A model generated the notes under the pieces. It did no database searches, was not told where the DNA came from, and saw only the letters and a list, made by a program, of their open reading frames with translations. This document shows, in pieces, positions 1 to 64,000 of a stretch of 64,000 nt of DNA. Source of the DNA: a virus; the IMG/VR virus record IMGVR_UViG_3300033146_002139, positions 1-64,000 of that record; one strand, written 5' to 3'. Each line of letters begins with the position of its first letter. Position 1 is the stretch's first letter. The translations under genes and the position numbers were made by a program.

Positions 1-299
1 GCTTTGTAGGTTGCAACGATAAGTTTATCATTATGAGCACTAATATATTTTCTATTTCTCCAATAACTACATTCTATCGTTACCCACGCTGTGCCTTGAG
101 CTATTTCACAAGGAATTATATGTACCCATATGTCTTTTATGCTAGATATCTTCTCCACTACTGGCATTAGCCAATTCCATGAAGAAGTGTATTCACATCT
201 ATTAGGATTACTAAAATTGTTTCCATCGGGAAACCAATACAGTCCATACTTGCCTGACTTAGCACCCATGAATTTTGCTATTAGCATGTTATCTTCCAT
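1..299 (-). CDS. partial small phage protein, WLMPVV family
   Basis: The open frame starts at ATG 299 with an AGGAGG site just upstream and runs off the left edge after 99 codons, so the C-terminus is missing. The N-terminal motif MLIAKFMG and the central SWNWLMPVVEKI are shared with the gene at 2735-3037 and more weakly with 16004-16252. It is therefore one of at least three paralogues here. I know this pattern from small phage proteins of unknown function; no catalytic residues are visible. Confidence 0.75.
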   Translation of the reverse strand, partial: MEDNMLIAKFMGAKSGKYGLYWFPDGNNFSNPNRCEYTSSWNWLMPVVEKISSIKDIWVHIIPCEIAQGTAWVTIECSYWRNRKYISAHNDKLIVATYK

Positions 300-307
300 T
301 ATTCCTC

Positions 308-628
308 CTAAAAATTCCAATCTTTTTTTCTGGTTACTATTTTAACCTTATCGCCTAAGTAAAGACACTTTTGGGCAAGAAGTGTGTAAAGGTCGGATTC
401 TATATCATAGATATTTGTATAAGTCTTTGTTTTCATTCTGCCGAAGTTGTAGTGAATAGTCCAATTGCCTGTCGATATTTTACTATCTCTCACTATGTTT
501 ATACCTTCGCAATACACAAAATCAAGAAGGTTTGTATAGTCCTCTTTTACCCAAGTACCCATATTATTCCATTTTACATTTATAACGGCAGACTCTAAAA
601 TTTTAATAATTTTTTTTGTTAATCTCAT
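308..628 (-). CDS. hypothetical protein
   Basis: This is a 106-codon frame with SD GGAGAGG before ATG. It is basic at the N-terminus and lacks membrane segments or recognisable motifs. It sits between other small leftward genes with a spacing of a few bases. I do not recognise it. Confidence 0.7.
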   Translation of the reverse strand: MRLTKKIIKILESAVINVKWNNMGTWVKEDYTNLLDFVYCEGINIVRDSKISTGNWTIHYNFGRMKTKTYTNIYDIESDLYTLLAQKCLYLGDKVKIVTRKKDWNF

Positions 629-639
629 TATGACCTCTC

Positions 640-939
640 CTATTTAGACCTTACTGAGTGTATCGCAGATGTTCCCGTATTTATCATACGAAAAACCTCT
701 TCCCAATCTTGCTCAGATGCGACCCATTCAATATCTATTACACTGTGTTTAAATTGCCAGTTATTTAAAGAGAATCTTCTTCCTGACATAGAGTAATCTC
801 CATCGTCATTCTTTCTAAAGATTATACCTCCTTTATTATTACACATACAAGAGATTGTTAAAATTTCAACTACTCTAGGGTCTTTCTTTACTTTTAATAT
901 TGGAGGGTTGTGCCTTAAAAATGCATAGTCTTCTTTCAT
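640..939 (-). CDS. hypothetical protein
   Basis: A 99-codon frame with a very strong SD (AAGGAGG, 6-7 nt before ATG). The product is soluble and mixed in charge, with IDIEWVASEQDWEEVF near the C-terminus. It lies 11 bp downstream of the HTH regulator and is probably co-transcribed with it from the 1471-1499 promoter. Function unknown. Confidence 0.72.
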   Translation of the reverse strand: MKEDYAFLRHNPPILKVKKDPRVVEILTISCMCNNKGGIIFRKNDDGDYSMSGRRFSLNNWQFKHSVIDIEWVASEQDWEEVFRMINTGTSAIHSVRSK

Positions 940-950
940 ATAACCTCCTT

Positions 951-1427
951 TTACATAAAATCTTTTTCTTCAAATTCTTTTTCCCACCATATATCTTTTA
1001 CAGCACCATTAGTAACTCTTTCCAATATGCCTCCTATTCGTCTTGATGGTAATTCTCCATTTTCAATTTGAGAAAGTTTTGTTATTGATACTTTTGTAAG
1101 TAATTCTAGTTGCCTAATTGGCATTTTTTGTCTATCTCTCCATAGTCTTAGGATTTCTCCTACAAATAATTCTTCTGAAAGAGAAGGGGTTAGCCAATCG
1201 TTAGCCGCCAAAACCATTCTATACTTTCCTTCAATAGCTAATTCTTTCGATAAAAAGAATAGGATTTTTCTGTGATATGATTTTGGCTTTGTTATTCCTT
1301 GCATCCACATAGATACTGCGTTGTCACTAATACTGCTACCCATAACTTCTACTATATCTTTATATTGAACACCTGTTCTTTTTCTCCAGATTCGAAACTT
1401 TTCACTTGCTGATACTTTATACTGCAT
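951..1427 (-). CDS. XRE-type DNA-binding regulator with two HTH segments
   Basis: 158 residues, SD AGGAG. Two helix-turn-helix-like segments are visible. The first covers about residues 10-45 (FRIWRKRTGVQYKDIVEVMG...NAVSMWMQG). The second covers about 90-135 (EILRLWRDRQKMPIRQLELL...SITKLSQIENGELPSRR), a classical XRE pattern. It is preceded by a TTGACC-17-TATATT promoter whose -35 is covered by a 6-5-6 palindrome, which suggests autoregulation. It may control the leftmost early genes. The HTH assignment is solid, the target is inference. Confidence 0.8.
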   Translation of the reverse strand: MQYKVSASEKFRIWRKRTGVQYKDIVEVMGSSISDNAVSMWMQGITKPKSYHRKILFFLSKELAIEGKYRMVLAANDWLTPSLSEELFVGEILRLWRDRQKMPIRQLELLTKVSITKLSQIENGELPSRRIGGILERVTNGAVKDIWWEKEFEEKDFM

Positions 1428-1470
1428 TTTTACTCCTATTTTGATTTATATTAAATTTGTTTACACTTTC

Positions 1471-1499
1471 AATATAATCAAAAAATATTGTATGGTCAA
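1471..1499 (-). promoter_or_regulatory. sigma70-type promoter of the HTH regulator
   Basis: Reading leftward: TTGACC at 1499-1494, a 17-bp spacer, and TATATT at 1476-1471. The ATG of the HTH gene follows about 45 bp downstream. It is one of the few non-coding gaps in this operon. Confidence 0.65.
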
Positions 1500-1504
1500 T
1501 ACAA
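1488..1504. promoter_or_regulatory. candidate operator palindrome
   Basis: TTGTAT-GGTCA-ATACAA is a perfect 6-bp inverted repeat with a 5-bp centre overlapping the -35 box of the regulator promoter. That placement fits repression by a dimeric HTH protein such as the adjacent gene product. Confidence 0.5.
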
Positions 1505-1575
1505 ATCTAAGTTTTAGCTTTAAATTCTTACAGTGGTAAGCAGTAATGATATAATTAAAAATATTAGTATTTTTT

Positions 1576-1899
1576 CTATTTGTTCTCCTTGTCAAGATTT
1601 CTGTATACTGTTGCATCAACCTTTTCAAATGCTAATACAGAATCAACTTTAAAACTTCTAAAGCTACCCTTTTCTACATCGTAAGCCATAATTTGGTTAG
1701 GGTCTGTTTTTCTTAGTTTTTTATTGGCTTTCTTTTTCGGAGTTGGTAATCTTTTTTTCAGGTAGTCAGACTTTAATGTTCCTAGCATAATTCTTACACT
1801 GCCTGCTTCATCACCTGTTTGCTTCATAAAAGCTACTTTACAAACACCTTCTCTAAGTGTTTCTTTTAGTGTTATTGCTTTTTCTTCTGAACGTGTCAT
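1576..1899 (-). CDS. WYL_2-like SH3-fold small protein
   Basis: 107 residues from ATG 1899 (SD AAAGGAGA), choosing this over an in-frame TTG two codons upstream. It has VRIMLGTLKSDYL, a basic middle (KKKANKKLRKTDPN) and a C-terminal strand pair IMAYDVEKGSFRSFKVDSV. The last pattern resembles the Sm/SH3-like WYL_2 proteins of phages (VxDxxKxxWRSFxxDxxxSxE). The role is unknown; nucleic-acid binding is plausible. Confidence 0.68.
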   Translation of the reverse strand: MTRSEEKAITLKETLREGVCKVAFMKQTGDEAGSVRIMLGTLKSDYLKKRLPTPKKKANKKLRKTDPNQIMAYDVEKGSFRSFKVDSVLAFEKVDATVYRNLDKENK

Positions 1900-1926
1900 A
1901 ATCAATCTCCTTTTAATAATTTAAGT

Positions 1927-2337
1927 TTATAGTATCATTGGTACATCCGGAATGTAAGTTGAGCAAGCGGCTATATTATCATTGCCAATTCCAGTTCCAA
2001 AGATAACATTTTTATAGTTACAACCCGGATAGTCTTTTGTACAACTATTACATAGATTAACTTCATTAGTCATCCCTAGCTCTTGTATTGTTTTTATTGT
2101 GTTTATTTCTTTTATTGTAACAGTTTGTTTGTTGTACTCTTTTATAAATAGTACACAAACATTGTATATTGCAAATATTTTCTCTGTTCCAGCTAAAGTC
2201 CCACAGCCATTGCTAATAATTGATATTTTTTCTGCATTGCTGTCAACATTCCAAAACGACGCAGAATACTTCGTAAGAAACAGGGACACCTCTTTTTTAT
2301 TGTAAAGAGTGTTTTCTATTTTATCTACAACTTCCAT
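1927..2337 (-). CDS. Cys-motif small protein
   Basis: 136 residues. The C-terminal part carries CNSCTKDYPGC followed by FGTGIGNDNIAAC, a four-cysteine arrangement that could bind a metal. I see no clear SD before this ATG, which is unusual here, so the start is less certain. Unknown function. Confidence 0.65.
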   Translation of the reverse strand: MEVVDKIENTLYNKKEVSLFLTKYSASFWNVDSNAEKISIISNGCGTLAGTEKIFAIYNVCVLFIKEYNKQTVTIKEINTIKTIQELGMTNEVNLCNSCTKDYPGCNYKNVIFGTGIGNDNIAACSTYIPDVPMIL

Positions 2338-2400
2338 TATGATATCGTAAGCTCTCCATACAGAAAATTATGTATTAGCAAAAAATTCTCGTGTAACTTT

Positions 2401-2733
2401 TTAAGATTCATTATTTATCCTCCACAAAGGGATTATTACAAAGCCACTTACTAACGTTTCTCCGGTGTTGGTAAACCAATCAGTATTGTTTATGATATGA
2501 TTAGCAATACCTTCGTTCTCACTGTAATTTTTAATATAGACCTTTTCATCCCAATCTCTTTCTGTAAGCTTAGAGCCGTAAGGCTGCATATTTACAGACA
2601 AAGAACAGTATTGGTCGCCATCTTCAGCAAGAAGGATAATTGCAGGATTTCCTGTATTGTAGTACATTATATCTACTGTTAGCTTCTCGCCATTAAAGGT
2701 AGTAGTCTTTCCTTTCAAGTCTAATATATTCAT
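2401..2733 (-). CDS. hypothetical protein
   Basis: 110 residues from ATG 2733. The start is chosen because GAGGA precedes it at good spacing and the upstream gene stops at 2735 (TAATATG junction). It is Asn/Thr/Glu-rich with beta-like segments (AIILLAEDGDQYCSLSV). Unknown function. Confidence 0.7.
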   Translation of the reverse strand: MNILDLKGKTTTFNGEKLTVDIMYYNTGNPAIILLAEDGDQYCSLSVNMQPYGSKLTERDWDEKVYIKNYSENEGIANHIINNTDWFTNTGETLVSGFVIIPLWRINNES

Positions 2734-2734
2734 A

Positions 2735-3037
2735 TTATTCCTCATTATTATGGTTAGTGATTATTTCTACTACAACTTCATACAAGCTATCAAGGTTTGT
2801 TTCTAAAAGAGCATCGTTAAGCTTAAAATTTAAGTCGCTTTTCTCGGTTATATCGAAACACTTTACTGCTACCGGCATCAGCCAGTCCCAAGACTCGTGA
2901 AACATTAGATTGTCAAAACAATTTCCGTTTGTTAGATTGTAGATTGTTTGAGATAAAACACCTTCATTATCAAACCACCCTATATTTGTTTTTTGCATGC
3001 CCATAAATTCTGCAATTAAAATATTACTCTTCGTCAT
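2735..3037 (-). CDS. small phage protein, WLMPVV family
   Basis: 100 residues from ATG 3037, which has SD GAGGAG inside the end of the upstream gene. It contains NILIAEFMGMQKTNIGWFDNEG and HESWDWLMPVAVKC, matching the paralogues at 1-299 and 16004-16252. The ESWDWLMPV core is the family signature. Function unknown. Confidence 0.75.
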   Translation of the reverse strand: MTKSNILIAEFMGMQKTNIGWFDNEGVLSQTIYNLTNGNCFDNLMFHESWDWLMPVAVKCFDITEKSDLNFKLNDALLETNLDSLYEVVVEIITNHNNEE

Positions 3038-3218
3038 AAATCTCCTCAAGGTCATCTTTTTCAATTCCGTTGATTGCAAAAGAAAACTTATTAAGAGCTT
3101 GTATAAGGCAAATTTTCTGTGATTCTTGACACGAGTTTCCCTTGAAAGGCATTTCGTCTATAACATTCTCAATCTCAGACACAAGACTTTCTAATCGTTC
3201 TTTAAATTTTCTTACCAT
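3024..3218 (-). CDS. hypothetical acidic protein
   Basis: 64 residues, SD AAGGAGG. It is helical and charged (KFKERLESLVSEIENVIDEM) with a C-terminal acidic tail, possibly a short coiled coil. Its 3' end overlaps the start of the next gene, so translation is probably coupled. Confidence 0.7.
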   Translation of the reverse strand: MVRKFKERLESLVSEIENVIDEMPFKGNSCQESQKICLIQALNKFSFAINGIEKDDLEEIYDEE

Positions 3219-3230
3219 GACAACCTCCTT

Positions 3231-3611
3231 TTAATATTCGCTTGGCAACATAATTACATAGTATTCTTCAGACGGCATTACAAATAAATGTACATTCTCT
3301 TTTAAATCTGTAAATGGAACATTTTGATGCACTACAACATTATAATCCCCATCGACAAGATAAAAATCAGCTCCACCCTCTTCATTAAGAATACAGTATG
3401 CTGAGTTAAATCTATCGTCAAAACTTTCTTTATAAGAACCTATAATGTCCATAAGCCAGTAAGCACTAAGCTTTTCTGCTGCTATTTTAGCACCATCAGT
3501 AAGCACAATTTTTGAAAATAATACACTAAACCTATGATATTCCATAGTTCCTATTGAAGCTTGGTCTTTAAAAAACTCTAAATCTTTGACAATGTTTTCT
3601 ATGTTCTTCAT
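3231..3611 (-). CDS. hypothetical protein
   Basis: 126 residues, mostly alpha then beta, ending in VMPSEEYYVIMLPSEY. Its ATG overlaps the stop of the 59-residue gene upstream (ATATGA), so the two are translationally coupled. No recognised domain. Confidence 0.7.
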   Translation of the reverse strand: MKNIENIVKDLEFFKDQASIGTMEYHRFSVLFSKIVLTDGAKIAAEKLSAYWLMDIIGSYKESFDDRFNSAYCILNEEGGADFYLVDGDYNVVVHQNVPFTDLKENVHLFVMPSEEYYVIMLPSEY

Positions 3612-3787
3612 ATTTTTACTCTCCTAATAGATATTGACTTACTTTTAAAATCAAAACACATTTTTACCTCATCATGCCAGTAATATAAAACGCAATTATA
3701 AGGTGCTTGTTTTTTATTGCGACTACAATCAGTATTTTCACATTTCGGTAAAGGGGATATTTTTTTATATTTTTTAAACTTTGTCAT
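3608..3787 (-). CDS. small Cys-containing protein
   Basis: 59 residues from ATG 3787 (weak SD AAAGG). It contains PKCENTDCSRNKK, then C and C about 10 and 22 residues later, possibly one zinc site. The stop overlaps the next ATG. Short, but the tight packing and sensible composition support a real gene. Confidence 0.6.
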   Translation of the reverse strand: MTKFKKYKKISPLPKCENTDCSRNKKQAPYNCVLYYWHDEVKMCFDFKSKSISIRRVKI

Positions 3788-3792
3788 AATAA

Positions 3793-3957
3793 CTACCTTT
3801 TAATATCGTGGATTTCTATTAGTTTTAAATCGCCATACCACTTTCTTATTTCAGCATTCTCTTCTCCAGCGTTAAGAAATAAATTTTCCATTTCCTCTTG
3901 GGAGCCGTTGTATATAGTTCCTTTGTTGTCTATTATTTCCCATTTATTTTCAGTCAT
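3793..3957 (-). CDS. small phage protein
   Basis: 54 residues with strong SD GGAGGT, overlapping the upstream stop as ATGACTGA. It shows a GTIYNGSQEEME stretch and a C-terminal WYGDLKLIEI segment. That layout (opening strand, acidic helix, G-D-L-x-hydrophobic strand) I have seen in small phage proteins of unknown role. Confidence 0.65.
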   Translation of the reverse strand: MTENKWEIIDNKGTIYNGSQEEMENLFLNAGEENAEIRKWYGDLKLIEIHDIKR

Positions 3958-4258
3958 AACTTACCTCCGTATAGTAATCGAAATCTTTTCTTTTTGCCAT
4001 ATAGCAGTAATCTTCTATAAGTCCTATTCTATTTGGCAATAACTGTCTTAAAGCTGCAAGACCTAAATAAGTAAAGTTTGTTGCAAAAATAACTTCGTTG
4101 TGACGAGTATAACACAGCAATTTTTTAACAGCCTGATTTCCATTACGTGGGAAAAATTTAATAATTCTTATTGTTTCTGTTTGAGATAAAACATTTTTCA
4201 TATTTCCAAATGGTATTGTAGTTCTTAGTCTATTCATCAAAAGTTTTTCCTTAATCAT
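3950..4258 (-). CDS. hypothetical protein
   Basis: 102 residues, basic, with LLCYTRHNEVIFATNF and LGLAALRQLLPNRIGLIEDY. Its ATG overlaps the upstream TGA (ATGA) and its SD lies in the preceding coding sequence, so it is coupled on both sides. No recognised domain. Confidence 0.7.
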   Translation of the reverse strand: MIKEKLLMNRLRTTIPFGNMKNVLSQTETIRIIKFFPRNGNQAVKKLLCYTRHNEVIFATNFTYLGLAALRQLLPNRIGLIEDYCYMAKRKDFDYYTEVSYD

Positions 4259-4527
4259 GCTACCTCCAGTGCTTTTATAAAATCTTTTTTAGTATATTCA
4301 ACATCGTTCATAATATGACAAGGAATATTTTCTTTATCTTCGGAGGTCATAAAATACCTCAAAAACGATTTCTCACTAAAACCCCAGTCGTCAAAATTCC
4401 CTATATATAATTGATATATAAAAGAATAAAAAGATATTCTTGACAAACCTCTCACTATCGAATCGTCTCTTGAAGGCGAGTTTTTGTACAACTTTACCAT
4501 CTTGTTTATCTGTAAGTAGTTTTTCAT
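4255..4527 (-). CDS. hypothetical protein
   Basis: 90 residues from ATG 4527, chosen because GGAGG sits 5 nt upstream; longer in-frame starts would overlap the upstream gene. Aromatic- and basic-rich (RISFYSFIYQLYIGNFDDWGF). Unknown. Confidence 0.7.
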   Translation of the reverse strand: MKNYLQINKMVKLYKNSPSRDDSIVRGLSRISFYSFIYQLYIGNFDDWGFSEKSFLRYFMTSEDKENIPCHIMNDVEYTKKDFIKALEVA

Positions 4528-4538
4528 GTTGCCTCCGT

Positions 4539-4805
4539 TTATTCGCATGTAAATGTTGTAAGAAATTTTTCTAAATCTACTATGCATTTAAACTCTACGG
4601 TGAAGCTGAAGTCAAAGACTCCTAATAATTCTAATAAAAGATTTTCAATTAGTTCTTCATCATTTGGTAAAATAAAATCGCAAATCATCGTGCATTTTTG
4701 AGAGTCGGAATGATAAGCTTCTATCGACAAACCTCCGTTTACTTCTTCTATTTCCAGGTCCATTCCGCTATCAAAAAACATTGTTATTAAATAATCTTCA
4801 TTCAT
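4539..4805 (-). CDS. hypothetical acidic protein
   Basis: 88 residues, acidic, with a predicted strand-helix-strand pattern (LPNDEELIENLLLELLGVFDF). SD GGGAG. Immediately downstream of the GP88-like gene. Unknown. Confidence 0.68.
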   Translation of the reverse strand: MNEDYLITMFFDSGMDLEIEEVNGGLSIEAYHSDSQKCTMICDFILPNDEELIENLLLELLGVFDFSFTVEFKCIVDLEKFLTTFTCE

Positions 4806-4813
4806 AAAACTCC

Positions 4814-5428
4814 CTAATGCTGTTTAAATAATACCTTATTGTTAGTTTGGCAGTAAGTACAATCTTTATTGCATTTTACAGCACTGTCTGTAGTTGCAGG
4901 GCATAAGAATAGCTCATTGTCCATCGCCTGTAGCTTGTCGATATAATCTAAGCTACCGTAGTTTAAATACTTCTTTTCATCTATAGTGATATAACTATCA
5001 ATAAGGTTGAAATTGTTTAGCTTAGTCAAACCAGAGAAGTCAAATTTATTTAAAACCTTAGTAAAAGCAAAAAACTTAAAGTGACTGAATTTTTTTATTA
5101 TCTCTGACCAAGTATTTATATACAACTGAGAAAAGAAATCTCCAGAGCTATGAAGCCGCACAACCCTAATTTTGTTTTTCTTAAGGTCTATCTCTGAATT
5201 TAATTGCAACCCTATTAGTTTCTTGAATACCTTAGTATCACTAGCGACATCTAGGTTTAGATTCCTCCAATTCACTGTATTGCCGTACATACGTTCCGCT
5301 TTTTTTGCATAACATCCTACACAACTTGTAGAGCAAACCGAAGTAGGGAGGTCGAAAATAAACATATTATATAATTTTGTATTTCCTCTTTTCATTCTGT
5401 TTATATCTTTAAGGTTTAATGCTTCCAC
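4814..5428 (-). CDS. GP88-like Cys-cluster protein, GTG start
   Basis: 204 residues starting at GTG 5428 with GGAGGG 6 nt upstream; no ATG fits. The N-terminal CSTSCVGCYAKK (about residues 31-42), the central VVRLHSSGDFFSQLYINTW and the C-terminal CPATTDSAVKCNKDCTYC match the layout of phage Gp88-type proteins. They resemble radical-SAM enzymes in their CxxxCxxC-like cluster followed by an alpha/beta core. The cysteines probably bind a metal or Fe-S centre. The reaction is unknown. Confident on family resemblance only. Confidence 0.75.
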   Translation of the reverse strand: MEALNLKDINRMKRGNTKLYNMFIFDLPTSVCSTSCVGCYAKKAERMYGNTVNWRNLNLDVASDTKVFKKLIGLQLNSEIDLKKNKIRVVRLHSSGDFFSQLYINTWSEIIKKFSHFKFFAFTKVLNKFDFSGLTKLNNFNLIDSYITIDEKKYLNYGSLDYIDKLQAMDNELFLCPATTDSAVKCNKDCTYCQTNNKVLFKQH

Positions 5429-5711
5429 ATACCCTCCATTTTTTTAAATCTTTATCTTCGTTGTTAATAAACTTACATTTAATCTTAGTGCTAATTGTGT
5501 ACATTCTTTTACTTATTTGATAAATAGCATCTAATATGTCAACGTCTCCATACCTATTCTGAATACTACTACTTATAACGGCAGAAAATTTATTTCCAAT
5601 TCCCTTTATAAGAGTATCGTTTCCTTGTCGAGTTATCAGGAACTTATTTTTTACACATCTTTTTTCAAAAGTAAAGATGATGTTTTCAGGTTTCATTTTT
5701 TCGCGTTTCAT
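5409..5711 (-). CDS. hypothetical protein
   Basis: 100 residues, basic, SD GGAG. Contains IIFTFEKRCVKNKFLITRQGNDTLIKG; beta-rich appearance. Its end overlaps the GTG start of the GP88-like gene, suggesting coupled translation of the two. Confidence 0.68.
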   Translation of the reverse strand: MKREKMKPENIIFTFEKRCVKNKFLITRQGNDTLIKGIGNKFSAVISSSIQNRYGDVDILDAIYQISKRMYTISTKIKCKFINNEDKDLKKWRVCGSIKP

Positions 5712-5726
5712 ATTAATCTCCGTTAT

Positions 5727-5942
5727 TTAAGTACACGTCCAATTTGGCAAAGAATAAAAAACATCTTCTCCATTTCCTTCTTTGTTGATTTCTGACTTGG
5801 ATAATACCTGAGTCTTTTGTTCGTTACTGCACTCATCTTCCCATTCTACTGTAATCCTAGACCCATTAATTTTTGTGACATACACATCAAATTCCGAGTC
5901 GTTTTTAGTGAAGATTGGCATTCCGATTTTTAATTCTGACAT
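5727..5942 (-). CDS. small SH3-like protein
   Basis: 71 residues, SD AAAGGAG. KIGMPIFTKNDSEFDVYVTKINGSRITVEWEDE is a run of short beta strands like a small SH3/KOW barrel. No specific family recognised. Confidence 0.65.
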   Translation of the reverse strand: MSELKIGMPIFTKNDSEFDVYVTKINGSRITVEWEDECSNEQKTQVLSKSEINKEGNGEDVFYSLPNWTCT

Positions 5943-6560
5943 TTATTGCTCCTTTTCTTTAGGGTTAAAATACACATCTTTGTAGGGATTTTGAAAATCA
6001 AAAGGCTCTATCCTTTTAACCTCAAGGGAAGAACACACTACAGCTCCAGCTCCATCAACTAGAATATGTATCCATTCTTTATCTAATTCCTCGTCTGTTA
6101 CTTTAATTTGTTGGCCTTCTGACCAAGCATCTCTTTTTCCAGTGCCGTTGTAACAGCTCTCTATTTGAGTAACTCTTCCTCTGTACCCATATTTTCCGGT
6201 TTCAACATAATCTCCGAGAAAAATTTTGTTCTCTTCTTCCTCTTCAAATTTTTCTGTTGTCTCCGATAGCTCGAAGTTGCAGGCACACATATCATCTAAT
6301 ATATCTTGGTCAGACATGTTCATCACATAGTCGTCAAAGCTATCAAATGCAGAAGTCCAAGCAACTAAATCATTTCTTCTATAATACATATAGTCTTCTA
6401 AACAGTCTCTTTTAGAAGTTGAGTTCCTGCCTGTATGAAGATAATCTTTAGCATCAAAGTCAAAGATGTGGTAATATTTAGTTTTTGATAGTTCTTTGTC
6501 TATAAGGTAATCTTTTCTTTTTTCGTACATACAAGTTGTTTTTGGCTCTTCGTTTAACAT
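5943..6560 (-). CDS. hypothetical protein with KOW/SH3-like segment
   Basis: 205 residues, SD GAGGT. The N-terminal half is aromatic and charged. About residues 118-175 contain GDYVETGKYGYRGRVTQI and later WIHILVDGAGAVVCSSLEVKRIEP, resembling a KOW/SH3-type barrel seen in small phage proteins. Function unknown. Confidence 0.68.
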   Translation of the reverse strand: MLNEEPKTTCMYEKRKDYLIDKELSKTKYYHIFDFDAKDYLHTGRNSTSKRDCLEDYMYYRRNDLVAWTSAFDSFDDYVMNMSDQDILDDMCACNFELSETTEKFEEEEENKIFLGDYVETGKYGYRGRVTQIESCYNGTGKRDAWSEGQQIKVTDEELDKEWIHILVDGAGAVVCSSLEVKRIEPFDFQNPYKDVYFNPKEKEQ

Positions 6561-6575
6561 ATTTACCTCGATTAT

Positions 6576-7205
6576 TTAATATAGCCCACTCTCTTCTATT
6601 TCAAAAATACACTCAGCCATAATCATACAAGTATCTGTTCCGTATGTTTTTGCCAATTCATCAATATTAGGATTGTAAGCACTTGTACAGTCATCTATTT
6701 GCTTTATAGTATATTCTTCTAGGTTGATTTCAGCTTCAATCCAAAAATCTTTAAATCCAAAAACTCCTTTCTTAAAATCAAAATCATCAACAATTCTGCT
6801 TCCATTAGCGTATTCCTCAAACTCTTTATGGTATGTGCGCCTATCAAACTCTTTGTATAAGAATTTATATGTTGACAATCTTTTACAATATTGCAAATTA
6901 TCTGCATCCGTACAATGCCATACTGGTTCGATATCTTCAAAATCGTACCATAGTTCAGTAATCAATATATTGTTGTCTCTATCTTTTAAATAATACAATG
7001 TAAAATCGCAAAGCATGGTTTCCGTGCTTGCTGTTCCATTTAGTTGAAAATCAGACTTATCGCATTTGTCAAAGTCATCTTTATCATGAACAACCGTATT
7101 GAATAATGATTTGATTTTTGTACTGAAGTAGTCATAAGTAGTTCTAATTCCTACAAGGTTATTGAGTTTATTTACCAAGTTTTGTTGTTCTTTATTTAGT
7201 TTCAT
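6576..7205 (-). CDS. hypothetical acidic protein
   Basis: 209 residues, SD GGAG. Asp/Tyr/Phe-rich throughout with a helical N-terminus. Its start overlaps the end of the preceding gene by 14 bp. No domain recognised. Confidence 0.68.
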   Translation of the reverse strand: MKLNKEQQNLVNKLNNLVGIRTTYDYFSTKIKSLFNTVVHDKDDFDKCDKSDFQLNGTASTETMLCDFTLYYLKDRDNNILITELWYDFEDIEPVWHCTDADNLQYCKRLSTYKFLYKEFDRRTYHKEFEEYANGSRIVDDFDFKKGVFGFKDFWIEAEINLEEYTIKQIDDCTSAYNPNIDELAKTYGTDTCMIMAECIFEIEESGLY

Positions 7206-7578
7206 AATTATTCTCCTCTATTGAAAATCCTGACTCGTCTATTTTAAATTTTCCAAGTTCTAAGGAGTAATCTTCATCATCAAAATCTCCGGTGTTCAGC
7301 ACTCCTTTCCCTTCACAGAGTTCGCAGGTATCTTGAGTTTCTCTGTAGTCAGGTTCTTTTGGGTCTCCATTTGCGTGGCAACCGTACGAACTATGATGCA
7401 AGTATTCTCCATAAACCTGTCCGTCTTCACAGTCTTCATTAGTGCAATCTATTTCTCTATCGTTTGATAATGCTATTGACAGTATTCCTGCTCCTAAATC
7501 GTAAACAGCGAGTTTAACTGGTTCGTTTTCATCGCTTACAGCAAGTAGTTGTTCTTTAAGTTCTTTAATTGTTAGCAT
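7192..7578 (-). CDS. Cys-rich protein with DnaJ-like zinc motif
   Basis: 128 residues from ATG 7578, SD GGAGGA within the upstream gene. The middle has CTNEDCEDGQVYGE and later CELCEGKGVLNTGD. The CxxCxGxG element is typical of one half of a DnaJ-type zinc finger. Probable metal binding; partner unknown. Confidence 0.7.
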   Translation of the reverse strand: MLTIKELKEQLLAVSDENEPVKLAVYDLGAGILSIALSNDREIDCTNEDCEDGQVYGEYLHHSSYGCHANGDPKEPDYRETQDTCELCEGKGVLNTGDFDDEDYSLELGKFKIDESGFSIEENNYETK

Positions 7579-7750
7579 CTTCAAAATCCTCCAATGTTTG
7601 ATTGGTGTAGTCTAATACTGTGAAATCTATTATATTGATACTCTTACAATTAGGACATTTCGTATCATTATAAAATACTATAGTTTCGCAGTCCATACAA
7701 GCTCTAATATAGGGCATTCCGTTTTCCCAAAATATATTTTGAGTAATCAT
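7565..7750 (-). CDS. small zinc-ribbon protein
   Basis: 61 residues, SD CGGAGG. CMDCETIVFYNDTKCPNC gives two CxxC knuckles about 11 residues apart, a compact zinc ribbon, followed by an acidic tail. Overlaps the start of the next gene. Confidence 0.7.
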   Translation of the reverse strand: MITQNIFWENGMPYIRACMDCETIVFYNDTKCPNCKSINIIDFTVLDYTNQTLEDFEDANN

Positions 7751-7765
7751 AGCAAGCCTCCGTTA

Positions 7766-7945
7766 TTATTCTGAAAATAAGTGAAAGGTTAGTATTTTAA
7801 GTCCAATCAATTCTACGGTCATATTCCATATAAGCTGTATTATTAAACCAACAAAAAATAAAAACATAAAAATTGGTACAAGCAGAAATGTTGATATAAT
7901 ATAAATGAGTATCATTAAAAAAATCAGTGCAACTAATGCGTTCAT
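7766..7945 (-). CDS. small membrane protein
   Basis: 59 residues from ATG 7945, SD AAGGAG. About residues 3-42 are almost entirely hydrophobic (ALVALIFLMILIYIIST then FMFLFFVGLIIQLIW), enough for one long or two short membrane helices. Function unknown. Confidence 0.65.
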   Translation of the reverse strand: MNALVALIFLMILIYIISTFLLVPIFMFLFFVGLIIQLIWNMTVELIGLKILTFHLFSE

Positions 7946-7953
7946 AATTCTCC

Positions 7954-8262
7954 TTATTTAATATATTTTATCGTTTGTATATTATCAAAATATACTAATG
8001 GACTCTCTATGTTTACTGCATAAGCAAGTAAAACAGTATTGTCTAAAAATGTTATTTTAACTTTTCTTAAGATACCGGAAAAGTTAAACTTATACCCTTT
8101 ATAAGGAACTTGTTTGTCAAATAATGTGTTCTCCTGTAACCCTTTAAATATCAAATCTTTATCCGTTTGAGTTAGAACTTTTTTTTTTACAAGAGTGTAC
8201 CATACGCACTTAGGAATTCTTGGAGGAGCGAATTCTGTAAACTTTATAATATTTTTTGGCAT
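7954..8262 (-). CDS. hypothetical basic protein
   Basis: 102 residues, SD AGGAG, Lys-rich. It has PKCVWYTLVKKKVLTQTDKD and a C-terminal beta pair (VKITFLDNTVLLAYAVNI). Unknown. Confidence 0.67.
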   Translation of the reverse strand: MPKNIIKFTEFAPPRIPKCVWYTLVKKKVLTQTDKDLIFKGLQENTLFDKQVPYKGYKFNFSGILRKVKITFLDNTVLLAYAVNIESPLVYFDNIQTIKYIK

Positions 8263-8292
8263 AATTTCTCCTAACTAATTTACTGGTCGGCA

Positions 8293-8487
8293 TCAAGTAA
8301 TTGGTTTTTTTGTTTCCCTTATCTCCCACCCTTCGTATTTCATAGCCCAATTTGCTGACTGAGATTGGCTTTGTTGCAATTTAAGGCAACACTTGAAGTG
8401 GCTGCCCTCAAAAACAAATCTATCGTTTTGATATAGAAAATAAGTCTGTTCTTGTTCGTTTTCTTTTTTAATAGGTCTGTTTTCCAT
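8293..8487 (-). CDS. small phage protein, SANWAMKYEGW motif
   Basis: 64 residues. TYFLYQNDRFVFEG is followed by KLQQSQSQSANWAMKYEGW, a short pattern (Q-S-x-S-x-x-WAMK-x-x-GW) recurrent in small phage proteins of unknown function. The start overlaps the upstream stop as TAATG. An ATGCCGACC nonamer lies immediately after its stop codon. Confidence 0.68.
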   Translation of the reverse strand: MENRPIKKENEQEQTYFLYQNDRFVFEGSHFKCCLKLQQSQSQSANWAMKYEGWEIRETKKPIT

Positions 8488-9020
8488 TATGCTTCTCCAT
8501 CAATGAATAACTTCGAATTAAAACTTAAAACTTGATAGTGTTTGTCTAATTTTCTCAAAGCTGAAAGTTTTTGAATTATTTGATTTTTAAGCACTAGAGC
8601 TTCATCGTATTTCTCGTTCCATCTCGTGCTTTGTAGTTCTTTATGTACGGTCTCAAGAGTAAATGATTGGTACTCGATATAAGTATGGGTTCTTAATCCG
8701 GAATCTTCCTCTATCTTTTTACCTGTAAACTCAAAATGTTCGTAAGGAATATAAATAACAAATTTTTCTTCTCTTAAATAATCGATTCTTTCTTTGATTA
8801 TAAAAGTTTTCCCATCAAGTTTAACTTTTGTTCTTGATATTATTTTCGGGACTTCTAATGTGTTGTGCTGATTAAAAGCACCACCAAACCACCTTACACT
8901 AAATAGAACATTTTGTTCTTTTTGAGAATAAAGGCTTATGTGATAAATTTCTTTGTCTCCAAAGAAGAATGGATTGTGCGAGTTAACTTTTCTTGCTAAG
9001 ACGGAGTTTTCTTTCTTCAT
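8487..9020 (-). CDS. hypothetical protein
   Basis: 177 residues, SD GGAGAT. Beta-rich N-terminal two-thirds, helical C-terminus (YDEALVLKNQIIQKLSALRKLDKHYQVL). No known motif. Confidence 0.68.
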   Translation of the reverse strand: MKKENSVLARKVNSHNPFFFGDKEIYHISLYSQKEQNVLFSVRWFGGAFNQHNTLEVPKIISRTKVKLDGKTFIIKERIDYLREEKFVIYIPYEHFEFTGKKIEEDSGLRTHTYIEYQSFTLETVHKELQSTRWNEKYDEALVLKNQIIQKLSALRKLDKHYQVLSFNSKLFIDGEA

Positions 9021-9273
9021 CTATTATCTCCAAATATTCTTTAAAGGTTGTTGGCTTATTTGGAACATACGTGTCTTTATCGTAGTTTAATATAAAAACA
9101 CATCCAGAGGTTATTACCTTGTAGTTGCTAGAAGTAGTGTTTATTACACTGTTTAGCCCATTCCAATAACAAGCTACCCTCGAATATTCTCCGTTAGGAT
9201 AATCACCTTTTACTAAGAATAATCCCGAGTCTAAGAATTCCTCTATATTGTCTATTAGTACCTTCATAAACAC
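8983..9273 (-). CDS. hypothetical protein
   Basis: 96 residues, SD GAGGTG. Starts MFMKVLIDNIEEFLDSGLFLVKG and ends with a basic tail that overlaps the next gene by 38 bp. Unknown. Confidence 0.67.
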   Translation of the reverse strand: MFMKVLIDNIEEFLDSGLFLVKGDYPNGEYSRVACYWNGLNSVINTTSSNYKVITSGCVFILNYDKDTYVPNKPTTFKEYLEIIDEERKLRLSKKS

Positions 9274-9276
9274 CTC

Positions 9277-9570
9277 TTAAATTTCAGATTTTTTTACAAA
9301 TTGACCATGCATAAATATATGGCTTTCATCAGGATATCCTTCTTCATCAATGGATAGCCCACAATAGTCTAGTATTTGTTCTTGTTGTGATAATGTCAGT
9401 TCTTTTGGTAGTTTTGTTAATTCAAAAGTCTTAACTACTCTTCCTGCTCCACCACAATCTTCAGACACTGCAATTAAATTCCTTGTTCCGTTAAAATAAA
9501 TATTGTACACTCTTAAGTCTACATCTTCTATTCCTAACTCTATATCTTCTAGTATTATATTGTAGTTCAT
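9277..9570 (-). CDS. hypothetical acidic protein
   Basis: 97 residues, SD AGAGGT. NLIAVSEDCGGAGRVVKTFEL and TLSQQEQILDYCG suggest a small alpha/beta fold. No recognised family. Confidence 0.67.
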   Translation of the reverse strand: MNYNIILEDIELGIEDVDLRVYNIYFNGTRNLIAVSEDCGGAGRVVKTFELTKLPKELTLSQQEQILDYCGLSIDEEGYPDESHIFMHGQFVKKSEI

Positions 9571-9573
9571 ACA

Positions 9574-9780
9574 TTACCTCTTGTTTAATTGCCATTCATT
9601 ATATCCAACATTAAAAGCTATTGGGTCATGTTTTCTTACAGCTTTACCATATTCTTGTAACCACATAGCTGACATTCTAATAACACCACCTATAATCCAT
9701 TCATCTGAGCCTTGTGGTGGAGATAGCTCGTTAAGAAACTTTTCATATTCTTTTTTAGTGTATTTCAAGATTACCTCCAT
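9574..9780 (-). CDS. hypothetical protein, start uncertain
   Basis: 68 residues from ATG 9780. A good SD (GGAGGT) actually lies 5 nt before an in-frame TTG four codons later, so initiation at TTG 9768 is equally possible. Longer starts would overlap the upstream gene by 70 bp. Helical, with PQGSDEWIIGGVIRMSAMWL. Unknown. Confidence 0.6.
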   Translation of the reverse strand: MEVILKYTKKEYEKFLNELSPPQGSDEWIIGGVIRMSAMWLQEYGKAVRKHDPIAFNVGYNEWQLNKR

Positions 9781-10246
9781 TTTCTTTTTTCCAAGAGGAG
9801 AACTCTTTATCAAAATCTCTCCCATCTTCTTTAAATATTTTTTTTGTTTGTTCTATTATGTTTTGTTCTTGTTTTTGTTTTGCTATTCTTCGTGTCATTA
9901 GTTCAGGATTTGAAATTTCAGCTCTCATTTGTTCCTCTGAGATTCCTGTCATTTCAAATAATGTTTTCTCTATTGTATTAAGAGTTTTTTGTTTTTTCTC
10001 ACTTTCTAACCTATTAAGCAGTCTTTTAAGTCTCCATACTTCACAAGCTGATACAAGGATTGACCCTTTGCTGTCATTTGCCTTATCATATTCCCCATCA
10101 ATGTAATATGTGTTATTTGCAGTTATTGATGTAAGCATACAATACTTATCTGCTGAAGTCCAATTTAAAGGAGTTTCTAAAAAATAAGTAACATCCTCTT
10201 CTAGGAAGGGTAATATTTTAGCAACTAATTCTTGTTTTTCATTCAT
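9755..10246 (-). CDS. hypothetical coiled-coil protein
   Basis: 163 residues, SD CGGAG. The C-terminal half (about 85-150) is charged and helical, with many Lys/Glu/Gln, consistent with a coiled coil. Unknown. Confidence 0.67.
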   Translation of the reverse strand: MNEKQELVAKILPFLEEDVTYFLETPLNWTSADKYCMLTSITANNTYYIDGEYDKANDSKGSILVSACEVWRLKRLLNRLESEKKQKTLNTIEKTLFEMTGISEEQMRAEISNPELMTRRIAKQKQEQNIIEQTKKIFKEDGRDFDKEFSSWKKENGGNLEIH

Positions 10247-10655
10247 CTTTATCTCCGATAAGGTCTAATTCAAATTTATTAACATTGTCGTATAAAGAGT
10301 TTCCTTCTTCATCCAACACTTCTATAGTGGGTTGGTTATGATTTTCTGAAGGACTTAATGTTTCTACTGTTTCAAATAGTATCTCAGAGCTGTTTACGGT
10401 TTCACAATCAACAGCAATTAACACTGCTTCTTCGTTTGAGTCGGCTGAAACCCTTACGGTATCTCTTTCCCATATTGTCACTTTTCTATCAACAAAGATG
10501 GTGTGTATTTTTTTCCAAACTGGTTGGAACAAGCTCGGACCGATAATACAAGGAAGCTCTTTGTTGTTTTTGTCGTTAGTAAGACAACCATCTTCAAGAC
10601 TTTTGTTTTTATAGCATTCGTTGCAGTGCCACTTATATCCACTTTGACAACCCAT
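10239..10655 (-). CDS. Cys-rich N-terminus, hypothetical protein
   Basis: 138 residues, SD AAAGGAG. The first 35 residues carry C3, C11, C14 and C23 plus a later C36, suggesting a small metal site (WHCNECYKNKSLEDGCL). The rest is acidic and beta-like. Unknown. Confidence 0.67.
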   Translation of the reverse strand: MGCQSGYKWHCNECYKNKSLEDGCLTNDKNNKELPCIIGPSLFQPVWKKIHTIFVDRKVTIWERDTVRVSADSNEEAVLIAVDCETVNSSEILFETVETLSPSENHNQPTIEVLDEEGNSLYDNVNKFELDLIGDKDE

Positions 10656-10665
10656 TTTCTCTCCT

Positions 10666-11178
10666 TTATTTAGGCTCTATGTCTGCTAAATACTCATCTG
10701 TTTCACATATAGGGCATCCATTTCCAAATCCATCTTTATCTTTAAATGGTACCAAATCTTCTTCTTCGCCTCGGAATTCGCAATTACAACATTTAACGGT
10801 GTAATTAACGGTACTACAGTATTCATCAAGATAAAAGTCTATAGTATCCCAGGTAATTCCGTATTCACTATCAGCTTTTCTAATCATCGTATGTAGTGCT
10901 TCTTCAAATTTTGACTCATCGTATACATCTTCCCATAATACTTTTGAACCTGATAACCTGTCTATGGCTCTACTTTTGAAGTCTTCAGTACTCCATCCTA
11001 AATCCATAATTCCATTTCTACGGTCGTCAATAAGTCTAACTTCTTCTTCAGTGAGCGTTAGTTTTGTCAATGCGTCGTACATTCCCCATCCTTGGGCTTG
11101 TTCCTTGCTATTACCACCTTTGATTAGTTCATCAGCACATTCTTTAACATATGCAATCTTTTCGGTTAAACTACTCAT
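10666..11178 (-). CDS. hypothetical protein with C-terminal zinc ribbon
   Basis: 170 residues from ATG 11178, chosen for its GAGGTG site; the longer ATG at 11193 has none. The C-terminus has KCCNCEFRGEEEDLVPF followed by CPICETDEYL: two CxxC pairs, a zinc ribbon I have seen at the end of small phage proteins. The N-terminal 110 residues are helical. Confidence 0.7.
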   Translation of the reverse strand: MSSLTEKIAYVKECADELIKGGNSKEQAQGWGMYDALTKLTLTEEEVRLIDDRRNGIMDLGWSTEDFKSRAIDRLSGSKVLWEDVYDESKFEEALHTMIRKADSEYGITWDTIDFYLDEYCSTVNYTVKCCNCEFRGEEEDLVPFKDKDGFGNGCPICETDEYLADIEPK

Positions 11179-11204
11179 TTGCCACCTCGACATAATTTAA
11201 TGGT

Positions 11205-11411
11205 TTATTTAATTTCTATTGTATAGCTTGTTATTACGAAGTCTGCATCATCATCTTCGTTGCTATTTTTTAAATCTTCCTCACTTAGCCCATAAAAGAA
11301 AAAATCATCATCGTGATATCCTTCTGGAGTATGGTCATATTCAGCTATGAGCATATCATTAAACTCGAAGCCATCGTCTTTAAAATAACCGTCTACTTTA
11401 AATATTTTCAT
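11205..11411 (-). CDS. hypothetical acidic protein
   Basis: 68 residues, SD AGGAG. Extremely Asp/Glu-rich with aromatic residues (YHDDDFFFYGLSEEDL). A DNA-mimic-like charge pattern is visible, but no family is recognised. Confidence 0.66.
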   Translation of the reverse strand: MKIFKVDGYFKDDGFEFNDMLIAEYDHTPEGYHDDDFFFYGLSEEDLKNSNEDDDADFVITSYTIEIK

Positions 11412-11700
11412 TTTGTTCTCCTAAGGCTCTTTCTGCAAAACTCTCTACAATAGGATGTTCTCCATATGTTGACAACGAGTTCATTGCAGTATTAAGTGCT
11501 GCAGTTAATAACAATTCCTTTTTATTGGGATTGTATTCTTTATATTTCCTATGTGTTACTTTCCACATTGCAGGAGCAACATTGTATTGAAACAGCCCTA
11601 TAAGATGTTTTGTTTCTTCGGTGTCTAATAAAGCAAATAATCTTTTTCTTGCTTTTTCTAAAGCATCTATATCATCTTGACTAACAATAACTTCTTTCAT
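11398..11700 (-). CDS. hypothetical helical protein
   Basis: 100 residues, SD GAGGTG. Helical, with KARKRLFALLDTEETKHLIG and a basic middle. Overlaps the next gene by 14 bp. Confidence 0.66.
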   Translation of the reverse strand: MKEVIVSQDDIDALEKARKRLFALLDTEETKHLIGLFQYNVAPAMWKVTHRKYKEYNPNKKELLLTAALNTAMNSLSTYGEHPIVESFAERALGEQNENI

Positions 11701-11710
11701 AATGCACCTC

Positions 11711-11959
11711 TTAATCTATTTCAATATATTTAGGTTTTTCTTTTCTCCAATTAAGTTTTGGCTCTAAGACTATAACATCTTCAATATTTACCTCAGAGAG
11801 CTTTCTTTCAGTGAATACATCGCTGTTATAGACATACCCATTGTCATCGTCTTCGTAAATACCATCTACAAAAGTATCCATATATGCAGTGTCATCAACA
11901 AGAACTTTATAATTATTGTCGTGATAATCCTCTAATTTTCTAGCTTCATCTTTTGTCAT
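11711..11959 (-). CDS. hypothetical acidic protein
   Basis: 82 residues, SD CGGGGGT. Acidic with two short repeated beta-like segments. It is the first gene downstream of the tRNA-like element at 11996-12069. Unknown. Confidence 0.66.
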   Translation of the reverse strand: MTKDEARKLEDYHDNNYKVLVDDTAYMDTFVDGIYEDDDNGYVYNSDVFTERKLSEVNIEDVIVLEPKLNWRKEKPKYIEID

Positions 11960-11995
11960 AATACCCCCGTTTAGTGTTGTTTAATATTATTCTAA

Positions 11996-12069
11996 ATCCA
12001 GCAGACAGAATCGAACTGTCGATTGTGTAAAAAATTTAACCTTACACTTCCCACCAGTGGAATACTGGA
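11996..12069 (-). tRNA. tRNA-like element, anticodon unclear
   Basis: Read leftward, the acceptor TCCAGTA pairs fully (one G-U) with TGCTGGA. It is joined directly to a perfect T-arm GACAG-TTCGATT-CTGTC. The D-arm is weak (CAC/GTG, 3 bp). The anticodon region can fold as TAAGG-TTAAATT-TTTTA (loop AAA) or, aligned on U33, read TAA (Leu). CCA is not encoded. It is either a divergent or decaying tRNA, or a tRNA mimic in the leader of the next gene. Confidence 0.5.
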
Positions 12070-12075
12070 ACATTA

Positions 12076-12690
12076 TTATTTTTTCATAAAATCTGTAATT
12101 AATTTCAACATTTTTTCTCTATGAAACTTAAACGCATAATACTCATTAATCTTTCCTAACAACTTTCCGAACATAAGTTTATTGTGATTTTCGCAATCAT
12201 TATCCGATTCATGAAGCATTAACACCTCTCTAATAATAACATCGTCTTTCGAATCATAGAGTATTCCTGTAGTAAGGTATCCATCAAACTTAATCCCAAT
12301 ATAAACATTCTTGTACTGCTCAATAGGATAGTCTTGATTAAGCAGTACTTTTACTAGTTCAGTATCCCTTTTATCAATTCTGAGTAATTCTTTAGAATCC
12401 TCTATTGTAGAGGCATTCAGTTTTTTGATATAATCTTTATTCGCCTTTATCTTACTCATCAGCTCTGCACTATTCATATTTCCCTTTGTAAAAGTGATTA
12501 GTGCAGTTTCAGTACTAATCCTTTTAAGGTTAGCCATAGTCTTCTCGAATATTTTAGCCTTAGTTAGTTTTAGTGTTTCTGCCTTTATTGACTTTTCCAA
12601 GGCAATCTTTTTGTTGTTATTTACCACAAACTTTTTCAAAGAGTAAAAGTCTTTTCCAAAGTTTTCTTTCATTTTGTCTTTTAATGACAT
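12076..12690 (-). CDS. hypothetical Lys-rich helical protein
   Basis: 204 residues, SD AAAGGAG. The first 110 residues are Lys-rich and helical; the second half is beta-like (YKNVYIGIKFDGYLTTGILY). A DNA- or RNA-binding role is possible but not shown. Confidence 0.67.
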   Translation of the reverse strand: MSLKDKMKENFGKDFYSLKKFVVNNNKKIALEKSIKAETLKLTKAKIFEKTMANLKRISTETALITFTKGNMNSAELMSKIKANKDYIKKLNASTIEDSKELLRIDKRDTELVKVLLNQDYPIEQYKNVYIGIKFDGYLTTGILYDSKDDVIIREVLMLHESDNDCENHNKLMFGKLLGKINEYYAFKFHREKMLKLITDFMKK

Positions 12691-12705
12691 TTGAAGCTCC
12701 TTTTT

Positions 12706-12909
12706 TTAAATTGCAATAAAATGTTTTATATTAGGTTTATCTAGGCTATTCCTTTCCTCTTCAGTAACCTTGCCTATTAACAACCCGCCTACAAATACGA
12801 GAATATCATTTCCCTCGATTTTAGTTTGGTTGTTTTTTTTTGCGAATATAAAATCTCTATACTCACTGCTGTTTACTTCTTTCAATTCTAAAACACTGTT
12901 CGTATTCAT
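12706..12909 (-). CDS. hypothetical small protein
   Basis: 67 residues, SD GGGAG. Beta-like (GNDILVFVGGLLIGKVTEEE). Unknown. Confidence 0.64.
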   Translation of the reverse strand: MNTNSVLELKEVNSSEYRDFIFAKKNNQTKIEGNDILVFVGGLLIGKVTEEERNSLDKPNIKHFIAI

Positions 12910-12918
12910 AATACTCCC

Positions 12919-13104
12919 TTATTTTAGTTGGTCGGCATAATTTAACAGAGTTATCTGTTCTAATTTTGATGATAATATCCCTCTTATAGAAGCTTTCTCT
13001 ATCCATACATCTTTATGAGGAAGTTTACTATATTCGTAGTATTCGTTTTTCAAATCTTCAATAGACATTTTAAGCCATTTCGCTATTGGGGCTGGTGCTT
13101 TCAT
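12919..13104 (-). CDS. hypothetical small protein
   Basis: 61 residues from ATG 13104, with a G-rich SD-like run (GGGGGG) about 6 nt upstream, inside the upstream gene. ATG 13068 right after the upstream stop is an alternative without an SD. The C-terminal NYAD is encoded by one of the ATGCCGACC nonamers. Confidence 0.58.
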   Translation of the reverse strand: MKAPAPIAKWLKMSIEDLKNEYYEYSKLPHKDVWIEKASIRGILSSKLEQITLLNYADQLK

Positions 13105-13312
13105 CTGCAACCCCCCTACTGCATATCGCATCAAGAAAACCATGGATTTCTTCGGCAACACTACTGTAAGGTATCCACTTCATAATACTTTCAGGTAAGA
13201 CCTCGACCTTGACGGCTAGCTTCCTACTAAAATCTATTTCCTGTATTTGCAAAACATCTCTACCGTCTCTGATAGAGAAATACTTTATCTCTTTGCTGAT
13301 GTCAACTTCCAT
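13070..13312 (-). CDS. hypothetical protein
   Basis: 80 residues from ATG 13312, joined to the upstream stop as TAATG with SD GAGGAG in the upstream gene. Longer starts are rejected for that reason. Contains KLAVKVEVLPESIMKWIPYS. Unknown. Confidence 0.67.
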   Translation of the reverse strand: MEVDISKEIKYFSIRDGRDVLQIQEIDFSRKLAVKVEVLPESIMKWIPYSSVAEEIHGFLDAICSRGVADESTSPNSEMA

Positions 13313-13470
13313 TATCCTTTCTCCTCTAGTTTTACAGGTACTACTGAATACCAAATTATTTCTCCAGGATTTAATTCATCTGCAACACTGAATGTTAATG
13401 TTGTGTCTGCAAACTTAATCTCTAATACTTCGTATCCGAACAATTCTTCTATCATCTTAAAATAAGTCAT
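13312..13470 (-). CDS. small hypothetical protein
   Basis: 52 residues from ATG 13470 with SD GGAGG 8 nt upstream. Sequence pattern EELFGYEVLEIKFADTTL then PGEIIWYSVVPVKLEEKG, beta-rich. Short but coupled to the next gene by TAATG. It is the first gene after the structured gap at 13.48-13.78 kb. Confidence 0.65.
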   Translation of the reverse strand: MTYFKMIEELFGYEVLEIKFADTTLTFSVADELNPGEIIWYSVVPVKLEEKG

Positions 13471-13575
13471 TTAATTCCTCCGGTAAGTTAATCCTATAAC
13501 GGATACCTTTCACTAAAAGATACCCGGTATAACATTCTCTTATATTTTATCTTCTTTATTATATAATTAATTATA

Positions 13576-13714
13576 GTGGTGTTTCACTTATCTACCAGCT
13601 TAGTGTTACCCACGCATAAGCACCTCAATTTATAACGAACATATTGCTGTTCAATCGGAACATAGTAATTTCTCCTACTACCGCTTAGGAGCGTACTACT
13701 TGCCACGTTCGTTG
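13576..13714 (-). ncRNA. structured RNA element with three-way junction
   Basis: The gap 13471-13781 has no gene. AACGAAC (13634-13640) pairs with GTTCGTT (13707-13713). Inside are TGTTC/GAACA (13648-13662) and a compound hairpin TAGTA...CTCCTA/TAGGAG...TACTA (13663-13698), forming a three-way junction. A second hairpin GTGG...CACT/AGTG...CCAC lies at 13576-13613. It is transcribed leftward as part of the operon, so it is either a leader element or a processed small RNA. Class unknown. Confidence 0.5.
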
Positions 13715-13781
13715 TTAGTTATTAGTTTGTGTTCTGTTACTGATTTTTTAATATTTCTATCGTTATCATACAGTCCTCTCT

Positions 13782-13919
13782 TTACCAAAATTCAACATTG
13801 TTAGGTAGTCTTTCAACTCCTAACCATTTTCTGACAAAAGCTTTTGCATCTTTCTTGTTCATTTTAACTGGAAGTGACATTGCATATACATCACCTGGAA
13901 GCATAAAGTAACCTATCAT
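13782..13919 (-). CDS. small hypothetical protein
   Basis: 45 residues from ATG 13919 with SD GGAGGT, overlapping the RadC-like stop as ATGA. YFMLPGDVYAMSLPVKMNKKDAKAFVRKWL... is basic and amphipathic. The strong SD and coupling support a real gene. Confidence 0.63.
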   Translation of the reverse strand: MIGYFMLPGDVYAMSLPVKMNKKDAKAFVRKWLGVERLPNNVEFW

Positions 13920-14371
13920 TCTAACCTCCTTTTGTCTTCGTAAGAGTAAAAGTCAATCAATTCTTTTGTAAATATTATATGGTCAAGTATTGTGATATTT
14001 AACAGATTCCCTGCTTTGACAAGTATAGAGGTTATATTGTCATCATTAGGAGATGGTGTTGTTTCTCCTCCGGGATGATTGTGGCATATAATTATCCCGG
14101 CTGCTGAATGTATGAAAGCAGGTTTGAATACTTCTCTTGTATGTACTAATGATGCTGTTAAATGACCAATGCTAATTACTTCTGAATGTATTATTTTATT
14201 TTTACTGTTCAGATATAAGCCTATAAAATGTTCTTTGTTATCATCTGTAATTAGATTGTTTGCAGTCTTTACAAATTCTATAACATCCTTTGGTTCTCGA
14301 ATGCTACTTGATTGATTAGCTTCTAATTTATCAATATATTTTAGCAATTCTTTTTTTGTCCAATTTTTCAT
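13916..14371 (-). CDS. RadC-like JAB/MPN-domain protein
   Basis: 151 residues from ATG 14371 (SD AGGAG). It covers the JAMM/MPN core of RadC: E in HSEVISIG, then the HNHPGG...SPNDDN motif that gives the zinc-binding His-x-His and Asp. The N-terminal HhH part of full-length RadC (about 220 aa) is absent, as in many phage and plasmid RadC-like proteins. The biochemical role is unproven; DNA-repair or anti-defence functions have been proposed for the family. Confidence 0.85.
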   Translation of the reverse strand: MKNWTKKELLKYIDKLEANQSSSIREPKDVIEFVKTANNLITDDNKEHFIGLYLNSKNKIIHSEVISIGHLTASLVHTREVFKPAFIHSAAGIIICHNHPGGETTPSPNDDNITSILVKAGNLLNITILDHIIFTKELIDFYSYEDKRRLE

Positions 14372-14437
14372 GACCACTCCTATAATTTGATAGAACTTTT
14401 CTCCATCACTTTAGTATTTCTTTGCCCATCCGGGATA

Positions 14438-15352
14438 CTAAGCTCTATCTATTTCAACTAACTCTCCATCTATAATAGAGAAGTTTTCACATAAATCTAA
14501 GAAACTTTCCACAACATCATCGCATAGCTTATCGAAAGATTGCACTAACTCAACTCTTTCTTGTAATTCGTACAATTCCCAACCATCAAAGTAATCTTCA
14601 TCATTATCATCTATAGAAGTCATAGATGTAAAAACTTCTTTAAGTGTGCAGTTTATTCTCTCAGGCTCTCCACAAGCACCACATATATTTCCTGTATCTT
14701 CTACGGTAGTGTAGTTTTTTTGAGAACATTCGGTGCAGTGAGACTTATATTGACTGTTTCTTGAGCCTCCAGAATAAAGAACCATATATCCACCACTTCT
14801 TCCGTTAAACCCTACTTGATAAGTAAAGTCCTGTTCTTCTTCCCACTCTCTAATAATATCTCGAATGTAGTCTCCAGTTAAGTCTTCATATATTAACATA
14901 TATGCCGCATCTGGAACATTTGGTATGTTATGCAACTTCACATTATGAGCATAAGATGTCATTCCGTTCCAACTACTCATAGTATCGTATCTAAAATGAT
15001 TAGCAAGAAACTCTATCATCTTTACCCTACTTCTTTTATCCACTTTCAGATAAAATGGATTGCGAACAACAGTCGGCTTTGGTGGGTCGGCATAAATTAT
15101 TGTATTATCCGGGACTTCTATAACTTTATAATTACTATCAAAGTTATATGGAAGACAATTACTAGTAAAACTTCCACCTGCTAATTTAATTCCTAAAGAG
15201 TTAGCTATAGTTATCGCTTTTCTTTGCGAAGTATCAAAGTCATTTATGTTTTTTATTTTAAACACTGTAAAATATTCCTCATTTAAACCAGACTTCTTGT
15301 TCTTTTTTAATTCTTTGTTATCTGCATATAAATAATCATAATGTATGTTCAT
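14438..15352 (-). CDS. hypothetical protein with zinc ribbon
   Basis: 304 residues from ATG 15352 (SD GGAG in the upstream gene, 9 nt). About residues 205-245 carry CTECSQKNYTT and CGACGEPERINC, a four-Cys ribbon. The middle includes TIIYADPPKPTV, whose YAD is encoded by an ATGCCGACC nonamer. The ADPP resembles a methylase DPPY in part, but no other methylase motif is present. Function unknown. Confidence 0.7.
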   Translation of the reverse strand: MNIHYDYLYADNKELKKNKKSGLNEEYFTVFKIKNINDFDTSQRKAITIANSLGIKLAGGSFTSNCLPYNFDSNYKVIEVPDNTIIYADPPKPTVVRNPFYLKVDKRSRVKMIEFLANHFRYDTMSSWNGMTSYAHNVKLHNIPNVPDAAYMLIYEDLTGDYIRDIIREWEEEQDFTYQVGFNGRSGGYMVLYSGGSRNSQYKSHCTECSQKNYTTVEDTGNICGACGEPERINCTLKEVFTSMTSIDDNDEDYFDGWELYELQERVELVQSFDKLCDDVVESFLDLCENFSIIDGELVEIDRA

Positions 15353-15356
15353 ATTC

Positions 15357-15575
15357 TTATACTCCACAACATTTTTTGTATTTCTTGCCACTACTACAAG
15401 GACAAGGTTCATTCCTGCCGATTGCTTTTTCAACAGCTCTAGGAGAAACTTTGCTTCTTATTGGATAGTTATTAGATTTGTACTTCTCAGTATTGTATTC
15501 CCTCACAATATCTTTTAGTAAAATATTTAAAGGAACACTCTCACCAATAACGGCAACTTCTTTAGGTCTTTCCAT
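15357..15575 (-). CDS. SEC-C motif protein
   Basis: 72 residues, SD GAGGT. The C-terminus [18 protein letters not shown] is a textbook SEC-C zinc motif (CxCxSGxKxxxCC), as at the end of SecA and in many small regulators. The N-terminal 45 residues are unrecognised. It may tether a partner protein. Confidence 0.85.
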
Positions 15576-15578
15576 TTA

Positions 15579-16001
15579 CTACCTCATTTTTACACAATCT
15601 TTTAAAAAGACTCTCAATTCTCCATACTTGAAATATCTACCAAAGTTATCTGCTGATAGATAAATATCAAGCCAATCGGAAAGAGTATGACCGTCTTTTA
15701 CTTTTATTTGAGTTCCAAGACTATTCATCTGAATGTCTAATTGATTGACAGAGTTTATCGCGTAATAACCTTGGCGTTCAAAACCTTCAAAAGCAACATA
15801 TTCAGAAATACTATCAGCCCAATCAGTAAACTCTTGACCTAATTCGTCAAAAGATTTATTTACTGAAGGAGGGTATTTGCTTTCCAATACTTTGCTTAAT
15901 CCATTTGCGTTATTCCATATGGAAGATATTTTCTCTATTGCAATTTCAATATCTTCTATATGTGCTACGACTTTCATTAGAATCTGTTGTTTATCGTTCA
16001 T
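15579..16001 (-). CDS. hypothetical helical protein
   Basis: 140 residues from ATG 16001 (SD AAAGGAG), preferred to a GTG two codons earlier. Contains SFDELGQEFTDWADSISEYV and HTLSDWLDIYLSADNFG. Unknown. Confidence 0.67.
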   Translation of the reverse strand: MNDKQQILMKVVAHIEDIEIAIEKISSIWNNANGLSKVLESKYPPSVNKSFDELGQEFTDWADSISEYVAFEGFERQGYYAINSVNQLDIQMNSLGTQIKVKDGHTLSDWLDIYLSADNFGRYFKYGELRVFLKDCVKMR

Positions 16002-16003
16002 AA

Positions 16004-16252
16004 TCACAACTCCTTTCTATCATACTTACTAATCCAAAGCTCTGAAGCTGATACTAAATCCTCATCATTCCAGATGCTTTCAAAATGTTTTGTAAGCTCC
16101 GAAAATGTTTCATCCATTGGCTTCTCTACAATATCCATTATCTTTGAAACAACAGGCATAATGAATGCCCATCCTGATTTATTCCTGTCAAAGCCGTAAA
16201 AATCTTCCTCATCTTCTTTTATGACCATAAAATTTTCTATTAAAGCAGACAT
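16004..16252 (-). CDS. small phage protein, divergent WLMPVV family
   Basis: 82 residues from ATG 16252. It begins SALIENFMVIKEDEEDFYGF and has GWAFIMPVVSKIMDIVEKP, aligning with the family at 1-299 and 2735-3037 but with the SW-x-W part reduced to SGWAFIMPVV. A divergent paralogue. Confidence 0.68.
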   Translation of the reverse strand: MSALIENFMVIKEDEEDFYGFDRNKSGWAFIMPVVSKIMDIVEKPMDETFSELTKHFESIWNDEDLVSASELWISKYDRKEL

Positions 16253-16263
16253 AATCAATTCCT

Positions 16264-16641
16264 TTATTTATCAAAGAAACTATTTCTCCAAACTTTTTCT
16301 CCAAGTCTTTTGAAATTTTCTTTATTCAACATTATAAACTCATAAGCCTTCTTTAATGAGTTATATGAATTTTCATTACAATTAAACCCAACGGTATTCA
16401 TTTCTCCATACCATACATCAATAATATTTTCTCTATCAGCACCAAATTCTAATAGTTGCTCCTCAGAAAGTTGAATATCAATATATACGGAATTATGAGG
16501 TTTTTTCATAAAACTATAAGGAACAACCTCAGTTAGATACACAGGTATTCCCTCTATAAAGTAAATTTCTCTATTAGAATTTCTGTTAATAAAGAGATTT
16601 TCTATTGTCTGGGACTCGTGCCATTCTTCAAACTTTAACAT
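16264..16641 (-). CDS. hypothetical protein
   Basis: 125 residues, SD AAGGAG. Beta-rich with IYFIEGIPVYLTEVVPYSF, then DIQLSEEQLLEFGADRENI. Unknown. Confidence 0.67.
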   Translation of the reverse strand: MLKFEEWHESQTIENLFINRNSNREIYFIEGIPVYLTEVVPYSFMKKPHNSVYIDIQLSEEQLLEFGADRENIIDVWYGEMNTVGFNCNENSYNSLKKAYEFIMLNKENFKRLGEKVWRNSFFDK

Positions 16642-16643
16642 AG

Positions 16644-16961
16644 CTAACTCCTTATAATTTCTAGGTTTTCAAGTTTCCCTGCTATTGACTTTCTTAGTAA
16701 AGTCTTGTTTGGAGCATACATTTCTTCCCAATGTCCATATAGCCTTCTTACTCTATATAGTTTTAAGAATGGCTTGTAGTTATATTCAAACCCTGCTGCT
16801 TTATACACACCTTGTCTTTTTAAATTCTCTAATCCATACGAGAATTTACTACTGTACTTATCTTTTAAAAAGGCTACAGCTTCTTCCTTAGTCTCGGAAG
16901 TTATTCCTGCATCACCTAAGACATTTTCGTTTATTTTTTTTCTTTCTATTTTAAATTTCAT
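16644..16961 (-). CDS. hypothetical protein, tandem paralogue B
   Basis: 105 residues from ATG 16961 (GGAG 7-8 nt upstream). It shares KRQGVYKAAGFEYNYKPFLKLY and EEMYAPNKTLLRK with its upstream neighbour at 16951-17271, so the two are a tandem duplication. Basic. Function unknown. Confidence 0.7.
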   Translation of the reverse strand: MKFKIERKKINENVLGDAGITSETKEEAVAFLKDKYSSKFSYGLENLKRQGVYKAAGFEYNYKPFLKLYRVRRLYGHWEEMYAPNKTLLRKSIAGKLENLEIIRS

Positions 16962-17271
16962 AAACATTCTCCAATAGGACAATTCTGTCTATTTTTTCCG
17001 AGCAAGCTGTCCTTAATAATTTTCTACTCGGAGCATACATTTCAGTCCAAGTATCATACGTTTTAACAAGATATAGTTTTAGGAATGGCTTATATATATA
17101 TTCAAAGCCGCTAACACGATATGCACCAAATTGTTTCAAACGGTCTATTCCAAAATTAAAAGGGTCGGCATATTTCTCTGCTAAAAATATTGCTACTGTT
17201 CCAGGTGTATCATCAGTTTTTGAGAATACACTCCCATCAATATTGTTGTTGATTTTTATTCTATCTAGCAT
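16951..17271 (-). CDS. hypothetical protein, tandem paralogue A
   Basis: 106 residues, SD TAGGAG. RLKQFGAYRVSGFEYIYKPF and TEMYAPSRKLLR match the next gene, with differing N-termini. The EKYADPF segment is encoded by an ATGCCGACC nonamer that paralogue B lacks. Confidence 0.7.
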   Translation of the reverse strand: MLDRIKINNNIDGSVFSKTDDTPGTVAIFLAEKYADPFNFGIDRLKQFGAYRVSGFEYIYKPFLKLYLVKTYDTWTEMYAPSRKLLRTACSEKIDRIVLLENVYEI

Positions 17272-17282
17272 AACAATTTCTC

Positions 17283-17981
17283 CTATTTAAAATCTTTGCC
17301 CATTGTCTTTCTTGTAGTTTTCATACTTTCTTCTTCGTGTACACTAAATGTATACTCATTCAAAAAAACATATCTTATAGGATGTGCTACAATACTCAAG
17401 AAGTATACCTCTCCACTTATTAGGTCGTTGATAGCTACACTATTCACAGTGTTGGCTTGTGGATTATGTGCATTTCCATACACATAGTTAATTAGTTTTC
17501 TGTTAACAAACTTTTTAGCTTCACTATATGTACTAAAAACTTTTGGGGTGAATTCCAATTCTGTCAATTTCGCTGAAGATAAACTCCAAAGAGTTTCTGA
17601 AGCCCAATTTAAGGCTTGACAATTATCTTCTTTATCAAATCTTTGTATGTAAAAATCATTTGACACAGAAACCGTATATCGGTTTTCTTTCCTGATGTCA
17701 ACCAATTTATTCTCTATAATATATTCATCCTCAAGTCTAGAAAACTCTCCCGTCAACTCTTCGTATCTTGAGTAAGTAACAGCGAAGTCTGTTTTGCCAT
17801 CTTCATTCTCAACAACCAAATCAAAAGCATCATTGAGAAGTTTCCTTACTTGACTTTTTGCTAAACATCCTGAAGCAACTACCATGTTTCCATCCATGGC
17901 AATTACTCCCATTTCATTACTAGCTAATTCATTAAATGCTAAGCTGTAATGATTTCCTGGAGCAAACTTTTTCTTATACAT
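17283..17981 (-). CDS. hypothetical protein
   Basis: 232 residues, SD AGGGGA. Mixed alpha/beta; VFSTYSEAKKFVNRKLINYVYG is helical. Translationally coupled to the ArdC-like gene (8-bp overlap), so it may act with it. No domain recognised. Confidence 0.68.
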   Translation of the reverse strand: MYKKKFAPGNHYSLAFNELASNEMGVIAMDGNMVVASGCLAKSQVRKLLNDAFDLVVENEDGKTDFAVTYSRYEELTGEFSRLEDEYIIENKLVDIRKENRYTVSVSNDFYIQRFDKEDNCQALNWASETLWSLSSAKLTELEFTPKVFSTYSEAKKFVNRKLINYVYGNAHNPQANTVNSVAINDLISGEVYFLSIVAHPIRYVFLNEYTFSVHEEESMKTTRKTMGKDFK

Positions 17982-18867
17982 TTCCCAATTCCCCTATAAT
18001 TTTATCAGCCTTATCTACAGCAGATATTAAAGTTTCCATTCTCATCCCAAGAGCCTTTCCTCTTGACCAAGATTTAACATATAGCTCAGCATTCGTATCT
18101 AAGCCAATACTTTTCATCATTACAAAAGCAAATGAGTGAGCTTCAGTTTCCTTTAGCTCTGAAGTTAAGTCTTGCCTGTCTTTACCAAAGTGCATAAGGT
18201 AATGACCTAATTCGTGCAATAAGACAGGAATCTTACTCTCTACATTAGCATTCGAGTTAACTACTAACTTTTCTCCATCTGTCCAACCACCTCTTGCTAG
18301 TACATCAGGTTTTTCTTCGACCGTAATGTTTTTAGCTTTTAGAGAAGCTCTTAACTTGGCATAGAGGTCGGCATAATTTATCGTATCTTTACCGAATACC
18401 CTCAGCGTGCCATTTGCAGGTAATTCATCGCCTTCTGTGTTCTGTATATCATACACAGTTACAGCCTTAAAGATAGAATATGTATACTCTTTTTTAAGAG
18501 CATCTAATTCTTCTTTACTCATTGATAAAGTTGTTGCTTTTTTTAGCCCATCCCAATTGATTTTCGTCATTGGAGACAATATCTTCAACCCAACACCTTT
18601 CCCACTAACAAATCTACCAAGTGCTTTCCACTTACTAAATGGTGCGAGTTGCGAAATCTCAACCTTACCCATATTCTGGGTCATAGCTAATAATATATTA
18701 TATAGGGAATAAGAGTGAAAACCTTTCACAATCCCTTTCTTTATCCACATCGCATTTGCAATAGTTTCTGGAGTTACCTTAGCAACTCTTTCTTTTAGTT
18801 CTGCAATTGCTTTTTTCGTTTCTTCGGCATATTGCTTTTTATTAAAATTTTTCTTCTTCCAACCCAT
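17974..18867 (-). CDS. ArdC-like antirestriction protein with metallopeptidase motif
   Basis: 297 residues, SD CGGGGGT. The N-terminal part (FHSYSLYNILLAMTQN, then FSKWKALGRFVSGKG) matches the ssDNA-binding ArdC N-terminal pattern. The C-terminal part has LLHELGHYLMHF and KETEAHSFAFVM, the HExxH...E zincin signature. ArdC-type proteins bind ssDNA and protect entering DNA from restriction. NYAD in the linker is encoded by an ATGCCGACC nonamer. Confident in family; activity is inferred. Confidence 0.82.
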   Translation of the reverse strand: MGWKKKNFNKKQYAEETKKAIAELKERVAKVTPETIANAMWIKKGIVKGFHSYSLYNILLAMTQNMGKVEISQLAPFSKWKALGRFVSGKGVGLKILSPMTKINWDGLKKATTLSMSKEELDALKKEYTYSIFKAVTVYDIQNTEGDELPANGTLRVFGKDTINYADLYAKLRASLKAKNITVEEKPDVLARGGWTDGEKLVVNSNANVESKIPVLLHELGHYLMHFGKDRQDLTSELKETEAHSFAFVMMKSIGLDTNAELYVKSWSRGKALGMRMETLISAVDKADKIIGELGNV

Positions 18868-18886
18868 TTTTAACCCCCGTTAAAAT

Positions 18887-19123
18887 TTATAATTCGTTTA
18901 AAAAACCAACCTCAATAGCGAACATTGTATCATTTTTCGTCATAGCTTCATTTATTTGTCCATCTGTTTCAATCATACTTTCTGAGCCATCTTCGTGCAA
19001 CTCAAAAAGCTCGAAAAGTTCTTCATCAAAAATAATTTGAGCTTCTCTAGCGGGCACTACTTTCCATATAAATTTATCCGTAATAATAGGTCTTGCTCTT
19101 TCCGTAATAATACCTGAAGACAT
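18887..19123 (-). CDS. hypothetical acidic protein
   Basis: 78 residues, SD GGGAG. IIFDEELFELFELHEDGSES; acidic and soluble. Unknown. Confidence 0.66.
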   Translation of the reverse strand: MSSGIITERARPIITDKFIWKVVPAREAQIIFDEELFELFELHEDGSESMIETDGQINEAMTKNDTMFAIEVGFLNEL

Positions 19124-19138
19124 ATAAATCTCCCTTCT

Positions 19139-19363
19139 TTAATGTTTAAATATTTGTTTAATTTCAGTATCTCCAACTATTAGTTCTCTACCCTTAAAGC
19201 AAGGTTCTTTAATAGCTTTTGATAGCCTCAGTGAAGACATAAGTAGCTTAATTCGGTGTCCAAGCCCCTTCATACCTTGATAAGTAAAGTTTACTTTCTC
19301 TACATATAAAGCGCTAAATTCAACACCTTGTACATTGACCTTACATATTCTCTGTGTAGACAT
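19139..19363 (-). CDS. small basic protein under a structured leader
   Basis: 74 residues, basic, starting STQRICKVNVQGVEFSALYV. Its SD (GGAG) and the first base of its ATG lie inside a perfect 13-bp hairpin (19363-19409) in the message, so translation is probably controlled by the upstream RNA structure. Function unknown. Confidence 0.66.
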   Translation of the reverse strand: MSTQRICKVNVQGVEFSALYVEKVNFTYQGMKGLGHRIKLLMSSLRLSKAIKEPCFKGRELIVGDTEIKQIFKH

Positions 19364-19515
19364 AAGTCTGCTCCGAATTCCCTTTATAAAATTATCCGGA
19401 GCAGACTTAGGGGTTGGAAGTCCACTCCAGTGTGTTCGCCCAAATCACTGAACACAATAGCAACCAAGTAAGGATACGAACCTCATAGCTCCAAATTCAG
19501 CTCTTGGTCGTTGGT
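19363..19515 (-). ncRNA. structured leader: tRNA-elbow-like fold plus SD-masking hairpin
   Basis: Read leftward from 19515: stem GACCAAG/CTTGGTT encloses AGCT-GAATTTGG-AGCT (D-arm-like) and TGAGG-TTCGTAT-CCTTA (T-arm-like) with no anticodon arm. Next comes hairpin TGTGTTC/GAACACA (7 bp). Last comes a perfect 13-bp hairpin (19397-19409 with 19363-19375) that contains the SD GGAG and touches the ATG. The layout is an aptamer-like domain followed by a translational switch. The class is not one I recognise. Confidence 0.6.
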
Positions 19516-19532
19516 CGGCATTAGCTATTATT

Positions 19533-19904
19533 TTATGCAATAATTACTTTTGCATTTTTTATTTTGTTTTTTCTGTGGGTTATAACATTTCTACATCCAA
19601 CATATAACTTAATGAATAAGTCTCCACCTTGTTTAAATCTAAAAGTCTTTCCAATATCTAAAGACTTAAATTCCACAAACTCAGGCTTTGTTGTTTCAGC
19701 CGTAAGAGCTGCAAACATTTTTTCAGCTTGTTCTTTTATGTAAGTTTCATCACACTTAGTAAATGTAAAGCTTTTCACACTCAGGCAGTCAACAATAGAA
19801 GTTGCAACTGTTACATCTTTAAACTGTGAAACAGTTACTTTCTTATTCCCTTTGCTTAGCACTATGTAGTTCGGTCTGATAGACATATATTTTCTCTTCA
19901 ACAT
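19533..19904 (-). CDS. hypothetical basic protein
   Basis: 123 residues, SD GGGGA. Contains YIVLSKGNKKVTVSQFKDV and a basic C-terminus (RNVITHRKNKIKNAKVIIA). Nucleic-acid binding possible. An ATGCCGACC nonamer lies just after its stop. Confidence 0.67.
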   Translation of the reverse strand: MLKRKYMSIRPNYIVLSKGNKKVTVSQFKDVTVATSIVDCLSVKSFTFTKCDETYIKEQAEKMFAALTAETTKPEFVEFKSLDIGKTFRFKQGGDLFIKLYVGCRNVITHRKNKIKNAKVIIA

Positions 19905-20305
19905 GTTAGTTCCCCTATAATATTTATATTTTCTTTTTTTGATTGTTCAGTTTCTTGCAAATCCCTTATCATTGACACTGGGAATACGTAACTCCCTCCA
20001 TTTCCTATTGCTATGATTGGTCGCTTGCAGCTTCGTTCTTTACAACCTGTTATAGTATATTTAATTCCATTCGCCATAAAGGTTTTGTATAAATCATTTA
20101 ACTGCATTCTGTGTTTGTAGTGGTTCTGATACCAAATTACTTTACTTGGGTCTTCAGTCGTTCCTACCATCTTACAACTAAACTTCAACTCATCATATCT
20201 TATAGAAGCGATTGTTAATTTAACCCCTGTTTCTTTTTCAATTTCATCGAACTTGGTATTGATGTAAATTCTGAAGTCTTGCATACCTTTAGCATCGAAT
20301 TTCAT
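19898..20305 (-). CDS. hypothetical protein
   Basis: 135 residues from ATG 20305 (SD GAGGGGA), chosen over a longer unsupported start. Basic middle (YTITGCKERSCKRPIIAIGN). Unknown. Confidence 0.67.
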   Translation of the reverse strand: MKFDAKGMQDFRIYINTKFDEIEKETGVKLTIASIRYDELKFSCKMVGTTEDPSKVIWYQNHYKHRMQLNDLYKTFMANGIKYTITGCKERSCKRPIIAIGNGGSYVFPVSMIRDLQETEQSKKENINIIGELTC

Positions 20306-20306
20306 C

Positions 20307-20804
20307 TTATTTCCCCTCGTTAAATTTTTTAAGAGAAGCTTTATCATATTCTACTTGGAAGCCATTCTCTAATAAAGTACTATTACTAAAAGTTTCACCA
20401 GCAAAGTCAGCGACGTATTTCATATAATTATTTGTTGATAATATTTTATCGTTCACAAAAGCCCAAGTAAAATAATTTCTCGGACTGTGCGTAATTCTAT
20501 CATCATCATTACCAACAGCAGAAACCTCTAGCATAGAAAGTTTAAATACTATTGCCTCGAAACTGTCAACTGGTATTGCTTTCACTACATCTTTATAATG
20601 TTCCCTACAAACATTATCAATACAGTCAAAACCTTTCACATTAGTAACATCTGAGGAGGTTCCGAATTGACTAGCAGATATATGGTTTTTGTCTTTTCCA
20701 AAAAACAGTGATACTGCATATTCCTGCAACCATCTTTCTACAATCTTTTTTAGCTGAGAAACACTAACCGTGTTCTCATTTATTTCGATATTAAAATTTT
20801 CCAT
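20307..20804 (-). CDS. hypothetical protein
   Basis: 165 residues, SD GAGGG. Mixed alpha/beta with aromatic clusters (PRNYFTWAFVNDKIL). Unknown. Confidence 0.67.
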   Translation of the reverse strand: MENFNIEINENTVSVSQLKKIVERWLQEYAVSLFFGKDKNHISASQFGTSSDVTNVKGFDCIDNVCREHYKDVVKAIPVDSFEAIVFKLSMLEVSAVGNDDDRITHSPRNYFTWAFVNDKILSTNNYMKYVADFAGETFSNSTLLENGFQVEYDKASLKKFNEGK

Positions 20805-20816
20805 AAGACCCTCAAT

Positions 20817-20957
20817 TTAAAAATTTTCTCGGATAGATGGGAATGTCTCAAGCATCCACCATAAAGCACTAAGTACAACAGAACTTAATATTACAGTTCC
20901 ACCAACAACTTTCATTATAAAGGAAGCGAACTCCATTGATAATTTTTTAAGTTTCAT
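20817..20957 (-). CDS. small single-span membrane protein
   Basis: 46 residues from ATG 20957, SD GAGGT. Basic N-terminus KLKK, then a hydrophobic segment of about 22 residues (FIMKVVGGTVILSSVVLSAL) and an acidic tail, suggesting one membrane helix. Function unknown. Confidence 0.62.
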   Translation of the reverse strand: MKLKKLSMEFASFIMKVVGGTVILSSVVLSALWWMLETFPSIRENF

Positions 20958-20958
20958 A

Positions 20959-21291
20959 TTATACCTCAATTTCGAAGTTTTCGTCATCTGCCGTTTGAAG
21001 GATATTATCCCTCAAACTACGCAGTTCATTAACAAGTTTGGTTGCATCTGCTTCTAGGTACATGGATATTTCGTACCCCTCCTCTAAGTGTGTAACGTGT
21101 TCATGTGTTACATACCAAGTCTTAGACCCGATTTCGATGGTTATACCAAACAGTTCATTACCATCATCAGAAGTGTCAGCATAAATGCCGACATTTTGTG
21201 TCTTTTCATGAAATACAGTCTTTATTAGTTCAACAACACATCCACTACCATTGAACTTCGTGATGCAATTCTCTCTCTTTATTGTAATCAT
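20959..21291 (-). CDS. hypothetical protein
   Basis: 110 residues, SD AGGGGT. Beta-rich first half (FHEKTQNVGIYADTSDDG), helical end. First gene after the structured gap at 21.3-21.5 kb. Confidence 0.67.
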   Translation of the reverse strand: MITIKRENCITKFNGSGCVVELIKTVFHEKTQNVGIYADTSDDGNELFGITIEIGSKTWYVTHEHVTHLEEGYEISMYLEADATKLVNELRSLRDNILQTADDENFEIEV

Positions 21292-21325
21292 TTCTATACC
21301 CCTATAGTTTAATTTAAGTAAATAC

Positions 21326-21390
21326 TTCGGAGTGTATCAGGATAGGTGGACTTAAGCAAGGAAGCTTATTTACCAACGATACACACCGAA
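21326..21390 (-). ncRNA. structured RNA element in leader
   Basis: TTCGG-A-GTGTATC (21326-21338) pairs with GATACAC-A-CCGAA (21378-21390): 12 bp with one A-A mismatch. Nested inside are GGT/ACC and TAAGC/GCTTA. It lies in the 270-bp gap upstream of the 20959-21291 gene, on the leftward message. Its class is unknown. Confidence 0.48.
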
Positions 21391-21394
21391 AGAC

Positions 21395-21460
21395 TCACTT
21401 AATAGTTCGGATGTAGTAAAAACAAATTGCCATTATAACGGATAGTATAAGAAAAGCCAT
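21395..21460 (-). CDS. possible 21-residue hydrophobic peptide
   Basis: ATG 21460 with AAGGTG 5 nt upstream opens a 21-codon frame, almost all hydrophobic (AFLILSVIMAICFYY). It could be a real membrane micropeptide, or chance. The rest of this gap (21461-21561) holds a CTACCA/TGGTAG hairpin. Confidence 0.3.
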   Translation of the reverse strand: MAFLILSVIMAICFYYIRTIK

Positions 21461-21561
21461 AAGCACCTTAAAAATAATTATTTGACATACCACTGCTGCG
21501 TCTGTCGGTGTAATTTAATCTCGTAGAGGTTTTTATTCTACCAAAATTTTATGGTAGTTCA

Positions 21562-21858
21562 CTAGATTAGTTTAAATTCTCCATCTGGAAAGGTTGTGAA
21601 TTTATAATGTACTATTTTACAATCTACATCATATCTATGAAGTATCTGCATCAACTTCATATTATTACCAGATGCTTCAGTAAATATACAAGTATTCTCA
21701 CCAACCCACTCTGCGAAAGTTTTAAAATCATATAACAGTTCTTCATTAACTGCTGAATTACTAGTTGGATAATTAGTAACTTCATACTCTCTTATTTCAT
21801 CATCCAGATATTTTTTCATACCTGGAGCTAGTGCTTCATTACATAATACATATAACAT
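21562..21858 (-). CDS. hypothetical protein
   Basis: 98 residues, SD GAGGT. Alpha/beta; TFAEWVGENTCIFTEASGNN and LHRYDVDCKIVHYKF. Unknown. Confidence 0.67.
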   Translation of the reverse strand: MLYVLCNEALAPGMKKYLDDEIREYEVTNYPTSNSAVNEELLYDFKTFAEWVGENTCIFTEASGNNMKLMQILHRYDVDCKIVHYKFTTFPDGEFKLI

Positions 21859-21931
21859 ATTCTACCTCATTTTTTTAATAATATAATCTTTACAGAATAC
21901 CTAATTTAGATACTCAATAAAGTTCATATAA

Positions 21932-21961
21932 AAAGGGCATACTTCTTCAAGCATGCCCTTT
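21932..21961 (-). terminator. rho-independent terminator (leftward)
   Basis: AAAGGGCAT-GCTT / AAGT-ATGCCCTTT forms a 12-13 bp stem with a 4-nt loop, followed on the leftward strand by TTTAT. It lies after the stop of the 21994-22641 gene, so it would separate the abundant promoter-proximal transcript from the rest of the operon. Confidence 0.7.
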
Positions 21962-21993
21962 GTTTTAATCATTTACTAGATGTTCGGTGTATA

Positions 21994-22641
21994 TTACTTC
22001 GCATCAACCGTTTCAGTAGTTTTAGGTGTTTCAACAACTTCTTCAACAACTACTTCATAGTTAGTTTTTTCTGCCCTTTCTTTAGGTGCAACATATACCA
22101 TGCCTTCAAGTAAGGCTTCATCAATAGCATTACAAACTATAGTCATCAACTTTCGAGAATTCGATTTTGTAACATTTGCGATTTTTACAACTTTAGTTTC
22201 ACCAAGACTTTTTCCTGAAGTATACTTTCTTGTTTCGTTGTAACAAGCGTCATTCTTCAAGCTAAATTGGTCTGTAGTTTTTCCATTATTTACAAGACTC
22301 TTCACAGCATCCATTGAACCAGTTATTAAGAAGTAGTCAATTACACTTTTTAGGGGGCTATAAGTCGAACACCCTGCTACTTCACAAGCCTTCTTAATTA
22401 CATCATTTTCCAACTCGGTTACTAATGTTCCAAAGATATTAGATGGAGTACTTCCGCCACCACCATTTCTTTTACTTGCCACGGCTAGTTGTTCTACTTG
22501 GTTGCCAAGTATCGTTTCAAGTACGGCTTTCGGTAGCAGTAAATAAGTTCCCATCATTGCTTCATTGATGGGATATTTCACGGTATCCAATCCAACTTCT
22601 TTCGCTACTGCCAACACATCTACTTCTGTCATTTTTTTCAT
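21994..22641 (-). CDS. hypothetical early protein
   Basis: 215 residues from ATG 22641 (SD GGAG). Ala/Val/Lys-rich with GGGGSTPSNIFGTLVTEL and a C-terminal VVVEEVVETPKTTETVDAK tail, giving a globular body and an acidic flexible tail. It is among the first three genes of the leftward operon and is followed by a terminator, so high early expression is likely. Function unknown. Confidence 0.7.
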   Translation of the reverse strand: MKKMTEVDVLAVAKEVGLDTVKYPINEAMMGTYLLLPKAVLETILGNQVEQLAVASKRNGGGGSTPSNIFGTLVTELENDVIKKACEVAGCSTYSPLKSVIDYFLITGSMDAVKSLVNNGKTTDQFSLKNDACYNETRKYTSGKSLGETKVVKIANVTKSNSRKLMTIVCNAIDEALLEGMVYVAPKERAEKTNYEVVVEEVVETPKTTETVDAK

Positions 22642-22708
22642 CTTAATTCTCCAATTTTTTCGGTTATTCTCCAACTTACAACCTAGCAAGTCTTCGATAT
22701 AACTATTA

Positions 22709-22945
22709 TTATTTTTTTACTGCATATATAACGCTTTTAAGCGTCAAGTTAAGTCCGTCACGGTTCAAGTATGCAACATCCTTGCCTTCCAGCTCGGATA
22801 GTTTAACGATTGCAAACTTCGCAAGATTGTATTTTTGGATAGTAAATATCAATCTATCTAGAGTGCCGTTCTTCTTATGTTTCAACACTCTAGTTTTAGA
22901 CAAAGTTCTTCTTATAACCTTTATCATCTCTTTTGTAGCTTTCAT
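22709..22945 (-). CDS. small basic protein
   Basis: 78 residues, SD AAGGGG. Strongly basic (IRRTLSKTRVLKHKKNGTLD), possibly nucleic-acid binding. Second gene of the leftward operon. Confidence 0.68.
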   Translation of the reverse strand: MKATKEMIKVIRRTLSKTRVLKHKKNGTLDRLIFTIQKYNLAKFAIVKLSELEGKDVAYLNRDGLNLTLKSVIYAVKK

Positions 22946-22956
22946 AGTTCAACCCC

Positions 22957-23052
22957 TTATATTTGGTCGATAAGGTGCTTCAACATCTTAGCAATAGTAA
23001 TAATTCCAACAGTTACAATTATTACATTCGCATTCAGTAAAAAATTCAACAT
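22957..23052 (-). CDS. 31-residue hydrophobic peptide
   Basis: ATG 23052 with SD GAGGTGG. NFLLNANVIIVTVGIITIAK is one membrane helix. It is the promoter-proximal open frame of the leftward operon. Short, but the SD is among the best in the window. Confidence 0.55.
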   Translation of the reverse strand: MLNFLLNANVIIVTVGIITIAKMLKHLIDQI

Positions 23053-23183
23053 ATTCCACCTCAATTTTATTTTTATATTGCTTGTTCGGATGGTCGTAAT
23101 GTTCTACAACCACCCTAAAAACAATATATAAATTTGATTCAAGTAATTTCAAGGTTCAGTTGCTTCCAATATAATTATATTGT

Positions 23184-23212
23184 AATATGCAAATTTATAT
23201 ATAAAAAGTCAA
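23184..23212 (-). promoter_or_regulatory. possible second leftward promoter
   Basis: TTGACT at 23212-23207, a 17-bp spacer and CATATT at 23189-23184, just upstream of the first leftward genes. Weaker than the 23852-23880 promoter. Confidence 0.4.
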
Positions 23213-23229
23213 ATATACATAAATTTCAA

Positions 23230-23845
23230 AGTTAACAATACTTTACTTTTACTTTGTTCGCATCCATCCAATTTTTCAGGTGTGGTATGCTTTCAAGACG
23301 GCACTCTTCCAAAACTTCGGTATAGTCCAAAGTTCTTTACATTAACACTTTTAGAGTTTCGCAAGTTCTTAATATGCCAAAGTCATTTCATAAAGACATG
23401 ATTTTAATATAGCTCTTCGGAGGCATAGCTCTGCTCAGTACGCTTAATGTTTTCAAGTTCGTTCTTGATAGGTTAGACCCTTATTTCTGAGACCTCTGGC
23501 TTGTCATCACCGGAGATTTCTCTGGGTTTAATGTTTTTACACATTCCTTTTTCATCGTTCTATGTATGGTATTGTTCTTCAATCCTGCGAATTCTATTTA
23601 TTTTTCAGACTATAAGCTAAGTCCATCTATATATGAAGACCTATAGTTCAGCTTCGTGGAATTCCTCTTGTGGTTACTGGAGTTCATCCTTAATTTAATT
23701 TCTAACTAAGAAGATTTTTGAGCCTTCGTTAGGTAGTAATTCGCAATCTTTCTATTTCAAGTAATATCTTTATATATGGTAGTTCGTATGTAATATATAT
23801 AATGATATTATGTATGTTGTTAGCACATGTTGTTTGCCTGCTGAC
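23230..23845 (-). ncRNA. long structured non-coding RNA / leader of the leftward operon
   Basis: There is no plausible gene in about 600 nt directly downstream of a consensus promoter. Stable nested helices include AACTTCGG/CCAAAGTT (23313-23334, 8 bp), TCAAG/CTTGA (23453-23468), and a compound hairpin ACCC..GAGA..CTCTGG/CCGGAG..TCTC..GGGT (23477-23527). A domain bounded by GAATTC/GAATTC (23589-23664) contains ACTATA/TATAGT crossed by AAGCT/AGCTT, a potential pseudoknot. CGAA recurs about ten times on the leftward strand. Base composition is richer in GC than the flanks. Large phage RNAs such as ROOL or GOLLD are a possible comparison; I cannot assign it. Confidence 0.58.
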
Positions 23846-23851
23846 AATTAC

Positions 23852-23880
23852 ATTATAGGTAGATTTTTCTTTAATGTCAA
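23852..23880 (-). promoter_or_regulatory. consensus leftward promoter
   Basis: TTGACA at 23880-23875, a 17-bp spacer and TATAAT at 23857-23852: a perfect sigma70 match. Transcription would start near 23845 and run through the structured RNA into the early operon. Confidence 0.8.
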
Positions 23881-24650
23881 GTTTTATTTTTAATTATCTT
23901 TGGTCTTGCCTTGTATCTTGCTATTATTTGGTTATATACAGACTACTAGACTTTAAAAGTATTGTATTATATTGCTATATATCTTGTATCTTACTATTAT
24001 TATATAAGTTAGCTATAATAATCTGGGGTTTAGCTATGGAATGTTGTATATGCTTGTTATTATGATAGTTAGAGTTATAAACTTGTATTTGTTTAGGTTT
24101 ACTTTATACTTTGTGATTTTTTTTTTATTTTTACAAATAGTTTATACTCTAAAGTCTTAATATTTGGTATTTTAAAGCTATATATTAGACTTTAAAATAT
24201 ATTATGATAGTTAGCTTTAGATTGTAGCTATATTGTAGTAAATAGCTTTAAAATAGTGTTTATTTTATAGCTATATTGTAGCTAGAATTTGACCTGGTTT
24301 TTTAACTTAAATTTTAGACTTGTTTTATATATCTATATTCTACCTATATATATAAAGATAGGACGGCTTGGACTGAATGGGACAGGGTAAATTTTACTGT
24401 AATATTTGTAGCTAAATGCGTAATATTACCCTAGTTCGAAAAGCTCATATGAACAAATCCAAGTTAGGCTGTAGTAGAAAGCTAATGAATTATCATTTTC
24501 CCAAAATAGGCAAAAGTTGAATTACCAATATCTGAAATTTAAAAAAAAGAATATTTGACCCTGTTGAACAATATCGACTTTTATCTCTTTAGTTGTTAAT
24601 CAAAGCCAAAAAATAATTGTCTTGTCGTTTGGATATCCATTCGCCCTTTA
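23881..24650. other. AT-rich repeat zone, candidate origin or control region
   Basis: No credible gene. Short direct repeats include CTTGTATCTTRCTATTATT at 23910-23928 and 23983-24001 (one mismatch), and AGCTATATTGTAG at 24226-24238 and 24269-24281, among many AGCTATA and GACTTTAAAA variants. It sits exactly between the divergent transcription units, as phage origins often do. No DnaA-box-like set was recognised. Confidence 0.4.
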
Positions 24651-24654
24651 GCTT

Positions 24655-24682
24655 TTGACTTAAATCCCCTAAGTAGTATAAT
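24655..24682 (+). promoter_or_regulatory. rightward promoter
   Basis: TTGACT, a 16-bp spacer and TATAAT: near-consensus. Two weaker candidates follow (TTGACA at 24691 and TTGACC at 24739), so rightward transcription may start from a small tandem set. Confidence 0.65.
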
Positions 24683-24919
24683 GTGATGCCTTGACACAAA
24701 AGTCCTTGTTTACTACCTCTTTACCCCTTTAAAACGGTTTGACCTTAACTATATACTTAAAGATACATATAAATTCATATGCGGATGTGCCCGTGGGTTT
24801 ATGTTTGTGAACTTAAGTTTAAGAAGACCCTTCAGTATCTTAGGTTTAGGAGGTATTTCTATTATTAGTTTGTAATCCCTACTTACATATCGCTTTTAAC
24901 TCTTAGGAACTTTAAATTA

Positions 24920-24997
24920 TAATAATCTTATAGATTTTATAATTAATATTATATATATATATTTATATTATATATTAATACTTAATAAAGATTATTA
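24920..24997. repeat. AT-rich inverted repeat
   Basis: TAATAATCTT (24920-24929) and AAGATTATTA (24988-24997) are a perfect 10-bp inverted repeat flanking an almost pure A+T stretch of alternating TA. It could extrude as a cruciform or act as an unwinding element. The rest of 24683-25055 shows no gene. Confidence 0.5.
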
Positions 24998-25055
24998 ATA
25001 ACGTGCGACGCGTAGGGGTAGTCTTCTAACATATTTTTGCCGTTATAGAAAATAC

Positions 25056-25083
25056 TTGACTAAACCGGATATTTTTATAATAT
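25056..25083 (+). promoter_or_regulatory. rightward promoter for the HNH gene
   Basis: TTGACT (25056-25061), a 16-bp spacer and TAATAT (25078-25083), 17 bp before the HNH start codon. Confidence 0.6.
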
Positions 25084-25100
25084 TGTATTTGGAGGTGTTT

Positions 25101-25634
25101 ATGAAATACGAATTATACATTACCAAGAAGAAAGCATCAATTAAAGAATTAGATTTAGTTGTTACCGGAGAAGATAGAAATAGCAATATCCGGAGAATTA
25201 TTTTACAGGCTTGCAAAAGAAGAGGCAAAAAGATTACAATACTTTCGCCGTTAAAGAGAATCTACTTTAGCCTGATTAAGGATGGAGATACAGTTGAGCT
25301 TCGTAATTTTAAAAAGCTATACAAAGAGAGATTTGAAATAGTTTTCTCAAAAGAGCTTAACGAGAAGTTTTACAACAGCAGCAAGAAAAACAATAGCTTT
25401 AAGAAAGCGATGCAGATTTATTACAAATCGAAACAGTGGAAACTGAAACGGCAAAAAATTTTAAATCGAGATAAAGGAATTTGTCAAGAATGCGGCGAGA
25501 TTGGAAATACCGTCCACCATTTAACCTACAAAAATTTTAAAAAAGAACAGCCAAAAGATTTAGTCTGCTTATGCAAAAAGTGCCACGATAAAATACATCG
25601 GAATAAATTCAACAAAAGAACGGTAAAAAAATAA
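25101..25634 (+). CDS. HNH endonuclease
   Basis: 177 residues from ATG 25101, with GGAGG 5-6 nt upstream; the longer frame from 25056 overlaps the promoter. The C-terminal HNH domain (about 125-172) shows CQECGEIGNTVHHL, then DLVCLCKKCHDKIHR: zinc Cys pairs around the HH and a terminal H. The basic N-terminal 110 residues are unrecognised. Phage HNH proteins near the packaging genes can assist terminase; a free-standing homing enzyme is the alternative. Confidence 0.85.
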   Translation: MKYELYITKKKASIKELDLVVTGEDRNSNIRRIILQACKRRGKKITILSPLKRIYFSLIKDGDTVELRNFKKLYKERFEIVFSKELNEKFYNSSKKNNSFKKAMQIYYKSKQWKLKRQKILNRDKGICQECGEIGNTVHHLTYKNFKKEQPKDLVCLCKKCHDKIHRNKFNKRTVKK

Positions 25635-25722
25635 AAGTACCGTAGACTTGTCTAAAAAATTACGATTCCGTAGCTAAGAAACGAAACAAATCAAATTAGA
25701 TGCAAAAAAAGTAATAAAAGTA

Positions 25723-25751
25723 TTGACTAAAACGAAAGTTGGTGTTATCTT
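25723..25751 (+). promoter_or_regulatory. promoter before the tRNA cluster
   Basis: TTGACT, a 17-bp spacer and TATCTT, about 48 bp before tRNA-Asn. Fits separate expression of tRNAs and the small genes among them. Confidence 0.6.
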
Positions 25752-25799
25752 TAGAACAGTACGAAACTTGAGGATATAATCGGTTTAGCGATACTAAAT

Positions 25800-25872
25800 G
25801 AAGGTGTAGCTGAATTGGTTCAGCACTGAGCTGTTAACTCAGGGCATGTAGGTTCAAATCCTATCGCCTTCG
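25800..25872 (+). tRNA. tRNA-Asn (GUU)
   Basis: A full cloverleaf: acceptor GAAGGTG/CGCCTTC, D-arm GCTGAATTGGTTCAGC, anticodon arm CTGAG-CTGTTAA-CTCAG, T-arm with GTTCAAATC. Anticodon GTT. CCA is not encoded. Confidence 0.93.
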
Positions 25873-25887
25873 CAAATAGGGAGCAAT

Positions 25888-26214
25888 ATGGCAATTAACG
25901 GCAGTTTTACATATAACTTTAATCAGAGCAATATACATGAGCAAATGTTTAATTCCGGTCCGCAAGCAGCTCCACAAGAAGTTCCTGAAGTTCCTAAGAC
26001 TCAACAGAAGTCAGGATTTATTGGTATAGAAAAGCTTAAAGTTTGTGCAAATAATAGCATTGCAAATTCTATGTTTGGCAGAGTTGCCGATGGAAGGAAA
26101 TTTGCCTTTTATTTAGACAAGGAAATACATGCACTTGGAATAAGACCCAAGATTTGCACGATAACACTAAATACTAAAAAGAATGGCTTCCAAATAGATG
26201 GGCAAAAGCTATAA
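25888..26214 (+). CDS. hypothetical protein
   Basis: 108 residues, SD AGGGAG. Pro/Gln-rich segment at about 28-48 (PQAAPQEVPEVPKTQQ), then a globular part FGRVADGRKFAFYLDKEIHAL. Lies between tRNA-Asn and the Cys-motif gene. Unknown. Confidence 0.68.
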   Translation: MAINGSFTYNFNQSNIHEQMFNSGPQAAPQEVPEVPKTQQKSGFIGIEKLKVCANNSIANSMFGRVADGRKFAFYLDKEIHALGIRPKICTITLNTKKNGFQIDGQKL

Positions 26215-26246
26215 CTTATAACGGAAATAAAGTTTCAGGAGGAGTA

Positions 26247-26459
26247 TTGAAAGACGAAAAGCCAGTAAAGGATTCAACTGAAAAAATAAGCTCACCTAAT
26301 TGTCAGTCGTGTGTTTATTTTGTTTCAGGGACATTCGCTAATACAGAGTGTCCATTTACAAGATTTGTTTCAGAGGTCGGAGGATACAGAGTTGTATTTC
26401 CTAGGCTAGATTGGAATAAGTCAAAAGATTTTTGTTCTAAATTTTCTTCAGGGGACTAA
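26247..26459 (+). CDS. small Cys-motif protein, TTG start
   Basis: 70 residues from TTG 26247 with AGGAGG 6 nt upstream. C-x2-C-x2-F...CPF-x-RF...VVFPRLDW...DFC-x-KF is shared with the gene at 27311-27613, so the two are paralogues flanking the tRNA cluster. Likely one four-Cys metal site. Confidence 0.72.
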   Translation: MKDEKPVKDSTEKISSPNCQSCVYFVSGTFANTECPFTRFVSEVGGYRVVFPRLDWNKSKDFCSKFSSGD

Positions 26460-26466
26460 AAAAGTA

Positions 26467-26540
26467 TACATCCGTAGCTCAGTGGTAGAGCAAGACACTT
26501 TAATGTCGAGGTCGATAGTTCAACTCTATCGGGTGTACCA
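26467..26540 (+). tRNA. tRNA, Lys-like or UUA-reading, atypical
   Basis: Canonical D-arm AGCTCAGTGGTAGAGC, T-arm GATAG-TTCAACT-CTATC and encoded CCA. The anticodon arm is GACA-CTTTAA-TGTC with a six-base loop. Aligned on U33 it reads TTA (ochre); restoring one T gives TTT (Lys). The acceptor is also one base short or shifted (TACATCC/GGGTGTA). Both missing bases would sit in homopolymers, so a sequencing indel is possible. Confidence 0.7.
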
Positions 26541-26613
26541 GGGGATGTAACTCAGTTGGTAGAGTACTTGGTTTGCAACCAAGAAGTCAAGGGTTCGAAA
26601 CCCTTCATCTCCA
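26541..26613 (+). tRNA. tRNA-Ala (UGC)
   Basis: Acceptor GGGGATG/CATCTCC with the G3-U70 pair that identifies tRNA-Ala. Anticodon arm CTTGG-TTTGCAA-CCAAG (TGC); T-arm AAGGG-TTCGAAA-CCCTT. It starts one base after the CCA of the preceding tRNA. Confidence 0.92.
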
Positions 26614-26625
26614 TAACGAAATTAT

Positions 26626-26697
26626 TGCGGGACATATCGATGGTCGATTGTCGGGCTCATAACCCGAAGGTTGGAGGTTCAATTCCTTCTCCCGCTA
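26626..26697 (+). tRNA. tRNA-Met (CAU), initiator type
   Basis: Anticodon arm TCGGG-CTCATAA-CCCGA has the three G-C pairs diagnostic of initiator tRNA, the loop is CTCATAA, and position 1-72 is mismatched (T-T) next to GCGGGA/TCCCGC. These are the known fMet identity elements. The D-loop is short. CCA is not encoded. Confidence 0.85.
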
Positions 26698-26735
26698 CTA
26701 AGAAGTATAACACTTAACAATACAAGGAGAAGTAA

Positions 26736-27170
26736 ATGTTTTTATTTAACTACACTAATAAAAAAGGGGAAGTTTTTAATTACAAACTTTCCAGTACCAA
26801 TCATTTGACCGTAATGGGAAATATGTTAAAATTTCACACTGGTTTTAGTGTGGTGCATATTGACTTCGCTGGAGACTTACATGCTCAAAAAGCATATGAG
26901 ACAATAATGAATAGTAAGAATAAGGTTTCATTTAAAATGCCAGGAGTTTCTGACGCAGACGAAATTGCAAAAGCTAAAAAACTAGCAGAGAGTGCCGCAG
27001 CTAATCTAAAAAAGATTCAAGATGAAGAAACTGTTGCCGAAAAAGCTAAAAAAGATATTGCCGATGCAAAAGCAAAAGCTGAAAAAGAAAAAAAAGAGAA
27101 AGTTGAAGCTGACCTTGAAAAAGTAACAGCAGAAGTTAAAAAGAAACCGTCAAAGAAAAGTAAGAAGTAG
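26736..27170 (+). CDS. hypothetical protein with charged coiled-coil tail
   Basis: 144 residues, SD AAGGAGAAG. About 1-70 form a small globular part (FLFNYTNKKGEVFNYKL, FSVVHIDFAGDLHAQKAYE). From about 75 on it is an Ala/Lys/Glu helix ending in KKPSKKSKK. Unknown; the tail could bind nucleic acid. The following 27171-27310 has a TTGACA without a matching -10. Confidence 0.68.
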   Translation: MFLFNYTNKKGEVFNYKLSSTNHLTVMGNMLKFHTGFSVVHIDFAGDLHAQKAYETIMNSKNKVSFKMPGVSDADEIAKAKKLAESAAANLKKIQDEETVAEKAKKDIADAKAKAEKEKKEKVEADLEKVTAEVKKKPSKKSKK

Positions 27171-27310
27171 TATAGATTATAAAGCTATTATGTCATGTTT
27201 AACAGGTAAAAAACTTGACACAATAATATAAATTTGGACTCTTAGAGTGATTCTGGTTTGTCCATCCGGAAAATTTCAAATCGCTCTTTGTTTAAATAGA
27301 GAAGGTGGAT

Positions 27311-27613
27311 ATGAGTAAAAAAGTTAAAACATGCGAGAATTGCGACTTGTTTGATGTTCATAATTTTGGCGACAGGGATTGTCCTTTCGTGTCTTTCAAT
27401 GGATTGTCCGGAAGATATGTACAAGTCCTCCCTATCGGAAATAAATGGGATATTAAAAAAGACAACTGTACTAAGTGGAAAAAACTTGAAGATACCAAGA
27501 AAAAAGGTGAAGTTATTGTAAATTCATTTAAAACTGAAATTGTAGCATCAAAGACAACAAAGATGAGAAACACCGATGTTGTTGTTGGAGCTGTAATACA
27601 AAGAGCTAAATAG
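27311..27613 (+). CDS. Cys-motif protein, paralogue of 26247-26459
   Basis: 100 residues from ATG 27311 (SD GAAGG). CENCDLF...CPFVSF...GRYVQVLPIGNKWD...DNCTKW repeats the C-x2-C / CPF / P...W / C-x-K pattern of 26247-26459, with an extra basic tail of about 40 residues. Confidence 0.72.
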   Translation: MSKKVKTCENCDLFDVHNFGDRDCPFVSFNGLSGRYVQVLPIGNKWDIKKDNCTKWKKLEDTKKKGEVIVNSFKTEIVASKTTKMRNTDVVVGAVIQRAK

Positions 27614-27621
27614 GAATATCT

Positions 27622-27954
27622 ATGATAACAGAACATAAACAAAAACCAGGAATTTGTTACGAATGTGACGAGAAGTTTCTGAAAGATGAAAAATTAAAGT
27701 ACAAGTCAAATAAAATCTTTCACGAGAATTGCTATAAAGTATTTGTAAGTAGAACAAACGGAAGACCATTTCCTTGTCCAAAGTGTAATTCTAAGGATAA
27801 GGACAACAATTTAATGTCTCAAATAGGTTCTAAAACTATGGAATGTGATTTGTGTAGTGGATTTGGCTTCGTTAAAGACAAGATGTCAATCATACATAAT
27901 GATGAGGTGCTTTTTTATAAAGGAAAAGAATCTGGAAAAATAGTAAAACTATGA
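27622..27954 (+). CDS. zinc-finger protein
   Basis: 110 residues. CYECDEKFLKDEKL...HENCYKVF is a LIM/HNH-like four-ligand knuckle. CPKCNSKDKDNNLM followed by ECDLCSGFGFV is a DnaJ-like CxxCxGxG ribbon. Probably binds two zinc ions. Overlaps the next gene by 4 bp. Confidence 0.72.
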   Translation: MITEHKQKPGICYECDEKFLKDEKLKYKSNKIFHENCYKVFVSRTNGRPFPCPKCNSKDKDNNLMSQIGSKTMECDLCSGFGFVKDKMSIIHNDEVLFYKGKESGKIVKL

Positions 27955-28154
27955 GCCGAATAAAAAAAGAAGAGCCCATAAAAGAGGGGGCTACCGTTAA
28001 GTGTTCGTCTTGCGAAGCAGTCGGAAGATATGATAACAATGACACTATAACGAATAAATACCCCAATTCTGTATGGTTTGATAAGTTCGAGAATAGGTGG
28101 GTCTGTCATAAATGTTGGCTGTCAGACTATACTTTTATAAAGGTGGCTTTATAA
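27951..28154 (+). CDS. small zinc-binding protein
   Basis: 67 residues. KCSSCEAVGRY and WVCHKCWLSDY give two CxxC pairs about 30 residues apart. Starts in the overlap ATGA with the preceding gene. Confidence 0.7.
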   Translation: MSRIKKEEPIKEGATVKCSSCEAVGRYDNNDTITNKYPNSVWFDKFENRWVCHKCWLSDYTFIKVAL

Positions 28155-28226
28155 ATCTAAAAAATGAGAAAAAGAGATATTTTCGAAATTTTTTGGGCTA
28201 GCGCCCAACAATACTAGGAGAAGAAG

Positions 28227-28436
28227 ATGAGCGTAATCGGCAAAACAAAAATAAAGGCAAATCCTATGGATGTAACTCCTGCGGAACTAAAAAAAGTTCT
28301 TGATATGAAAAAAGTGGTTGACAGTACCTACACGCTTGCCGATTGTTTTAAAGTTCTTAAGATGAAAAAATTCCATGTAGATGATTCTATAAGACATATC
28401 AAAGGCTTAGAAGGTTCACCTGTTATAGTATGTTAA
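28227..28436 (+). CDS. hypothetical small basic protein
   Basis: 69 residues, SD AGGAGAAG. Helical, PAELKKVLDMKKVVDSTYTL. Unknown. Confidence 0.66.
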   Translation: MSVIGKTKIKANPMDVTPAELKKVLDMKKVVDSTYTLADCFKVLKMKKFHVDDSIRHIKGLEGSPVIVC

Positions 28437-28445
28437 AGGGAAAAT

Positions 28446-28637
28446 ATGAAACTCATAGGAAGAAAGAGACGAAAAATAAATGATGGCATTAGCTATCCCT
28501 ATATAGAAAAAACTCCTATAGAAATAGATTGCCCATGCTGTAGCATACAAACTACAATAAGAATTAACAAGGATAAGTTAGCTGACTATATCAATTGTCC
28601 TAATTGTGGTGTAAAAATAGACATATCTGAGGAATGA
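28446..28637 (+). CDS. small zinc-ribbon protein
   Basis: 63 residues. IDCPCCSIQTTIRI...INCPNCGVKIDI is a classic zinc-ribbon pair (CPxC ... CPNCG). Adjacent small genes also carry Cys pairs, suggesting a set of metal-binding regulators. Confidence 0.73.
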   Translation: MKLIGRKRRKINDGISYPYIEKTPIEIDCPCCSIQTTIRINKDKLADYINCPNCGVKIDISEE

Positions 28638-28727
28638 TAAATAATAGGTCATATATGGTCTATAAAGTCAAATAAGTCAAGATAAGAGGTCAATAGTGAG
28701 CTTTTATTGTATAAAAACATATAAAAT

Positions 28728-28800
28728 GGTCTATTGGTATAGTGGTTATTACGCCCGCCTGTCACGTGGGAAATCGCCAGTTCGAGCCTGGCATAGACCG
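28728..28800 (+). tRNA. tRNA-Asp (GUC)
   Basis: Acceptor GGTCTAT/ATAGACC, anticodon arm CCCGC-CTGTCAC-GTGGG (GTC), T-arm GCCAG-TTCGAGC-CTGGC, discriminator G. CCA is not encoded. Confidence 0.92.
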
Positions 28801-28811
28801 CAGGAGTTTTA

Positions 28812-28913
28812 ATGGAAAGTAAAACTCTAGTATTATCTATATTATCAGTATTGTTTATTGGAACTATACTTAATGTTCTTTATGAACGATGGAAAAATAA
28901 AAATCACCTATAA
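28812..28913 (+). CDS. 33-residue membrane peptide
   Basis: ATG 28812 with AGGAG 5 nt upstream. TLVLSILSVLFIGTILNVLY is one membrane helix with a basic tail. Followed at 28923 by a 10-codon frame with its own SD, which is probably not a functional gene. Confidence 0.5.
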   Translation: MESKTLVLSILSVLFIGTILNVLYERWKNKNHL

Positions 28914-28974
28914 GGAGAATGTATGGTAAAAATAAAAGGAGGCTTCCGATTGTAAAACTACAACGGAGGTTTAA

Positions 28975-29208
28975 ATGGCATCAAGACGTAAATTCGAGTT
29001 GAATGATAAAATGAAGAGGAGAGACTTCTCTTTATCACTAGGAAGAGGTTTTCGAGGAACTAGCTGTCCAAGGTGGTGGAGAAAGAAGTATAAGAATCAA
29101 GCCAAGACTATTGTACACAGGCATATTATGAATGTATCAAGAGGTCTTGAAGATGATAAGTCGCTTCCAGGAAACCACAGACATGTAGGTAGCTGGGATT
29201 GGTGGTAA
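28975..29208 (+). CDS. small basic protein
   Basis: 77 residues, SD CGGAGG. Arg/Lys/His/Trp-rich (GTSCPRWWRKKYKNQAKTIV, ending SWDWW). Likely nucleic-acid binding by charge alone; family unknown. Confidence 0.66.
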   Translation: MASRRKFELNDKMKRRDFSLSLGRGFRGTSCPRWWRKKYKNQAKTIVHRHIMNVSRGLEDDKSLPGNHRHVGSWDWW

Positions 29209-29370
29209 ATAAAGTAAAAGTATAGGTAGTTAAAAGTAGCAGTACTTTTAAAAATTGACGGTTACAGTTTAGTACCGCTTTCGATGAGAGCCGAGTGTCC
29301 GAGCCTAAAAACACTCTATGACTTAGGGGCGTGGATAGAAATGCTCAAATATAAACACTATACTTTAATA
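29209..29370 (+). other. non-coding stretch with alternative hairpins
   Basis: GAGTGT/ACACTC and CCTAA/TTAGG overlap around 29290-29325, and GGGCGT/ATGCTC follows. The start (GTGTCCGAGC) recalls a serine-type tRNA, but no T-arm is present. A decayed tRNA is possible. Confidence 0.25.
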
Positions 29371-29443
29371 TGCTTCTCTAACTCAACGGTAGAGTATCTC
29401 ACCTGTGATGAGAAGGTTGGGAGTTCAAATCTCTCGGGAGCAC
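29371..29443 (+). tRNA. tRNA, anticodon UGU (Thr) or GUG (His)
   Basis: Acceptor TGCTTCT/GGGAGCA, D-arm ACTC-AACGGTA-GAGT, T-arm GGGAG-TTCAAAT-CTCTC. The anticodon arm TCTCA-CCTGTGA-TGAGA pairs perfectly but puts C at position 33 with TGT. Shifting by one gives TGTG with GTG and a broken stem. One extra base separates acceptor and D-arm, as in the tRNA at 26467. Confidence 0.75.
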
Positions 29444-29534
29444 GAAATTATATAGCTATAAAAATAAAAATTATTTTTCTTGAAATAAAGCTTATTATTA
29501 GTTATTTTGTAAAATACAATATCTTGGAGAGTTA

Positions 29535-30278
29535 ATGGAATTAGATAGAGTTTACAACTCAGATTGTTTAGTTGGGATGAAAAAAATAAAAGATAGCAGT
29601 GTTTCGCTTATACTTCAAGACCCTCCGTATAATACGACTTCGTGTGATTGGGAGTGGGATATTATGACCAAAATAGATGAATTTTGGAATGAATGGTGGA
29701 GAATATTAAAAGACGATGGGGTTATTGTAATGACAGCATCTCAACCATTTACAACGGATTTAATAAACAGCCAAAGAAAAAACTTTAAATATGAATGGAT
29801 TTGGGAAAAATCTATGGGCGGTGGGTTTTTACTAGCAAACAAGATACCCTTAAAAAGACATGAAAATATACTTGTTTTTTATAAAAAACCAGGAACATAC
29901 AACCAACAAAAAACAAAGGGTAAGGCCTATTCTGCTACAAATAAAAGCGGTGGTGGAATGATTGGAAAAGATTCTGCTAAAGTCGGTGGTTTTAAAACCG
30001 TAAATAATGGAGACAGATGCCCTACGACAGTACTTCAATATAAAAGCGAAACCGGACTTCATCCAACACAGAAGCCGGTTTCTTTGTTTCGGTATTTAAT
30101 TCAAACATACTCTAATAAAGGGGATATTGTTTTTGACGGATTTATGGGTTCGGGAACCACAGCAGTATCCGCTATAACAGAAGATAGAAGATATATCGGA
30201 TTTGAATTGGGAAGAGAGAATTATGGGATAGTCCAAAAAAGGATTAAGGATGCGAATAAACTAAGAGGAAAGAAATGA
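29535..30278 (+). CDS. site-specific DNA methyltransferase
   Basis: 247 residues, SD GGAGAG. Catalytic motif IV DPPY at residues 29-32, and motif I FDGFMGSGTTAV near residue 200 with TQKPVSLFRYL before it. This order (IV before I) is the beta class of N6-adenine/N4-cytosine methyltransferases. It probably methylates phage DNA to evade restriction. Overlaps the ParB-fusion gene by 4 bp. Confidence 0.92.
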   Translation: MELDRVYNSDCLVGMKKIKDSSVSLILQDPPYNTTSCDWEWDIMTKIDEFWNEWWRILKDDGVIVMTASQPFTTDLINSQRKNFKYEWIWEKSMGGGFLLANKIPLKRHENILVFYKKPGTYNQQKTKGKAYSATNKSGGGMIGKDSAKVGGFKTVNNGDRCPTTVLQYKSETGLHPTQKPVSLFRYLIQTYSNKGDIVFDGFMGSGTTAVSAITEDRRYIGFELGRENYGIVQKRIKDANKLRGKK

Positions 30279-31498
30279 GCAATAAAATAGAAATAACTTG
30301 TGATGCAAAAGAATTTTTTGATATAATGGAATTTACAGAGCTTCAAGGGTCGTTAAAAGAATTATCCGATGATTCTTATGAAAGATTAAAAGCTAGTATT
30401 CTTGAGTTTGGATTTGCCTTTCCTGTATTATATTGTAATATAGAAGAAGAGAAGTATATTATGGATGGACATGGTAGAATAGCAACTACGAAAAGAATGA
30501 TGCTAGAGGGCTATGAAATTGGAAACCTACCTGCATCCGAGATATATGCAAAAGATAAAATAGAAGCTAAGAAGAAACTTTTGGCACTAAACTCACGTTA
30601 TGGTGAAATGACAATGCAAGGTTTCGATGATTTTATTAAAGAAGATGGTGCTGAGATTGATATAGAAGAAATAGATTTTTTTCAACCTGGAGATTTCGAG
30701 CTTGAAGATTACCTAGACGACTACTCTATTGAAATCCCAGATATAGAGATAGATGAAGAGGGTAAGGACGAAGAAACTGAAGAGGTAGAAGAGGATAAAG
30801 TAGAGGATGTTGTTATAAAGTATGGTGATTTAATAAAACTAGGTAAACACATGGTTTTATGTGGAAATCCTAAAGAAGCTGATGATGTTGCAAAAGTAAC
30901 AATTAAAGATGTTGATGCTGTAATATCTGAGATTCCTAAGAATTTAAAGTCTGCAAATGCTTATACCGATTATTTGTCTATTATTCCTTTAAAAGAAAAA
31001 AATAACATATATATGTTTATACCTGATTCAGATGTTAAGTTAGTTTTAGAATCTTTCGATACTTGTGAAATAACACTTGACTCATTCTTGGTTTGGGTTA
31101 AGAATAATCACGAAAATAGCAAAAAAGATTATGCTATAAAACATAGTCTTATAGCATACGGATGGAAAGGTGCTCATAAGTTTTACGGTGATTTCGCAAC
31201 AACAGTATTTGAGTTTTCTCAGCCAATTAGAAAAAATGCAGTATCAAAAAAACCTGACGAGTTAATTTGCCAATTAATTATAGATGGAACTCCTGACGGA
31301 GGTGTAGTTTATGACGGTATTGGTGGGGTTGGAGATACATTGATAGCCTGTGAAGAGACTGGTAGAGTGTGTGCTTTAATTGAAAAAGACCAAGCTAATA
31401 TTCAAAAACTTATAAACAGATATGTTGATAAGACAGAAAGTTTTAATATTACCATCAATGGTAAAAAAGTTAATTGGATGGAATTCAAGAAATCTTAA
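30275..31498 (+). CDS. ParB-domain protein fused to a degenerate methyltransferase
   Basis: 407 residues. Residues about 20-130 form a ParB/Srx-like N domain (FAFPVLYCN...YIMDGHGRI). An acidic linker lies at about 150-178. Residues about 180-400 have the layout of phage ParB-methylases (GDLIKLGKHMVLCGNPKEAD; DGIGGVGDTLIACEETGR). The expected DPPY is replaced by SEIP (AVISEIPKNL), so catalysis is unlikely while the SAM-site loop looks retained. It may regulate or target the intact methylase next door. Confidence 0.82.
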   Translation: MSNKIEITCDAKEFFDIMEFTELQGSLKELSDDSYERLKASILEFGFAFPVLYCNIEEEKYIMDGHGRIATTKRMMLEGYEIGNLPASEIYAKDKIEAKKKLLALNSRYGEMTMQGFDDFIKEDGAEIDIEEIDFFQPGDFELEDYLDDYSIEIPDIEIDEEGKDEETEEVEEDKVEDVVIKYGDLIKLGKHMVLCGNPKEADDVAKVTIKDVDAVISEIPKNLKSANAYTDYLSIIPLKEKNNIYMFIPDSDVKLVLESFDTCEITLDSFLVWVKNNHENSKKDYAIKHSLIAYGWKGAHKFYGDFATTVFEFSQPIRKNAVSKKPDELICQLIIDGTPDGGVVYDGIGGVGDTLIACEETGRVCALIEKDQANIQKLINRYVDKTESFNITINGKKVNWMEFKKS

Positions 31499-31513
31499 TA
31501 GCAGGAATAGTCC

Positions 31514-32176
31514 ATGGCGAAAAACGATAGAAAAAATCAAATGTCAAAATATAAGAATTTAGTAAAACATAAACTAGCAAAATTAAGCGCTGGAGATGTA
31601 GACCCTAAGAAAAAAGATGCAGATGACAATTATATTGAATCTACAGAAGAAAGGTTTGGAAAGGGAAATAGTGTAACCCCAAAGCAAAAAGTAAATAGAA
31701 TAAGATACGTAGAAGAAATGATGATAAAAGCGTTTACTACCAGAGAAATAAATTATCATTGTAAGTATGTTTGGGGTCTATCAACTAACAATGCTAAAGA
31801 AATAGTTAAAGAAGCCAGAGCTAATATGAGGCAGGATTTTAGAGAAAATTTTGAAGACGAAGTAGACTGGCATGTCGAAATAAGAAAAAATTTACTAAGA
31901 AAGCACATAGCTTCAGATGGCGACATTAAAAGTTCGATAGGTGTTCTTGATAGTATTGCTAAAATAGAGGGTGTTTACGATAATAAACCTGCAGTAGAAA
32001 TAACTGGAAGTGAATTTGATGTTGCTGCCGAATCTCTAGGAGAAGAAGAAACTCAAAAAATGATTTCCGATATAAGAGTAGGTGATGAAACTGCACTAGA
32101 AAAAGCAAGAGAAGAGTATTACGAAAAAGACGAAAGAAAGAAAAACATAAGCAGAGATGGGCTCGACAAAGAATAA
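31514..32176 (+). CDS. candidate terminase small subunit
   Basis: 220 residues, SD AGGA. Basic N-terminus, a helical region with REINYHCKYVWGLSTNNAKEI (HTH-like, about 78-100) and an acidic C-terminal tail. The position directly before TerL and the basic-HTH-acidic layout fit TerS; sequence evidence alone is modest. Confidence 0.65.
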   Translation: MAKNDRKNQMSKYKNLVKHKLAKLSAGDVDPKKKDADDNYIESTEERFGKGNSVTPKQKVNRIRYVEEMMIKAFTTREINYHCKYVWGLSTNNAKEIVKEARANMRQDFRENFEDEVDWHVEIRKNLLRKHIASDGDIKSSIGVLDSIAKIEGVYDNKPAVEITGSEFDVAAESLGEEETQKMISDIRVGDETALEKAREEYYEKDERKKNISRDGLDKE

Positions 32177-32192
32177 TAACAGGATAAAAGAT

Positions 32193-33509
32193 ATGCAATG
32201 GAGTCCAAAATCAATAGAGGTAATTGCGAAGTGTGACCTTTCAAGAATAACACTTTTAGAAGGTGTTGTTAGGTCATCTAAATCATATACTGCCGATTTT
32301 ATTGTAATCAAAAAACTGTTACCTACAATGCCACCTTGCAATGTACTCATTTCTGGATACAGCTCAGATTCTGCAAGGCAAAATATAATAGCTGAATGGC
32401 AAAAGAAATTAAAGACAGAATTTAAAGAGCACAGAGATAGTAACGGTACTTATTATACTGTCAACATCAAAGGATTACACAACAAAAGATTTTATATTCG
32501 TGGTGGGGGAAAAAATGGTGATGAAAAAGGTATTAAAGGTATTACATTTGGATTGTGGTACGGGGACGAAATAACAGAACATACTGATGATTTTATCCAG
32601 ATGGCGATGACAAGGATGTCGATGTCTTGGTCTAAGGTTGTTTGGACCACCAATCCTGCTGGACCAACAAACTTTATTAAAGTAAATTTTATAGATAAGG
32701 AAAGCGAGAAAAGGGGGTTTTTTCAATCTTTTAAATTCAAGATATATGACAATCCATCTTTAGACGAAAACTATATCCGAAGTTTATATATGAACTTTCA
32801 TGGAGTTTTTAGAGAAAGAAATATATTCGGTAAGTGGGTGGCTGCTGAAGGACATATCTTCAATATGCTTGACGACGGCAATAAAACCGATTATATTCCT
32901 ACAGACCCAGAAAAAATATACATTGGGGTTGATTATGGAACTTCCAATATGACTGTGTTTTTGAAAGTATATGTTGAAAGAGGAGTATCTTATATTGTAG
33001 ACGAGTACGAACACTCAGGGATGGAATCTGCAAATGTAAAAACACCTGCGGATTATGTTGATGATTTGAAATACTTCATAGGCAAGGACTTTGCAGTAGT
33101 AGATGCTATTTATGCAGACCCTTCGGCAAATTACTTTATAGCTTCTGCAAAAAAAGCCGGAGTAACAAGGTTTAGAAAAGCTAAAAACGATGTGCTAGAA
33201 GGTATTCAGACATTACAAAATGTTTTTGCTAAAAATATAGTAAGATTTAATAGGACAAAAGCGGAGAGTAGTTTTAAACAAATCTCCGGATATAGGTGGG
33301 ACAAAAAAGCTCAAGAACGAGGAGAAGATAAGCCTATAAAAAAAGACGACCACTATGCTGATTGTTTGAGATATATAGTAGAATCTATGGGTAGTAGAGT
33401 TACTATTAAAGCTTTAACTACAGGGCAAAAAAGACAAGCAAATAAACTTACAAAAGAATATAACAAAGAAACTAAAAAAAGAGTTGCTAAACGAATGTCA
33501 CGAGGATAA
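32193..33509 (+). CDS. terL: terminase large subunit
   Basis: 438 residues from ATG 32193 (SD AGGA); the longer frame from 32157 lacks an SD. Walker A-like GVVRSSKS at residues 24-31, Walker B-like YGDEITEH, coupling motif TTNPAGPTNF, then an RNase H-like nuclease (GVDYGTSN with D247, IYADPSANYF, DDHYADCLRYI). ATP-driven packaging motor and headful/cos nuclease. Confidence 0.93.
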   Translation: MQWSPKSIEVIAKCDLSRITLLEGVVRSSKSYTADFIVIKKLLPTMPPCNVLISGYSSDSARQNIIAEWQKKLKTEFKEHRDSNGTYYTVNIKGLHNKRFYIRGGGKNGDEKGIKGITFGLWYGDEITEHTDDFIQMAMTRMSMSWSKVVWTTNPAGPTNFIKVNFIDKESEKRGFFQSFKFKIYDNPSLDENYIRSLYMNFHGVFRERNIFGKWVAAEGHIFNMLDDGNKTDYIPTDPEKIYIGVDYGTSNMTVFLKVYVERGVSYIVDEYEHSGMESANVKTPADYVDDLKYFIGKDFAVVDAIYADPSANYFIASAKKAGVTRFRKAKNDVLEGIQTLQNVFAKNIVRFNRTKAESSFKQISGYRWDKKAQERGEDKPIKKDDHYADCLRYIVESMGSRVTIKALTTGQKRQANKLTKEYNKETKKRVAKRMSRG

Positions 33510-33510
33510 A

Positions 33511-34839
33511 ATGAAAAAAAAATATGGCAAATATGTTGTACCTAAAAATAAAACAACAAAGAAAAAGGCAAAAGGAAAATCATTTTCGATAGGAAATTTA
33601 ACATCAAAAATAGTTCCTTCAGTGCCAAGTACCGGCGTCGTCCCAAATCCAGACAAAGTATTAAAAGCTTTACAAGAAAACGGTGTTCAGGCAAATGAGG
33701 TCTATGACGACATACTTAATGATGACCATGTTACATCTGTGATAGATGTTTTAGTGGCAGGAATATTAAGACATCCATGGAAGATACGGTCAAAAAACAA
33801 GAAAAAAGAAAAGTTTGTTACAGAAGCACTGAAGCTTGTAAAAATAAGAGAAGTTGTGTATAGCCTTGTGCTTGGAATGTTGACAGGAATGAAGTCATTT
33901 GAAATAATGTGGAAGATTCAGAATGGCTTTAAGCTTCCAACGGAAATGATAGCTCTCAAAAACTCCGACATAGAGCTAGACGCTAAAAAAGGTTTATTCC
34001 ATAAAGAAGCCGGAATATACTTTAATGACCATCCTATGAAATTTTTAACATATATAAACAAAGAAACAGAAAATCCTTATGGTGTCGCTGAGATTTTAAA
34101 ATGTTACTATCCTTGGCAATTTAAGAAAGCTGGATGGAGATTCTGGTTGACTACAGTAGAAAAATATGGAGTACCAACTCTTGTTGTGGAATACGATTCT
34201 GAGACAGTTGATGATGATGATGAGAAAGTTGATGAATTGGCAGCTGCATTTTATAATACAGAATCAGATTCAGTTATAGTGACAAATAACTTAAAAGATT
34301 TACATATCCTCGAAGCCGGCGGTAGCGCTGGAGATTTTAAAACTTTAATAGACCAAGCGGAACAATCAATATCTAAGGTTATTGTTGGAACTCATGTTAT
34401 AATGGATGGGCAATCTGGAGGCTCAAGAGCTTTAGCAGAAATCCATGCAAATATAAATTTTAGGTTTAAGGTTCAAACAGCTATTTACAATATAGCGGAA
34501 ACTATAAATAAGTTAGTCAATTGGATAGTAGACTTAAATTTTAGCGAAAATGATGGAAGTACAGAATTTGTAATAGAATATGTAAATATACAAGAGTGGG
34601 AAAAAACAAGAGAAGCTATTGGACTTGGGGTTCCTGTGAGCTTGAAGTCTATATACACCCATGTTGCAGAGCCTGAAGATGAATCCGATATTTTTTTAGC
34701 GGACCAATTCTTACTGAACGACCCAAATAATGATGATAAAAGTATTACCAAGGAAGGTAAAGAAGAAGATTCAGGAAGAAAGAAAAAAGAAGATTCTAAA
34801 AAAACAGAAACAAGGGTAGGCACAACAGAAAAAGAATAA
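33511..34839 (+). CDS. portal protein, Mu gp29-like (DUF935)
   Basis: 442 residues from ATG 33511 (SD GAGGA). DPDKVLKALQENG-type start, DDHVTSVIDVLVAGIL and PWKIRS, ENPYGVAEILKCYYPWQFKKAG and a GSRALAEIHANI segment match the Mu gp29 portal family. The C-terminus is an extended charged tail. Forms the dodecameric DNA gateway. Confidence 0.88.
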   Translation: MKKKYGKYVVPKNKTTKKKAKGKSFSIGNLTSKIVPSVPSTGVVPNPDKVLKALQENGVQANEVYDDILNDDHVTSVIDVLVAGILRHPWKIRSKNKKKEKFVTEALKLVKIREVVYSLVLGMLTGMKSFEIMWKIQNGFKLPTEMIALKNSDIELDAKKGLFHKEAGIYFNDHPMKFLTYINKETENPYGVAEILKCYYPWQFKKAGWRFWLTTVEKYGVPTLVVEYDSETVDDDDEKVDELAAAFYNTESDSVIVTNNLKDLHILEAGGSAGDFKTLIDQAEQSISKVIVGTHVIMDGQSGGSRALAEIHANINFRFKVQTAIYNIAETINKLVNWIVDLNFSENDGSTEFVIEYVNIQEWEKTREAIGLGVPVSLKSIYTHVAEPEDESDIFLADQFLLNDPNNDDKSITKEGKEEDSGRKKKEDSKKTETRVGTTEKE

Positions 34840-34857
34840 AATAAAGAGTTTTTTAAC

Positions 34858-34886
34858 TTGATTTTTATTCGTTTATTATTTATATT
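34858..34886 (+). promoter_or_regulatory. late promoter
   Basis: TTGATT, 17-bp spacer, TATATT in the 85-bp gap before the protease gene. The same TTGA(t/g)T-17-TATwTT pattern recurs at 54707 and 60822. Confidence 0.55.
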
Positions 34887-34924
34887 AAAACATAATGAAT
34901 ATTTAAACATCGAAAGGAATAGTT

Positions 34925-36307
34925 ATGATAAAGAAATTAAAGAATTTTAATGCAGAGAGAACTGTGTTTCTTTTTGATATAGTTGACCAAGTGTCTTCTC
35001 AAAAAGTTATAGACGCAATAACGACTATGGCGAGTGAAGGTAAAGAAGATATTTTTCTTTTCATCAACTCTTGGGGCGGGTCTGTATCAGCCTTAAACGC
35101 TATGCTTGATGCAATAACACTCATAAAACCAGTAAATGTAAATACTGTTGTTTTTGGTGAGGCGGATAGTGCTGCGGCAGTCTTAGCTTCTGCAGGTGCA
35201 GCTAGGTATATTGGTGAAAAATCAAAGATAATGATTCACGAAGTTTCTGCAATGACTTGGGGAACTGTAAGTGAAATGAAAAGTCAACTAGAAGAGATAC
35301 AAGAGGTTCACGATGAGCTGATAAAAGTTTTATCCGAAAATACTGGACACAGTGTTAAAGAAATTGACGATATGATAGAAGGGACTGATGTTTGGATGAA
35401 TGCAAAATCTGCTGTAAAATTCGGAATGGTAGACGAGGTGATTTCAAGCGAAAAAGAAGACCTTGAAGAAGCTTTTTTCGACTCTACAATTGCAGCATCA
35501 GGAAAGAAAAGAATGAATATAGGAAATGTAGACATTGATTCTTTTAATGATTTTATAAATAACCTTGAAAAAATAAGAACTTCAAATTTTAAAAAAGAAA
35601 ATATTGTTACTGCGAAAGACGAAGCAACTTTGAATGGGACAACTCAATCAGACCCAACAACCGGAAGTAACGAACCTATAATCACACCTGAAGATGATAA
35701 TGAGCCGTTAGATAATATTATTGACGAAACTTCAGTAAGCAACGAAACAGCACAGGAGCTAGCAGACGTGTTGGCACAAGCAGAACAAACAATAGGTAAA
35801 ACACTTAATATAAAGGAGGCTTCAATGCCAGAAACAAACGAATCTAATCAGGTTACGAATGAGCAATTAAAAACTTTAATGTCTTCAGTTGCAGACTTAA
35901 CTAATAAAGTTAAAGACTTAGAAAAAGACAATTGGAAAAAAGACGACGAATTGTCAAGCGCTAAAACAGATTGGGAAACTAAAGAAGCTCAATTAAAATC
36001 TGAAGTTGAACTAGCGAATAGTGCTAATGAAAAGTACGTTAAAAATGCAAGAAATGGTGCTGTGTCAAACCTTACAAAAGCTATGGAGCTATCAGTTCCT
36101 AAAGAAGCTACTGATAAATTAGTAGAAGTTCTTAAGAACGAAAATGTTAACATGGAAACTATCAACGAACTAACTGAAGTATTCAACAAGGTTAAGCCTT
36201 CAGTCGAAACTGCTAAGCTTGTCGGTAGTGAAAACACTTCGAACAAAGGGATTATTGTAAAAACTTCATCTAAAGAACTTGACATAATGAAGCCAAAAAA
36301 AAGATAA
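34925..36307 (+). CDS. ClpP-type prohead protease with scaffold-like tail
   Basis: 460 residues. Residues 10-185 are a ClpP fold: INSWGGSV (oxyanion loop), GEADSAAAV with S82 as nucleophile, and IMIHEVSA with H105. The rest is an Asp/Glu/Lys-rich linker (about 200-300) and a coiled-coil region (about 305-460). Such protease-scaffold fusions assemble and then clear the prohead interior. An internal start at M301 can make the scaffold alone. Confidence 0.88.
   Translation: MIKKLKNFNAERTVFLFDIVDQVSSQKVIDAITTMASEGKEDIFLFINSWGGSVSALNAMLDAITLIKPVNVNTVVFGEADSAAAVLASAGAARYIGEKSKIMIHEVSAMTWGTVSEMKSQLEEIQEVHDELIKVLSENTGHSVKEIDDMIEGTDVWMNAKSAVKFGMVDEVISSEKEDLEEAFFDSTIAASGKKRMNIGNVDIDSFNDFINNLEKIRTSNFKKENIVTAKDEATLNGTTQSDPTTGSNEPIITPEDDNEPLDNIIDETSVSNETAQELADVLAQAEQTIGKTLNIKEASMPETNESNQVTNEQLKTLMSSVADLTNKVKDLEKDNWKKDDELSSAKTDWETKEAQLKSEVELANSANEKYVKNARNGAVSNLTKAMELSVPKEATDKLVEVLKNENVNMETINELTEVFNKVKPSVETAKLVGSENTSNKGIIVKTSSKELDIMKPKKR
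35825..36307 (+). CDS. scaffold protein from an in-frame internal start
   Basis: ATG 35825 (M301 of the protease frame) is preceded by a perfect AAAGGAGG at 5 nt. A 160-residue product, mostly coiled coil (SSVADLTNKVKDLEKDN...), would be made. This is the lambda C/Nu3 arrangement, where protease and scaffold share a C-terminus. Confidence 0.75.
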   Translation: MPETNESNQVTNEQLKTLMSSVADLTNKVKDLEKDNWKKDDELSSAKTDWETKEAQLKSEVELANSANEKYVKNARNGAVSNLTKAMELSVPKEATDKLVEVLKNENVNMETINELTEVFNKVKPSVETAKLVGSENTSNKGIIVKTSSKELDIMKPKKR

Positions 36308-36331
36308 TTATCAAATAGGAAAAAAGTTTAA

Positions 36332-38257
36332 ATGCCTGAAACTAATGAACACATGAAATCTCAGCATACTAAACATATTCCAACAGATATTTATAATTGG
36401 GAAAACATTACAAAGAAGGTCTCTCTATTAACGAGAGACCCTCTTCCTACTGATGATTACACTAAGGGTTATAATATATTTTCGGAAATAGTTAGAATTG
36501 ATTCTACACCAAGGACCGTATGGAAATGTACAGACCCGGCAGAAGGACTAGCTGTGTGGGTATCAGTAGGCGGAGGAAGTGGCTCGGGAACTCCTTTGAC
36601 AGTGCAAGAAATAGATGATAATCCAATCGGATTAAACATAGATAGACTTGTTTTTAATGGAGTTGACGAAATAGTCACTATAGTAGGAACAACAGCCTAT
36701 ATAAATGGAACACCACCACCTGCAAATCTTGGAGGAGCACTTTCAGTAGCAGGTACAACTTTTTATACAGGAAGAACCTCTCAGTCGAATATTAATTACG
36801 AATTACCTATTGGCAGTATTAGAAATGATATTATCATAGATACTACATTTACTTTGTCGAAAAACACTTTTGCAAATGCATCTATTGGCAATTTAGTTTT
36901 AAATATAAATGGCACGGATGTAGCAAACATAGATTTAGCCGCTAACTTTGAAGAAGTAAATAGAAGTGGTTCGCAAATAATGGGAAATTACAATACTACA
37001 GGAACTGGTTCGCCACTTGCAGGAGGCATAGTTAACTTTGCAGGAGGCAATTTAACCTTAAACTCTGTACATTGGACAAATCCTATAGGCTCAGATGTTT
37101 ATCAAGACGGTAGTCTTACAATAAGTATCACAGGAGGAGCTCTACGTCAAGGTTATAATTATATTGATGTATCTCACAACTCTCATTCAACTACAACTTT
37201 TAAGATTTTTAATGATATAGATGCTGGACCTGGAATAGATATAACTATCCCAACTCTAGCTCAAGACACTCCTGTTTTAAATCATATTTCAGGAATAAAT
37301 TATTATGATACGGGTTCAACTTTTGACTTAGATGTTATAGGGGCTTACTTGTTTAATAATGTATACCACATTACAAGTCCTTTGACATATGCTTTTAGTT
37401 GGGCGAACTCAGGAATTTTAGTACACACAGATGCTTCTGTTACAGGGGTTTCTAATCCTCCTGACATTGGGGAAACAATGACAGTCACGGGATTCCCGAT
37501 AACTGTAACTGCTAACGAGCAAGAACCCAATGCAGTTGGAAGTGTAACACCTAGAGACCCATATGGAAGTGGAGTTACCGAGGATACTATAGCTTTAAAT
37601 TTTCAGGTAATGTCTATAGCTGATATGTCAACAAGGACAATAGAGTATTTTGTGGATGAAAATTGGAGATTTCCATTGTCTACTAATGTGGATATTCTCC
37701 CTGCTGCTACCACCGGAAACTGGGATAGCACTGCCTTATTAGGTACTGAAGATTTGCAAGTCTACAATATTGATGTTGCAGAAAAAAGATGTCTTTACCA
37801 TCCTCAAATAGATTATACAGGTAGAATGCCTGCTCAGACTGCTAACTATGTACCCTTACTAACAGAAACAGATTCTCAGTATCTAAGAATTTTTCAAGGA
37901 GCTGTAGTAGACCAGTCAAATGGAATACTATCAGTGCCGGGAATGACGGATGCTGACCTAGGTACGAATATAAAAATAGAACTTAAAGTTCCAACAAAAA
38001 CATCATGGATAGATTTATCTTCAGCTTATAGCTTTGCAACTTTCGATGCTAATGCTGCACTTGGACAACCAGATGGAGAAGGTTGTAGGATAAATGCGTT
38101 ACTACATAGCCCTGATATTGATAATTTATTAGAATTTTCACTTGGAAGTTATGCTTCTGATAATTCAGTAAACTATCTATTATGGATAAAAATTACTTAC
38201 TTAAATAATACAATTCCTAGAAGACTAGAAACTGGAATGGGAATTACAAATTGGTAG
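36332..38257 (+). CDS. large virion protein, probable fibre or baseplate adhesin
   Basis: 641 residues. N-terminal part VWKCTDPAEGLAVWVSVGGG, a GSGSG linker, then long Gly/Thr/Asn-rich beta regions typical of fibres. It begins MPETNE, the same six residues as the internal scaffold start. It is directly downstream of the protease/scaffold, so a head-fibre role cannot be excluded. Confidence 0.68.
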   Translation: MPETNEHMKSQHTKHIPTDIYNWENITKKVSLLTRDPLPTDDYTKGYNIFSEIVRIDSTPRTVWKCTDPAEGLAVWVSVGGGSGSGTPLTVQEIDDNPIGLNIDRLVFNGVDEIVTIVGTTAYINGTPPPANLGGALSVAGTTFYTGRTSQSNINYELPIGSIRNDIIIDTTFTLSKNTFANASIGNLVLNINGTDVANIDLAANFEEVNRSGSQIMGNYNTTGTGSPLAGGIVNFAGGNLTLNSVHWTNPIGSDVYQDGSLTISITGGALRQGYNYIDVSHNSHSTTTFKIFNDIDAGPGIDITIPTLAQDTPVLNHISGINYYDTGSTFDLDVIGAYLFNNVYHITSPLTYAFSWANSGILVHTDASVTGVSNPPDIGETMTVTGFPITVTANEQEPNAVGSVTPRDPYGSGVTEDTIALNFQVMSIADMSTRTIEYFVDENWRFPLSTNVDILPAATTGNWDSTALLGTEDLQVYNIDVAEKRCLYHPQIDYTGRMPAQTANYVPLLTETDSQYLRIFQGAVVDQSNGILSVPGMTDADLGTNIKIELKVPTKTSWIDLSSAYSFATFDANAALGQPDGEGCRINALLHSPDIDNLLEFSLGSYASDNSVNYLLWIKITYLNNTIPRRLETGMGITNW

Positions 38258-38265
38258 TATAAATA

Positions 38266-38583
38266 ATGTTTATTAAATGTTTAGAATTAAAAGAAAATAT
38301 AGGTGTCATATTTAGTGTTGATGGAGAATCAAGCGATATTTTGTATTTATCTATAGAAGATGCTAAAGTATTACGAGATTTATCGGAATTAGCAGTAGAT
38401 AAAAAAAACACAGAAAGTAGTATATTTACGGGAAATGATAAATTTACCTATATAAAACAAGACAATGCTTCATATTTATTATCTATAAAGGTAAATTCCT
38501 TTTTTGCTAAAGGGTATGTACTTGATTACAGACTATTAAGAAGCCTTATTTTTTCTTTAAATAAAACAATAGGGATTAAGTAA
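38266..38583 (+). CDS. hypothetical protein
   Basis: 105 residues, no clear SD. Alpha/beta (IEDAKVLRDLSELAVDKKN). Sits between two large virion genes and overlaps the next start by one base; perhaps a fibre chaperone. Confidence 0.62.
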   Translation: MFIKCLELKENIGVIFSVDGESSDILYLSIEDAKVLRDLSELAVDKKNTESSIFTGNDKFTYIKQDNASYLLSIKVNSFFAKGYVLDYRLLRSLIFSLNKTIGIK

Positions 38584-40919
38584 TGGCTAATTTGAATAGC
38601 ACTACAATTCAAGATGTAACAAACAAGATGTCTCTTAGTGTCTTATCTTCAACAAATGATAAAAATTATTTTGAAGAAAGATATTCTTGGAAGCCTCAAC
38701 TTGATGCAAGAGATATATTCTCCGAGGTAATACCTAATGGAACAAGTCCTGCAGTTGCTGATGCTAATGTAGTCGCAAATCCATCCATGTTAGTAAAGCT
38801 AACAGGATATCAATTAGACGAAATACCAGCTTCGAATCAGCAAGGGTATGCATTATTCTCGACACCTGGAGACACAAACAGTCCTAAATTAAACAATTTT
38901 CTTACTCCGCAGAAATACGGCGTTGGATATGCTCTTTCGTTAACACAGCAAAATGATACCGTAATAAATCTTACTGACGGTCAATATCAGTTTGACTATT
39001 CAAATGGAATCTTAAGATTCGACCCTGCATCAACACCCACTGTTTTAGGTTATGCTTTACCGTTAAAAGTAACTATATATCGGTATATTGGAGCAACTCT
39101 TGATGGAGGAACGGTCAGCAGTAGTAACGGAGCATCTTATGTAAAAATAGAAAATGCTAGTGGCTCTAGTTCAGTAGAATATTTTCAACTTAACGGTATT
39201 TATACTTTTGTTTCGGATAGTCCAATAACATACATAAGGACAGAAGCAGTAAGCCAGGACGCTACCAAAAAATTCACTTACTTAACTTACTCTGTAACAA
39301 ATTCAAGATATGAAATATACAATAATTTTGATGAGTTGTTGTATTATACTGATGCAAATGTGTCTACAAATTTAGCAGACCATACAACATGGAATCTTAA
39401 TACCGGAATTAACGGCTCTTTACCTATTGTTAGTTATGTTGATATTACAATAGCAAATGCAATTACTGGTGGAGCTCTCCAAAAGGAAGATAAGATTGCT
39501 TCAGTAAAAGCAGTGCATGAAGGTGTTAGTAAATTTTTAGACCCTTTAATTCCTGTTGTTAATACAGGAGGGTCATCTGGAGGGTTTATATGTTTTGTGT
39601 CAGACAATACGATAACATTAAATTATTCTGGACTAAGCAACATCAATGTCGGAGAATTCGTTTATTTTAGCGAAAGAGTAGGAACTCCTGTTGCAAAACT
39701 AGACCATATTGGAATGTATAAGCTAGTTGCTAGGACACCACAATCTGGGCTCAATAGAATGGTATTCCATAGGTTAGATGAAAACTTTTTTCCGTCATAC
39801 GGAATTCTTCTTAACGGAGAATGGGGAATAGCAACTCTTAGAAAAGACGCTTTAAAAGGCATAGTTGGTATTTACAATAAGTTCGTGACATCGCCATTAG
39901 GGCTTGAAGAAGCTTATTCTGCAAATAGAGAGCTCGTTACAAGGGCAGGGATTGAAGAGAAAATTGCTAGTGCTATTTCTATTATAGCAAAAGCTGATGA
40001 TATAACTATAGAAGATAGCATTCAGGATATAACAATACTTTTTAGCACCGAAAACACCTTAAACGAACTTATAGATGAGAATTGGGTAACAGGAATTGAT
40101 TACGAATGGGCATTTGAATATGGAACCCTTACTAACGGAAGGCTAGATTCTGAAGATAATACAAAAGGAACTCAAGTTCTATCTTTTGAGGATACAACGG
40201 ATACAGCAAATAATAAAGTTTGGGATGAGGGGTTTTATGTCCTTTATTCAAATATTAATTTTGACTTATATCCTTTAAAGCAATTACAATTAAATTCAGA
40301 GAGTGGTTTTATTCATGAGGGTTTTAACCATGGTCTTGAAGGTGGCTTGTATAAATACTCTTTTTATGTTGCAGGAACGGAAGATGAAAGAAGAATAATA
40401 GCATTTATGATGACAACAGGGGACGCTACCGTTTTTCATGCCTATTTTGCAAATATGTCCCTTTATCCAGTATTTACTGTTCATAAAATAAAAAACATAA
40501 ACTATATTATAGACGAAGATTTTGAGTCAATTGATGGTTCGGATACACCTATGTCTGACCCAAATTCAGAATTAGTTACTAGAGCATATGTTGACAATTC
40601 TAGTGGAGTTGTTGGTTACACACAAGTTTTTACAAATACAGATTTGATTTCTGGGGAGTTATCAGTTGCTCACAACTTATCTGCACAAGATTCAATATGT
40701 CATATAACAGTAAAAGATGATAACGACAAAGTAGTAGTTCCTGATGATATCACATTTGTTAACGCTAACACATTGACTATAGACTTTAGAATGGCAGAGC
40801 CTATAAATGGGTCTTGGGTAGTTCTAGTTACTTGCCTAAAAACAGATATCGTTATACCTGAAACTGAAAACAATAAATATATCAATGGAATGCCATTAAA
40901 TACAACAACTTTAAATTAG
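38583..40919 (+). CDS. large tail fibre-like protein
   Basis: 778 residues, SD AGGGA. Beta-rich throughout with repeated LNGxY-type strands. The C-terminal 75 residues (YTQVFTNTDLISGELSVAHN...DNDKVVVPDDITFVNANTL) are a small beta domain I have seen at fibre C-termini. Probably receptor-binding or shaft. Confidence 0.75.
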   Translation: MANLNSTTIQDVTNKMSLSVLSSTNDKNYFEERYSWKPQLDARDIFSEVIPNGTSPAVADANVVANPSMLVKLTGYQLDEIPASNQQGYALFSTPGDTNSPKLNNFLTPQKYGVGYALSLTQQNDTVINLTDGQYQFDYSNGILRFDPASTPTVLGYALPLKVTIYRYIGATLDGGTVSSSNGASYVKIENASGSSSVEYFQLNGIYTFVSDSPITYIRTEAVSQDATKKFTYLTYSVTNSRYEIYNNFDELLYYTDANVSTNLADHTTWNLNTGINGSLPIVSYVDITIANAITGGALQKEDKIASVKAVHEGVSKFLDPLIPVVNTGGSSGGFICFVSDNTITLNYSGLSNINVGEFVYFSERVGTPVAKLDHIGMYKLVARTPQSGLNRMVFHRLDENFFPSYGILLNGEWGIATLRKDALKGIVGIYNKFVTSPLGLEEAYSANRELVTRAGIEEKIASAISIIAKADDITIEDSIQDITILFSTENTLNELIDENWVTGIDYEWAFEYGTLTNGRLDSEDNTKGTQVLSFEDTTDTANNKVWDEGFYVLYSNINFDLYPLKQLQLNSESGFIHEGFNHGLEGGLYKYSFYVAGTEDERRIIAFMMTTGDATVFHAYFANMSLYPVFTVHKIKNINYIIDEDFESIDGSDTPMSDPNSELVTRAYVDNSSGVVGYTQVFTNTDLISGELSVAHNLSAQDSICHITVKDDNDKVVVPDDITFVNANTLTIDFRMAEPINGSWVVLVTCLKTDIVIPETENNKYINGMPLNTTTLN

Positions 40920-40934
40920 GACTGGAGATTAAAA

Positions 40935-42467
40935 ATGTCTATAAAATTAAAAAATAATGCCAAAGATACTTTGGCTGCTGCATTAGACGGAACGGCAACT
41001 ACGGTAACAGTATCTGACGGCTCAAAATTTCCTGCACTAGGAGGCTCTGACTGGTTTTGGGCTACAATTGCAGACCAAGTTGTAGATACAAATTTTGAGA
41101 TAGTTAAAGTTACTGCTATAGTAGGAAATGTATTAAGCATAGTAAGAGCACAAGAAGGTACCGTGGCAAGAGCTGCAAACCTTGGAGACTTAATAGAGCA
41201 AAGAATTACAAGACAAACACTTATAGATTTAAGTGCAGGAACGGAAGAAAGAATATATTTAGATGAGTTTTATTTTGCACTTATAAACGATACAATAGCT
41301 GTTTCAGGTAATGATTTAATGGGTAACAATTTAAAACACGCTCCAGAACTATTGTCTAATTGGGATTTCTTTTGGGGTGCAAATGTAAAGGTACAATTAG
41401 AAGATATTACCAACCATATTACAACAGACGATTTGTCGTTTCCAACGCTAACAGATATGCATACTTATATAACGGCAAATATTGGAAATTCAGGGGATAC
41501 GGCAAATGTAACTGTTATTGCAAGACCATATGAGATTGTAGATAACAGCATTCCTGTTCAAACAAAAATATATGGGCTTAATAGATTATTTTCGTCAATG
41601 AAAGGGAGAAGAATGTATACCACTTCTATGTCTGATACATGTAGAAATACTAACGATGGAGCAGCCCCAACAGCCATTTTTAATAGATTGATGGGGACTT
41701 CACTACCTGAATCGGCAAATATTTTAAATACTGTTTGGCTCGGAAGAGGGAAAAAAAATCATTATGGTCCACGAATGTTCAAAGGAACACAACAAGATTA
41801 TACTATAAACTTCACACAAGGTGGCGGTGGAGCTGGAAGAACTTGCTACGATATTGGTGATGCTAGTTTTAAAAACGTTGGAGCTGGAATTGAGGACTAT
41901 AAGTCACATAAAGACAATGATGTTATTTTTTGTTTGTCTAATAATAATAATAATATAAGTATTATTGGCGCTTTTAAATGGTATAACATGATAAATGAAA
42001 TGAGAAAGGGAACATCTACAGTGATGGCTTCAATCGTTACAGGGGATATTAATAATACTAGAAAAGCTATTGTAGTTAAACCAGTAGGAATAGACCAAGT
42101 TTTAGTCCAAATGCCAGATTTTTCAATTTACAATTTCGAGATGGTGTTTTTTAATGACCATACACAGAACCATATATACCTATCCTCTTTCACAGGAAAA
42201 GGCGATTTTACATATACAGACTTCGATGATAACGGTAGTAAAATGCGAATAGATAGTGCGGAATGGCTTAATACTTCAGTAAATAACAAAGCAACTCATC
42301 TTGCTGAACAGCAAAGAGTAAACGGCATGGTATGGAATACGGTAAGATTCAGACTAAGAAATAAGGCTACAGGAAAGATAAGTAAACTGTCCTATAGTGG
42401 AATCGAAACCGTTAACACAAAAGCTATAAATGCGAAAATAATGAGAATAAAATCTTACGAAAAATAA
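40935..42467 (+). CDS. tail fibre protein
   Basis: 510 residues, SD TGGAG. The N-terminus KLKNNAKDTLAAALDGTATT...NVLSIVRAQEGTVARA is the common phage-fibre start module (GT...V.R.q.GT.a.a...GD). The C-terminal 380 residues are unlike it and may carry the binding specificity. Confidence 0.75.
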   Translation: MSIKLKNNAKDTLAAALDGTATTVTVSDGSKFPALGGSDWFWATIADQVVDTNFEIVKVTAIVGNVLSIVRAQEGTVARAANLGDLIEQRITRQTLIDLSAGTEERIYLDEFYFALINDTIAVSGNDLMGNNLKHAPELLSNWDFFWGANVKVQLEDITNHITTDDLSFPTLTDMHTYITANIGNSGDTANVTVIARPYEIVDNSIPVQTKIYGLNRLFSSMKGRRMYTTSMSDTCRNTNDGAAPTAIFNRLMGTSLPESANILNTVWLGRGKKNHYGPRMFKGTQQDYTINFTQGGGGAGRTCYDIGDASFKNVGAGIEDYKSHKDNDVIFCLSNNNNNISIIGAFKWYNMINEMRKGTSTVMASIVTGDINNTRKAIVVKPVGIDQVLVQMPDFSIYNFEMVFFNDHTQNHIYLSSFTGKGDFTYTDFDDNGSKMRIDSAEWLNTSVNNKATHLAEQQRVNGMVWNTVRFRLRNKATGKISKLSYSGIETVNTKAINAKIMRIKSYEK

Positions 42468-42484
42468 AATACAAGGATAATTTT

Positions 42485-42747
42485 AAAAAGTTTAAAGTAC
42501 TCTCTGCCTTATGATAGGTTATGTTTAAAATACTATCTGCCTTATGACTGGTTATGTTTAAAATACGGTCTGCCTTATGAGATGTCAAAACACACAATTT
42601 AAAATTATCACAAATTTAGAATAAATACAAGGGTTTAAAAAAAGTTTAAAGTACTCTCTGCCTTATGATAGGTTATGTTTAAAATACTATCTGCCTTATG
42701 ACCGGTTACGTTTAAAATACGGTCTGCCTTATGAGATGTCAAAACAG
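42485..42747 (+). repeat. 33-bp tandem repeats, two blocks of three
   Basis: TCTGCCTTATGA recurs at 42503, 42536, 42569 and again at 42657, 42690, 42723: a 33-bp period inside each block and 154 bp between blocks. The unit is (G)GTTAYGTTTAAAATAC then (T/G)(A/G)TCTGCCTTATGA. Each block starts AGTTTAAAGTACTC and ends GATGTCAAAACA. It fills most of the 317-bp gap between two fibre genes; no gene fits here. Confidence 0.9.
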
Positions 42748-42784
42748 CACTTTATTTAATCCTTAAAGAAATCGGAGTTACTAA

Positions 42785-45322
42785 ATGAGTAAGCAAACAT
42801 CATTAGATATCAAACAAGCCAACAATTCCGTTTCTCCTGAAAATGGATTTATAAGAATAAAAGGTGATGTTGATGGAAACCTACAATATATACTTCCAGA
42901 TGGAACGGAAAGAGCAATATCGTCTCCATGGGAATTGCCTGTTGTTAATAATGATGTTTCTGACCCTGCAACATTAACTCCAACCGCCTTTGAACATTAC
43001 ATAGTTCCAATAGGAGCTGTCAATGATTGGGCGGGACACGACAATGATATTGCTAATTGGACGGGGACTACATGGGAGTTTATATCACCAGAGCATTCTT
43101 GGACACTATATGTGAAATCTGTTAATAAGTTAATAGCTTTTGATGGAACAAATTGGATTGGAACATCAGGGGCAAATACTTTTGCAACTTTAGACGATGT
43201 TTCTTTTAACAATACATATGATGATTGGTTTGTTCCTAGTAAAGACGAATTACAAGAATTGTATAATGTTGTTCATTTTGGCGGATTGTATGTGTTTCCA
43301 ACAGCTGCAGACTATTGGTCATCAAGTGAAAGTGGAAGCTCAAGCGCATGGAAACTGAATTTTAACACCGGTATTTGGCAAAATGGATACAGTAAGTCAA
43401 ATTTTTATAATTCAATTCCTATAAGAGAATTTACCTCAACTATAACATACTCTGTAGGAGAAATTGGTCCTGCAGGCGGATTTATATTTTATAAAAACGG
43501 TGACTATTACCTAGAAACTTCAACACGAAGATATAATGAAAGATGGTGTAACACCTCAATATCAAGTCAGCATATTGATAATACCGATAACTTAACAATC
43601 GGTACAGGAAGGACCAATTCTACAGCTATGTTGGCTTATCCAGGATATCCTACAGGAATTGCAAATCATTCAGATACATATTCAGTAGTAACAACCGTTC
43701 CATCTGATAAAGATATTGTTGTTTTTGATGGAACGGTGTGGAAGAATGTGCATATGGGTAGCTCAGGTAAGTTAGCGAATTTATCCGATGTTTTATTTAA
43801 AGATGTTTATGACGACTGGTATATTGGTTCTATTGATTTAATGCACGAAATGATGCTGTTTGTTGGTGTTGGATATAATGGTGCCGGCCTGAACTCTGAA
43901 TATTTTTCTTCAACAGAAGATAGTGCAAGTTCAGTACATACTATTAGGTTCGGCAGTCAAACACATTCTACTAGACTTAAGAATTCAACATTGGCACATG
44001 TAAGAGCAATAAGAGATTTTCAGGCACCAATAGCTACTTATGCTACAGGTGATTATGGTCAAGCTGGTGGAATAATATTTTATATAAATGGTACTACTCA
44101 TTATGAATACGCACTTCAAAATTCTCGTGATAAAGTATGGAGTAATATAAATACATTAATTGGAACTAATTCTGCAATCGGTACTGGATTATCTAATACA
44201 GAAGCAATCGTAGCACAGGCAGGAGCATTAGATACATACGCACATGAAGTTTTAGATTTTATAGTTTATATAACAAAAGACCCAACTGAGGGTAATTACA
44301 TAACATTTAATGAAGATTTGCAAAAATGGGTAATTTCAGAAGATGCAATTGAAACAATAACAGCAAGTAATGGATTAAATAAAAGTTTAGCTGATATTAG
44401 ATTAGGTGGAGCGTTGAATCAAAACACCTCAGTTTCTTGTGGGAATTTTAATTTCTCTGTTTCCACGAACTCAACAGGCATTACATTAGACGAGGCAACT
44501 CAAGTATTAACACTACAAGGCTTGAGTAACGTTCCAAGACTAGGAACCTCACCTGACGGCACAGTTCCTTTGGCAATTGCTACAGTAGACTATGTACAAA
44601 GTTATGCTTCTTTATTAGCTCATTGGACAAAAGCCTCGAATATATTAACACCGGCTGACTCACTTGTAGAAGGTTGGAGAGTTGAAAGAAACTTTAATGG
44701 ATATGCTTATTGTCAAATTAGAAATAATGATGATGTTGGAAATGGTGCTGGTTCTGTAATGGAACTTAAAGGCTCTGGTGCTGACTATACCAATAATGTT
44801 TATTTTGGTAAATACGGAAGTTCTTATTGGTTGCCTTTTTTAGCTGGCAATGCTGCGATGCTAACAGACCAAAATATGATTGTCGGTACTGTTGGTAATA
44901 CTATGCAATTAAGATTTGTCGTAGGAGGAGGATATGCGGCTCCTGCTCAAGCAGGTTTCTTTGACAGCAACGGATTAAACTTGGAGAGTTTAAAGACAAC
45001 ATCAGTACATCCGGCTAGCTATTCAAATGTCTTTGTAGACTCTACAACAGGACTTCTTTATGCAAGTACTTTGGGAGCTACAACACCAATAAAACAAACA
45101 GACAAATTCACTATAACGGCAAGTGATATTTCTAATGGATATGTCGATTTGTCAAATATTCCAATAACAACAGAACACGAATTTGTTATTTATAATGGAG
45201 TTATTCTTGATGATGGAATAGGAAATGATTACACTTTGACTTCTAATAGAATTACTTTTGATGCATTGTTAACTCCTCTTTTAACTGTTGGTTCTAAGCT
45301 AATGGTTAAATATAAATATTAA
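42785..45322 (+). CDS. tail fibre with DUF2793 and two DUF1566-like domains
   Basis: 845 residues, SD CGGAG. Residues about 45-120 match DUF2793 (WELPVVNNDVSDP...IANWTGTTWEF). Two DUF1566/Lcl_C-like units follow (DDWFVPSKDELQELYNVV...YWSSSESGSSSAWKLNF, and DDWYIGSIDLMHEMML...YFSSTEDSASSVHTI), each followed by a GPAGGFIFYKN-type segment. The C-terminus EFVIYNGVILDDGIGNDYTL is a beta domain also present in the 45619 gene. Likely receptor binding. Confidence 0.8.
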   Translation: MSKQTSLDIKQANNSVSPENGFIRIKGDVDGNLQYILPDGTERAISSPWELPVVNNDVSDPATLTPTAFEHYIVPIGAVNDWAGHDNDIANWTGTTWEFISPEHSWTLYVKSVNKLIAFDGTNWIGTSGANTFATLDDVSFNNTYDDWFVPSKDELQELYNVVHFGGLYVFPTAADYWSSSESGSSSAWKLNFNTGIWQNGYSKSNFYNSIPIREFTSTITYSVGEIGPAGGFIFYKNGDYYLETSTRRYNERWCNTSISSQHIDNTDNLTIGTGRTNSTAMLAYPGYPTGIANHSDTYSVVTTVPSDKDIVVFDGTVWKNVHMGSSGKLANLSDVLFKDVYDDWYIGSIDLMHEMMLFVGVGYNGAGLNSEYFSSTEDSASSVHTIRFGSQTHSTRLKNSTLAHVRAIRDFQAPIATYATGDYGQAGGIIFYINGTTHYEYALQNSRDKVWSNINTLIGTNSAIGTGLSNTEAIVAQAGALDTYAHEVLDFIVYITKDPTEGNYITFNEDLQKWVISEDAIETITASNGLNKSLADIRLGGALNQNTSVSCGNFNFSVSTNSTGITLDEATQVLTLQGLSNVPRLGTSPDGTVPLAIATVDYVQSYASLLAHWTKASNILTPADSLVEGWRVERNFNGYAYCQIRNNDDVGNGAGSVMELKGSGADYTNNVYFGKYGSSYWLPFLAGNAAMLTDQNMIVGTVGNTMQLRFVVGGGYAAPAQAGFFDSNGLNLESLKTTSVHPASYSNVFVDSTTGLLYASTLGATTPIKQTDKFTITASDISNGYVDLSNIPITTEHEFVIYNGVILDDGIGNDYTLTSNRITFDALLTPLLTVGSKLMVKYKY

Positions 45323-45342
45323 GAATAAAAATTATAATTCAA

Positions 45343-45371
45343 TTGACAAATAACATTATAATGATTATTTT
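45343..45371 (+). promoter_or_regulatory. late promoter
   Basis: TTGACA, 17-bp spacer, TATTTT in the gap before the DUF5659-like gene. Confidence 0.55.
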
Positions 45372-45409
45372 AATTATTACATAGAATAAAAGTAGAACGG
45401 AGATATTTA

Positions 45410-45607
45410 ATGAAAATAAAAATTAGAAATATAGCATTAGCAAGTTATCTTGACTATAAAAAAATAAAACTCATAGACTACGAAGCTCCATATTTCATAT
45501 TTGAATCTAGTGAGAGTGAAAAAAAATGGCAACTTGAATACTACGACAGCGAATTTGCCAAGTTTGATGCGAGTGTAATGAAACTAAGAAATTTCAAATC
45601 AAATTAA
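45410..45607 (+). CDS. DUF5659-like small protein
   Basis: 65 residues, SD CGGAG. Pattern IRNIALASYLDYKKIKLID...PYFIFESSESEKKWQLEYYD then a final RNFKS fits the DUF5659 layout found in small phage proteins. Function unknown; sits among fibre genes. Confidence 0.65.
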   Translation: MKIKIRNIALASYLDYKKIKLIDYEAPYFIFESSESEKKWQLEYYDSEFAKFDASVMKLRNFKSN

Positions 45608-45618
45608 AGAGGTAACTA

Positions 45619-46887
45619 ATGGCTATAACACAATTAAGAAATGAGCAAGTACTAGACGCTACAGTTGAATTTGGGAAATTAAATACAAATGCGTATTCAA
45701 ACGACCTTTCTGTTTCTGCCGCTGCAACTGAGTTAGCAAGAGCAGATGCTATTAAAAACTATGTAGACACGATGGTAGATACTAGTCTTAAAACTCCTGA
45801 AGCATACGACCCAACAGGAACAGGAAATTACCCATTAACCTACGGCGGAAGTGGCATTGAGGCAGGAGACTCTTTTAGAGTTACTGCGGTAGAAGTTGGT
45901 ATTGGAGACGGGACTAGAGATGTAAACATAGAAGATTTAATGATAGCTCTAGTAGACGGACCTAGCGCTACAGTATCAACCGATTGGATGGTAGCTGAAA
46001 GCAATAGAAGTCAAGCAACAGAAACGATTTTAGGTGTTTCAAAAATTGCTACTCAAGCAATAGTAAATGCTGAAGTTAATGATACCGATTACGTAACTCC
46101 CTTGAAAATGGCGACCTATATATCCGCTAACACTCTGGGAGCAGGAGCAGGTCTTGTAGTAAACGGAACAGACGCTGATGTAGTTGCTGCTGATTTATCG
46201 TTAGTAGTAAATGCTGATGATATGGCAGTTAATATTGGAACTACAAATGGAACAACACTAGAAGTGTCTGCAACAGGGCTAGAATTAGCACCGATAGTTA
46301 TTGGACAAAGAACTTTTAACGGCGGTCCATTCTCTGTTGAGACAGGAGTTAATGACCTAGAATTAAACAACGGTTCTGCGGGACAAGTAAATATTGGTGG
46401 AGCAACTTCAAGTAGAATATACTCGTTTGCACAAAATATCTTATTTAGAGAATCCGAGATTTCTGCGGCAGCTATCACTACAGCAATTCCTTTAGCCGTG
46501 ACCACTACAGTTGATTATGGTTCAGGTACAGCGGCAGGTGATTTAATAGATGCTTTTAGAGCTGAATTTACAGATATAGCATTAATCAATGCTATAATGG
46601 AAACAAAGCAAATTGCAGACAATGCTTCTGTTGTAAAGCTAACAAGATATTCAAATGAGGCCCCTGCTGTTACAAACGGTTCTGCGGTGCTTCCTGCATT
46701 ATTAAACTTAGGAACCCATGCTACTGACAAAGTTGCAAATGTTGAGGTTTATCTTAATGGCTCAGCTCAACAACCAGGAGTCGGAAATGATTATACTTTA
46801 AATGCATTAACAGGCGTTATTACTATGGAATTTAACTTAATAACAACAGATAAAGTCTTAGTACATTACAACTCTCAAGATGCATAA
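45619..46887 (+). CDS. tail fibre protein
   Basis: 422 residues, SD GAGGT. The start ITQLRNEQVLDATVEFGKLN is a common fibre attachment pattern, then an Ala/Thr/Val-rich beta shaft. The C-terminus (NVEVYLNGSAQQPGVGNDYT...DKVLVHYNSQDA) is homologous to the end of the 845-residue fibre. Confidence 0.75.
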   Translation: MAITQLRNEQVLDATVEFGKLNTNAYSNDLSVSAAATELARADAIKNYVDTMVDTSLKTPEAYDPTGTGNYPLTYGGSGIEAGDSFRVTAVEVGIGDGTRDVNIEDLMIALVDGPSATVSTDWMVAESNRSQATETILGVSKIATQAIVNAEVNDTDYVTPLKMATYISANTLGAGAGLVVNGTDADVVAADLSLVVNADDMAVNIGTTNGTTLEVSATGLELAPIVIGQRTFNGGPFSVETGVNDLELNNGSAGQVNIGGATSSRIYSFAQNILFRESEISAAAITTAIPLAVTTTVDYGSGTAAGDLIDAFRAEFTDIALINAIMETKQIADNASVVKLTRYSNEAPAVTNGSAVLPALLNLGTHATDKVANVEVYLNGSAQQPGVGNDYTLNALTGVITMEFNLITTDKVLVHYNSQDA

Positions 46888-46899
46888 TTACTGATTTTT

Positions 46900-46925
46900 A
46901 AGGGGTGTAAAAACCCCTTTATAAT
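46900..46925 (+). terminator. rho-independent terminator
   Basis: AAGGGGT-GTAAAA-ACCCCTT, a 7-bp stem followed by a T-rich tail, ending the fibre transcript. Confidence 0.65.
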
Positions 46926-46938
46926 AAAGGATAAATAA

Positions 46939-47163
46939 ATGAATAAATTATTTGAAAAAAAAATTATAGGATATGCACTTGCTGTTATGATTTTAGCTGT
47001 AGCAATAAGATTTCTTTTTAACGGAGGAGATATTGCAGTATCTAAAGATGGCTTTAATTTTGATGTTAAAATAGCAGTAGAGTCAACATTAAATAAAAAA
47101 GATAGCCTGAAGGTAGTGAGCGTTGATAGCTTAAAAACAGTAAAGAACGATAGTACAAAATAA
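46939..47163 (+). CDS. small membrane-anchored protein
   Basis: 74 residues. One membrane helix at about 8-27 (IIGYALAVMILAVAIRFLF) and a polar C-terminus with repeated DSLK. A lysis-related or membrane-anchored role is possible; no lipobox. Confidence 0.65.
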   Translation: MNKLFEKKIIGYALAVMILAVAIRFLFNGGDIAVSKDGFNFDVKIAVESTLNKKDSLKVVSVDSLKTVKNDSTK

Positions 47164-47172
47164 GGATTTTTT

Positions 47173-48855
47173 ATGTCAAGAACACAATCTGATTATAGAA
47201 ATATAAAAAACAATACACTGACTGGAGCAAGCTTTGTTTCTCAGTTAAATATCTTTGATGAGACAAGAAGTTATTTAATAGATGATACATGTTGGTGGGG
47301 TGGATATATTTATAAAGCTACTGCAAATATGGCAGGACTTGATGAGGGAGATATTTCAATGTCTCCAACTGGAGGTGGTTCTTGGATAGTAACTACTGAA
47401 GCTCAAAACATTCATAACAGAGTTTCTAATACGCAACAACTAATGACATTGGCCACCCAAACAGTACTGTATCAAACAGAATCTATTTATAGTGGCGGTT
47501 TTGCGGATTATAGCAACGGGGTGTTCACTTTTAATCGAAATGGCATCTTTGTTATAGACATAGCAATGGGCTTTAACGACCCCGCTGGAAATAGAAGAGA
47601 GATAGTAACAAGAATCAATCACAACGGAACCGTAATTGATAATCTTTATATCCCAGTGTACACTAGAGGTACTGCAGATGCTGCAATAGGCGGAGGGTCT
47701 CAACAGTGTGCCTTGCCTGTGTCAATAGGACAAACACTAGAGGTCGAATGTACTGTGGTAGATGGGGCAAATATAAACACAATCCCTGAAGCTTGTTCTA
47801 TAAATATTTTTATCCCTGGAGGAGAACAAGGGATTCAAGGTGAAAAAGGTGATATAGGCGAATTAGTATGGGTTGGTGATTATGCAACAGGCTCATATGA
47901 TGATAATGAAGTTGTGAGATACAACAATAATATTTTTGTCTGTAGAGCGAATGGGACAATAACAAACCCCGGAACACCATCAAGTCCAAATACTGGATGG
48001 GATTTAGTAATGGCCGCTCCAACAGCAACAGGAGACGGTGTTCAACCATACCTATTAGCACAGCCTGACACGGTTTTTCCAATAAATGCAGTAGGAGTTA
48101 CATATACTCTTATTGGAGGGAATTTTGATAATAACATGTCTATAGACATGGGACCTGAACTTACGATAACATCTTTAACCGCAACTTCAGACATAGAAGC
48201 AGAGGTAGTTTTTAACACAAGCAATACTATACAGACTGATTTTTTTGCTGTTCTTAGTAGAGGCTCGCTTAATCATTTTGGGGGTAGTTTTAAAATTTCT
48301 ACTGGAGAAATAATTGGAACAGGTTCTGCAGGAACATTTACAACAAACTTTAATCATGCGACTGGCAATACTAACGGTAATGCTCTTTGGGGTGCAAATT
48401 GGGATTTATGGATTGACACTGGTGTTAATTCATTAGACGGTTTGTTTCAAGATAGTAACAATACTACCGGCTCTGGGGGTACAGGCCCGAATGCCGCACA
48501 CGATAGCTATTATATGTTTACAGAAAGAAGTAGCCCTAATTTTGATGGAACAGATAAAGATGCTACCGCTACAACATCAAACTTTAGAGATGCAGATAGT
48601 ATACAATTCTGGTATCATATGTTTGGAACAGATATGGGCGATTTAATACTACAAGCTCAAGATGGTGGTAATAATTGGAATACAGTTCAAACCTGGAGTG
48701 GACCACAACAAGCTGCACAAGGAGACCCATTTTTAGATAGTGGGGTTATTAGTCTTACAGCATATGCTCCAAAAGCTATAAGATTTTTATTTACAACACC
48801 GGTAGGCTATACAAGTGACGTAGCTTTAGATGACATTATAATAATAAGTTCGTAG
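47173..48855 (+). CDS. fibre/adhesin with collagen-like and MAM-like domains
   Basis: 560 residues. An N-terminal virion module (SYLIDDTCWWGGYIYKA) is followed by a beta domain, then a collagen-like GEQGIQGEKGDIGE at about 219-232. Next is a carbohydrate-binding-like DNEVVRYNNNIFVCRANG unit. The C-terminal 150 residues carry a MAM-like pattern: HDSYYMFTERSSPN, FWYHMFGTDMGDLILQ, WSGPQQ, and a final VALDDIII. MAM domains are adhesion modules; here it would bind the host surface. Confidence 0.78.
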   Translation: MSRTQSDYRNIKNNTLTGASFVSQLNIFDETRSYLIDDTCWWGGYIYKATANMAGLDEGDISMSPTGGGSWIVTTEAQNIHNRVSNTQQLMTLATQTVLYQTESIYSGGFADYSNGVFTFNRNGIFVIDIAMGFNDPAGNRREIVTRINHNGTVIDNLYIPVYTRGTADAAIGGGSQQCALPVSIGQTLEVECTVVDGANINTIPEACSINIFIPGGEQGIQGEKGDIGELVWVGDYATGSYDDNEVVRYNNNIFVCRANGTITNPGTPSSPNTGWDLVMAAPTATGDGVQPYLLAQPDTVFPINAVGVTYTLIGGNFDNNMSIDMGPELTITSLTATSDIEAEVVFNTSNTIQTDFFAVLSRGSLNHFGGSFKISTGEIIGTGSAGTFTTNFNHATGNTNGNALWGANWDLWIDTGVNSLDGLFQDSNNTTGSGGTGPNAAHDSYYMFTERSSPNFDGTDKDATATTSNFRDADSIQFWYHMFGTDMGDLILQAQDGGNNWNTVQTWSGPQQAAQGDPFLDSGVISLTAYAPKAIRFLFTTPVGYTSDVALDDIIIISS

Positions 48856-48863
48856 GGAGAGTT

Positions 48864-49484
48864 ATGCTAGTAGAGCAAGAAGAATTTACGGAAGAAGTTT
48901 CTAATTGGAAGCAATCAATTGGAATAGATGTTAGTGAGAAAATGGAAAATGAAGATGTTTTTTCTTTGTCAATTCAAGCTACAGACAACTATATTTTTAT
49001 AAAGGATACTGCAAAAAAATATATTGATGCCTTTAATGAAATAGGAAATAAAAAATGGCAAAACTTTAATAGTTACGGGCAACTTCCGGATAGTGCCTCA
49101 ACAACTGGGCTCAATAAAATATGGGAATTCGAGTTACTTAAATTATCAAAAATTAGCAACAATAAATTAGCCATATTTACATATATGAATAATATGCCAG
49201 ATGGATGTGTTACTGTTAATGGGATTGTAGTAAACTCAACATCCTTAGATTTAAGCAATTTTGAAAGAGCTTACAATTATCTTAACATGGCAAGCGCGAC
49301 TGAAACACAGATAAGGGATTTCTATAATACAACACATACCGTATCTCTTGCTGAACTTGGTCAAATATGTGCAGATATATTTCAAAAAGGAATAATGCTG
49401 TATCATACAAAGTGGCAACTAGAAGAAAACATAAAAAATGCAACAAACTTAACCGAACTAAACGAGTGTAATTTTAATGGCTAA
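48864..49484 (+). CDS. hypothetical virion-associated protein
   Basis: 206 residues, SD GGGAG. Helical, with DKIGNKK-like charged segments and TGLNKIWEFELLKLSK; its position behind a fibre gene suggests a fibre chaperone or accessory. Unknown. Confidence 0.62.
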   Translation: MLVEQEEFTEEVSNWKQSIGIDVSEKMENEDVFSLSIQATDNYIFIKDTAKKYIDAFNEIGNKKWQNFNSYGQLPDSASTTGLNKIWEFELLKLSKISNNKLAIFTYMNNMPDGCVTVNGIVVNSTSLDLSNFERAYNYLNMASATETQIRDFYNTTHTVSLAELGQICADIFQKGIMLYHTKWQLEENIKNATNLTELNECNFNG

Positions 49485-49890
49485 ATACTATAAATGGATT
49501 TTATCCGAAAATTTCATATACAAACATGGGATTTCTGGTATAAGCAAAACATACAACATAGAAAATTGGGGTACTATATCCGAATCTGAAATCATTATTT
49601 ATAAGCCATATAGCTGGGATGGATGTTCTCCAAAAATAAGTATTTTCAATTGGTTTACTTTTGGGATTTGGGATGGCTCATTATCCGACAAAACAAAGAA
49701 CCAATCTTTATATGAAGCAAGTTTAGTGCATGATTTTCTTTGTCAGTTTTCAGACAAAGTTCCGTTTGATAGAAAAACCACTGACAAACTATTCTATAAG
49801 ATGATGAAAGAAGCTAATTTCTCCATGTCTTATCTTTATTATTGGTCAGTAATACATTATAGAATTATTAAAAATAAAATAGGGATGTAA
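49477..49890 (+). CDS. DUF1353-like protein
   Basis: 137 residues. YSWDGCSPKISIFNWF, SLVHDFLCQFS and TTDKLFYKMMKEANFS follow the DUF1353 pattern (G-x-DGaS, aLvHDyL, aDxlFxxxm). The family occurs near phage lysis/tail genes; its activity is unproven. Confidence 0.68.
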   Translation: MAKYYKWILSENFIYKHGISGISKTYNIENWGTISESEIIIYKPYSWDGCSPKISIFNWFTFGIWDGSLSDKTKNQSLYEASLVHDFLCQFSDKVPFDRKTTDKLFYKMMKEANFSMSYLYYWSVIHYRIIKNKIGM

Positions 49891-49891
49891 A

Positions 49892-50812
49892 ATGGAAAAG
49901 ACTTTTGCGGTTTTTTTGAGTGCTATATTAGACAATGGGTTTTGGGTGGTAACTGGAGTGCTTTTATTGGTTGTAATATTTACAGCTTTATGGAAGCTAG
50001 CTTTTAACCCTTTTAAAACTATTGAGTACATAAGAAAGTACTTAAAAAACAAAAAACAAAGTAAAAAAGATGAGCTTCAAGTTACAACTATAAGTCAAAC
50101 CGAACAAGCATTTGCTAGCCGGCTAAAAGAAGAAAATGAAAAAGAAGCACTTTCTGTTACAGGTTATACTAAACGTGAAAGAAAAATAAGAGTTGCCGAG
50201 TTAAGGGAAGATATTAATGTTATAGGAAATCTTAATAGATGGAGTAGAAGATTTGAAATGGAATCTACTTTTGATATTTTTACTACTGGAGAACACTCTA
50301 CTGAAGATATTGAAAAAAGAATATGGAATGCTAAAGTTTGGGCAAAAAATAAAGTTGACACATTTTCATTTGGCATGGACAAGATAATGGATGATTTTGA
50401 AAAATGCTATACAGAATACGGAGACAACTACTATCATTATCTTAGCTTTGAATATTGGGAAAAAGTTGTATTAAATGGCGTGGATGAATATAACAAAAAA
50501 TGTATAATGATGGGTATGAATAAAAATTTTTTAAAAAAAATAAGTGATAAACATGAATCTTCAATCCAATATGTTTTAAGTGAAATAAAAAGAACTTTAA
50601 AAACAAGAATTTTCAAGAACGACCCTATTATAATAGTAGAGGTTATATTCAACTCTTTTCAGACAGCATTTGATGAGGCTTTTAAACATTTAGATGAAAT
50701 TATAACTCTTAATGGAGAAGTTTCAAAAATACTAGAAAATTGGAAAATTCCTGCGATTACGTTGTCAGAGGAGTTAGATGCTGAAATCAACAATATAAGT
50801 TTTGATGATTAA
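49892..50812 (+). CDS. membrane-anchored protein
   Basis: 306 residues. One N-terminal membrane helix (GFWVVTGVLLLVVIFTALW, about 14-33) and a long charged, helical cytosolic or periplasmic part. First of a run of membrane proteins; no family recognised. Confidence 0.65.
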   Translation: MEKTFAVFLSAILDNGFWVVTGVLLLVVIFTALWKLAFNPFKTIEYIRKYLKNKKQSKKDELQVTTISQTEQAFASRLKEENEKEALSVTGYTKRERKIRVAELREDINVIGNLNRWSRRFEMESTFDIFTTGEHSTEDIEKRIWNAKVWAKNKVDTFSFGMDKIMDDFEKCYTEYGDNYYHYLSFEYWEKVVLNGVDEYNKKCIMMGMNKNFLKKISDKHESSIQYVLSEIKRTLKTRIFKNDPIIIVEVIFNSFQTAFDEAFKHLDEIITLNGEVSKILENWKIPAITLSEELDAEINNISFDD

Positions 50813-50822
50813 AGGAAGTCAA

Positions 50823-51269
50823 ATGTATATAATAGTAATAATGATGATATATTTTATAGCACAAGGGATAATAGAAGGCCAACATTGGTCTAAGCCTAAA
50901 GTATATTCAGCATTTAATATTGATTATCACAGTTGGAGATTACTTGAAGTTTTTACTATATGGATAGGATTTTTTATTGCATATTTATTTATTCTTGATA
51001 TTAATAGTATATCTATAGATATACTACCTCCTTTTATCGGATTTGTAGGATATGGACTGTTAGGCAATTATGTTTACGAAAAATTTTTAAAAAAAGTATC
51101 TAAAGGGAGTTTTTTTAACTTAAGTACATCAAGAGATTATTTTTTAATTTTTAATTATAAATTCTTTTTTAATAAAAACCGATTTATTAAATTATTTCAT
51201 AAATATATCTATGAATTAAGCCTGATTTTATCTATAATATTTATTATTATAGGAGAACTTTATGTATAA
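50823..51269 (+). CDS. multi-span membrane protein
   Basis: 148 residues from ATG 50823 (SD AAAGGA). About four hydrophobic segments (MYIIVIMMIYFIAQGI; WIGFFIAYLFILDI; FIGFVGYGLLGNY; LSLILSIIFIIIG) and basic loops. Candidate holin-like or other membrane-modifying protein; not assignable. Confidence 0.6.
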   Translation: MYIIVIMMIYFIAQGIIEGQHWSKPKVYSAFNIDYHSWRLLEVFTIWIGFFIAYLFILDINSISIDILPPFIGFVGYGLLGNYVYEKFLKKVSKGSFFNLSTSRDYFLIFNYKFFFNKNRFIKLFHKYIYELSLILSIIFIIIGELYV

Positions 51270-51630
51270 CTGCGACGGATATAAAGAGCTAATATTAGAA
51301 AAAGAAAATTTATTAAAACTTAAAAAACAAATACTTGAAAAACTTATAGATTTGGCTGCTGTAAATAAAGCTAAAGCAATAGAAATAAAAGAATTACAAG
51401 ATAATATATATAATATACAAAAAGCTATAAAGACAAATAAAGATATAGTAAACAAATTAGACAGAAATATTGAAATACTTCTTAAAAAATATTTTTCATT
51501 AAAAGTTGCCATAGTTATTTTGGTCTTTTTTTTTAGTTTTGTAATGTTTACAGATAATACAACAATAACAAACCATAGTGAGATGAAAACGAATACTAAG
51601 TTAATTAAAGGACTTAAAAAGGAACCGTAA
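51262..51630 (+). CDS. coiled-coil protein with one membrane helix
   Basis: 122 residues, SD AGGAG. Residues 5-80 are a Lys/Glu/Ile coiled coil. A membrane helix follows (VAIVILVFFFSFVMF, about 85-100), then a short basic tail. Could belong to a spanin-like system. Confidence 0.62.
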   Translation: MYNCDGYKELILEKENLLKLKKQILEKLIDLAAVNKAKAIEIKELQDNIYNIQKAIKTNKDIVNKLDRNIEILLKKYFSLKVAIVILVFFFSFVMFTDNTTITNHSEMKTNTKLIKGLKKEP

Positions 51631-51762
51631 ATGAGTGATAAGTTATTAAAAGCATTTAACAGAGTAGTAAAAGAGTATGTAAAACAAAGAATATCCATAT
51701 ATGAATTAGATATGAAATTATATGCGATACGTTATTATGAAAAGATAGAAAGAAAACAATGA
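51631..51762 (+). CDS. small basic protein
   Basis: 43 residues from ATG 51631 (SD AAAGGA), with TGA overlapping the next ATG. Amphipathic and basic (RVVKEYVKQRISIYELDMK). Short but well placed and coupled. Confidence 0.55.
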   Translation: MSDKLLKAFNRVVKEYVKQRISIYELDMKLYAIRYYEKIERKQ

Positions 51763-51965
51763 AATCGAATAACAATATACATAAATTTTTTAGTATAAAA
51801 TTAATGTTAACTATTTTCTATACTGTACTATTCACATTTTTACTTAAAGAGAAAATGATAACAGAAACTCCATATGTGAATTTAATAACTATTATAATAA
51901 CCGTATATTTTACCGCAAATGTAGGAACAAAAGCTGTATCAAAATATACAAGAGGTAGTAAATGA
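51759..51965 (+). CDS. small membrane protein, holin-like
   Basis: 68 residues. Two hydrophobic segments (FSIKLMLTIFYTVLFTFLL and VNLITIIITVYFTANVG) with a basic tail. Size and topology resemble class II holins; unproven. Confidence 0.55.
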   Translation: MKSNNNIHKFFSIKLMLTIFYTVLFTFLLKEKMITETPYVNLITIIITVYFTANVGTKAVSKYTRGSK

Positions 51966-52561
51966 AAGTATCTAAATTTATTATATATATTATTATTATT
52001 ATAAGCATTTATATTCTTGGCTTCATATCCAACAAACAGGAAACTAAAATAGTTACAATACCTGATAGCTTAAAAATAACAAGCATGAAATTTCAGTTAG
52101 ATAGCATAAAGAAAAGTATAGTAGCTAAGGTAGATACATCTGAAAAAATAAAACCTAAAATAATAATTAAATGGTATCCTAAATATATAAAAGGCGATAC
52201 AATAAAAATCTTTCAAAAGGACACCGTATATAAAGCATTGTTTGAAATAAGCGATAAATATATAAAAATATGGGGACACACAGAATATCATACTTCCGCT
52301 AATAACACTTTTGACATACATTATATAATACATCCTAGAGATTTAAGAGCTGAAACATTTTGGACTAATGGTCAAATATTCACCGAAGTATACGAAGGAG
52401 ATATTAAGTTAAAAATTAAAAATAAAATTGATTACAAAGAATATAATCTTTACGTCAAAAGCTTAAAACCTAAATGGTACGAAGCTCCAATGTTTGTTAT
52501 TCCTGTAACTTTTACAGTGACACTGCTAGGAGTTTGGGGTCTTAACAATGCAATTGACTAA
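51962..52561 (+). CDS. membrane protein, possible spanin-like
   Basis: 199 residues, SD GAGGT. N-terminal helix (FIIYIIIIISIYILGF), a polar middle and a C-terminal hydrophobic stretch (FVIPVTFTVTLLGVWGL). Two-end anchoring and placement after a holin-like gene hint at envelope disruption; no endolysin is identified in the window. Confidence 0.55.
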   Translation: MKVSKFIIYIIIIISIYILGFISNKQETKIVTIPDSLKITSMKFQLDSIKKSIVAKVDTSEKIKPKIIIKWYPKYIKGDTIKIFQKDTVYKALFEISDKYIKIWGHTEYHTSANNTFDIHYIIHPRDLRAETFWTNGQIFTEVYEGDIKLKIKNKIDYKEYNLYVKSLKPKWYEAPMFVIPVTFTVTLLGVWGLNNAID

Positions 52562-52588
52562 ATAAAATTTGTTTAAGAGTGGAGGATT

Positions 52589-53365
52589 ATGAAGTACATA
52601 ACAAAAAAGATTAAAATGGATAAAGTTGAAATTGTATGCCTTGGAGATTGGCATTTAGGAGATTCAAATTTTGACGAAAGAAAAGCAAAGCAGTATATAG
52701 ATTATGTAAATAACAACGACAATGTTTTTGTCATCTGTATGGGAGATTTAGTTAACACAGCATTAAAAGGTAGTGTTAGTGATGTATACGGAAATAGGAT
52801 GACACCGAAAGAAGAAATAGACAAGATATGTTCTCAAGAGTATCTTGGAAGTATAGATAAAAGAAAGTTCATAGCCTTTACAGATGGTAATCACGAAGGA
52901 AGGCTTAAAAAAGAAACGTCAATAAGCTCAAGTGATATTATTGTAGATAGGTTAGGAATTAGAGATATTTATGCTCCAACAATCGGAGTTGTAAATGTGC
53001 AACTAAATCATAATAGTTACTACATATCGTTATCTCACGGAACAGGAGGAGGAAGCACTCTTGGAGGGAAAGCAAACAGACTTGACAAGCTTTCTTCTAT
53101 AATAGCCGGATGTGATATTATAATGATGGGGCACACTCATCAAGGAATGCATATCCTTAAGTCACAATTTGTAGTAGATAAAAAACATGAAAAAGTAGTA
53201 GAACAAAAAACCCATCTCATCAACACAGGCAGTTTGCTGAAATACGAAGGAGGCTATGCCGAAAGAATGAATCTTATGCCGGTAACATTAGGGTTGGCAA
53301 TTATAGGGCTAACAGCAGGAGGAAAGAGAATTCCTAAAAAAATAACAGCTAGATGGCATATTTAA
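52589..53365 (+). CDS. calcineurin-like metallophosphoesterase
   Basis: 258 residues, SD GGAGGA. Motifs in order: GDWH (19-22), GDLVN (52-56), GNHE (about 98-101), SHG, and MGHTHQ: the full metal-binding set of the family. Substrate unknown (nucleotides, RNA ends or protein). Unexpected between membrane and head genes. Confidence 0.88.
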   Translation: MKYITKKIKMDKVEIVCLGDWHLGDSNFDERKAKQYIDYVNNNDNVFVICMGDLVNTALKGSVSDVYGNRMTPKEEIDKICSQEYLGSIDKRKFIAFTDGNHEGRLKKETSISSSDIIVDRLGIRDIYAPTIGVVNVQLNHNSYYISLSHGTGGGSTLGGKANRLDKLSSIIAGCDIIMMGHTHQGMHILKSQFVVDKKHEKVVEQKTHLINTGSLLKYEGGYAERMNLMPVTLGLAIIGLTAGGKRIPKKITARWHI

Positions 53366-53381
53366 CTATAAAGGAGAAGAG

Positions 53382-53984
53382 ATGCTTGAGTTTGATTCTA
53401 ATGAAGAAATATATTTTTCGTGGTACCTAGATGAATTGCTAAAAAGTGGATTTATAAGAAAATGGAAACTACATCCAATAACATTTGAATTGTCAGATAA
53501 AAAAACATATGCATGGAATGAACAGCTAAAAACAAAAGTAAAAATAAAAGAACAGACATTGTTTCAGCCGCATAACTACACACCTGACTTCTTGATAGAG
53601 TGGACAGAAAAAGCCAGAAGCTTATTTTTCAATTCTACAGAAGATAGGGCTAATTTAAAAAACGTTCCATTTATTTCACAAAAATTAGCAAACGAACATG
53701 GAGACGAAGTTGAAACCACTATAATAGATATAAAACCAACTTTCGACCAAAATAATATGACAAGATTATTTTCTATAAATCAAAAATGGGTATATGATAA
53801 ATTAGGGGTTTATGTTCAAAAGATAATACCACTGAGCAGTAAAAAACCAAAAGTAAAAGGGTTGTTTGAAAAAACTTTTGTTCCAACAAAATACCTTCTT
53901 ACAGATAAAAGTAAAAAAGCAAGAAAGATAAATTTCAAAATAAAACAATTAAAACAATTTCTAATGGAGGCTTATAATGTCTAG
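53382..53984 (+). CDS. PD-(D/E)XK nuclease-like protein
   Basis: 200 residues, SD AAAGGAG. An FDSNEEIYFSWYLDELL helix is followed by a strand (KLHPITFEL), then YTPDFLIEW and TIIDIKPTF. The S-x-E helix, the PDF and the D-x-K strands are the core of PD-(D/E)XK nucleases of the DUF1064 type. Possible role in DNA processing near packaging; activity not proven. Confidence 0.75.
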   Translation: MLEFDSNEEIYFSWYLDELLKSGFIRKWKLHPITFELSDKKTYAWNEQLKTKVKIKEQTLFQPHNYTPDFLIEWTEKARSLFFNSTEDRANLKNVPFISQKLANEHGDEVETTIIDIKPTFDQNNMTRLFSINQKWVYDKLGVYVQKIIPLSSKKPKVKGLFEKTFVPTKYLLTDKSKKARKINFKIKQLKQFLMEAYNV

Positions 53985-54702
53985 TGTGTTTAAAACAGAT
54001 ATTAAAAAAACTATAGCTGATAGCTTATTGGCTCAAAAAATCAGCCCAGAACAATCATCTCAACTCAATGCACTAATAGAGAGTATGTCGTTGTTAAACT
54101 ACAAAGAGATAAATTACACCGATTTTGACAAAGAAAATTCAAATGGTATAATCTTCTCGGATAACGACAGAGTGGCAGGATACGCAATAGCAGCTCCTGT
54201 AAAATACGGAAACACGGTAGAAGAGTCTATCTTTACTGCAGACCCAATTAACACTCTAACAACAACACGAACAGAAATTTCAAATGTTGTAATAAAATCG
54301 CAAGATGGATTAACTATGTATACAGAAACTACCGATTATACATTTGACTCAACCACTGGAGTTATTACTAGAATAACTGCTGCTCTTGGAGGTAATATTA
54401 CAGACGCAGAAGCTGTTTCAATATCTTACTTTTCAAGTGAAAATGTAACACCTGGAACTGCAACACTCCAAACAAAAGTCATTAATATTGGAGCTTCAAT
54501 GATAAAAGCTATCAAGTTAAATGCGGTAGATGAAAATGTAGAACTTCAACTTAGTAAAGATGGAATAAGTTATTTCAACGTTCCTTCTTACAATATTTTT
54601 GAAGAAATTCTAGAAACTGAAGAATTATATATTCGAGTCATTGTGCCTGCGGGAAACAGTATTAGAAATATAATAGTATCTTACGAAAAAATAATTAAAT
54701 AA
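53977..54702 (+). CDS. virion protein, head or neck accessory
   Basis: 241 residues, SD GGAGG. Beta-rich; TMYTETTDYTFDSTTGVITR is a fibre-like hairpin repeat. Overlaps the nuclease gene by 8 bp and directly precedes the decoration protein. Function unknown. Confidence 0.62.
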   Translation: MSSVFKTDIKKTIADSLLAQKISPEQSSQLNALIESMSLLNYKEINYTDFDKENSNGIIFSDNDRVAGYAIAAPVKYGNTVEESIFTADPINTLTTTRTEISNVVIKSQDGLTMYTETTDYTFDSTTGVITRITAALGGNITDAEAVSISYFSSENVTPGTATLQTKVINIGASMIKAIKLNAVDENVELQLSKDGISYFNVPSYNIFEEILETEELYIRVIVPAGNSIRNIIVSYEKIIK

Positions 54703-54706
54703 ATAC

Positions 54707-54735
54707 TTGATTTTTTAACAAATATTTCTTATTTT
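54707..54735 (+). promoter_or_regulatory. late promoter for the capsid genes
   Basis: TTGATT, 17-bp spacer, TATTTT. The 5' leader contains a GTCTGAA/TTCAGAC hairpin at 54744-54761 that could stabilise the capsid message. Confidence 0.6.
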
Positions 54736-54809
54736 TAACATATGTCTGAAATAGTTCAGACCTTACCCCTTAAATAAGAAGAAAAAAAAGATTATAAAGG
54801 AGATTACAA

Positions 54810-55217
54810 ATGGCCGAATATAATGCAAAACTAGGAAGTCAAACAACTTCTCATGTTGAGATTTTACAGAGCTTAGGAAACTTTCCATATTTACAGCAAA
54901 ACTTTGAAGGACCCGAAACTGCTGGTGTAGCAGATGTTCTTGTTCTAGCAATTGGAGATGCTTTAAAAATGGTTGCAGGAAAAATAGAAAGATATCAAGA
55001 TGGTGATACTGAAGACATCTTTGCTGTTGCTGCTGAGTCTTATGATTCTACAGTGTTAAACACTACTGGAGCACCTGCTGGACACATTGATACATATGCT
55101 TTTGGTTGTCTAAAAAAAGATTCAATTTTTAAGTTAGACGGACCTGGAACTGGTAGAGAGCTTCTGTCAAGTACTGATTTAATCAAAGCAAAGAAAATGG
55201 GACTTTATCTTTTATAA
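54810..55217 (+). CDS. capsid decoration protein
   Basis: 135 residues, SD AAAGGAG. Ala/Gly/Asp-rich beta protein with ADVLVLAIGDALKMVAG and a central DIFAVAAESYDS. Size, composition and position immediately before a gpE-type capsid fit gpD-like decoration/stabilisation proteins. Confidence 0.75.
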   Translation: MAEYNAKLGSQTTSHVEILQSLGNFPYLQQNFEGPETAGVADVLVLAIGDALKMVAGKIERYQDGDTEDIFAVAAESYDSTVLNTTGAPAGHIDTYAFGCLKKDSIFKLDGPGTGRELLSSTDLIKAKKMGLYLL

Positions 55218-55283
55218 GATATAGTTTTATATAAAATTTAATACATATTTTATTATGTAGATTAATATTAAGGAGAATACAAA

Positions 55284-56294
55284 ATGGCTTTACAAATTGA
55301 CTTAGATAGATATTTTACTGCAGAGGCAATTGGGCAAGTTCTATATGACGCAGAGCCTGTTAGAACTCCAATATGGAGCAGAGTGTTTAGTAAGACTAAA
55401 CAACATCCACTTCCTCACATAAGTAAAAAAACTTTTGTTGAAACTACTGGTAATATTCCGGTAATAAAAAGAGGTTCGAGCTCTATTGGTGTTTATGACG
55501 GTGAAGATACTGTTGATTTATTTGACCCACAACCTTTAGCAGTTAATACTATTATAAAAGCAAGTGACTTTTTAAACCTTCAAATGGTTGGTGATGAATC
55601 AACTCTTCAAGATTGGGTAGCTGATAAGCTTTCAATGTTAAGAGACAGAATCTTTACTACTATTGAAGCTTTATGTATCCAAGCTTTTGTTGATGGTGAG
55701 ATTAACTATGCTATCAAGATTTACGAAGGAGACCTTGGTGATTACAAAGTTAACTTTGGTAATTTAATTCCAGTTCCTGTAGCATTTACAGGTGTTTGGG
55801 GTGGTGCTACGATTGAAAACATTTTCAAGGACATTTTAGTCTTGAAAAATGCAATCAAGAAGCATACTAGATATGGTTCTACTATTGGTATCTTAGCAGG
55901 TGAAACAGCTTTCTATACTTTAGTAGGAAAAGCTGAAGGAATGATGACTTCGACTACAGTTAATATGAGAATTGAAGAAGACACTGTTCTTATCAATGGT
56001 ACTAAAATAGAGTATATGGGCGATGCTGGATATACTGATTTAAAAACTGGTGCTTGGGTTGATGCTATTGGAACTAATGATATAGTTCTTTTTGCAGAAG
56101 ACGCTCCGTTCCAATTAAACTATCTAGCAATTGATGACTTTGATGCTATTACAGGTGGTCCTCAAGTTGTTGCTAGAAGCTTCTTCCCTAAGTCAATCAG
56201 GCAAGATGACCCTAGTGGATACAAGATTCTAGTACAATCGAAACCATTTCCTATGAGTGTTCCTTTGGCTACCCTGAAGGTAACTGTAATTTAG
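55284..56294 (+). CDS. major capsid protein, gpE-like
   Basis: 336 residues, SD AAGGAG. The phage_cap_E layout is visible: DLDRYFTAEAIGQVLYDAEP...RTPIWSRVF, VIKRGSSSIGV, DRIFTTIEALCIQAFVDGE, and a C-terminal QVVARSFFPKSIR. HK97-fold shell protein; strongly translated by its leader. Confidence 0.88.
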   Translation: MALQIDLDRYFTAEAIGQVLYDAEPVRTPIWSRVFSKTKQHPLPHISKKTFVETTGNIPVIKRGSSSIGVYDGEDTVDLFDPQPLAVNTIIKASDFLNLQMVGDESTLQDWVADKLSMLRDRIFTTIEALCIQAFVDGEINYAIKIYEGDLGDYKVNFGNLIPVPVAFTGVWGGATIENIFKDILVLKNAIKKHTRYGSTIGILAGETAFYTLVGKAEGMMTSTTVNMRIEEDTVLINGTKIEYMGDAGYTDLKTGAWVDAIGTNDIVLFAEDAPFQLNYLAIDDFDAITGGPQVVARSFFPKSIRQDDPSGYKILVQSKPFPMSVPLATLKVTVI

Positions 56295-56314
56295 AGGTAC
56301 CTTGATAATAATGG

Positions 56315-56343
56315 TTGACATTTATTAAACAAATCCCTATATT
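56315..56343 (+). promoter_or_regulatory. promoter inside the homing-endonuclease leader
   Basis: TTGACA, 17-bp spacer, TATATT. The -10 hexamer is the first half of the left arm of the hairpin at 56334-56385, so RNA started here lacks that arm. Confidence 0.7.
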
Positions 56344-56385
56344 GTTGTTAGTGTGAAATTACTCGCATTGACAACAATATAAGGA
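56334..56385 (+). promoter_or_regulatory. RBS-masking hairpin
   Basis: TATATTGTTGT (56338-56348) pairs with ACAACAATATA (56371-56381), 11 bp. After a single mismatch TCC (334-336) pairs with GGA (383-385) of the SD AAGGAG. In read-through RNA the SD would be blocked. Confidence 0.65.
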
Positions 56386-56393
56386 GATTTAAA

Positions 56394-57500
56394 ATGACAG
56401 AACAATGGAAAAGTATTAAAGGATTCGAGAACTACGAAATAAGCAACGCAGGTAATGCAAGAAAAAAAGAAGAAACACTAATAAGAAGTGATGGAAAGCC
56501 ATACACATTCGAGTTAAAGGTTTTAAAGCAAGAATTACTAGGAAATGGACTCTTGCGAATTGTTCTTAAAAATAGCCATAAAGTTAAAAAGCGAATTAAA
56601 GTACATATTTTAGTTGCTGAATACTTTGTTGATAAGAATGACAACGATAATATCATAAGTCATGTTGACGGAAACTTACAAAATAATAATGCATCAAACT
56701 TAAAGTGGAGCCATAGAAGTGTTAGGCAGAAAAAAATACTTAAACCTTTAAGCGATAAAAAAGATGATGCTAAAAACGGTATTTTTTGGAAAGCTGTAAA
56801 AAACTTTGAGGGGTTTTACGAAGTTAGTAATATGGGTACAATTAGAAGCCTAGATAGAGTTGTTAATGATTTAAGATGGGGGTCTAGTTTTGTAAAGGGA
56901 CAAATTCTTAATCCAGAAAAAACAGCATCGTTAAGTGTTAGATTGTCAAATAACAGTATATCTAAAAAAAGATTTAAAGTACAAGATTTAGTTTGCAATG
57001 CTTTTATCAGAGACATCGAATTTAATGAGTATATATTATTTAAAAACAACAATAGACACGACTGTTCAGTTTTCAATATAGAAATAGAAAAGATAAAAGA
57101 AACAAGAGTAACGAAACATCTTGAACAAGAAAAAATGCTTGAAGGGGAAATATGGAAAACAGTACCTTTTGCACTTAAATATCAAATATCATCGAAAGGA
57201 AGAGTTAGAAGTTCTTTTGGAAGACTAATGTCTTTATCTAACTCTCAGGATTATACAAGTGTATCTGTAATAACAGACGAGAAAAAACACAAAACAATTC
57301 GTGTTCACAGATTAGTAGCAACCACATTTATAGCTAACCCTGAAAATAAGCTTGTAGTTAACCATAAGAATGGGGATAAAAGCGACAATAGAGTAGAAAA
57401 TTTAGAATGGCTAACACAATCAGAAAATGTATTACATGCTCATAATAATAACCTGTATGGCAGAAATAAAAACAATAAAAAAGAAAATAAAGAAAAATAA
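56394..57500 (+). CDS. homing endonuclease with three NUMOD4/HNH units
   Basis: 368 residues. Three repeats each begin W-K-x-(I/V)...Y-x-(I/V)-S-x-x-G-x-x-R: about 4-105, 130-235 and 250-350. Unit 1 has SHVDGNLQNNNASNLKW, unit 3 has NHKNGDKSDNRVENLEW (both HNH_3-type with H-x-x-G-x-x-x-N-N). Unit 2 has FKNNNRHDCSVFNIEI and lacks the catalytic His. Inserted directly behind the capsid gene. Basic and modular, a free-standing mobile element. Confidence 0.85.
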   Translation: MTEQWKSIKGFENYEISNAGNARKKEETLIRSDGKPYTFELKVLKQELLGNGLLRIVLKNSHKVKKRIKVHILVAEYFVDKNDNDNIISHVDGNLQNNNASNLKWSHRSVRQKKILKPLSDKKDDAKNGIFWKAVKNFEGFYEVSNMGTIRSLDRVVNDLRWGSSFVKGQILNPEKTASLSVRLSNNSISKKRFKVQDLVCNAFIRDIEFNEYILFKNNNRHDCSVFNIEIEKIKETRVTKHLEQEKMLEGEIWKTVPFALKYQISSKGRVRSSFGRLMSLSNSQDYTSVSVITDEKKHKTIRVHRLVATTFIANPENKLVVNHKNGDKSDNRVENLEWLTQSENVLHAHNNNLYGRNKNNKKENKEK

Positions 57501-57502
57501 AA

Positions 57503-57904
57503 ATGGCATTATTACTAACAGCAGAAACACTTAGAGAAGAACTAGGTTCTCACAACTATAGAATGCTTACTCAGAACGACGATGAGAATGCGGAAAAAGC
57601 ACTAAGAAAGGCAAAGATATTTGTTGCTTCTGTATTCAAAAGAGCCAACAAAGAATCTGACTACGACGAACTTGATGACAGCACTTCAGAAGCAGTAGTA
57701 TTTAGGGCATTATTTGAACTTTATGTTAAGGTTAAGCAATATGACTACGCAACAAAAGCAAGAAATGAGAGCCAGGCTATTCTCATAAACATATTAGGAG
57801 CTGTGGCAGATATCTATACAGACGATAATATGGTAGGAAACAGTAGAAGTAAAACAACAATTTCCTCTATAAAGGGAAAATCTAAGTGGAACGGATACTC
57901 TTAA
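57503..57904 (+). CDS. head-tail connector-like protein
   Basis: 133 residues. Helical: ENAEKALRKAKIFVASVFKRANKES and VFRALFELYVKVKQYDYATKARNE, the size and composition of DUF1320/gp6-type connectors. Weak SD. Assignment rests mainly on position. Confidence 0.62.
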   Translation: MALLLTAETLREELGSHNYRMLTQNDDENAEKALRKAKIFVASVFKRANKESDYDELDDSTSEAVVFRALFELYVKVKQYDYATKARNESQAILINILGAVADIYTDDNMVGNSRSKTTISSIKGKSKWNGYS

Positions 57905-57913
57905 GGACATAAT

Positions 57914-58504
57914 ATGGACATGAAAAATGCAGTAGATTTAGCAAAAAAACTTTGTTCTCATGAAGTTAGTATTGCAGGGAAAATAGAAAATGGGTTAATT
58001 CCAGCGAATTCTGAATTAAGCATCAGGATTGGCCCGAAAGAATTCAGGCGCTATTATAATTATCCGGAAAAGATAAATATAACATCAACTGCAATTGGAG
58101 CTACTGTTGAAACAACTACTATTACAGTAGACATCAACCCTCTCTTACTCAACCACGATGATATAATCATATCGGAAACTGTTAATTACGAGGGGATTCA
58201 TGAGGTTGCTAGATACAACAAATTGAGCAAATCGTTTGATATTGAAATGCCTTTTGTCGGAACAGAAACAGGAACTATTACAAATTACACACTAGATACA
58301 ATCAGAACTGCGCATGCGTGGTTTATTTTATATTTCTCAACTTTTACATTACAAGAGCTAAAGGCAAATGTAGTGATACCTTTATCTGAAACATTCGACA
58401 AAGGAAAGGTTGAGGTGTTCAAGCAAACTGAAATAGAAATATTAAGAAATGACTATCTTAGAAATGCCTTAGTGATAATAGGACAATTAAATGCAATTGT
58501 ATAG
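57914..58504 (+). CDS. putative neck/tail completion protein
   Basis: 196 residues. Beta-rich with ITSTAIGATVETTTITVDINP and a helical C-terminal end. Overlaps the next gene. Position between connector and gp10-like gene is the main evidence. Confidence 0.6.
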   Translation: MDMKNAVDLAKKLCSHEVSIAGKIENGLIPANSELSIRIGPKEFRRYYNYPEKINITSTAIGATVETTTITVDINPLLLNHDDIIISETVNYEGIHEVARYNKLSKSFDIEMPFVGTETGTITNYTLDTIRTAHAWFILYFSTFTLQELKANVVIPLSETFDKGKVEVFKQTEIEILRNDYLRNALVIIGQLNAIV

Positions 58505-59123
58505 AAAGAGGCATTCTATTGATACTGTTCTTCACAAGGTTAACGGTCGGTTGCATGGTGACTTAGCCGATATACTAGAAGAAGACGTAAGAGTTTTCTG
58601 TAAAAATGTAGTAACTTATTCTGAAATTCTTTTAAAAAAGAAAGGTAGATATGCCACGAAGCAGTTGTATCGTTCTTTACAATACAGGATGTCTAAAGTT
58701 CAAAAAGACGGAGAGTCAAAATTAAGAGCCACCGTATCTGCAAATGCGAAAGCAAAAGGAAACCGTTTCCGTTATGGAAATACGATAGGATACGGATTTA
58801 GAGCTGACGCTGAAAAAGTACCTGTAGACCCTGAAGGAATTAGAGCATGGGTAAAAGCTAAAAGAATCAAAGGATGGAAAAGAAGGGTTAAAGACTCTTC
58901 TGGTCAATACAAGGATACTGATAATATTCTGTCGGAAGAACAAATATCAAGATTAATTACTGCTTCACTGTTAAAACGGGGTAGGTTTGAAAAGTTAGCA
59001 GAAGATGGAGATAGATTTTTTCATAAGGCTTTTAATAAACATATAAAAGACCTTAGACCGACTATAGAAAAACATGTTAAAAAAAATGTAACAAAGTATA
59101 TTAACGAAGTATTTGGAAAATAA
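58491..59123 (+). CDS. putative tail completion / virion morphogenesis protein
   Basis: 210 residues, very basic (GRLHGDLADILEEDVRVFCK; WVKAKRIKGWKRRVKDSS). Resembles in size and charge the Mu gpG/HK97 gp10-type minor tail proteins. Its stop overlaps the next ATG by one base. Confidence 0.62.
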   Translation: MQLYRKRHSIDTVLHKVNGRLHGDLADILEEDVRVFCKNVVTYSEILLKKKGRYATKQLYRSLQYRMSKVQKDGESKLRATVSANAKAKGNRFRYGNTIGYGFRADAEKVPVDPEGIRAWVKAKRIKGWKRRVKDSSGQYKDTDNILSEEQISRLITASLLKRGRFEKLAEDGDRFFHKAFNKHIKDLRPTIEKHVKKNVTKYINEVFGK

Positions 59124-59815
59124 TGAGTTCAGAAATGATTACATATGAAACTCCGGAAGAAACCAGAGACAAATTCATAGACTCGATTGACCTAGAAGTC
59201 AGTGGCATTCCATTGTTTAATAGAAACGTGCAAATAATAAACATGACCGACTCAACCAAAAGTCCTGGCAAAATGACTACTATAATAGTTAACAGGCCTT
59301 TGAATAAGGTAGAGTCTGATTCTGTATATGTATCAGGAACTTTAAGCTGTGATGGCTCGAAAGTTATATACAATCTCTCAGATGACAGAAAGTCGTTTGA
59401 CATAGATGTTGTTTACACCTCGCCTCAAGGTGGGGAAATAGACGGAACAGGACAATTTTATGGCGAAGACATAGAGGATGATGAGCAAAAAAATCTTCCT
59501 TGTATAGTCGTCGCTGGAGAAGAGACTGATTTTGTCGAAGATAATACTAATCAAACATCATTAACAAAGGTATTATTCTTATATGATTTTATAATATATT
59601 CAGACGATATAAATAATTATAAAGGGTCAACAAAAAGAGAAAGACTTAAGAGTGCTAAAAAATTCGTATGGAATGTAGCATTCAATATATTCAGAACGGC
59701 TAGGGGTAAGCAATTTGATATAAGTGTTGAAAATCTATATGTTGACGGATATGTGACAAATAAAACCACAGAAATAGCGATAGCTCACTGTGAATTAAAA
59801 ATATACCAAAAATAA
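59123..59815 (+). CDS. putative tail terminator or neck protein
   Basis: 230 residues. Alpha/beta with LPCIVVAGEETDFVEDNTNQ, YVDGYVTNKTTEIAIAHCEL near the end, similar in outline to tail-terminator folds. Located just before the tail tube, where gpU-like proteins are found. Confidence 0.6.
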   Translation: MSSEMITYETPEETRDKFIDSIDLEVSGIPLFNRNVQIINMTDSTKSPGKMTTIIVNRPLNKVESDSVYVSGTLSCDGSKVIYNLSDDRKSFDIDVVYTSPQGGEIDGTGQFYGEDIEDDEQKNLPCIVVAGEETDFVEDNTNQTSLTKVLFLYDFIIYSDDINNYKGSTKRERLKSAKKFVWNVAFNIFRTARGKQFDISVENLYVDGYVTNKTTEIAIAHCELKIYQK

Positions 59816-59836
59816 ATTAAAATCAAGGAGTATAAA

Positions 59837-60742
59837 ATGGCAAGTTTTATATTTAGTGAAGCGAATGTAAAAAAGAATTTCTTTAGAATATTCGTTAAAA
59901 CTGCTACAAACCTTACAGACAATCCTACTGAGCCATTATGGGCTAATGGAAATGCTGCTGGTGTCGATTCTAAAACTGCAAGAGCCGGCTATGCTGGTGA
60001 TGCAGGCGATATAGCTACAGGTTTGTTTAATTCTCTATATGTGAATTACTACGAGCAGATTGGTTCTTGTAACTCAGAACCTGTTGTATCATCTTCTGAT
60101 GTAGATGGTATTACAAATAATATCGGTACAACTCTAGGTGCTTCTAAGGAAGTTACTGTTGAGTTTACTCTACATGACTTAGATGGTGGATACCATGCTG
60201 GTACAGGAAGTATTTTCGAAGCTACAGGTGATAGCAATTATGCTTCATTAGTTAGTATTGACGGTACTACAGTAAACTTCGTATTCTTCGATGAAAATTC
60301 GGGAACTACTTATGTTATTAAAGATGTATCGGTAAGTGTAAATCTTTCTTCTACAGGAAACTCTTTTGAAGAAGTTCCTGTTACTGCGAAGAAAGAAGCA
60401 ACTACCATTTCTCAAATTGTTAACAGATACAAGTATAATCCTGGAGCTGCCGCTGTAGTTCTTGTTGGAACTCCTACTTCTGTGTCTATTTACGATGGTG
60501 GTCTTAACTACTCTGGCACTGAACTTGCATTACCACAAGTACAGATAATGCCTATATCTTCTACCGCTGCTGGTGTTACAGTAGATATTACTGCGGTTGA
60601 TGGTAATGGTACTGCTACAGCAATTACTCCTGCATTTGGTGGAGCTAACGCATTTTATGCTGTTGGTGACTTACTTGTTATGGATATTGGTGCTGCTGGT
60701 GGAACTGAAAGTCTTATTCTTAGAGTTGATGTTATTGCCTAA
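59837..60742 (+). CDS. major tail (tube) protein
   Basis: 301 residues, SD AAGGAG. Gly/Ala/Thr/Ser-rich beta protein with TVNFVFFDENSGTTYVIKDV and a repeat-like C-terminal domain. Followed by a terminator, then the tail chaperone: the usual order for a tube protein. Confidence 0.78.
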   Translation: MASFIFSEANVKKNFFRIFVKTATNLTDNPTEPLWANGNAAGVDSKTARAGYAGDAGDIATGLFNSLYVNYYEQIGSCNSEPVVSSSDVDGITNNIGTTLGASKEVTVEFTLHDLDGGYHAGTGSIFEATGDSNYASLVSIDGTTVNFVFFDENSGTTYVIKDVSVSVNLSSTGNSFEEVPVTAKKEATTISQIVNRYKYNPGAAAVVLVGTPTSVSIYDGGLNYSGTELALPQVQIMPISSTAAGVTVDITAVDGNGTATAITPAFGGANAFYAVGDLLVMDIGAAGGTESLILRVDVIA

Positions 60743-60765
60743 GAATTTAAGCAAACAGACACAAT

Positions 60766-60797
60766 TAAGGCGAATATTTATTTATTCGCCTTTTTTT
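60766..60797 (+). terminator. rho-independent terminator
   Basis: AAGGCGAATA-TTTATT-TATTCGCCTT, a 10-bp stem followed by TTTTTT, the strongest terminator in the window. Confidence 0.88.
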
Positions 60798-60821
60798 ATG
60801 CTTAAAATAAAAAAGATAAAG

Positions 60822-60850
60822 CTTGAGTTTTACAGTTTTATTTTGTATTT
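60822..60850 (+). promoter_or_regulatory. late promoter for the tail assembly genes
   Basis: TTGAGT, 17-bp spacer, TATTTT directly after the terminator. Confidence 0.58.
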
Positions 60851-60888
60851 TATATGAATACTAACTAAACAATAACAGGAGAAGAGAT

Positions 60889-61239
60889 ATGAAGCTAAGT
60901 TTAACAATGATAAAAGATGTTTTTAAGGCAGTAAGAGGTATTGTTTTAGTCAACGACAAAGAGGAATTTAATTTACTAAATGCAATCAGCGAAATGAACG
61001 ATGACATTTTAAATGATGTATGTAGTGCTATTTCACAAAAAAAAGAAATAAACTATGCTGAAGATTTGCTAGGAGAAGAAGGTGCCTTGGAGGTCATCTC
61101 AGATTTTTTGCTGAATATTATAAGCAACTATCAGAAGTCAAAGAAATTCAAGATGCTTATAAACACATATTTGAGTCCAAAGATGAAAACCCTTTTCAGC
61201 AAGATAAAGGACAACTTACCCAACTCGGAACTCTCTTAG
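60889..61239 (+). CDS. tail assembly chaperone, zero-frame product
   Basis: 116 residues, SD AGGAG. Helical, with MIKDVFKAVRGIVLVNDKEEF and EDLLGEEGALEVISDFLLNI. Corresponds to the G part of lambda G/GT: it coats the tape measure during tail assembly and is not in the virion. Confidence 0.75.
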   Translation: MKLSLTMIKDVFKAVRGIVLVNDKEEFNLLNAISEMNDDILNDVCSAISQKKEINYAEDLLGEEGALEVISDFLLNIISNYQKSKKFKMLINTYLSPKMKTLFSKIKDNLPNSELS

Positions 61240-61388
61240 AGTTGACATACAATCTTTCTCAGATAGGGAAAAATATCGATATGAATAATGTAGACTTGAT
61301 AGAAGGATATTACTTAGTATACGAGCATTCGAAAAGACAAAAAGAACAAAATGACGAAATTGAAAAACTAAACAAAAAAAGAAAATAA
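60889..61388 (+). CDS. tail assembly chaperone, -1 frameshift product
   Basis: The heptamer T-TTT-TTG at 61104-61110 allows a -1 slip (TTT-TTG to TTT-TTT). The -1 frame then stays open for 92 codons to TAA 61386-61388 (IGKNIDMNNVDLIEGY...KQNDEIEKLNKK). The fused product would have 166 residues, the GT-type protein. Confidence 0.72.
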
Positions 61389-61413
61389 TTCTCTTATAGA
61401 GGATAGGGACTAA

Positions 61414-64000
61414 AATGGCTAAAGACTTAACATATAATATAAAAATAAATTCAAATCTTGAAGGTTTTGAAGAAAACGATATTAAAGACTTGTTAAAACA
61501 AATTAGTATTATAAGTGGCACCGATGTTAAAATCGGTGCTAAAGTCGATATGGTAGCTTTACAGAAACAATTAGTTTTTATGAAAAAAACCATAGCTACT
61601 ATAATTAAAGAAGTCCCTGATGTAAAATTCGTAGACAACGAAAACATAGTCCCAGCTTTAAACACCATCTCTAAACAATTTGAAGAATACGGAAAAATCT
61701 CTGCCAAGAAATTTACTACAAATTTTAAAGCTAATATCGCATCTGCGGCTACAGCCATGAGCGATTTACATGCCGAATTAGACAAGGCTAAAAGAAATGA
61801 AGACAAACAAGCTTTAGCCGATTATACGGGACTAACTCTTTACGATGGAAATAAAAAGGCTAACCTAAAACTTCAAAAAGAAGAATCTACTGACAAATCA
61901 TTTCTAACACAAAGAAACACTAGAGAAAAAGTTAGTGCACTTGATGATGGAAGTATGGGTACGAGCAAAGGAGAAGCTCAAGCTAGAGATGAATATGCTA
62001 AAACAACCGAGTCTTTAAAAACCGAAAAAAAGATTCAACTTGGAGCTGCTAAAGATGCGGCTATCGAAAAAAGAAAGCTACTTGACAAAGAAGAAAATAA
62101 TCAAAAAATTATTAACCAAAGAAAACTAGATGAAGAGATAGCACTAATAAACTCTATGACTGATGCAGAAGCAAATGCTGCCATAGATAATGATACTCTT
62201 CAGAAAAAAGAAGTAGCCTCAACAAAAAAAACAAATAAAGAGAAAGCTAAAGATACAAAAAAAACAAGCAAAGAAATGGTCGAGCAGGGGAAAAAAGATA
62301 CTGACGAACTTAAGAAATTATTTACAGAACTTAGTGAAATAAAAAACAGAGACAAGCCCAAGGCAGACACTTCTGCAAAAAAAACAAATAAAGCAAAAAT
62401 TAAAGATACAGAGAAAACAAACGAAGAAATAATTCAGGACGAACAAGCTACTGCCAAAAAATTAGCCGAAATTCAGGAAGATTTACAAGCACGAAGAAAA
62501 CATGCTATAAACAAATTGACAAAAGAAAATAAGGCCGCAGGAAGAAATACCACTAAAAGAGAGATAGCGGCACTAGAAGGTGCCTCAAAAGAAGTACTAG
62601 ATGTTATACTTGGGAAAGAAAAGAAAAAAAAGAAAGTAAGAATTAAAGTAGCCAAAGAAACTCAAGAGGAAATATCTAAAATAGAAACTGAGGGAGAGAC
62701 TAAGATTGTCACTCCAAAACGAGTAAGAAAAACAAGAAAATTTGAAACTGTAGTTCCTGAAGAGGCCGTAGATATAGATGCTATTTTAAAAGCAAACGAG
62801 AAAACCTCTGCAGATAAGAAAGAAAATATAAAAGAAGAATCTGCCGTTAAAGATAAAACTATAAAAAAATCTTCATCTAAAGAACAAACACTAGACAAAC
62901 AAACTTCTACAAAAAAGAAACAACTCATAAAAGAAGAGTCAATAGCAGAAACACAGGCTGAAAACAAAGTTGCTGCTGCGAAAGCTATCTTGCAAGATAG
63001 ACTAAAAAAATCAGAGACAGGTGCTAAATCTTTACAGACTTTAGAAACTGGACAAGAAATTTCAGGTAAAGCTGTAGCGTCTATAGTAGACCCTAAGCAA
63101 AAAGCTAAATCCGAAAAAGAGTTGAAAGAATTTTACAGTAAATGGAAGCTGTTAGAAAAAGACCTTTTCGACACGAAAAAGAAAATAGCTTCTGCAGAAA
63201 CTATGGAAGAAGTGAAAGCTTACGTAGAAACTGTTACAGAAATTAAAAAAAGAGCTACTGTATTATCTGCTGATTTAGTAAAAATAAATGATAGACGAAG
63301 AAAGCAAATTACTAGAGCTGATATTGCCGCTAATAAAAAAACAACTAAAAAGCCTACCAAAACTACAGTATTAGAAAAACCTACAGTTGTAGACACAAAA
63401 CCTTTAGATAAGCTAGCAACAGTAAGCAAGACAACAATTGGTGATGTTAAGCTAATTGTTGCTGAAATCCAAAAAGCAATCACCGCTATAAATACAATTG
63501 TAACATCTGTTGACAAAGTCACAAAAGGTGTCGCCGAAACGACTAAAGCTATAACAGGTCAAAATGCCGCTTTTAAAGAATCTGCCGCTCAAAGTTCAAT
63601 AACAAAAGAAACTATAGAAGCTATAATAAAAGTAGCTAAAATACAAGCAAAAGAAGAAGCTAAAAAAACAGCGAAAGCCAAAGAAGAAGCAGAAAAAAGA
63701 AAAAAAATTGCTAAGGAAGAGGCTGAAGAAAAAAAGAGATTAATAAATGAAGCCTCAGCACAAGAACAAAAACCAACTATGCCATCTAAACCTTTTAAGT
63801 TAGGAGAGCAGGCACAGCCTCTTAAGATGAGTGAAGTCTTTAACGAAAAAGACGATAAGGTTTCATTAGACACTCATAATGCTACACTTAAAATGATAGA
63901 AGAAGAAGCTGCTTTCAAAAAGAAACTTGCTATCGAAGAATACAATGCTGAAGTTAAAATGATTGAAAACAATAGTGCTTACGAAGAAAAACTAGCAAAA
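61414..64000 (+). CDS. tape measure protein, truncated by the window
   Basis: ATG 61414 (SD GAGGATAGGGA), open for 862 codons to the right edge. Extremely Lys/Glu/Ala/Thr-rich helix and coiled coil, with TTKREIAALEGASK and similar low-complexity runs. Immediately after the chaperone, as expected for the protein that sets tail length and forms the DNA conduit. The C-terminal transmembrane and peptidase parts, if any, lie outside. Confidence 0.87.

What the first reader, a model, noticed from the sequence alone, without database searches (positions are those of the whole stretch)
19363..19515. Riboswitch-like leader: tRNA-elbow mimic followed by a 13-bp SD-masking hairpin
The message upstream of the 74-residue gene folds into a stem enclosing a D-arm-like hairpin (AGCT-GAATTTGG-AGCT, with GG in the loop) and a T-arm-like hairpin (TGAGG-TTCGTAT-CCTTA). 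A 7-bp hairpin follows, then a perfect 13-bp hairpin containing the SD GGAG and touching the ATG. It looks like a sensing domain plus translational switch, possibly sensing something that recognises tRNA elbows (for example a nuclease or modifying enzyme).
Basis: partly seen in the sequence, partly recalled or inferred. Interest (0 to 1): 0.8.

Follow-up and report, generated by a model that had tools for sequence, protein, structure and literature searches.

The report
Phage mRNA leader with two-state switch
The stretch of phage messenger RNA in front of a small unknown gene can fold in two mutually exclusive ways, one hiding and one freeing the ribosome-binding site, so it looks like a built-in translation switch; the tRNA-like domain in front of it is real as a predicted fold but its role as a sensor is unproven.

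Summary
On the minus strand, the 169-nt gap before a 74-aa ORF holds a three-way junction (P1 8 bp, P2 4 bp, P3 5 bp), a 7-bp hairpin (P4) and a perfect 13-bp hairpin that buries the SD and touches the ATG. That hairpin is the strongest SD-masking one among 273 predicted genes of this 168-kb phage. CTGGAGTGGACTT (19430-19418) pairs over 13 bp with the same left arm (2 of 4000 shuffles), freeing the SD. Where this segment differs from the SD arm, all four changes keep the pairing. The predicted fold flips from 'open' to 'masked' only when the last nucleotides before the ATG are made. This is the anatomy of a two-state translational switch. The tRNA-elbow reading is weaker: the junction scores 13.8 bits against a model of this phage's own tRNA bodies (E 4e-4 in the leader, about 0.4 genome-wide), but lacks the U54-A58 T-loop pair and the 8-9 linker. 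No relative of this phage was found, so conservation, the stated refutation test, could not be run. The ligand, if any, is unknown. The same phage encodes Ro60 and tandem Y-RNA-like tRNA mimics.

The parts
19139..19363 (-). 74-aa ORF controlled by the leader; function unknown, no family match
   Evidence: Coding-like codon usage; no PHROG/Pfam match; no relative found; AlphaFold2 without an alignment uninformative, pLDDT 46
19364..19532 (-). 169-nt non-coding leader in an otherwise tightly packed minus-strand gene run
   Evidence: Sequence; gap table; fold z -4.1
19461..19510 (-). tRNA-like three-way junction: P1 19510-19503/19468-19461 (8 bp), P2 19502-19487 (4 bp, loop GAATTTGG), 1-nt linker, P3 19485-19469 (5 bp, loop TTCGTAT) stacked directly on P1
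   Evidence: MFE; 13.8 bits against model R1
19431..19456 (-). P4, 7-bp hairpin TGTGTTC/GAACACA (-8.3 kcal/mol). Alternative P4' (19452-19446/19432-19426, -7.1 kcal/mol) would eat into segment 1
   Evidence: Suboptimal folds; P4 pairs listed
19418..19430 (-). Segment 1, CTGGAGTGGACTT: anti-sequestor arm, pairs over 13 bp with segment 2
   Evidence: -17.9 kcal/mol hairpin; 2 of 4000 shuffles as good
19396..19409 (-). Segment 2, TAAGTCTGCTCCGG: shared arm, pairs with either segment 1 (19408-19396) or segment 3
19363..19375 (-). Segment 3, CGGAGCAGACTTA: SD-carrying arm of the 13-bp perfect (16 bp with inner pairs) sequestor; last base is the A of ATG
   Evidence: z -8.0; rank 1 of 273 genes; P(SD paired) > 0.999
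19371..19374 (-). Shine-Dalgarno GGAG, 7 nt from the ATG (19363-19361)
   Evidence: Sequence
19383..19388 (-). TATAAA in the sequestor loop: possible -10 box for the rival T4-type model, no matching -35
   Evidence: TTTATAAA occurs at chance level in the window; no sigma-70-like site on the minus strand here

Best explanation
A cis-acting two-state translational switch. In the read-through mRNA of the minus-strand operon, segment 1 first pairs with segment 2 (anti-sequestor, SD free, ON). When segment 3 emerges, segment 2 is taken over by segment 3, which buries the SD and the A of the ATG (sequestor, OFF). OFF is the ground state by about 5-7 kcal/mol. ON is a transient, co-transcriptional state that a factor acting on the upstream domain (tRNA-like junction plus P4) could prolong or shorten. 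Shown: the sequences, the complementarities and their rarity, and the computed energies. Inferred: that both states form in the cell, that they set expression of the 74-aa protein, and that the upstream domain is the sensor. The ligand is unknown. Of candidates, a tRNA-binding protein or the timing of RNA polymerase and ribosome itself fit best.
For: Strongest SD-masking hairpin of 273 genes, z -8.0. Anti-sequestor of 13 bp (3 G-U) against the same arm, 2/4000 shuffles. Segments 1 and 3 differ at 4 of 13 positions, all four transitions that keep pairing with segment 2, and their similarity stops at the ends of the pairing region; this is expected of RNA-level selection rather than a DNA repeat. 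Equilibrium of growing transcripts: P(anti-sequestor)=1.0 from 3' end 19396 to 19372, 0.89 at 19368, 0.007 at 19366, 0.0001 at 19364, so the flip falls in the last nucleotides before the ATG. State energies -54.4 (ON) vs -59.4 (OFF) for the leader; findpath barrier ON to OFF about 8.7, OFF to ON about 15.3 kcal/mol (saddle -16.1, ON -24.8, OFF -31.4).
Against: No homologue was found, so no covariation or conservation test was possible. OFF dominates at equilibrium and the ON-to-OFF barrier is low enough for fast conversion, so without a ligand the switch may simply be an off-hairpin. The upstream domain folds identically in both states, so no coupling is visible. Folding is thermodynamic, without pseudoknots, ribosomes or proteins.
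Confidence: 0.58

Rival explanations
1. Plain SD-masking hairpin of the T4 type: long early read-through mRNA is silent, and a late promoter inside the hairpin makes a short mRNA without the left arm, which is translated. Segment 1 is incidental.
For: This is documented for T4 e, soc, 49, I-TevI and homing endonucleases (PMC3014915, PMC2988022). A TATAAA lies in the loop at 19388-19383. The same phage has a likely example at 56331-56395: an SD-masking hairpin whose left arm holds the -10 box of a TTGACA-17-TATATT site.
Against: No sigma-70-like site on the minus strand here; TTTATAAA is at chance frequency in the window; the model does not need the anti-sequestor (2/4000). The phage's late promoter is unknown, so a non-sigma-70 site cannot be excluded.
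Confidence: 0.2
2. The tRNA-like junction is a processing or stability element (for example an RNase P site or a 5' cap on the mRNA), a decayed tRNA gene without anticodon arm, unrelated to the SD hairpin.
For: P1 and P3 stack directly (13 bp) like the acceptor/T stack; the D-arm sequence AGCTGAATT is shared with the phage's tRNA-Asn. The phage has several tRNA bodies with altered anticodon arms.
Against: No CCA or RCCA after P1; T-loop A58 and positions 8-9 missing; no Rfam tRNA match even at E 10; genome-wide E about 0.4.
Confidence: 0.12
3. DNA-level inverted repeat: the 13-bp arms (and the third, direct copy) are an operator for a dimeric DNA-binding protein.
For: Arms are perfect at DNA level with a 21-bp spacer; three half-site-like copies.
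Against: All four differences in the third copy keep RNA pairing, the SD/ATG registration is exact, and there is no promoter match.
Confidence: 0.06
4. Leader-peptide attenuation: a chain of three overlapping mini-ORFs (19521-19483, 19486-19445, 19448-19407) ends with a stop at the start of segment 2, so ribosome position sets the switch.
For: The chain exists and ends exactly at the shared arm.
Against: 167 of 4000 shuffles give as good a chain; no good SD; codon scores are negative.
Confidence: 0.04

Closest known systems
T4-type SD-sequestering hairpins (genes e, soc, 49, I-TevI, segB; Aeh1 mobE)
   Same: Phage mRNA hairpin burying SD and start codon of a downstream gene on a long read-through transcript (PMC3014915, PMC2988022)
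   Different: Here no recognisable promoter in the left arm or loop, and a competing anti-sequestor hairpin plus a structured upstream domain are present
Translational riboswitches / T-box-type leaders with sequestor and anti-sequestor
   Same: Three segments in which one arm pairs with either of two partners, with the SD in the distal one; structured domain upstream
   Different: No Rfam riboswitch or T-box match of any significance; no known aptamer; ligand unknown
YrlA / bacterial Y RNAs (tRNA-mimicking partners of Ro60)
   Same: RNA with D- and T-like arms in a phage that encodes Ro60
   Different: YrlA is circularly permuted (model layout) and carries a Ro60-binding stem; this leader is in tRNA order, lacks that stem and has no YrlA match. 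The phage's own Y-like RNAs lie elsewhere (L004)
tRNA-like operators in mRNA leaders (thrS translational operator, from own knowledge)
   Same: tRNA-like fold in an mRNA leader next to translation control
   Different: thrS mimics anticodon arms and is bound by ThrRS; here D/T-like arms and no known binder

Membership tests
Bistable translational switch (riboswitch-like expression platform) | SD inside a stable helix | tested here: met
   P(paired) > 0.999; rank 1 of 273
Bistable translational switch (riboswitch-like expression platform) | Competing anti-sequestor sharing one arm | tested here: met
   13 bp, 2/4000 shuffles; -17.9 kcal/mol
Bistable translational switch (riboswitch-like expression platform) | Both states populated and expression changes | not testable with these tools
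   Needs probing and reporter assays
Bistable translational switch (riboswitch-like expression platform) | Conserved aptamer with a ligand | tested here: inconclusive
   No homologues found; no significant Rfam match
tRNA elbow / T-loop motif | U54-A58 reverse-Hoogsteen pair closing the pentaloop | tested here: not met
   Loop UUCGUAU has U at 58; all 15 tRNA bodies of the phage have A; description in PMC4810234
tRNA elbow / T-loop motif | GG in D-loop able to meet the T-loop; acceptor/T stacking without linker | tested here: met
   GAATTTGG loop, 0-nt P3/P1 junction; the 3D contact itself was not tested
tRNA gene | ARAGORN / Rfam RF00005 match, anticodon arm, positions 8-9 | tested here: not met
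T4-type hairpin with internal late promoter | Promoter within the 5' arm or loop | tested here: inconclusive
   TATAAA only, no sigma-70-like site; the phage's late promoter is unknown
T-box riboswitch | Rfam T-box match; UGGN bulge in the antiterminator/anti-sequestor | tested here: not met
   No T-box match at E up to 10; UGGA lies in a helix, not a bulge
YrlA Y RNA | YrlA covariance match and Ro60-binding stem | tested here: not met
   No RF02553 match in the leader, whereas the phage's L004 array gives one, below gathering score

The most novel reading that the evidence does not exclude
A phage mRNA leader in which an anticodon-less tRNA mimic is the sensor of a sequestor/anti-sequestor switch, so that a tRNA-binding factor (host tRNA enzyme, or the phage's own Ro60/Y-RNA system) controls translation of a small phage protein.
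Probability: 0.12. Interest if true: 0.82.

Novelty: new variant of a known kind. Interest (0 to 1): 0.5.

Why it matters
Phages are known to bury ribosome-binding sites in hairpins, but a T4 review (PMC3014915) notes that no riboswitch had been functionally characterised from T4. A leader with a true competing anti-sequestor and a tRNA-like domain would be a compact, testable case of a phage reading the state of the cell's RNA machinery. The element is short (169 nt) and can be tested with a plasmid reporter.

Tried and rejected
Relatives: megablast and blastn against 50,697 phages; the 74-aa protein, terminase, helicase, the 297-aa and 123-aa neighbours in IMG/VR; a terminase profile (best 42% identity, 28.9-kb contig; none of 15 such records holds the portal or the leader); portal and terminase in bacterial genomes; exact leader patterns. 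All empty, so no covariation test. Known RNA families: no meaningful Rfam match. A paralogue of the 74-aa protein: none. Structure of the 74-aa protein: uninformative. Leader peptides: chance level. Terminator: none. A generic three-way-junction descriptor is not selective. An attempted energy for P4' used a wrong register and is ignored; the value is used.

Full report
Setting. The window is bases 1-64000 of a 167,706-base IMG/VR virus record with a terminase and a Mu-like portal, GC 33%: a tailed phage. No near relative is in the phage, IMG/VR or bacterial genome collections that could be searched. The feature lies on the minus strand between a 123-aa ORF (stop at 19533) and a 74-aa ORF (start 19363), in a run of tightly packed minus-strand genes. 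The 74-aa ORF has codon usage like its neighbours and unlike its other frames, but no family match, no paralogue and no usable structure prediction.

Observation. The SD hairpin TAAGTCTGCTCCG...CGGAGCAGACTTA is perfect over 13 bp, extends to 16 bp through inner pairs, contains the SD GGAG (19374-19371), and its last base is the A of the ATG; alone it has z -8.0. In a scan of 273 predicted gene starts it is the strongest SD-covering hairpin, with a simple pairing score of -25.8 against -17.0 for the next.

A second partner for the masking arm. The left arm is also complementary to CTGGAGTGGACTT at 19430-19418: 13 bp with three G-U pairs, a 9-nt loop, -17.9 kcal/mol. Shuffling the 123 nt upstream reaches this in 2 of 4000 trials. 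Compared with the SD arm, the segment differs at four of thirteen positions; all four are transitions, and in every case both letters pair with the base opposite. Outside the paired region the two copies are not alike. A DNA repeat that drifted freely would not be expected to keep every change pair-compatible; this is modest but real evidence for selection on RNA pairing.

Order of folding. Folding growing transcripts gives the anti-sequestor with probability 1.0 once segment 2 is out (3' end 19396) and up to 19372, 0.89 at 19368, 0.007 at 19366 and 0.0001 at 19364. The equilibrium thus flips in the last few nucleotides before the start codon. The final state has the SD paired with probability above 0.999. 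Leader energies are -54.4 (anti-sequestor enforced) and -59.4 kcal/mol (free). The direct path has a saddle near -16.1 kcal/mol between -24.8 (ON) and -31.4 (OFF), i.e. about 8.7 kcal/mol out of ON and 15.3 out of OFF. The ON state would be short-lived unless something holds it. P4 (-8.3) has a near-equal alternative P4' (-7.1) that would take the first bases of segment 1, a possible route for coupling to the upstream domain.

The tRNA-like junction. P1, P2 and P3 follow the order acceptor, D arm, T arm, with the anticodon arm reduced to one nucleotide. To test likeness I took 14 tRNA bodies of this phage, removed everything between D and T arms and built a covariance model. The leader scores 13.8 bits over the full length with no broken pair: E 4e-4 for the 186-base stretch, but about 0.4 for the whole genome by comparison with the score list, where the default filters did not report it. 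Ordinary tRNAs score 20-41 bits. Counting intergenic sequence alone the expectation would be a few hundredths (inference). Against a true elbow: U instead of A at T-loop position 58, where every one of 15 tRNA bodies has A; the closing U-A pair is the typical mark of T-loops (PMC4810234); positions 8-9 are absent; and no Rfam tRNA, T-box or YrlA match appears even at E 10. The generic shape is not rare in shuffled sequence. The junction forms identically in both switch states. So the 'mimic' is plausible as a tRNA-derived or tRNA-like domain, and unproven as a sensor.

Rivals. The T4-type hairpin with an internal promoter is the main rival; it is well documented in phages (PMC3014915, PMC2988022) and this phage seems to have one at 56331-56395, but no promoter is recognisable here and the anti-sequestor would be unexplained. 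Mini-ORF attenuation is at chance level and its ORFs do not look coding. A DNA operator and an RNA processing element are less likely for the reasons given in the rivals list.

Verdict. Observation confirmed.

Noticed in passing
L003:17045-19705 (-) and L004:1937-2352 (-), genome about 81.0-86.4 kb: The phage encodes Ro60 (TROVE + vWA). Just upstream lie three tandem tRNA bodies whose anticodon arm is replaced by a 70-94-nt insert; two of these carry an ACCGAATG/GCCGAATG motif like the Y-RNA Ro60 site (from own knowledge). The Rfam YrlA model matches across the junction of two units (29.3 bits, E 2e-4, below gathering), as if the array were YrlA units read in the non-permuted frame. Possibly a new Y RNA arrangement.
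   Followed up: partly
L007:15488-15569 (+): An 82-nt match to the tmRNA family (54 bits, above gathering) that holds the tRNA-like domain but no room for an mRNA-like domain or pseudoknots: a mini-tmRNA or alanine-tRNA-like decoy.
   Followed up: no
L006:9848-9964 (+): A tRNA-like body with a 57-nt insert in place of the anticodon arm, ending shortly before an ATG; possibly another leader-borne tRNA mimic.
   Followed up: partly
window 56315-56396 (+): SD-masking hairpin of 15 or more bp before the gene at 56394, with a TTGACA-17-TATATT promoter match whose -10 box lies in the left arm: T4-type late-gene arrangement.
   Followed up: partly
window 28939-28974 (+): Second SD-masking hairpin (14 bp in two blocks, GGAGG in the right arm) directly before the ATG at 28975.
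   Followed up: no
L004:926-1550 (-): What looks like an HNH-type endonuclease gene (read by eye, no family scan run) preceded by a tRNA-Pro-like 5' half (D and anticodon arms only) and followed by a full tRNA-Pro: insertion at a tRNA gene.
   Followed up: no
window 26467-26539 (+): tRNA with an odd anticodon arm (ARAGORN gives a two-base anticodon); one reading of the loop, CTTTAAT, would give anticodon UUA, which reads the stop codon UAA. Not verified.
   Followed up: no
L006:378-445 (-): RAGATH-18 RNA family match, 57 bits, above gathering.
   Followed up: no
window 17974-18867 (-): IrrE/M78-type metallopeptidase with a weak N-terminal match to the anti-restriction protein ArdC, in the same operon downstream of the leader.
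   Followed up: no

What the first reader, a model, noticed from the sequence alone, without database searches (positions are those of the whole stretch)
56315..56393. Promoter embedded in an RBS-masking hairpin before the homing endonuclease
An 11-bp stem (56338-56348 / 56371-56381) extends over a mismatch to pair with GGA of the SD. The -10 box TATATT of a TTGACA-17-TATATT promoter is the left arm itself, so RNAs started here (about 56350) lack the left arm and expose the SD. Read-through RNA from the capsid gene would be silent. T4 homing endonucleases are known to use this same logic of early masking and late-promoter release; here it appears independently with a different endonuclease family.
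Basis: partly seen in the sequence, partly recalled or inferred. Interest (0 to 1): 0.7.

Follow-up and report, generated by a model that had tools for sequence, protein, structure and literature searches.

The report
Hairpin silencing read-through homing-endonuclease mRNA
In this phage the on-switch of a selfish DNA-cutting gene is built into an RNA hairpin, so the gene should be translated only from its own promoter and stay silent on RNA running in from the capsid gene next door; the same trick is known from phage T4 and recurs here in a minority of unrelated phages.

Summary
The stem is 19 contiguous base pairs (56338-56356/56363-56381), and further pairs across two bulged A's cover the whole Shine-Dalgarno sequence. 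It is the most stable of 55,770 60-nt strand-windows in the 167.7-kb phage, and it folds much better on the sense strand because it uses G-U pairs. The promoter is real by comparison: TTGACW-17-TATATT is a recurring motif of this phage, and this copy is a top member. Opening the ribosome site costs 8.3 kcal/mol in read-through RNA and 0.5 in RNA from the predicted start.

The masking/release reading is well supported, though only by sequence. The timing claim is not: the promoter matches the class before replication/recombination genes, not the structural-gene variant, so expression is probably early/middle with late capsid read-through silenced, the reverse of T4. "Different family" is overstated: the logic is already described for HNH endonucleases (I-TevIII, Aeh1 MobE).

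In a survey of NUMOD4/HNH endonucleases, the same promoter-plus-mask layout occurred in 13/162 against 3/349 neighbouring genes (p = 5e-5); a small hold-out agreed in direction (2/28 vs 0/71, p = 0.08). I file it as a new variant of a known kind.

The parts
55284..56294 (+). Major capsid protein gene (Phage_cap_E, 336 aa), complete; source of the presumed read-through RNA
   Evidence: Pfam PF03864 E=2.6e-30 over 13-334; PHROG major head protein; no terminator-like site between its stop and the HEG
56315..56320 (+). -35 box TTGACA
56338..56343 (+). -10 box TATATT; also part of the left arm of the hairpin
56350..56350 (+). Predicted transcription start (about 7 nt after the -10 box); inferred, not mapped
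   Evidence: Position from the -10 box
56331..56356 (+). Left (anti-SD) arm; lies within the promoter, so mostly absent from RNA started at about 56350
   Evidence: RNAfold; inverted repeat I1
56363..56390 (+). Right arm, containing the SD
   Evidence: RNAfold
56381..56386 (+). Shine-Dalgarno sequence AAGGAG, 7 nt before the ATG
56394..57500 (+). Homing-endonuclease-like gene, 368 aa: three tandem NUMOD4-HNH units (about 56394-56771, 56772-57116, 57117-57500); only the third keeps a full HNH signature
   Evidence: Pfam NUMOD4 (3 stretches) and HNH_3 (2 stretches); PHROGs HNH endonuclease; alignment A1
57503..57904 (+). Next gene (133 aa, unknown) starting 2 nt after the HEG stop, with no SD but an open A-rich start
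   Evidence: opening cost 1.1 kcal/mol

Best explanation
A cis-acting read-through silencer. The endonuclease gene sits in the head operon with its own host-sigma-type promoter. The promoter core also encodes an anti-Shine-Dalgarno arm, with CCC directly before the -10 box and the -10 box itself pairing with AATATA before the SD. RNA entering from the capsid gene carries both arms, folds into a hairpin of more than 24 pairs and hides the SD, so the endonuclease is not made from it. RNA started at about 56350 lacks most of the left arm and is translated. The promoter class suggests early/middle expression, before capsid transcription peaks. Shown by sequence: hairpin, sense-strand bias, promoter-motif membership, calculated accessibility switch, recurrence in other endonucleases. 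Inferred: that the promoter fires, that read-through RNA exists, that it is untranslated, the timing, and the purpose (limiting nuclease dose and keeping the gene under its own control).
For: Strongest local hairpin in the phage, on the sense strand, exactly over the SD. Opening cost of SD-to-start 8.3 kcal/mol in read-through vs 0.5 in own RNA, p = 0.013 with promoter and SD held fixed. Promoter is a member of an enriched phage motif. Of 19 promoter-bearing starts tested in this phage, only this gene and the small ORF before a TnpB gene change by more than 5 kcal/mol. In 162 nonredundant NUMOD4/HNH endonucleases, promoter score >= 8 plus ddG >= 4 occurred in 13 vs 3 of 349 neighbours (p = 4.9e-5); with intergenic upstreams only, 11/116 vs 3/251, p = 3.2e-4; hold-out 2/28 vs 0/71, p = 0.078. 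Method yardstick: T4 gene e gives 15.3 -> 4.0 kcal/mol; I-TevI and segB read-through cost 13.6 and 15.7. The capsid stop lies about 37 nt before the stem base, so terminating ribosomes should not melt it (inference).
Against: No transcript, start-site or translation data. No close relative of this locus was found, so no covariation test. The next gene has no SD and starts 2 nt after the HEG stop; if it depends on coupling, silencing the HEG on late RNA would also starve that gene. The survey thresholds were explored (several cut-offs, all p < 0.004) and the hold-out alone is not significant. Most surveyed endonucleases (about 92%) do not show the layout, and this phage's own second NUMOD4/HNH gene (145088) does not. 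Several positive loci sit within interrupted genes, two with a group I intron upstream, where intron folding may contribute.
Confidence: 0.66

Rival explanations
1. T4-type temporal switch: the embedded promoter is a late promoter, and the hairpin masks the gene on early RNA until late release.
For: Published logic for I-TevI/II/III, SegB and Aeh1 MobE (PMC2988022); the anatomy is the same, with the promoter's -10 region pairing with the SD region, as the T4 sequences also show.
Against: Promoter matches the class before replication/recombination genes; structural-gene promoters are mostly a different variant. No phage sigma factor found. The upstream gene is capsid, itself expected late, so the RNA to be masked would be late, not early.
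Confidence: 0.15
2. DNA-level operator: the inverted repeat is a binding site for a repressor or for the endonuclease itself, as I-TevI represses its own late promoter; the RNA hairpin is incidental.
For: 11-bp perfect dyad overlapping the -10 box; autorepression at such a site is known for I-TevI (PMC2988022).
Against: 8 further pairs include 3 G-U wobbles that exist only in sense RNA; the antisense strand folds 10 kcal/mol worse in the core. The helix continues through CC/GG and C/G to cover the SD, which a DNA operator does not need.
Confidence: 0.1
3. RNase III processing site: the long stem is cut in read-through RNA, freeing the SD, so the hairpin activates or times translation instead of silencing it.
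For: Stem of about 24 pairs is in the size range of RNase III substrates (general knowledge).
Against: Does not explain why the left arm coincides with a promoter core, here or in the other endonucleases.
Confidence: 0.07
4. The hairpin and promoter pre-date the insertion and belonged to the downstream head gene; the endonuclease landed behind its ribosome site and took it over.
For: The next gene lacks an SD and begins 2 nt after the HEG stop; the HEG's SD resembles those of the capsid and preceding genes.
Against: No relative with the empty site was found to test it. The layout recurs at other endonucleases in unrelated contexts.
Confidence: 0.12

Closest known systems
RBS-masking hairpins with embedded late promoters at T4-group homing endonucleases (I-TevI, I-TevII, I-TevIII, SegB, Aeh1 MobE) and T4 gene e
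   Same: Read-through RNA hides the SD; a promoter inside or after the left arm gives RNA without that arm; found at free-standing and intron-borne endonucleases of the GIY-YIG and HNH families (PMC2988022, PMC3014915; T4 sequences re-folded).
   Different: Here the promoter is host-sigma-like and of the replication-gene class, the silenced RNA would be late capsid RNA, the protein is a triple NUMOD4-HNH, and the phage shows no detected kinship to T4.
Protection of insertion-sequence transposases from impinging transcription (IS10 and IS50 from general knowledge; IS200 RBS-occluding stem-loop per PMC3196728)
   Same: A mobile gene is kept silent on RNA from outside promoters by a stem whose 5' arm is upstream of the element's own transcript (IS10), or by an RBS-occluding stem-loop (IS200).
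   Different: The protected gene is a homing-endonuclease-like gene without transposon ends, and the anti-SD arm is inside the promoter core itself.
NUMOD4 / HNH_3 free-standing homing endonucleases of phages
   Same: Pfam NUMOD4 and HNH_3 domains; inserted between conserved structural genes.
   Different: Three tandem units in one protein, the first two degenerate; own promoter with RBS mask, which most relatives lack.

Membership tests
T4-type hairpin-regulated homing endonuclease | SD sequestered in RNA that reads through from upstream | tested here: met
   Folding and opening cost, (computed only)
T4-type hairpin-regulated homing endonuclease | Promoter placed so that its RNA lacks the 5' arm | tested here: met
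   -10 box is part of the left arm; own RNA cost 0.5 kcal/mol
T4-type hairpin-regulated homing endonuclease | That promoter is a phage late promoter | tested here: not met
   Matches the TTGACW-17-TATATT class of replication-type genes; no sigma gene found. Assignment by motif only
T4-type hairpin-regulated homing endonuclease | Differential translation of the two RNAs shown by experiment | not testable with these tools
   Needs start-site mapping and reporters
IS-type protection from read-through transcription | Outside RNA masked, own RNA unmasked | tested here: met
   (computed only)
IS-type protection from read-through transcription | Gene is a transposase inside a transposable element | tested here: not met
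   NUMOD4/HNH_3 protein
NUMOD4-HNH homing endonuclease | NUMOD4 and HNH_3 domains above the curated cut-offs | tested here: met
   92.6 and 65.8 bits against 23.4 and 24.8
NUMOD4-HNH homing endonuclease | Cuts an allele lacking the gene near its insertion site | not testable with these tools
   No empty-site relative found
Intrinsic terminator | G+C-rich stem followed by a T run | tested here: not met
   Not among the terminator-like sites in the region
Group I intron carrying an endonuclease | Intron RNA around the gene, host gene split | tested here: not met
   No intron match around the gene; capsid gene complete

The most novel reading that the evidence does not exclude
Anti-Shine-Dalgarno arms built into promoter cores are a repeatedly evolved expression cassette of phage homing endonucleases well beyond T4-like phages, using ordinary host-sigma promoters. 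They make a mobile gene deaf to whatever operon it lands in, and in this phage they restrict it to early infection, the reverse of T4.
Probability: 0.42. Interest if true: 0.68.

Novelty: new variant of a known kind. Interest (0 to 1): 0.52.

Why it matters
Mobile endonucleases land in operons they do not control. A promoter whose untranscribed core carries the anti-SD is a compact, portable answer: no protein is needed and the host operon needs no terminator. If the survey signal holds, the T4 solution is a general strategy that evolved many times, and the layout can serve as a sequence signature for predicting which mobile genes are insulated from read-through and when they are made.

Tried and rejected
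Relatives of the phage locus by capsid, terminase, HEG or next-gene protein: none close enough for a covariation test. Terminator reading: rejected. Group I intron around the gene: rejected (the weak microRNA-family match to the hairpin, E = 0.018 and far below its gathering score, was discounted). RNA thermometer: considered unlikely at -28.9 kcal/mol. General habit of this phage's promoters: rejected, other family members change little. General habit of all its endonucleases: rejected, the copy at 145088 starts inside the upstream gene's end and has no hairpin. First survey with 45 loci and a plain helix count was uninformative (10/45 vs 6/41); the accessibility metric replaced it. A long shuffle run timed out and was repeated with a faster measure. 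Published reports of MobE and SegB were not in the library, so those cases rest on the reviews. A search for an IS10 source found none, so IS10/IS50 rest on general knowledge.

Full report
WHAT IS THERE. The window is the first 64 kb of a 167.7-kb virus record, G+C 33%. A complete major capsid gene (Phage_cap_E, 55284-56294) is followed after 99 nt by a 368-aa gene with NUMOD4 and HNH_3 domains (56394-57500), and 2 nt later by a 133-aa gene of unknown function. The endonuclease-like protein is three tandem NUMOD4-HNH units; only the last keeps the full HNH pattern.

THE HAIRPIN. In RNA the helix runs 19 contiguous pairs, 56338-56356 with 56363-56381, then across a bulged A382 and a bulged A385 to 56331/56390, covering all of AAGGAG. 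Its folding energy has z = -5.3 against shuffles. Among 55,770 overlapping 60-nt windows on both strands of the phage it is the most stable. The sense strand is favoured (-28.9 vs -21.4 kcal/mol; core -22.5 vs -12.2) because three pairs are G-U, which points to an RNA structure rather than a DNA palindrome. It is not a terminator and not part of a group I intron.

THE PROMOTER. TTGACA-17-TATATT could be chance in an AT-rich genome: a loose consensus scan finds as many sites as in shuffles. The exact form is not chance. Ten sites score at least as high in the whole phage, nine noncoding, eight of them identical in both hexamers, against 0-2 expected. Expectation-maximisation on 91 intergenic regions converges on TTGACW-17-TATATT with a nearly fixed 17-nt spacer; shuffled regions give nothing. 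The family precedes SSB, an HTH regulator, the primase/helicase cluster and the Erf/exonuclease cluster. Genes in the structural regions (head protease, the genes at 54810 and 60889) have TTGATT or TTGAGT and mostly TATTTT. The endonuclease promoter is of the first kind. No sigma-factor domain was found in the record. Timing is an inference from these motifs.

THE SWITCH. The ensemble cost of opening the stretch from SD to start codon is 8.3 kcal/mol when the RNA comes from upstream and 0.5 when it starts at 56350. With promoter hexamers and SD fixed, a change this large is rare in shuffles (p = 0.013). On the same measure T4 gene e, a proven case, gives 15.3 to 4.0, and T4 I-TevI and segB read-through RNAs cost 13.6 and 15.7. 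Within this phage, 18 other promoter-bearing starts change by at most 4.6 kcal/mol, except a small NikA-like ORF before a TnpB gene, where the -35 box pairs with the start codon (9.9 to 0.7); that fold is not unusual against shuffles (z = -0.33).

COMPARATIVE TEST. No close relative of the locus turned up in the collections searched, so covariation could not be tested. Instead I collected NUMOD4/HNH endonuclease loci from viral and bacterial contigs, removed redundancy, and asked how often a sigma70-like promoter (score >= 8) within 80 nt of the start would release the ribosome site by at least 4 kcal/mol. The answer was 13 of 162 endonucleases and 4 of 402 neighbouring ORFs; with stricter controls 13/162 vs 3/349, p = 4.9e-5, and with intergenic upstream regions only 11/116 vs 3/251, p = 3.2e-4. 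Promoters alone are also enriched (25/162 vs 31/349, p = 0.022), and within promoter-bearing genes the mask is enriched too (13/25 vs 3/31, p = 0.0006). A later set fetched with feature-negative queries gave 2/28 vs 0/71 (p = 0.078). Clear cases with unrelated sequences: L279 (the arm after the -35 box pairs with AGGAGGGGATTATTG, -10 box in the loop, 19.0 to 5.7), L078 (own RNA starts at the right arm, 9.9 to 2.2), L139 (11.3 to 3.1), L109, L093, L371, L034. Several lie between what look like halves of a terminase, tape-measure, polymerase-like or lysin-like gene (judged by eye), two with a group I intron upstream, so intron folding could add to the signal there. About 92% of the endonucleases do not show the layout.

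INTERPRETATION. The simplest account is a read-through silencer: the untranscribed core of the gene's own promoter encodes the anti-SD, so only foreign RNA carries the mask. This is the T4 endonuclease logic (PMC2988022; PMC3014915) and resembles how IS10 and IS50 (general knowledge) and IS200 (PMC3196728) guard their transposases. Differences from T4: promoter class, the identity of the RNA to be silenced (late capsid RNA), and probable timing.

WEAK POINTS. Nothing here is experimental. Thresholds in the survey were chosen while looking at the data, though the combinations tried gave p below 0.004. The next gene has no SD and may depend on translation of the endonuclease, which would make full silencing on late RNA costly; its start is, however, very open (1.1 kcal/mol), so it may initiate alone.

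VERDICT. Observation confirmed, mechanism likely (0.66), timing claim probably reversed, membership in the T4-type late-promoter class not met on one feature. New variant of a known kind; interest 0.52.

Noticed in passing
56394-57500: The endonuclease is three tandem NUMOD4-HNH units in one protein, the first two degenerate; relatives examined have one unit.
   Followed up: partly
57503-57525: The gene after the endonuclease lacks an SD and starts 2 nt after the HEG stop, suggesting translational coupling or loss of its original ribosome site to the insertion.
   Followed up: partly
L009 9170-9245 (genome 153170-153245): A TnpB element led by a 42-aa NikA-like ORF uses the same phage promoter, and in read-through RNA the -35 box TTGACAT can pair with the start AUGUCAA (opening cost 9.9 vs 0.7 kcal/mol), though the fold is not unusual by shuffles (z = -0.33). 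A near-copy of the NikA-like ORF precedes another ORF at L009 10844.
   Followed up: partly
L009 4430-5629 (genome 148430-149629): IscB-like gene (RRXRR + HNH) with a 211-nt noncoding gap upstream, plus at least two more TnpB-type transposase genes elsewhere: many RNA-guided-nuclease relatives in one phage.
   Followed up: no
L009 1088-1618 (genome 145088-145618): Second NUMOD4/HNH endonuclease; its start overlaps the end of the upstream gene and it has no hairpin, so one phage uses two different solutions.
   Followed up: yes
window 19351-19410 (minus strand): A 16-bp hairpin covers the GGAG just before a 74-aa ORF (19363-19139) with no recognised family; no matching promoter seen.
   Followed up: partly
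L008 12871-12930 (genome 136871-136930): Second most stable hairpin of the phage, ending just before the AGGAGG of a 153-aa ORF without covering it, like the seg43 hairpin of Aeromonas phage 25 described in PMC2988022.
   Followed up: no
window 23880, L006 87761, L007 113553 (minus-strand promoters; the last two numbers are genome coordinates): TGTCAGCA occurs at or just before the predicted start of three early-type promoters; possible leader or operator element.
   Followed up: no
window 42588 and 42742 (minus strand): Two tandem near-identical repeats with TTGACA-17-TATTTT pointing against the structural genes, upstream of the 845-aa gene.
   Followed up: no
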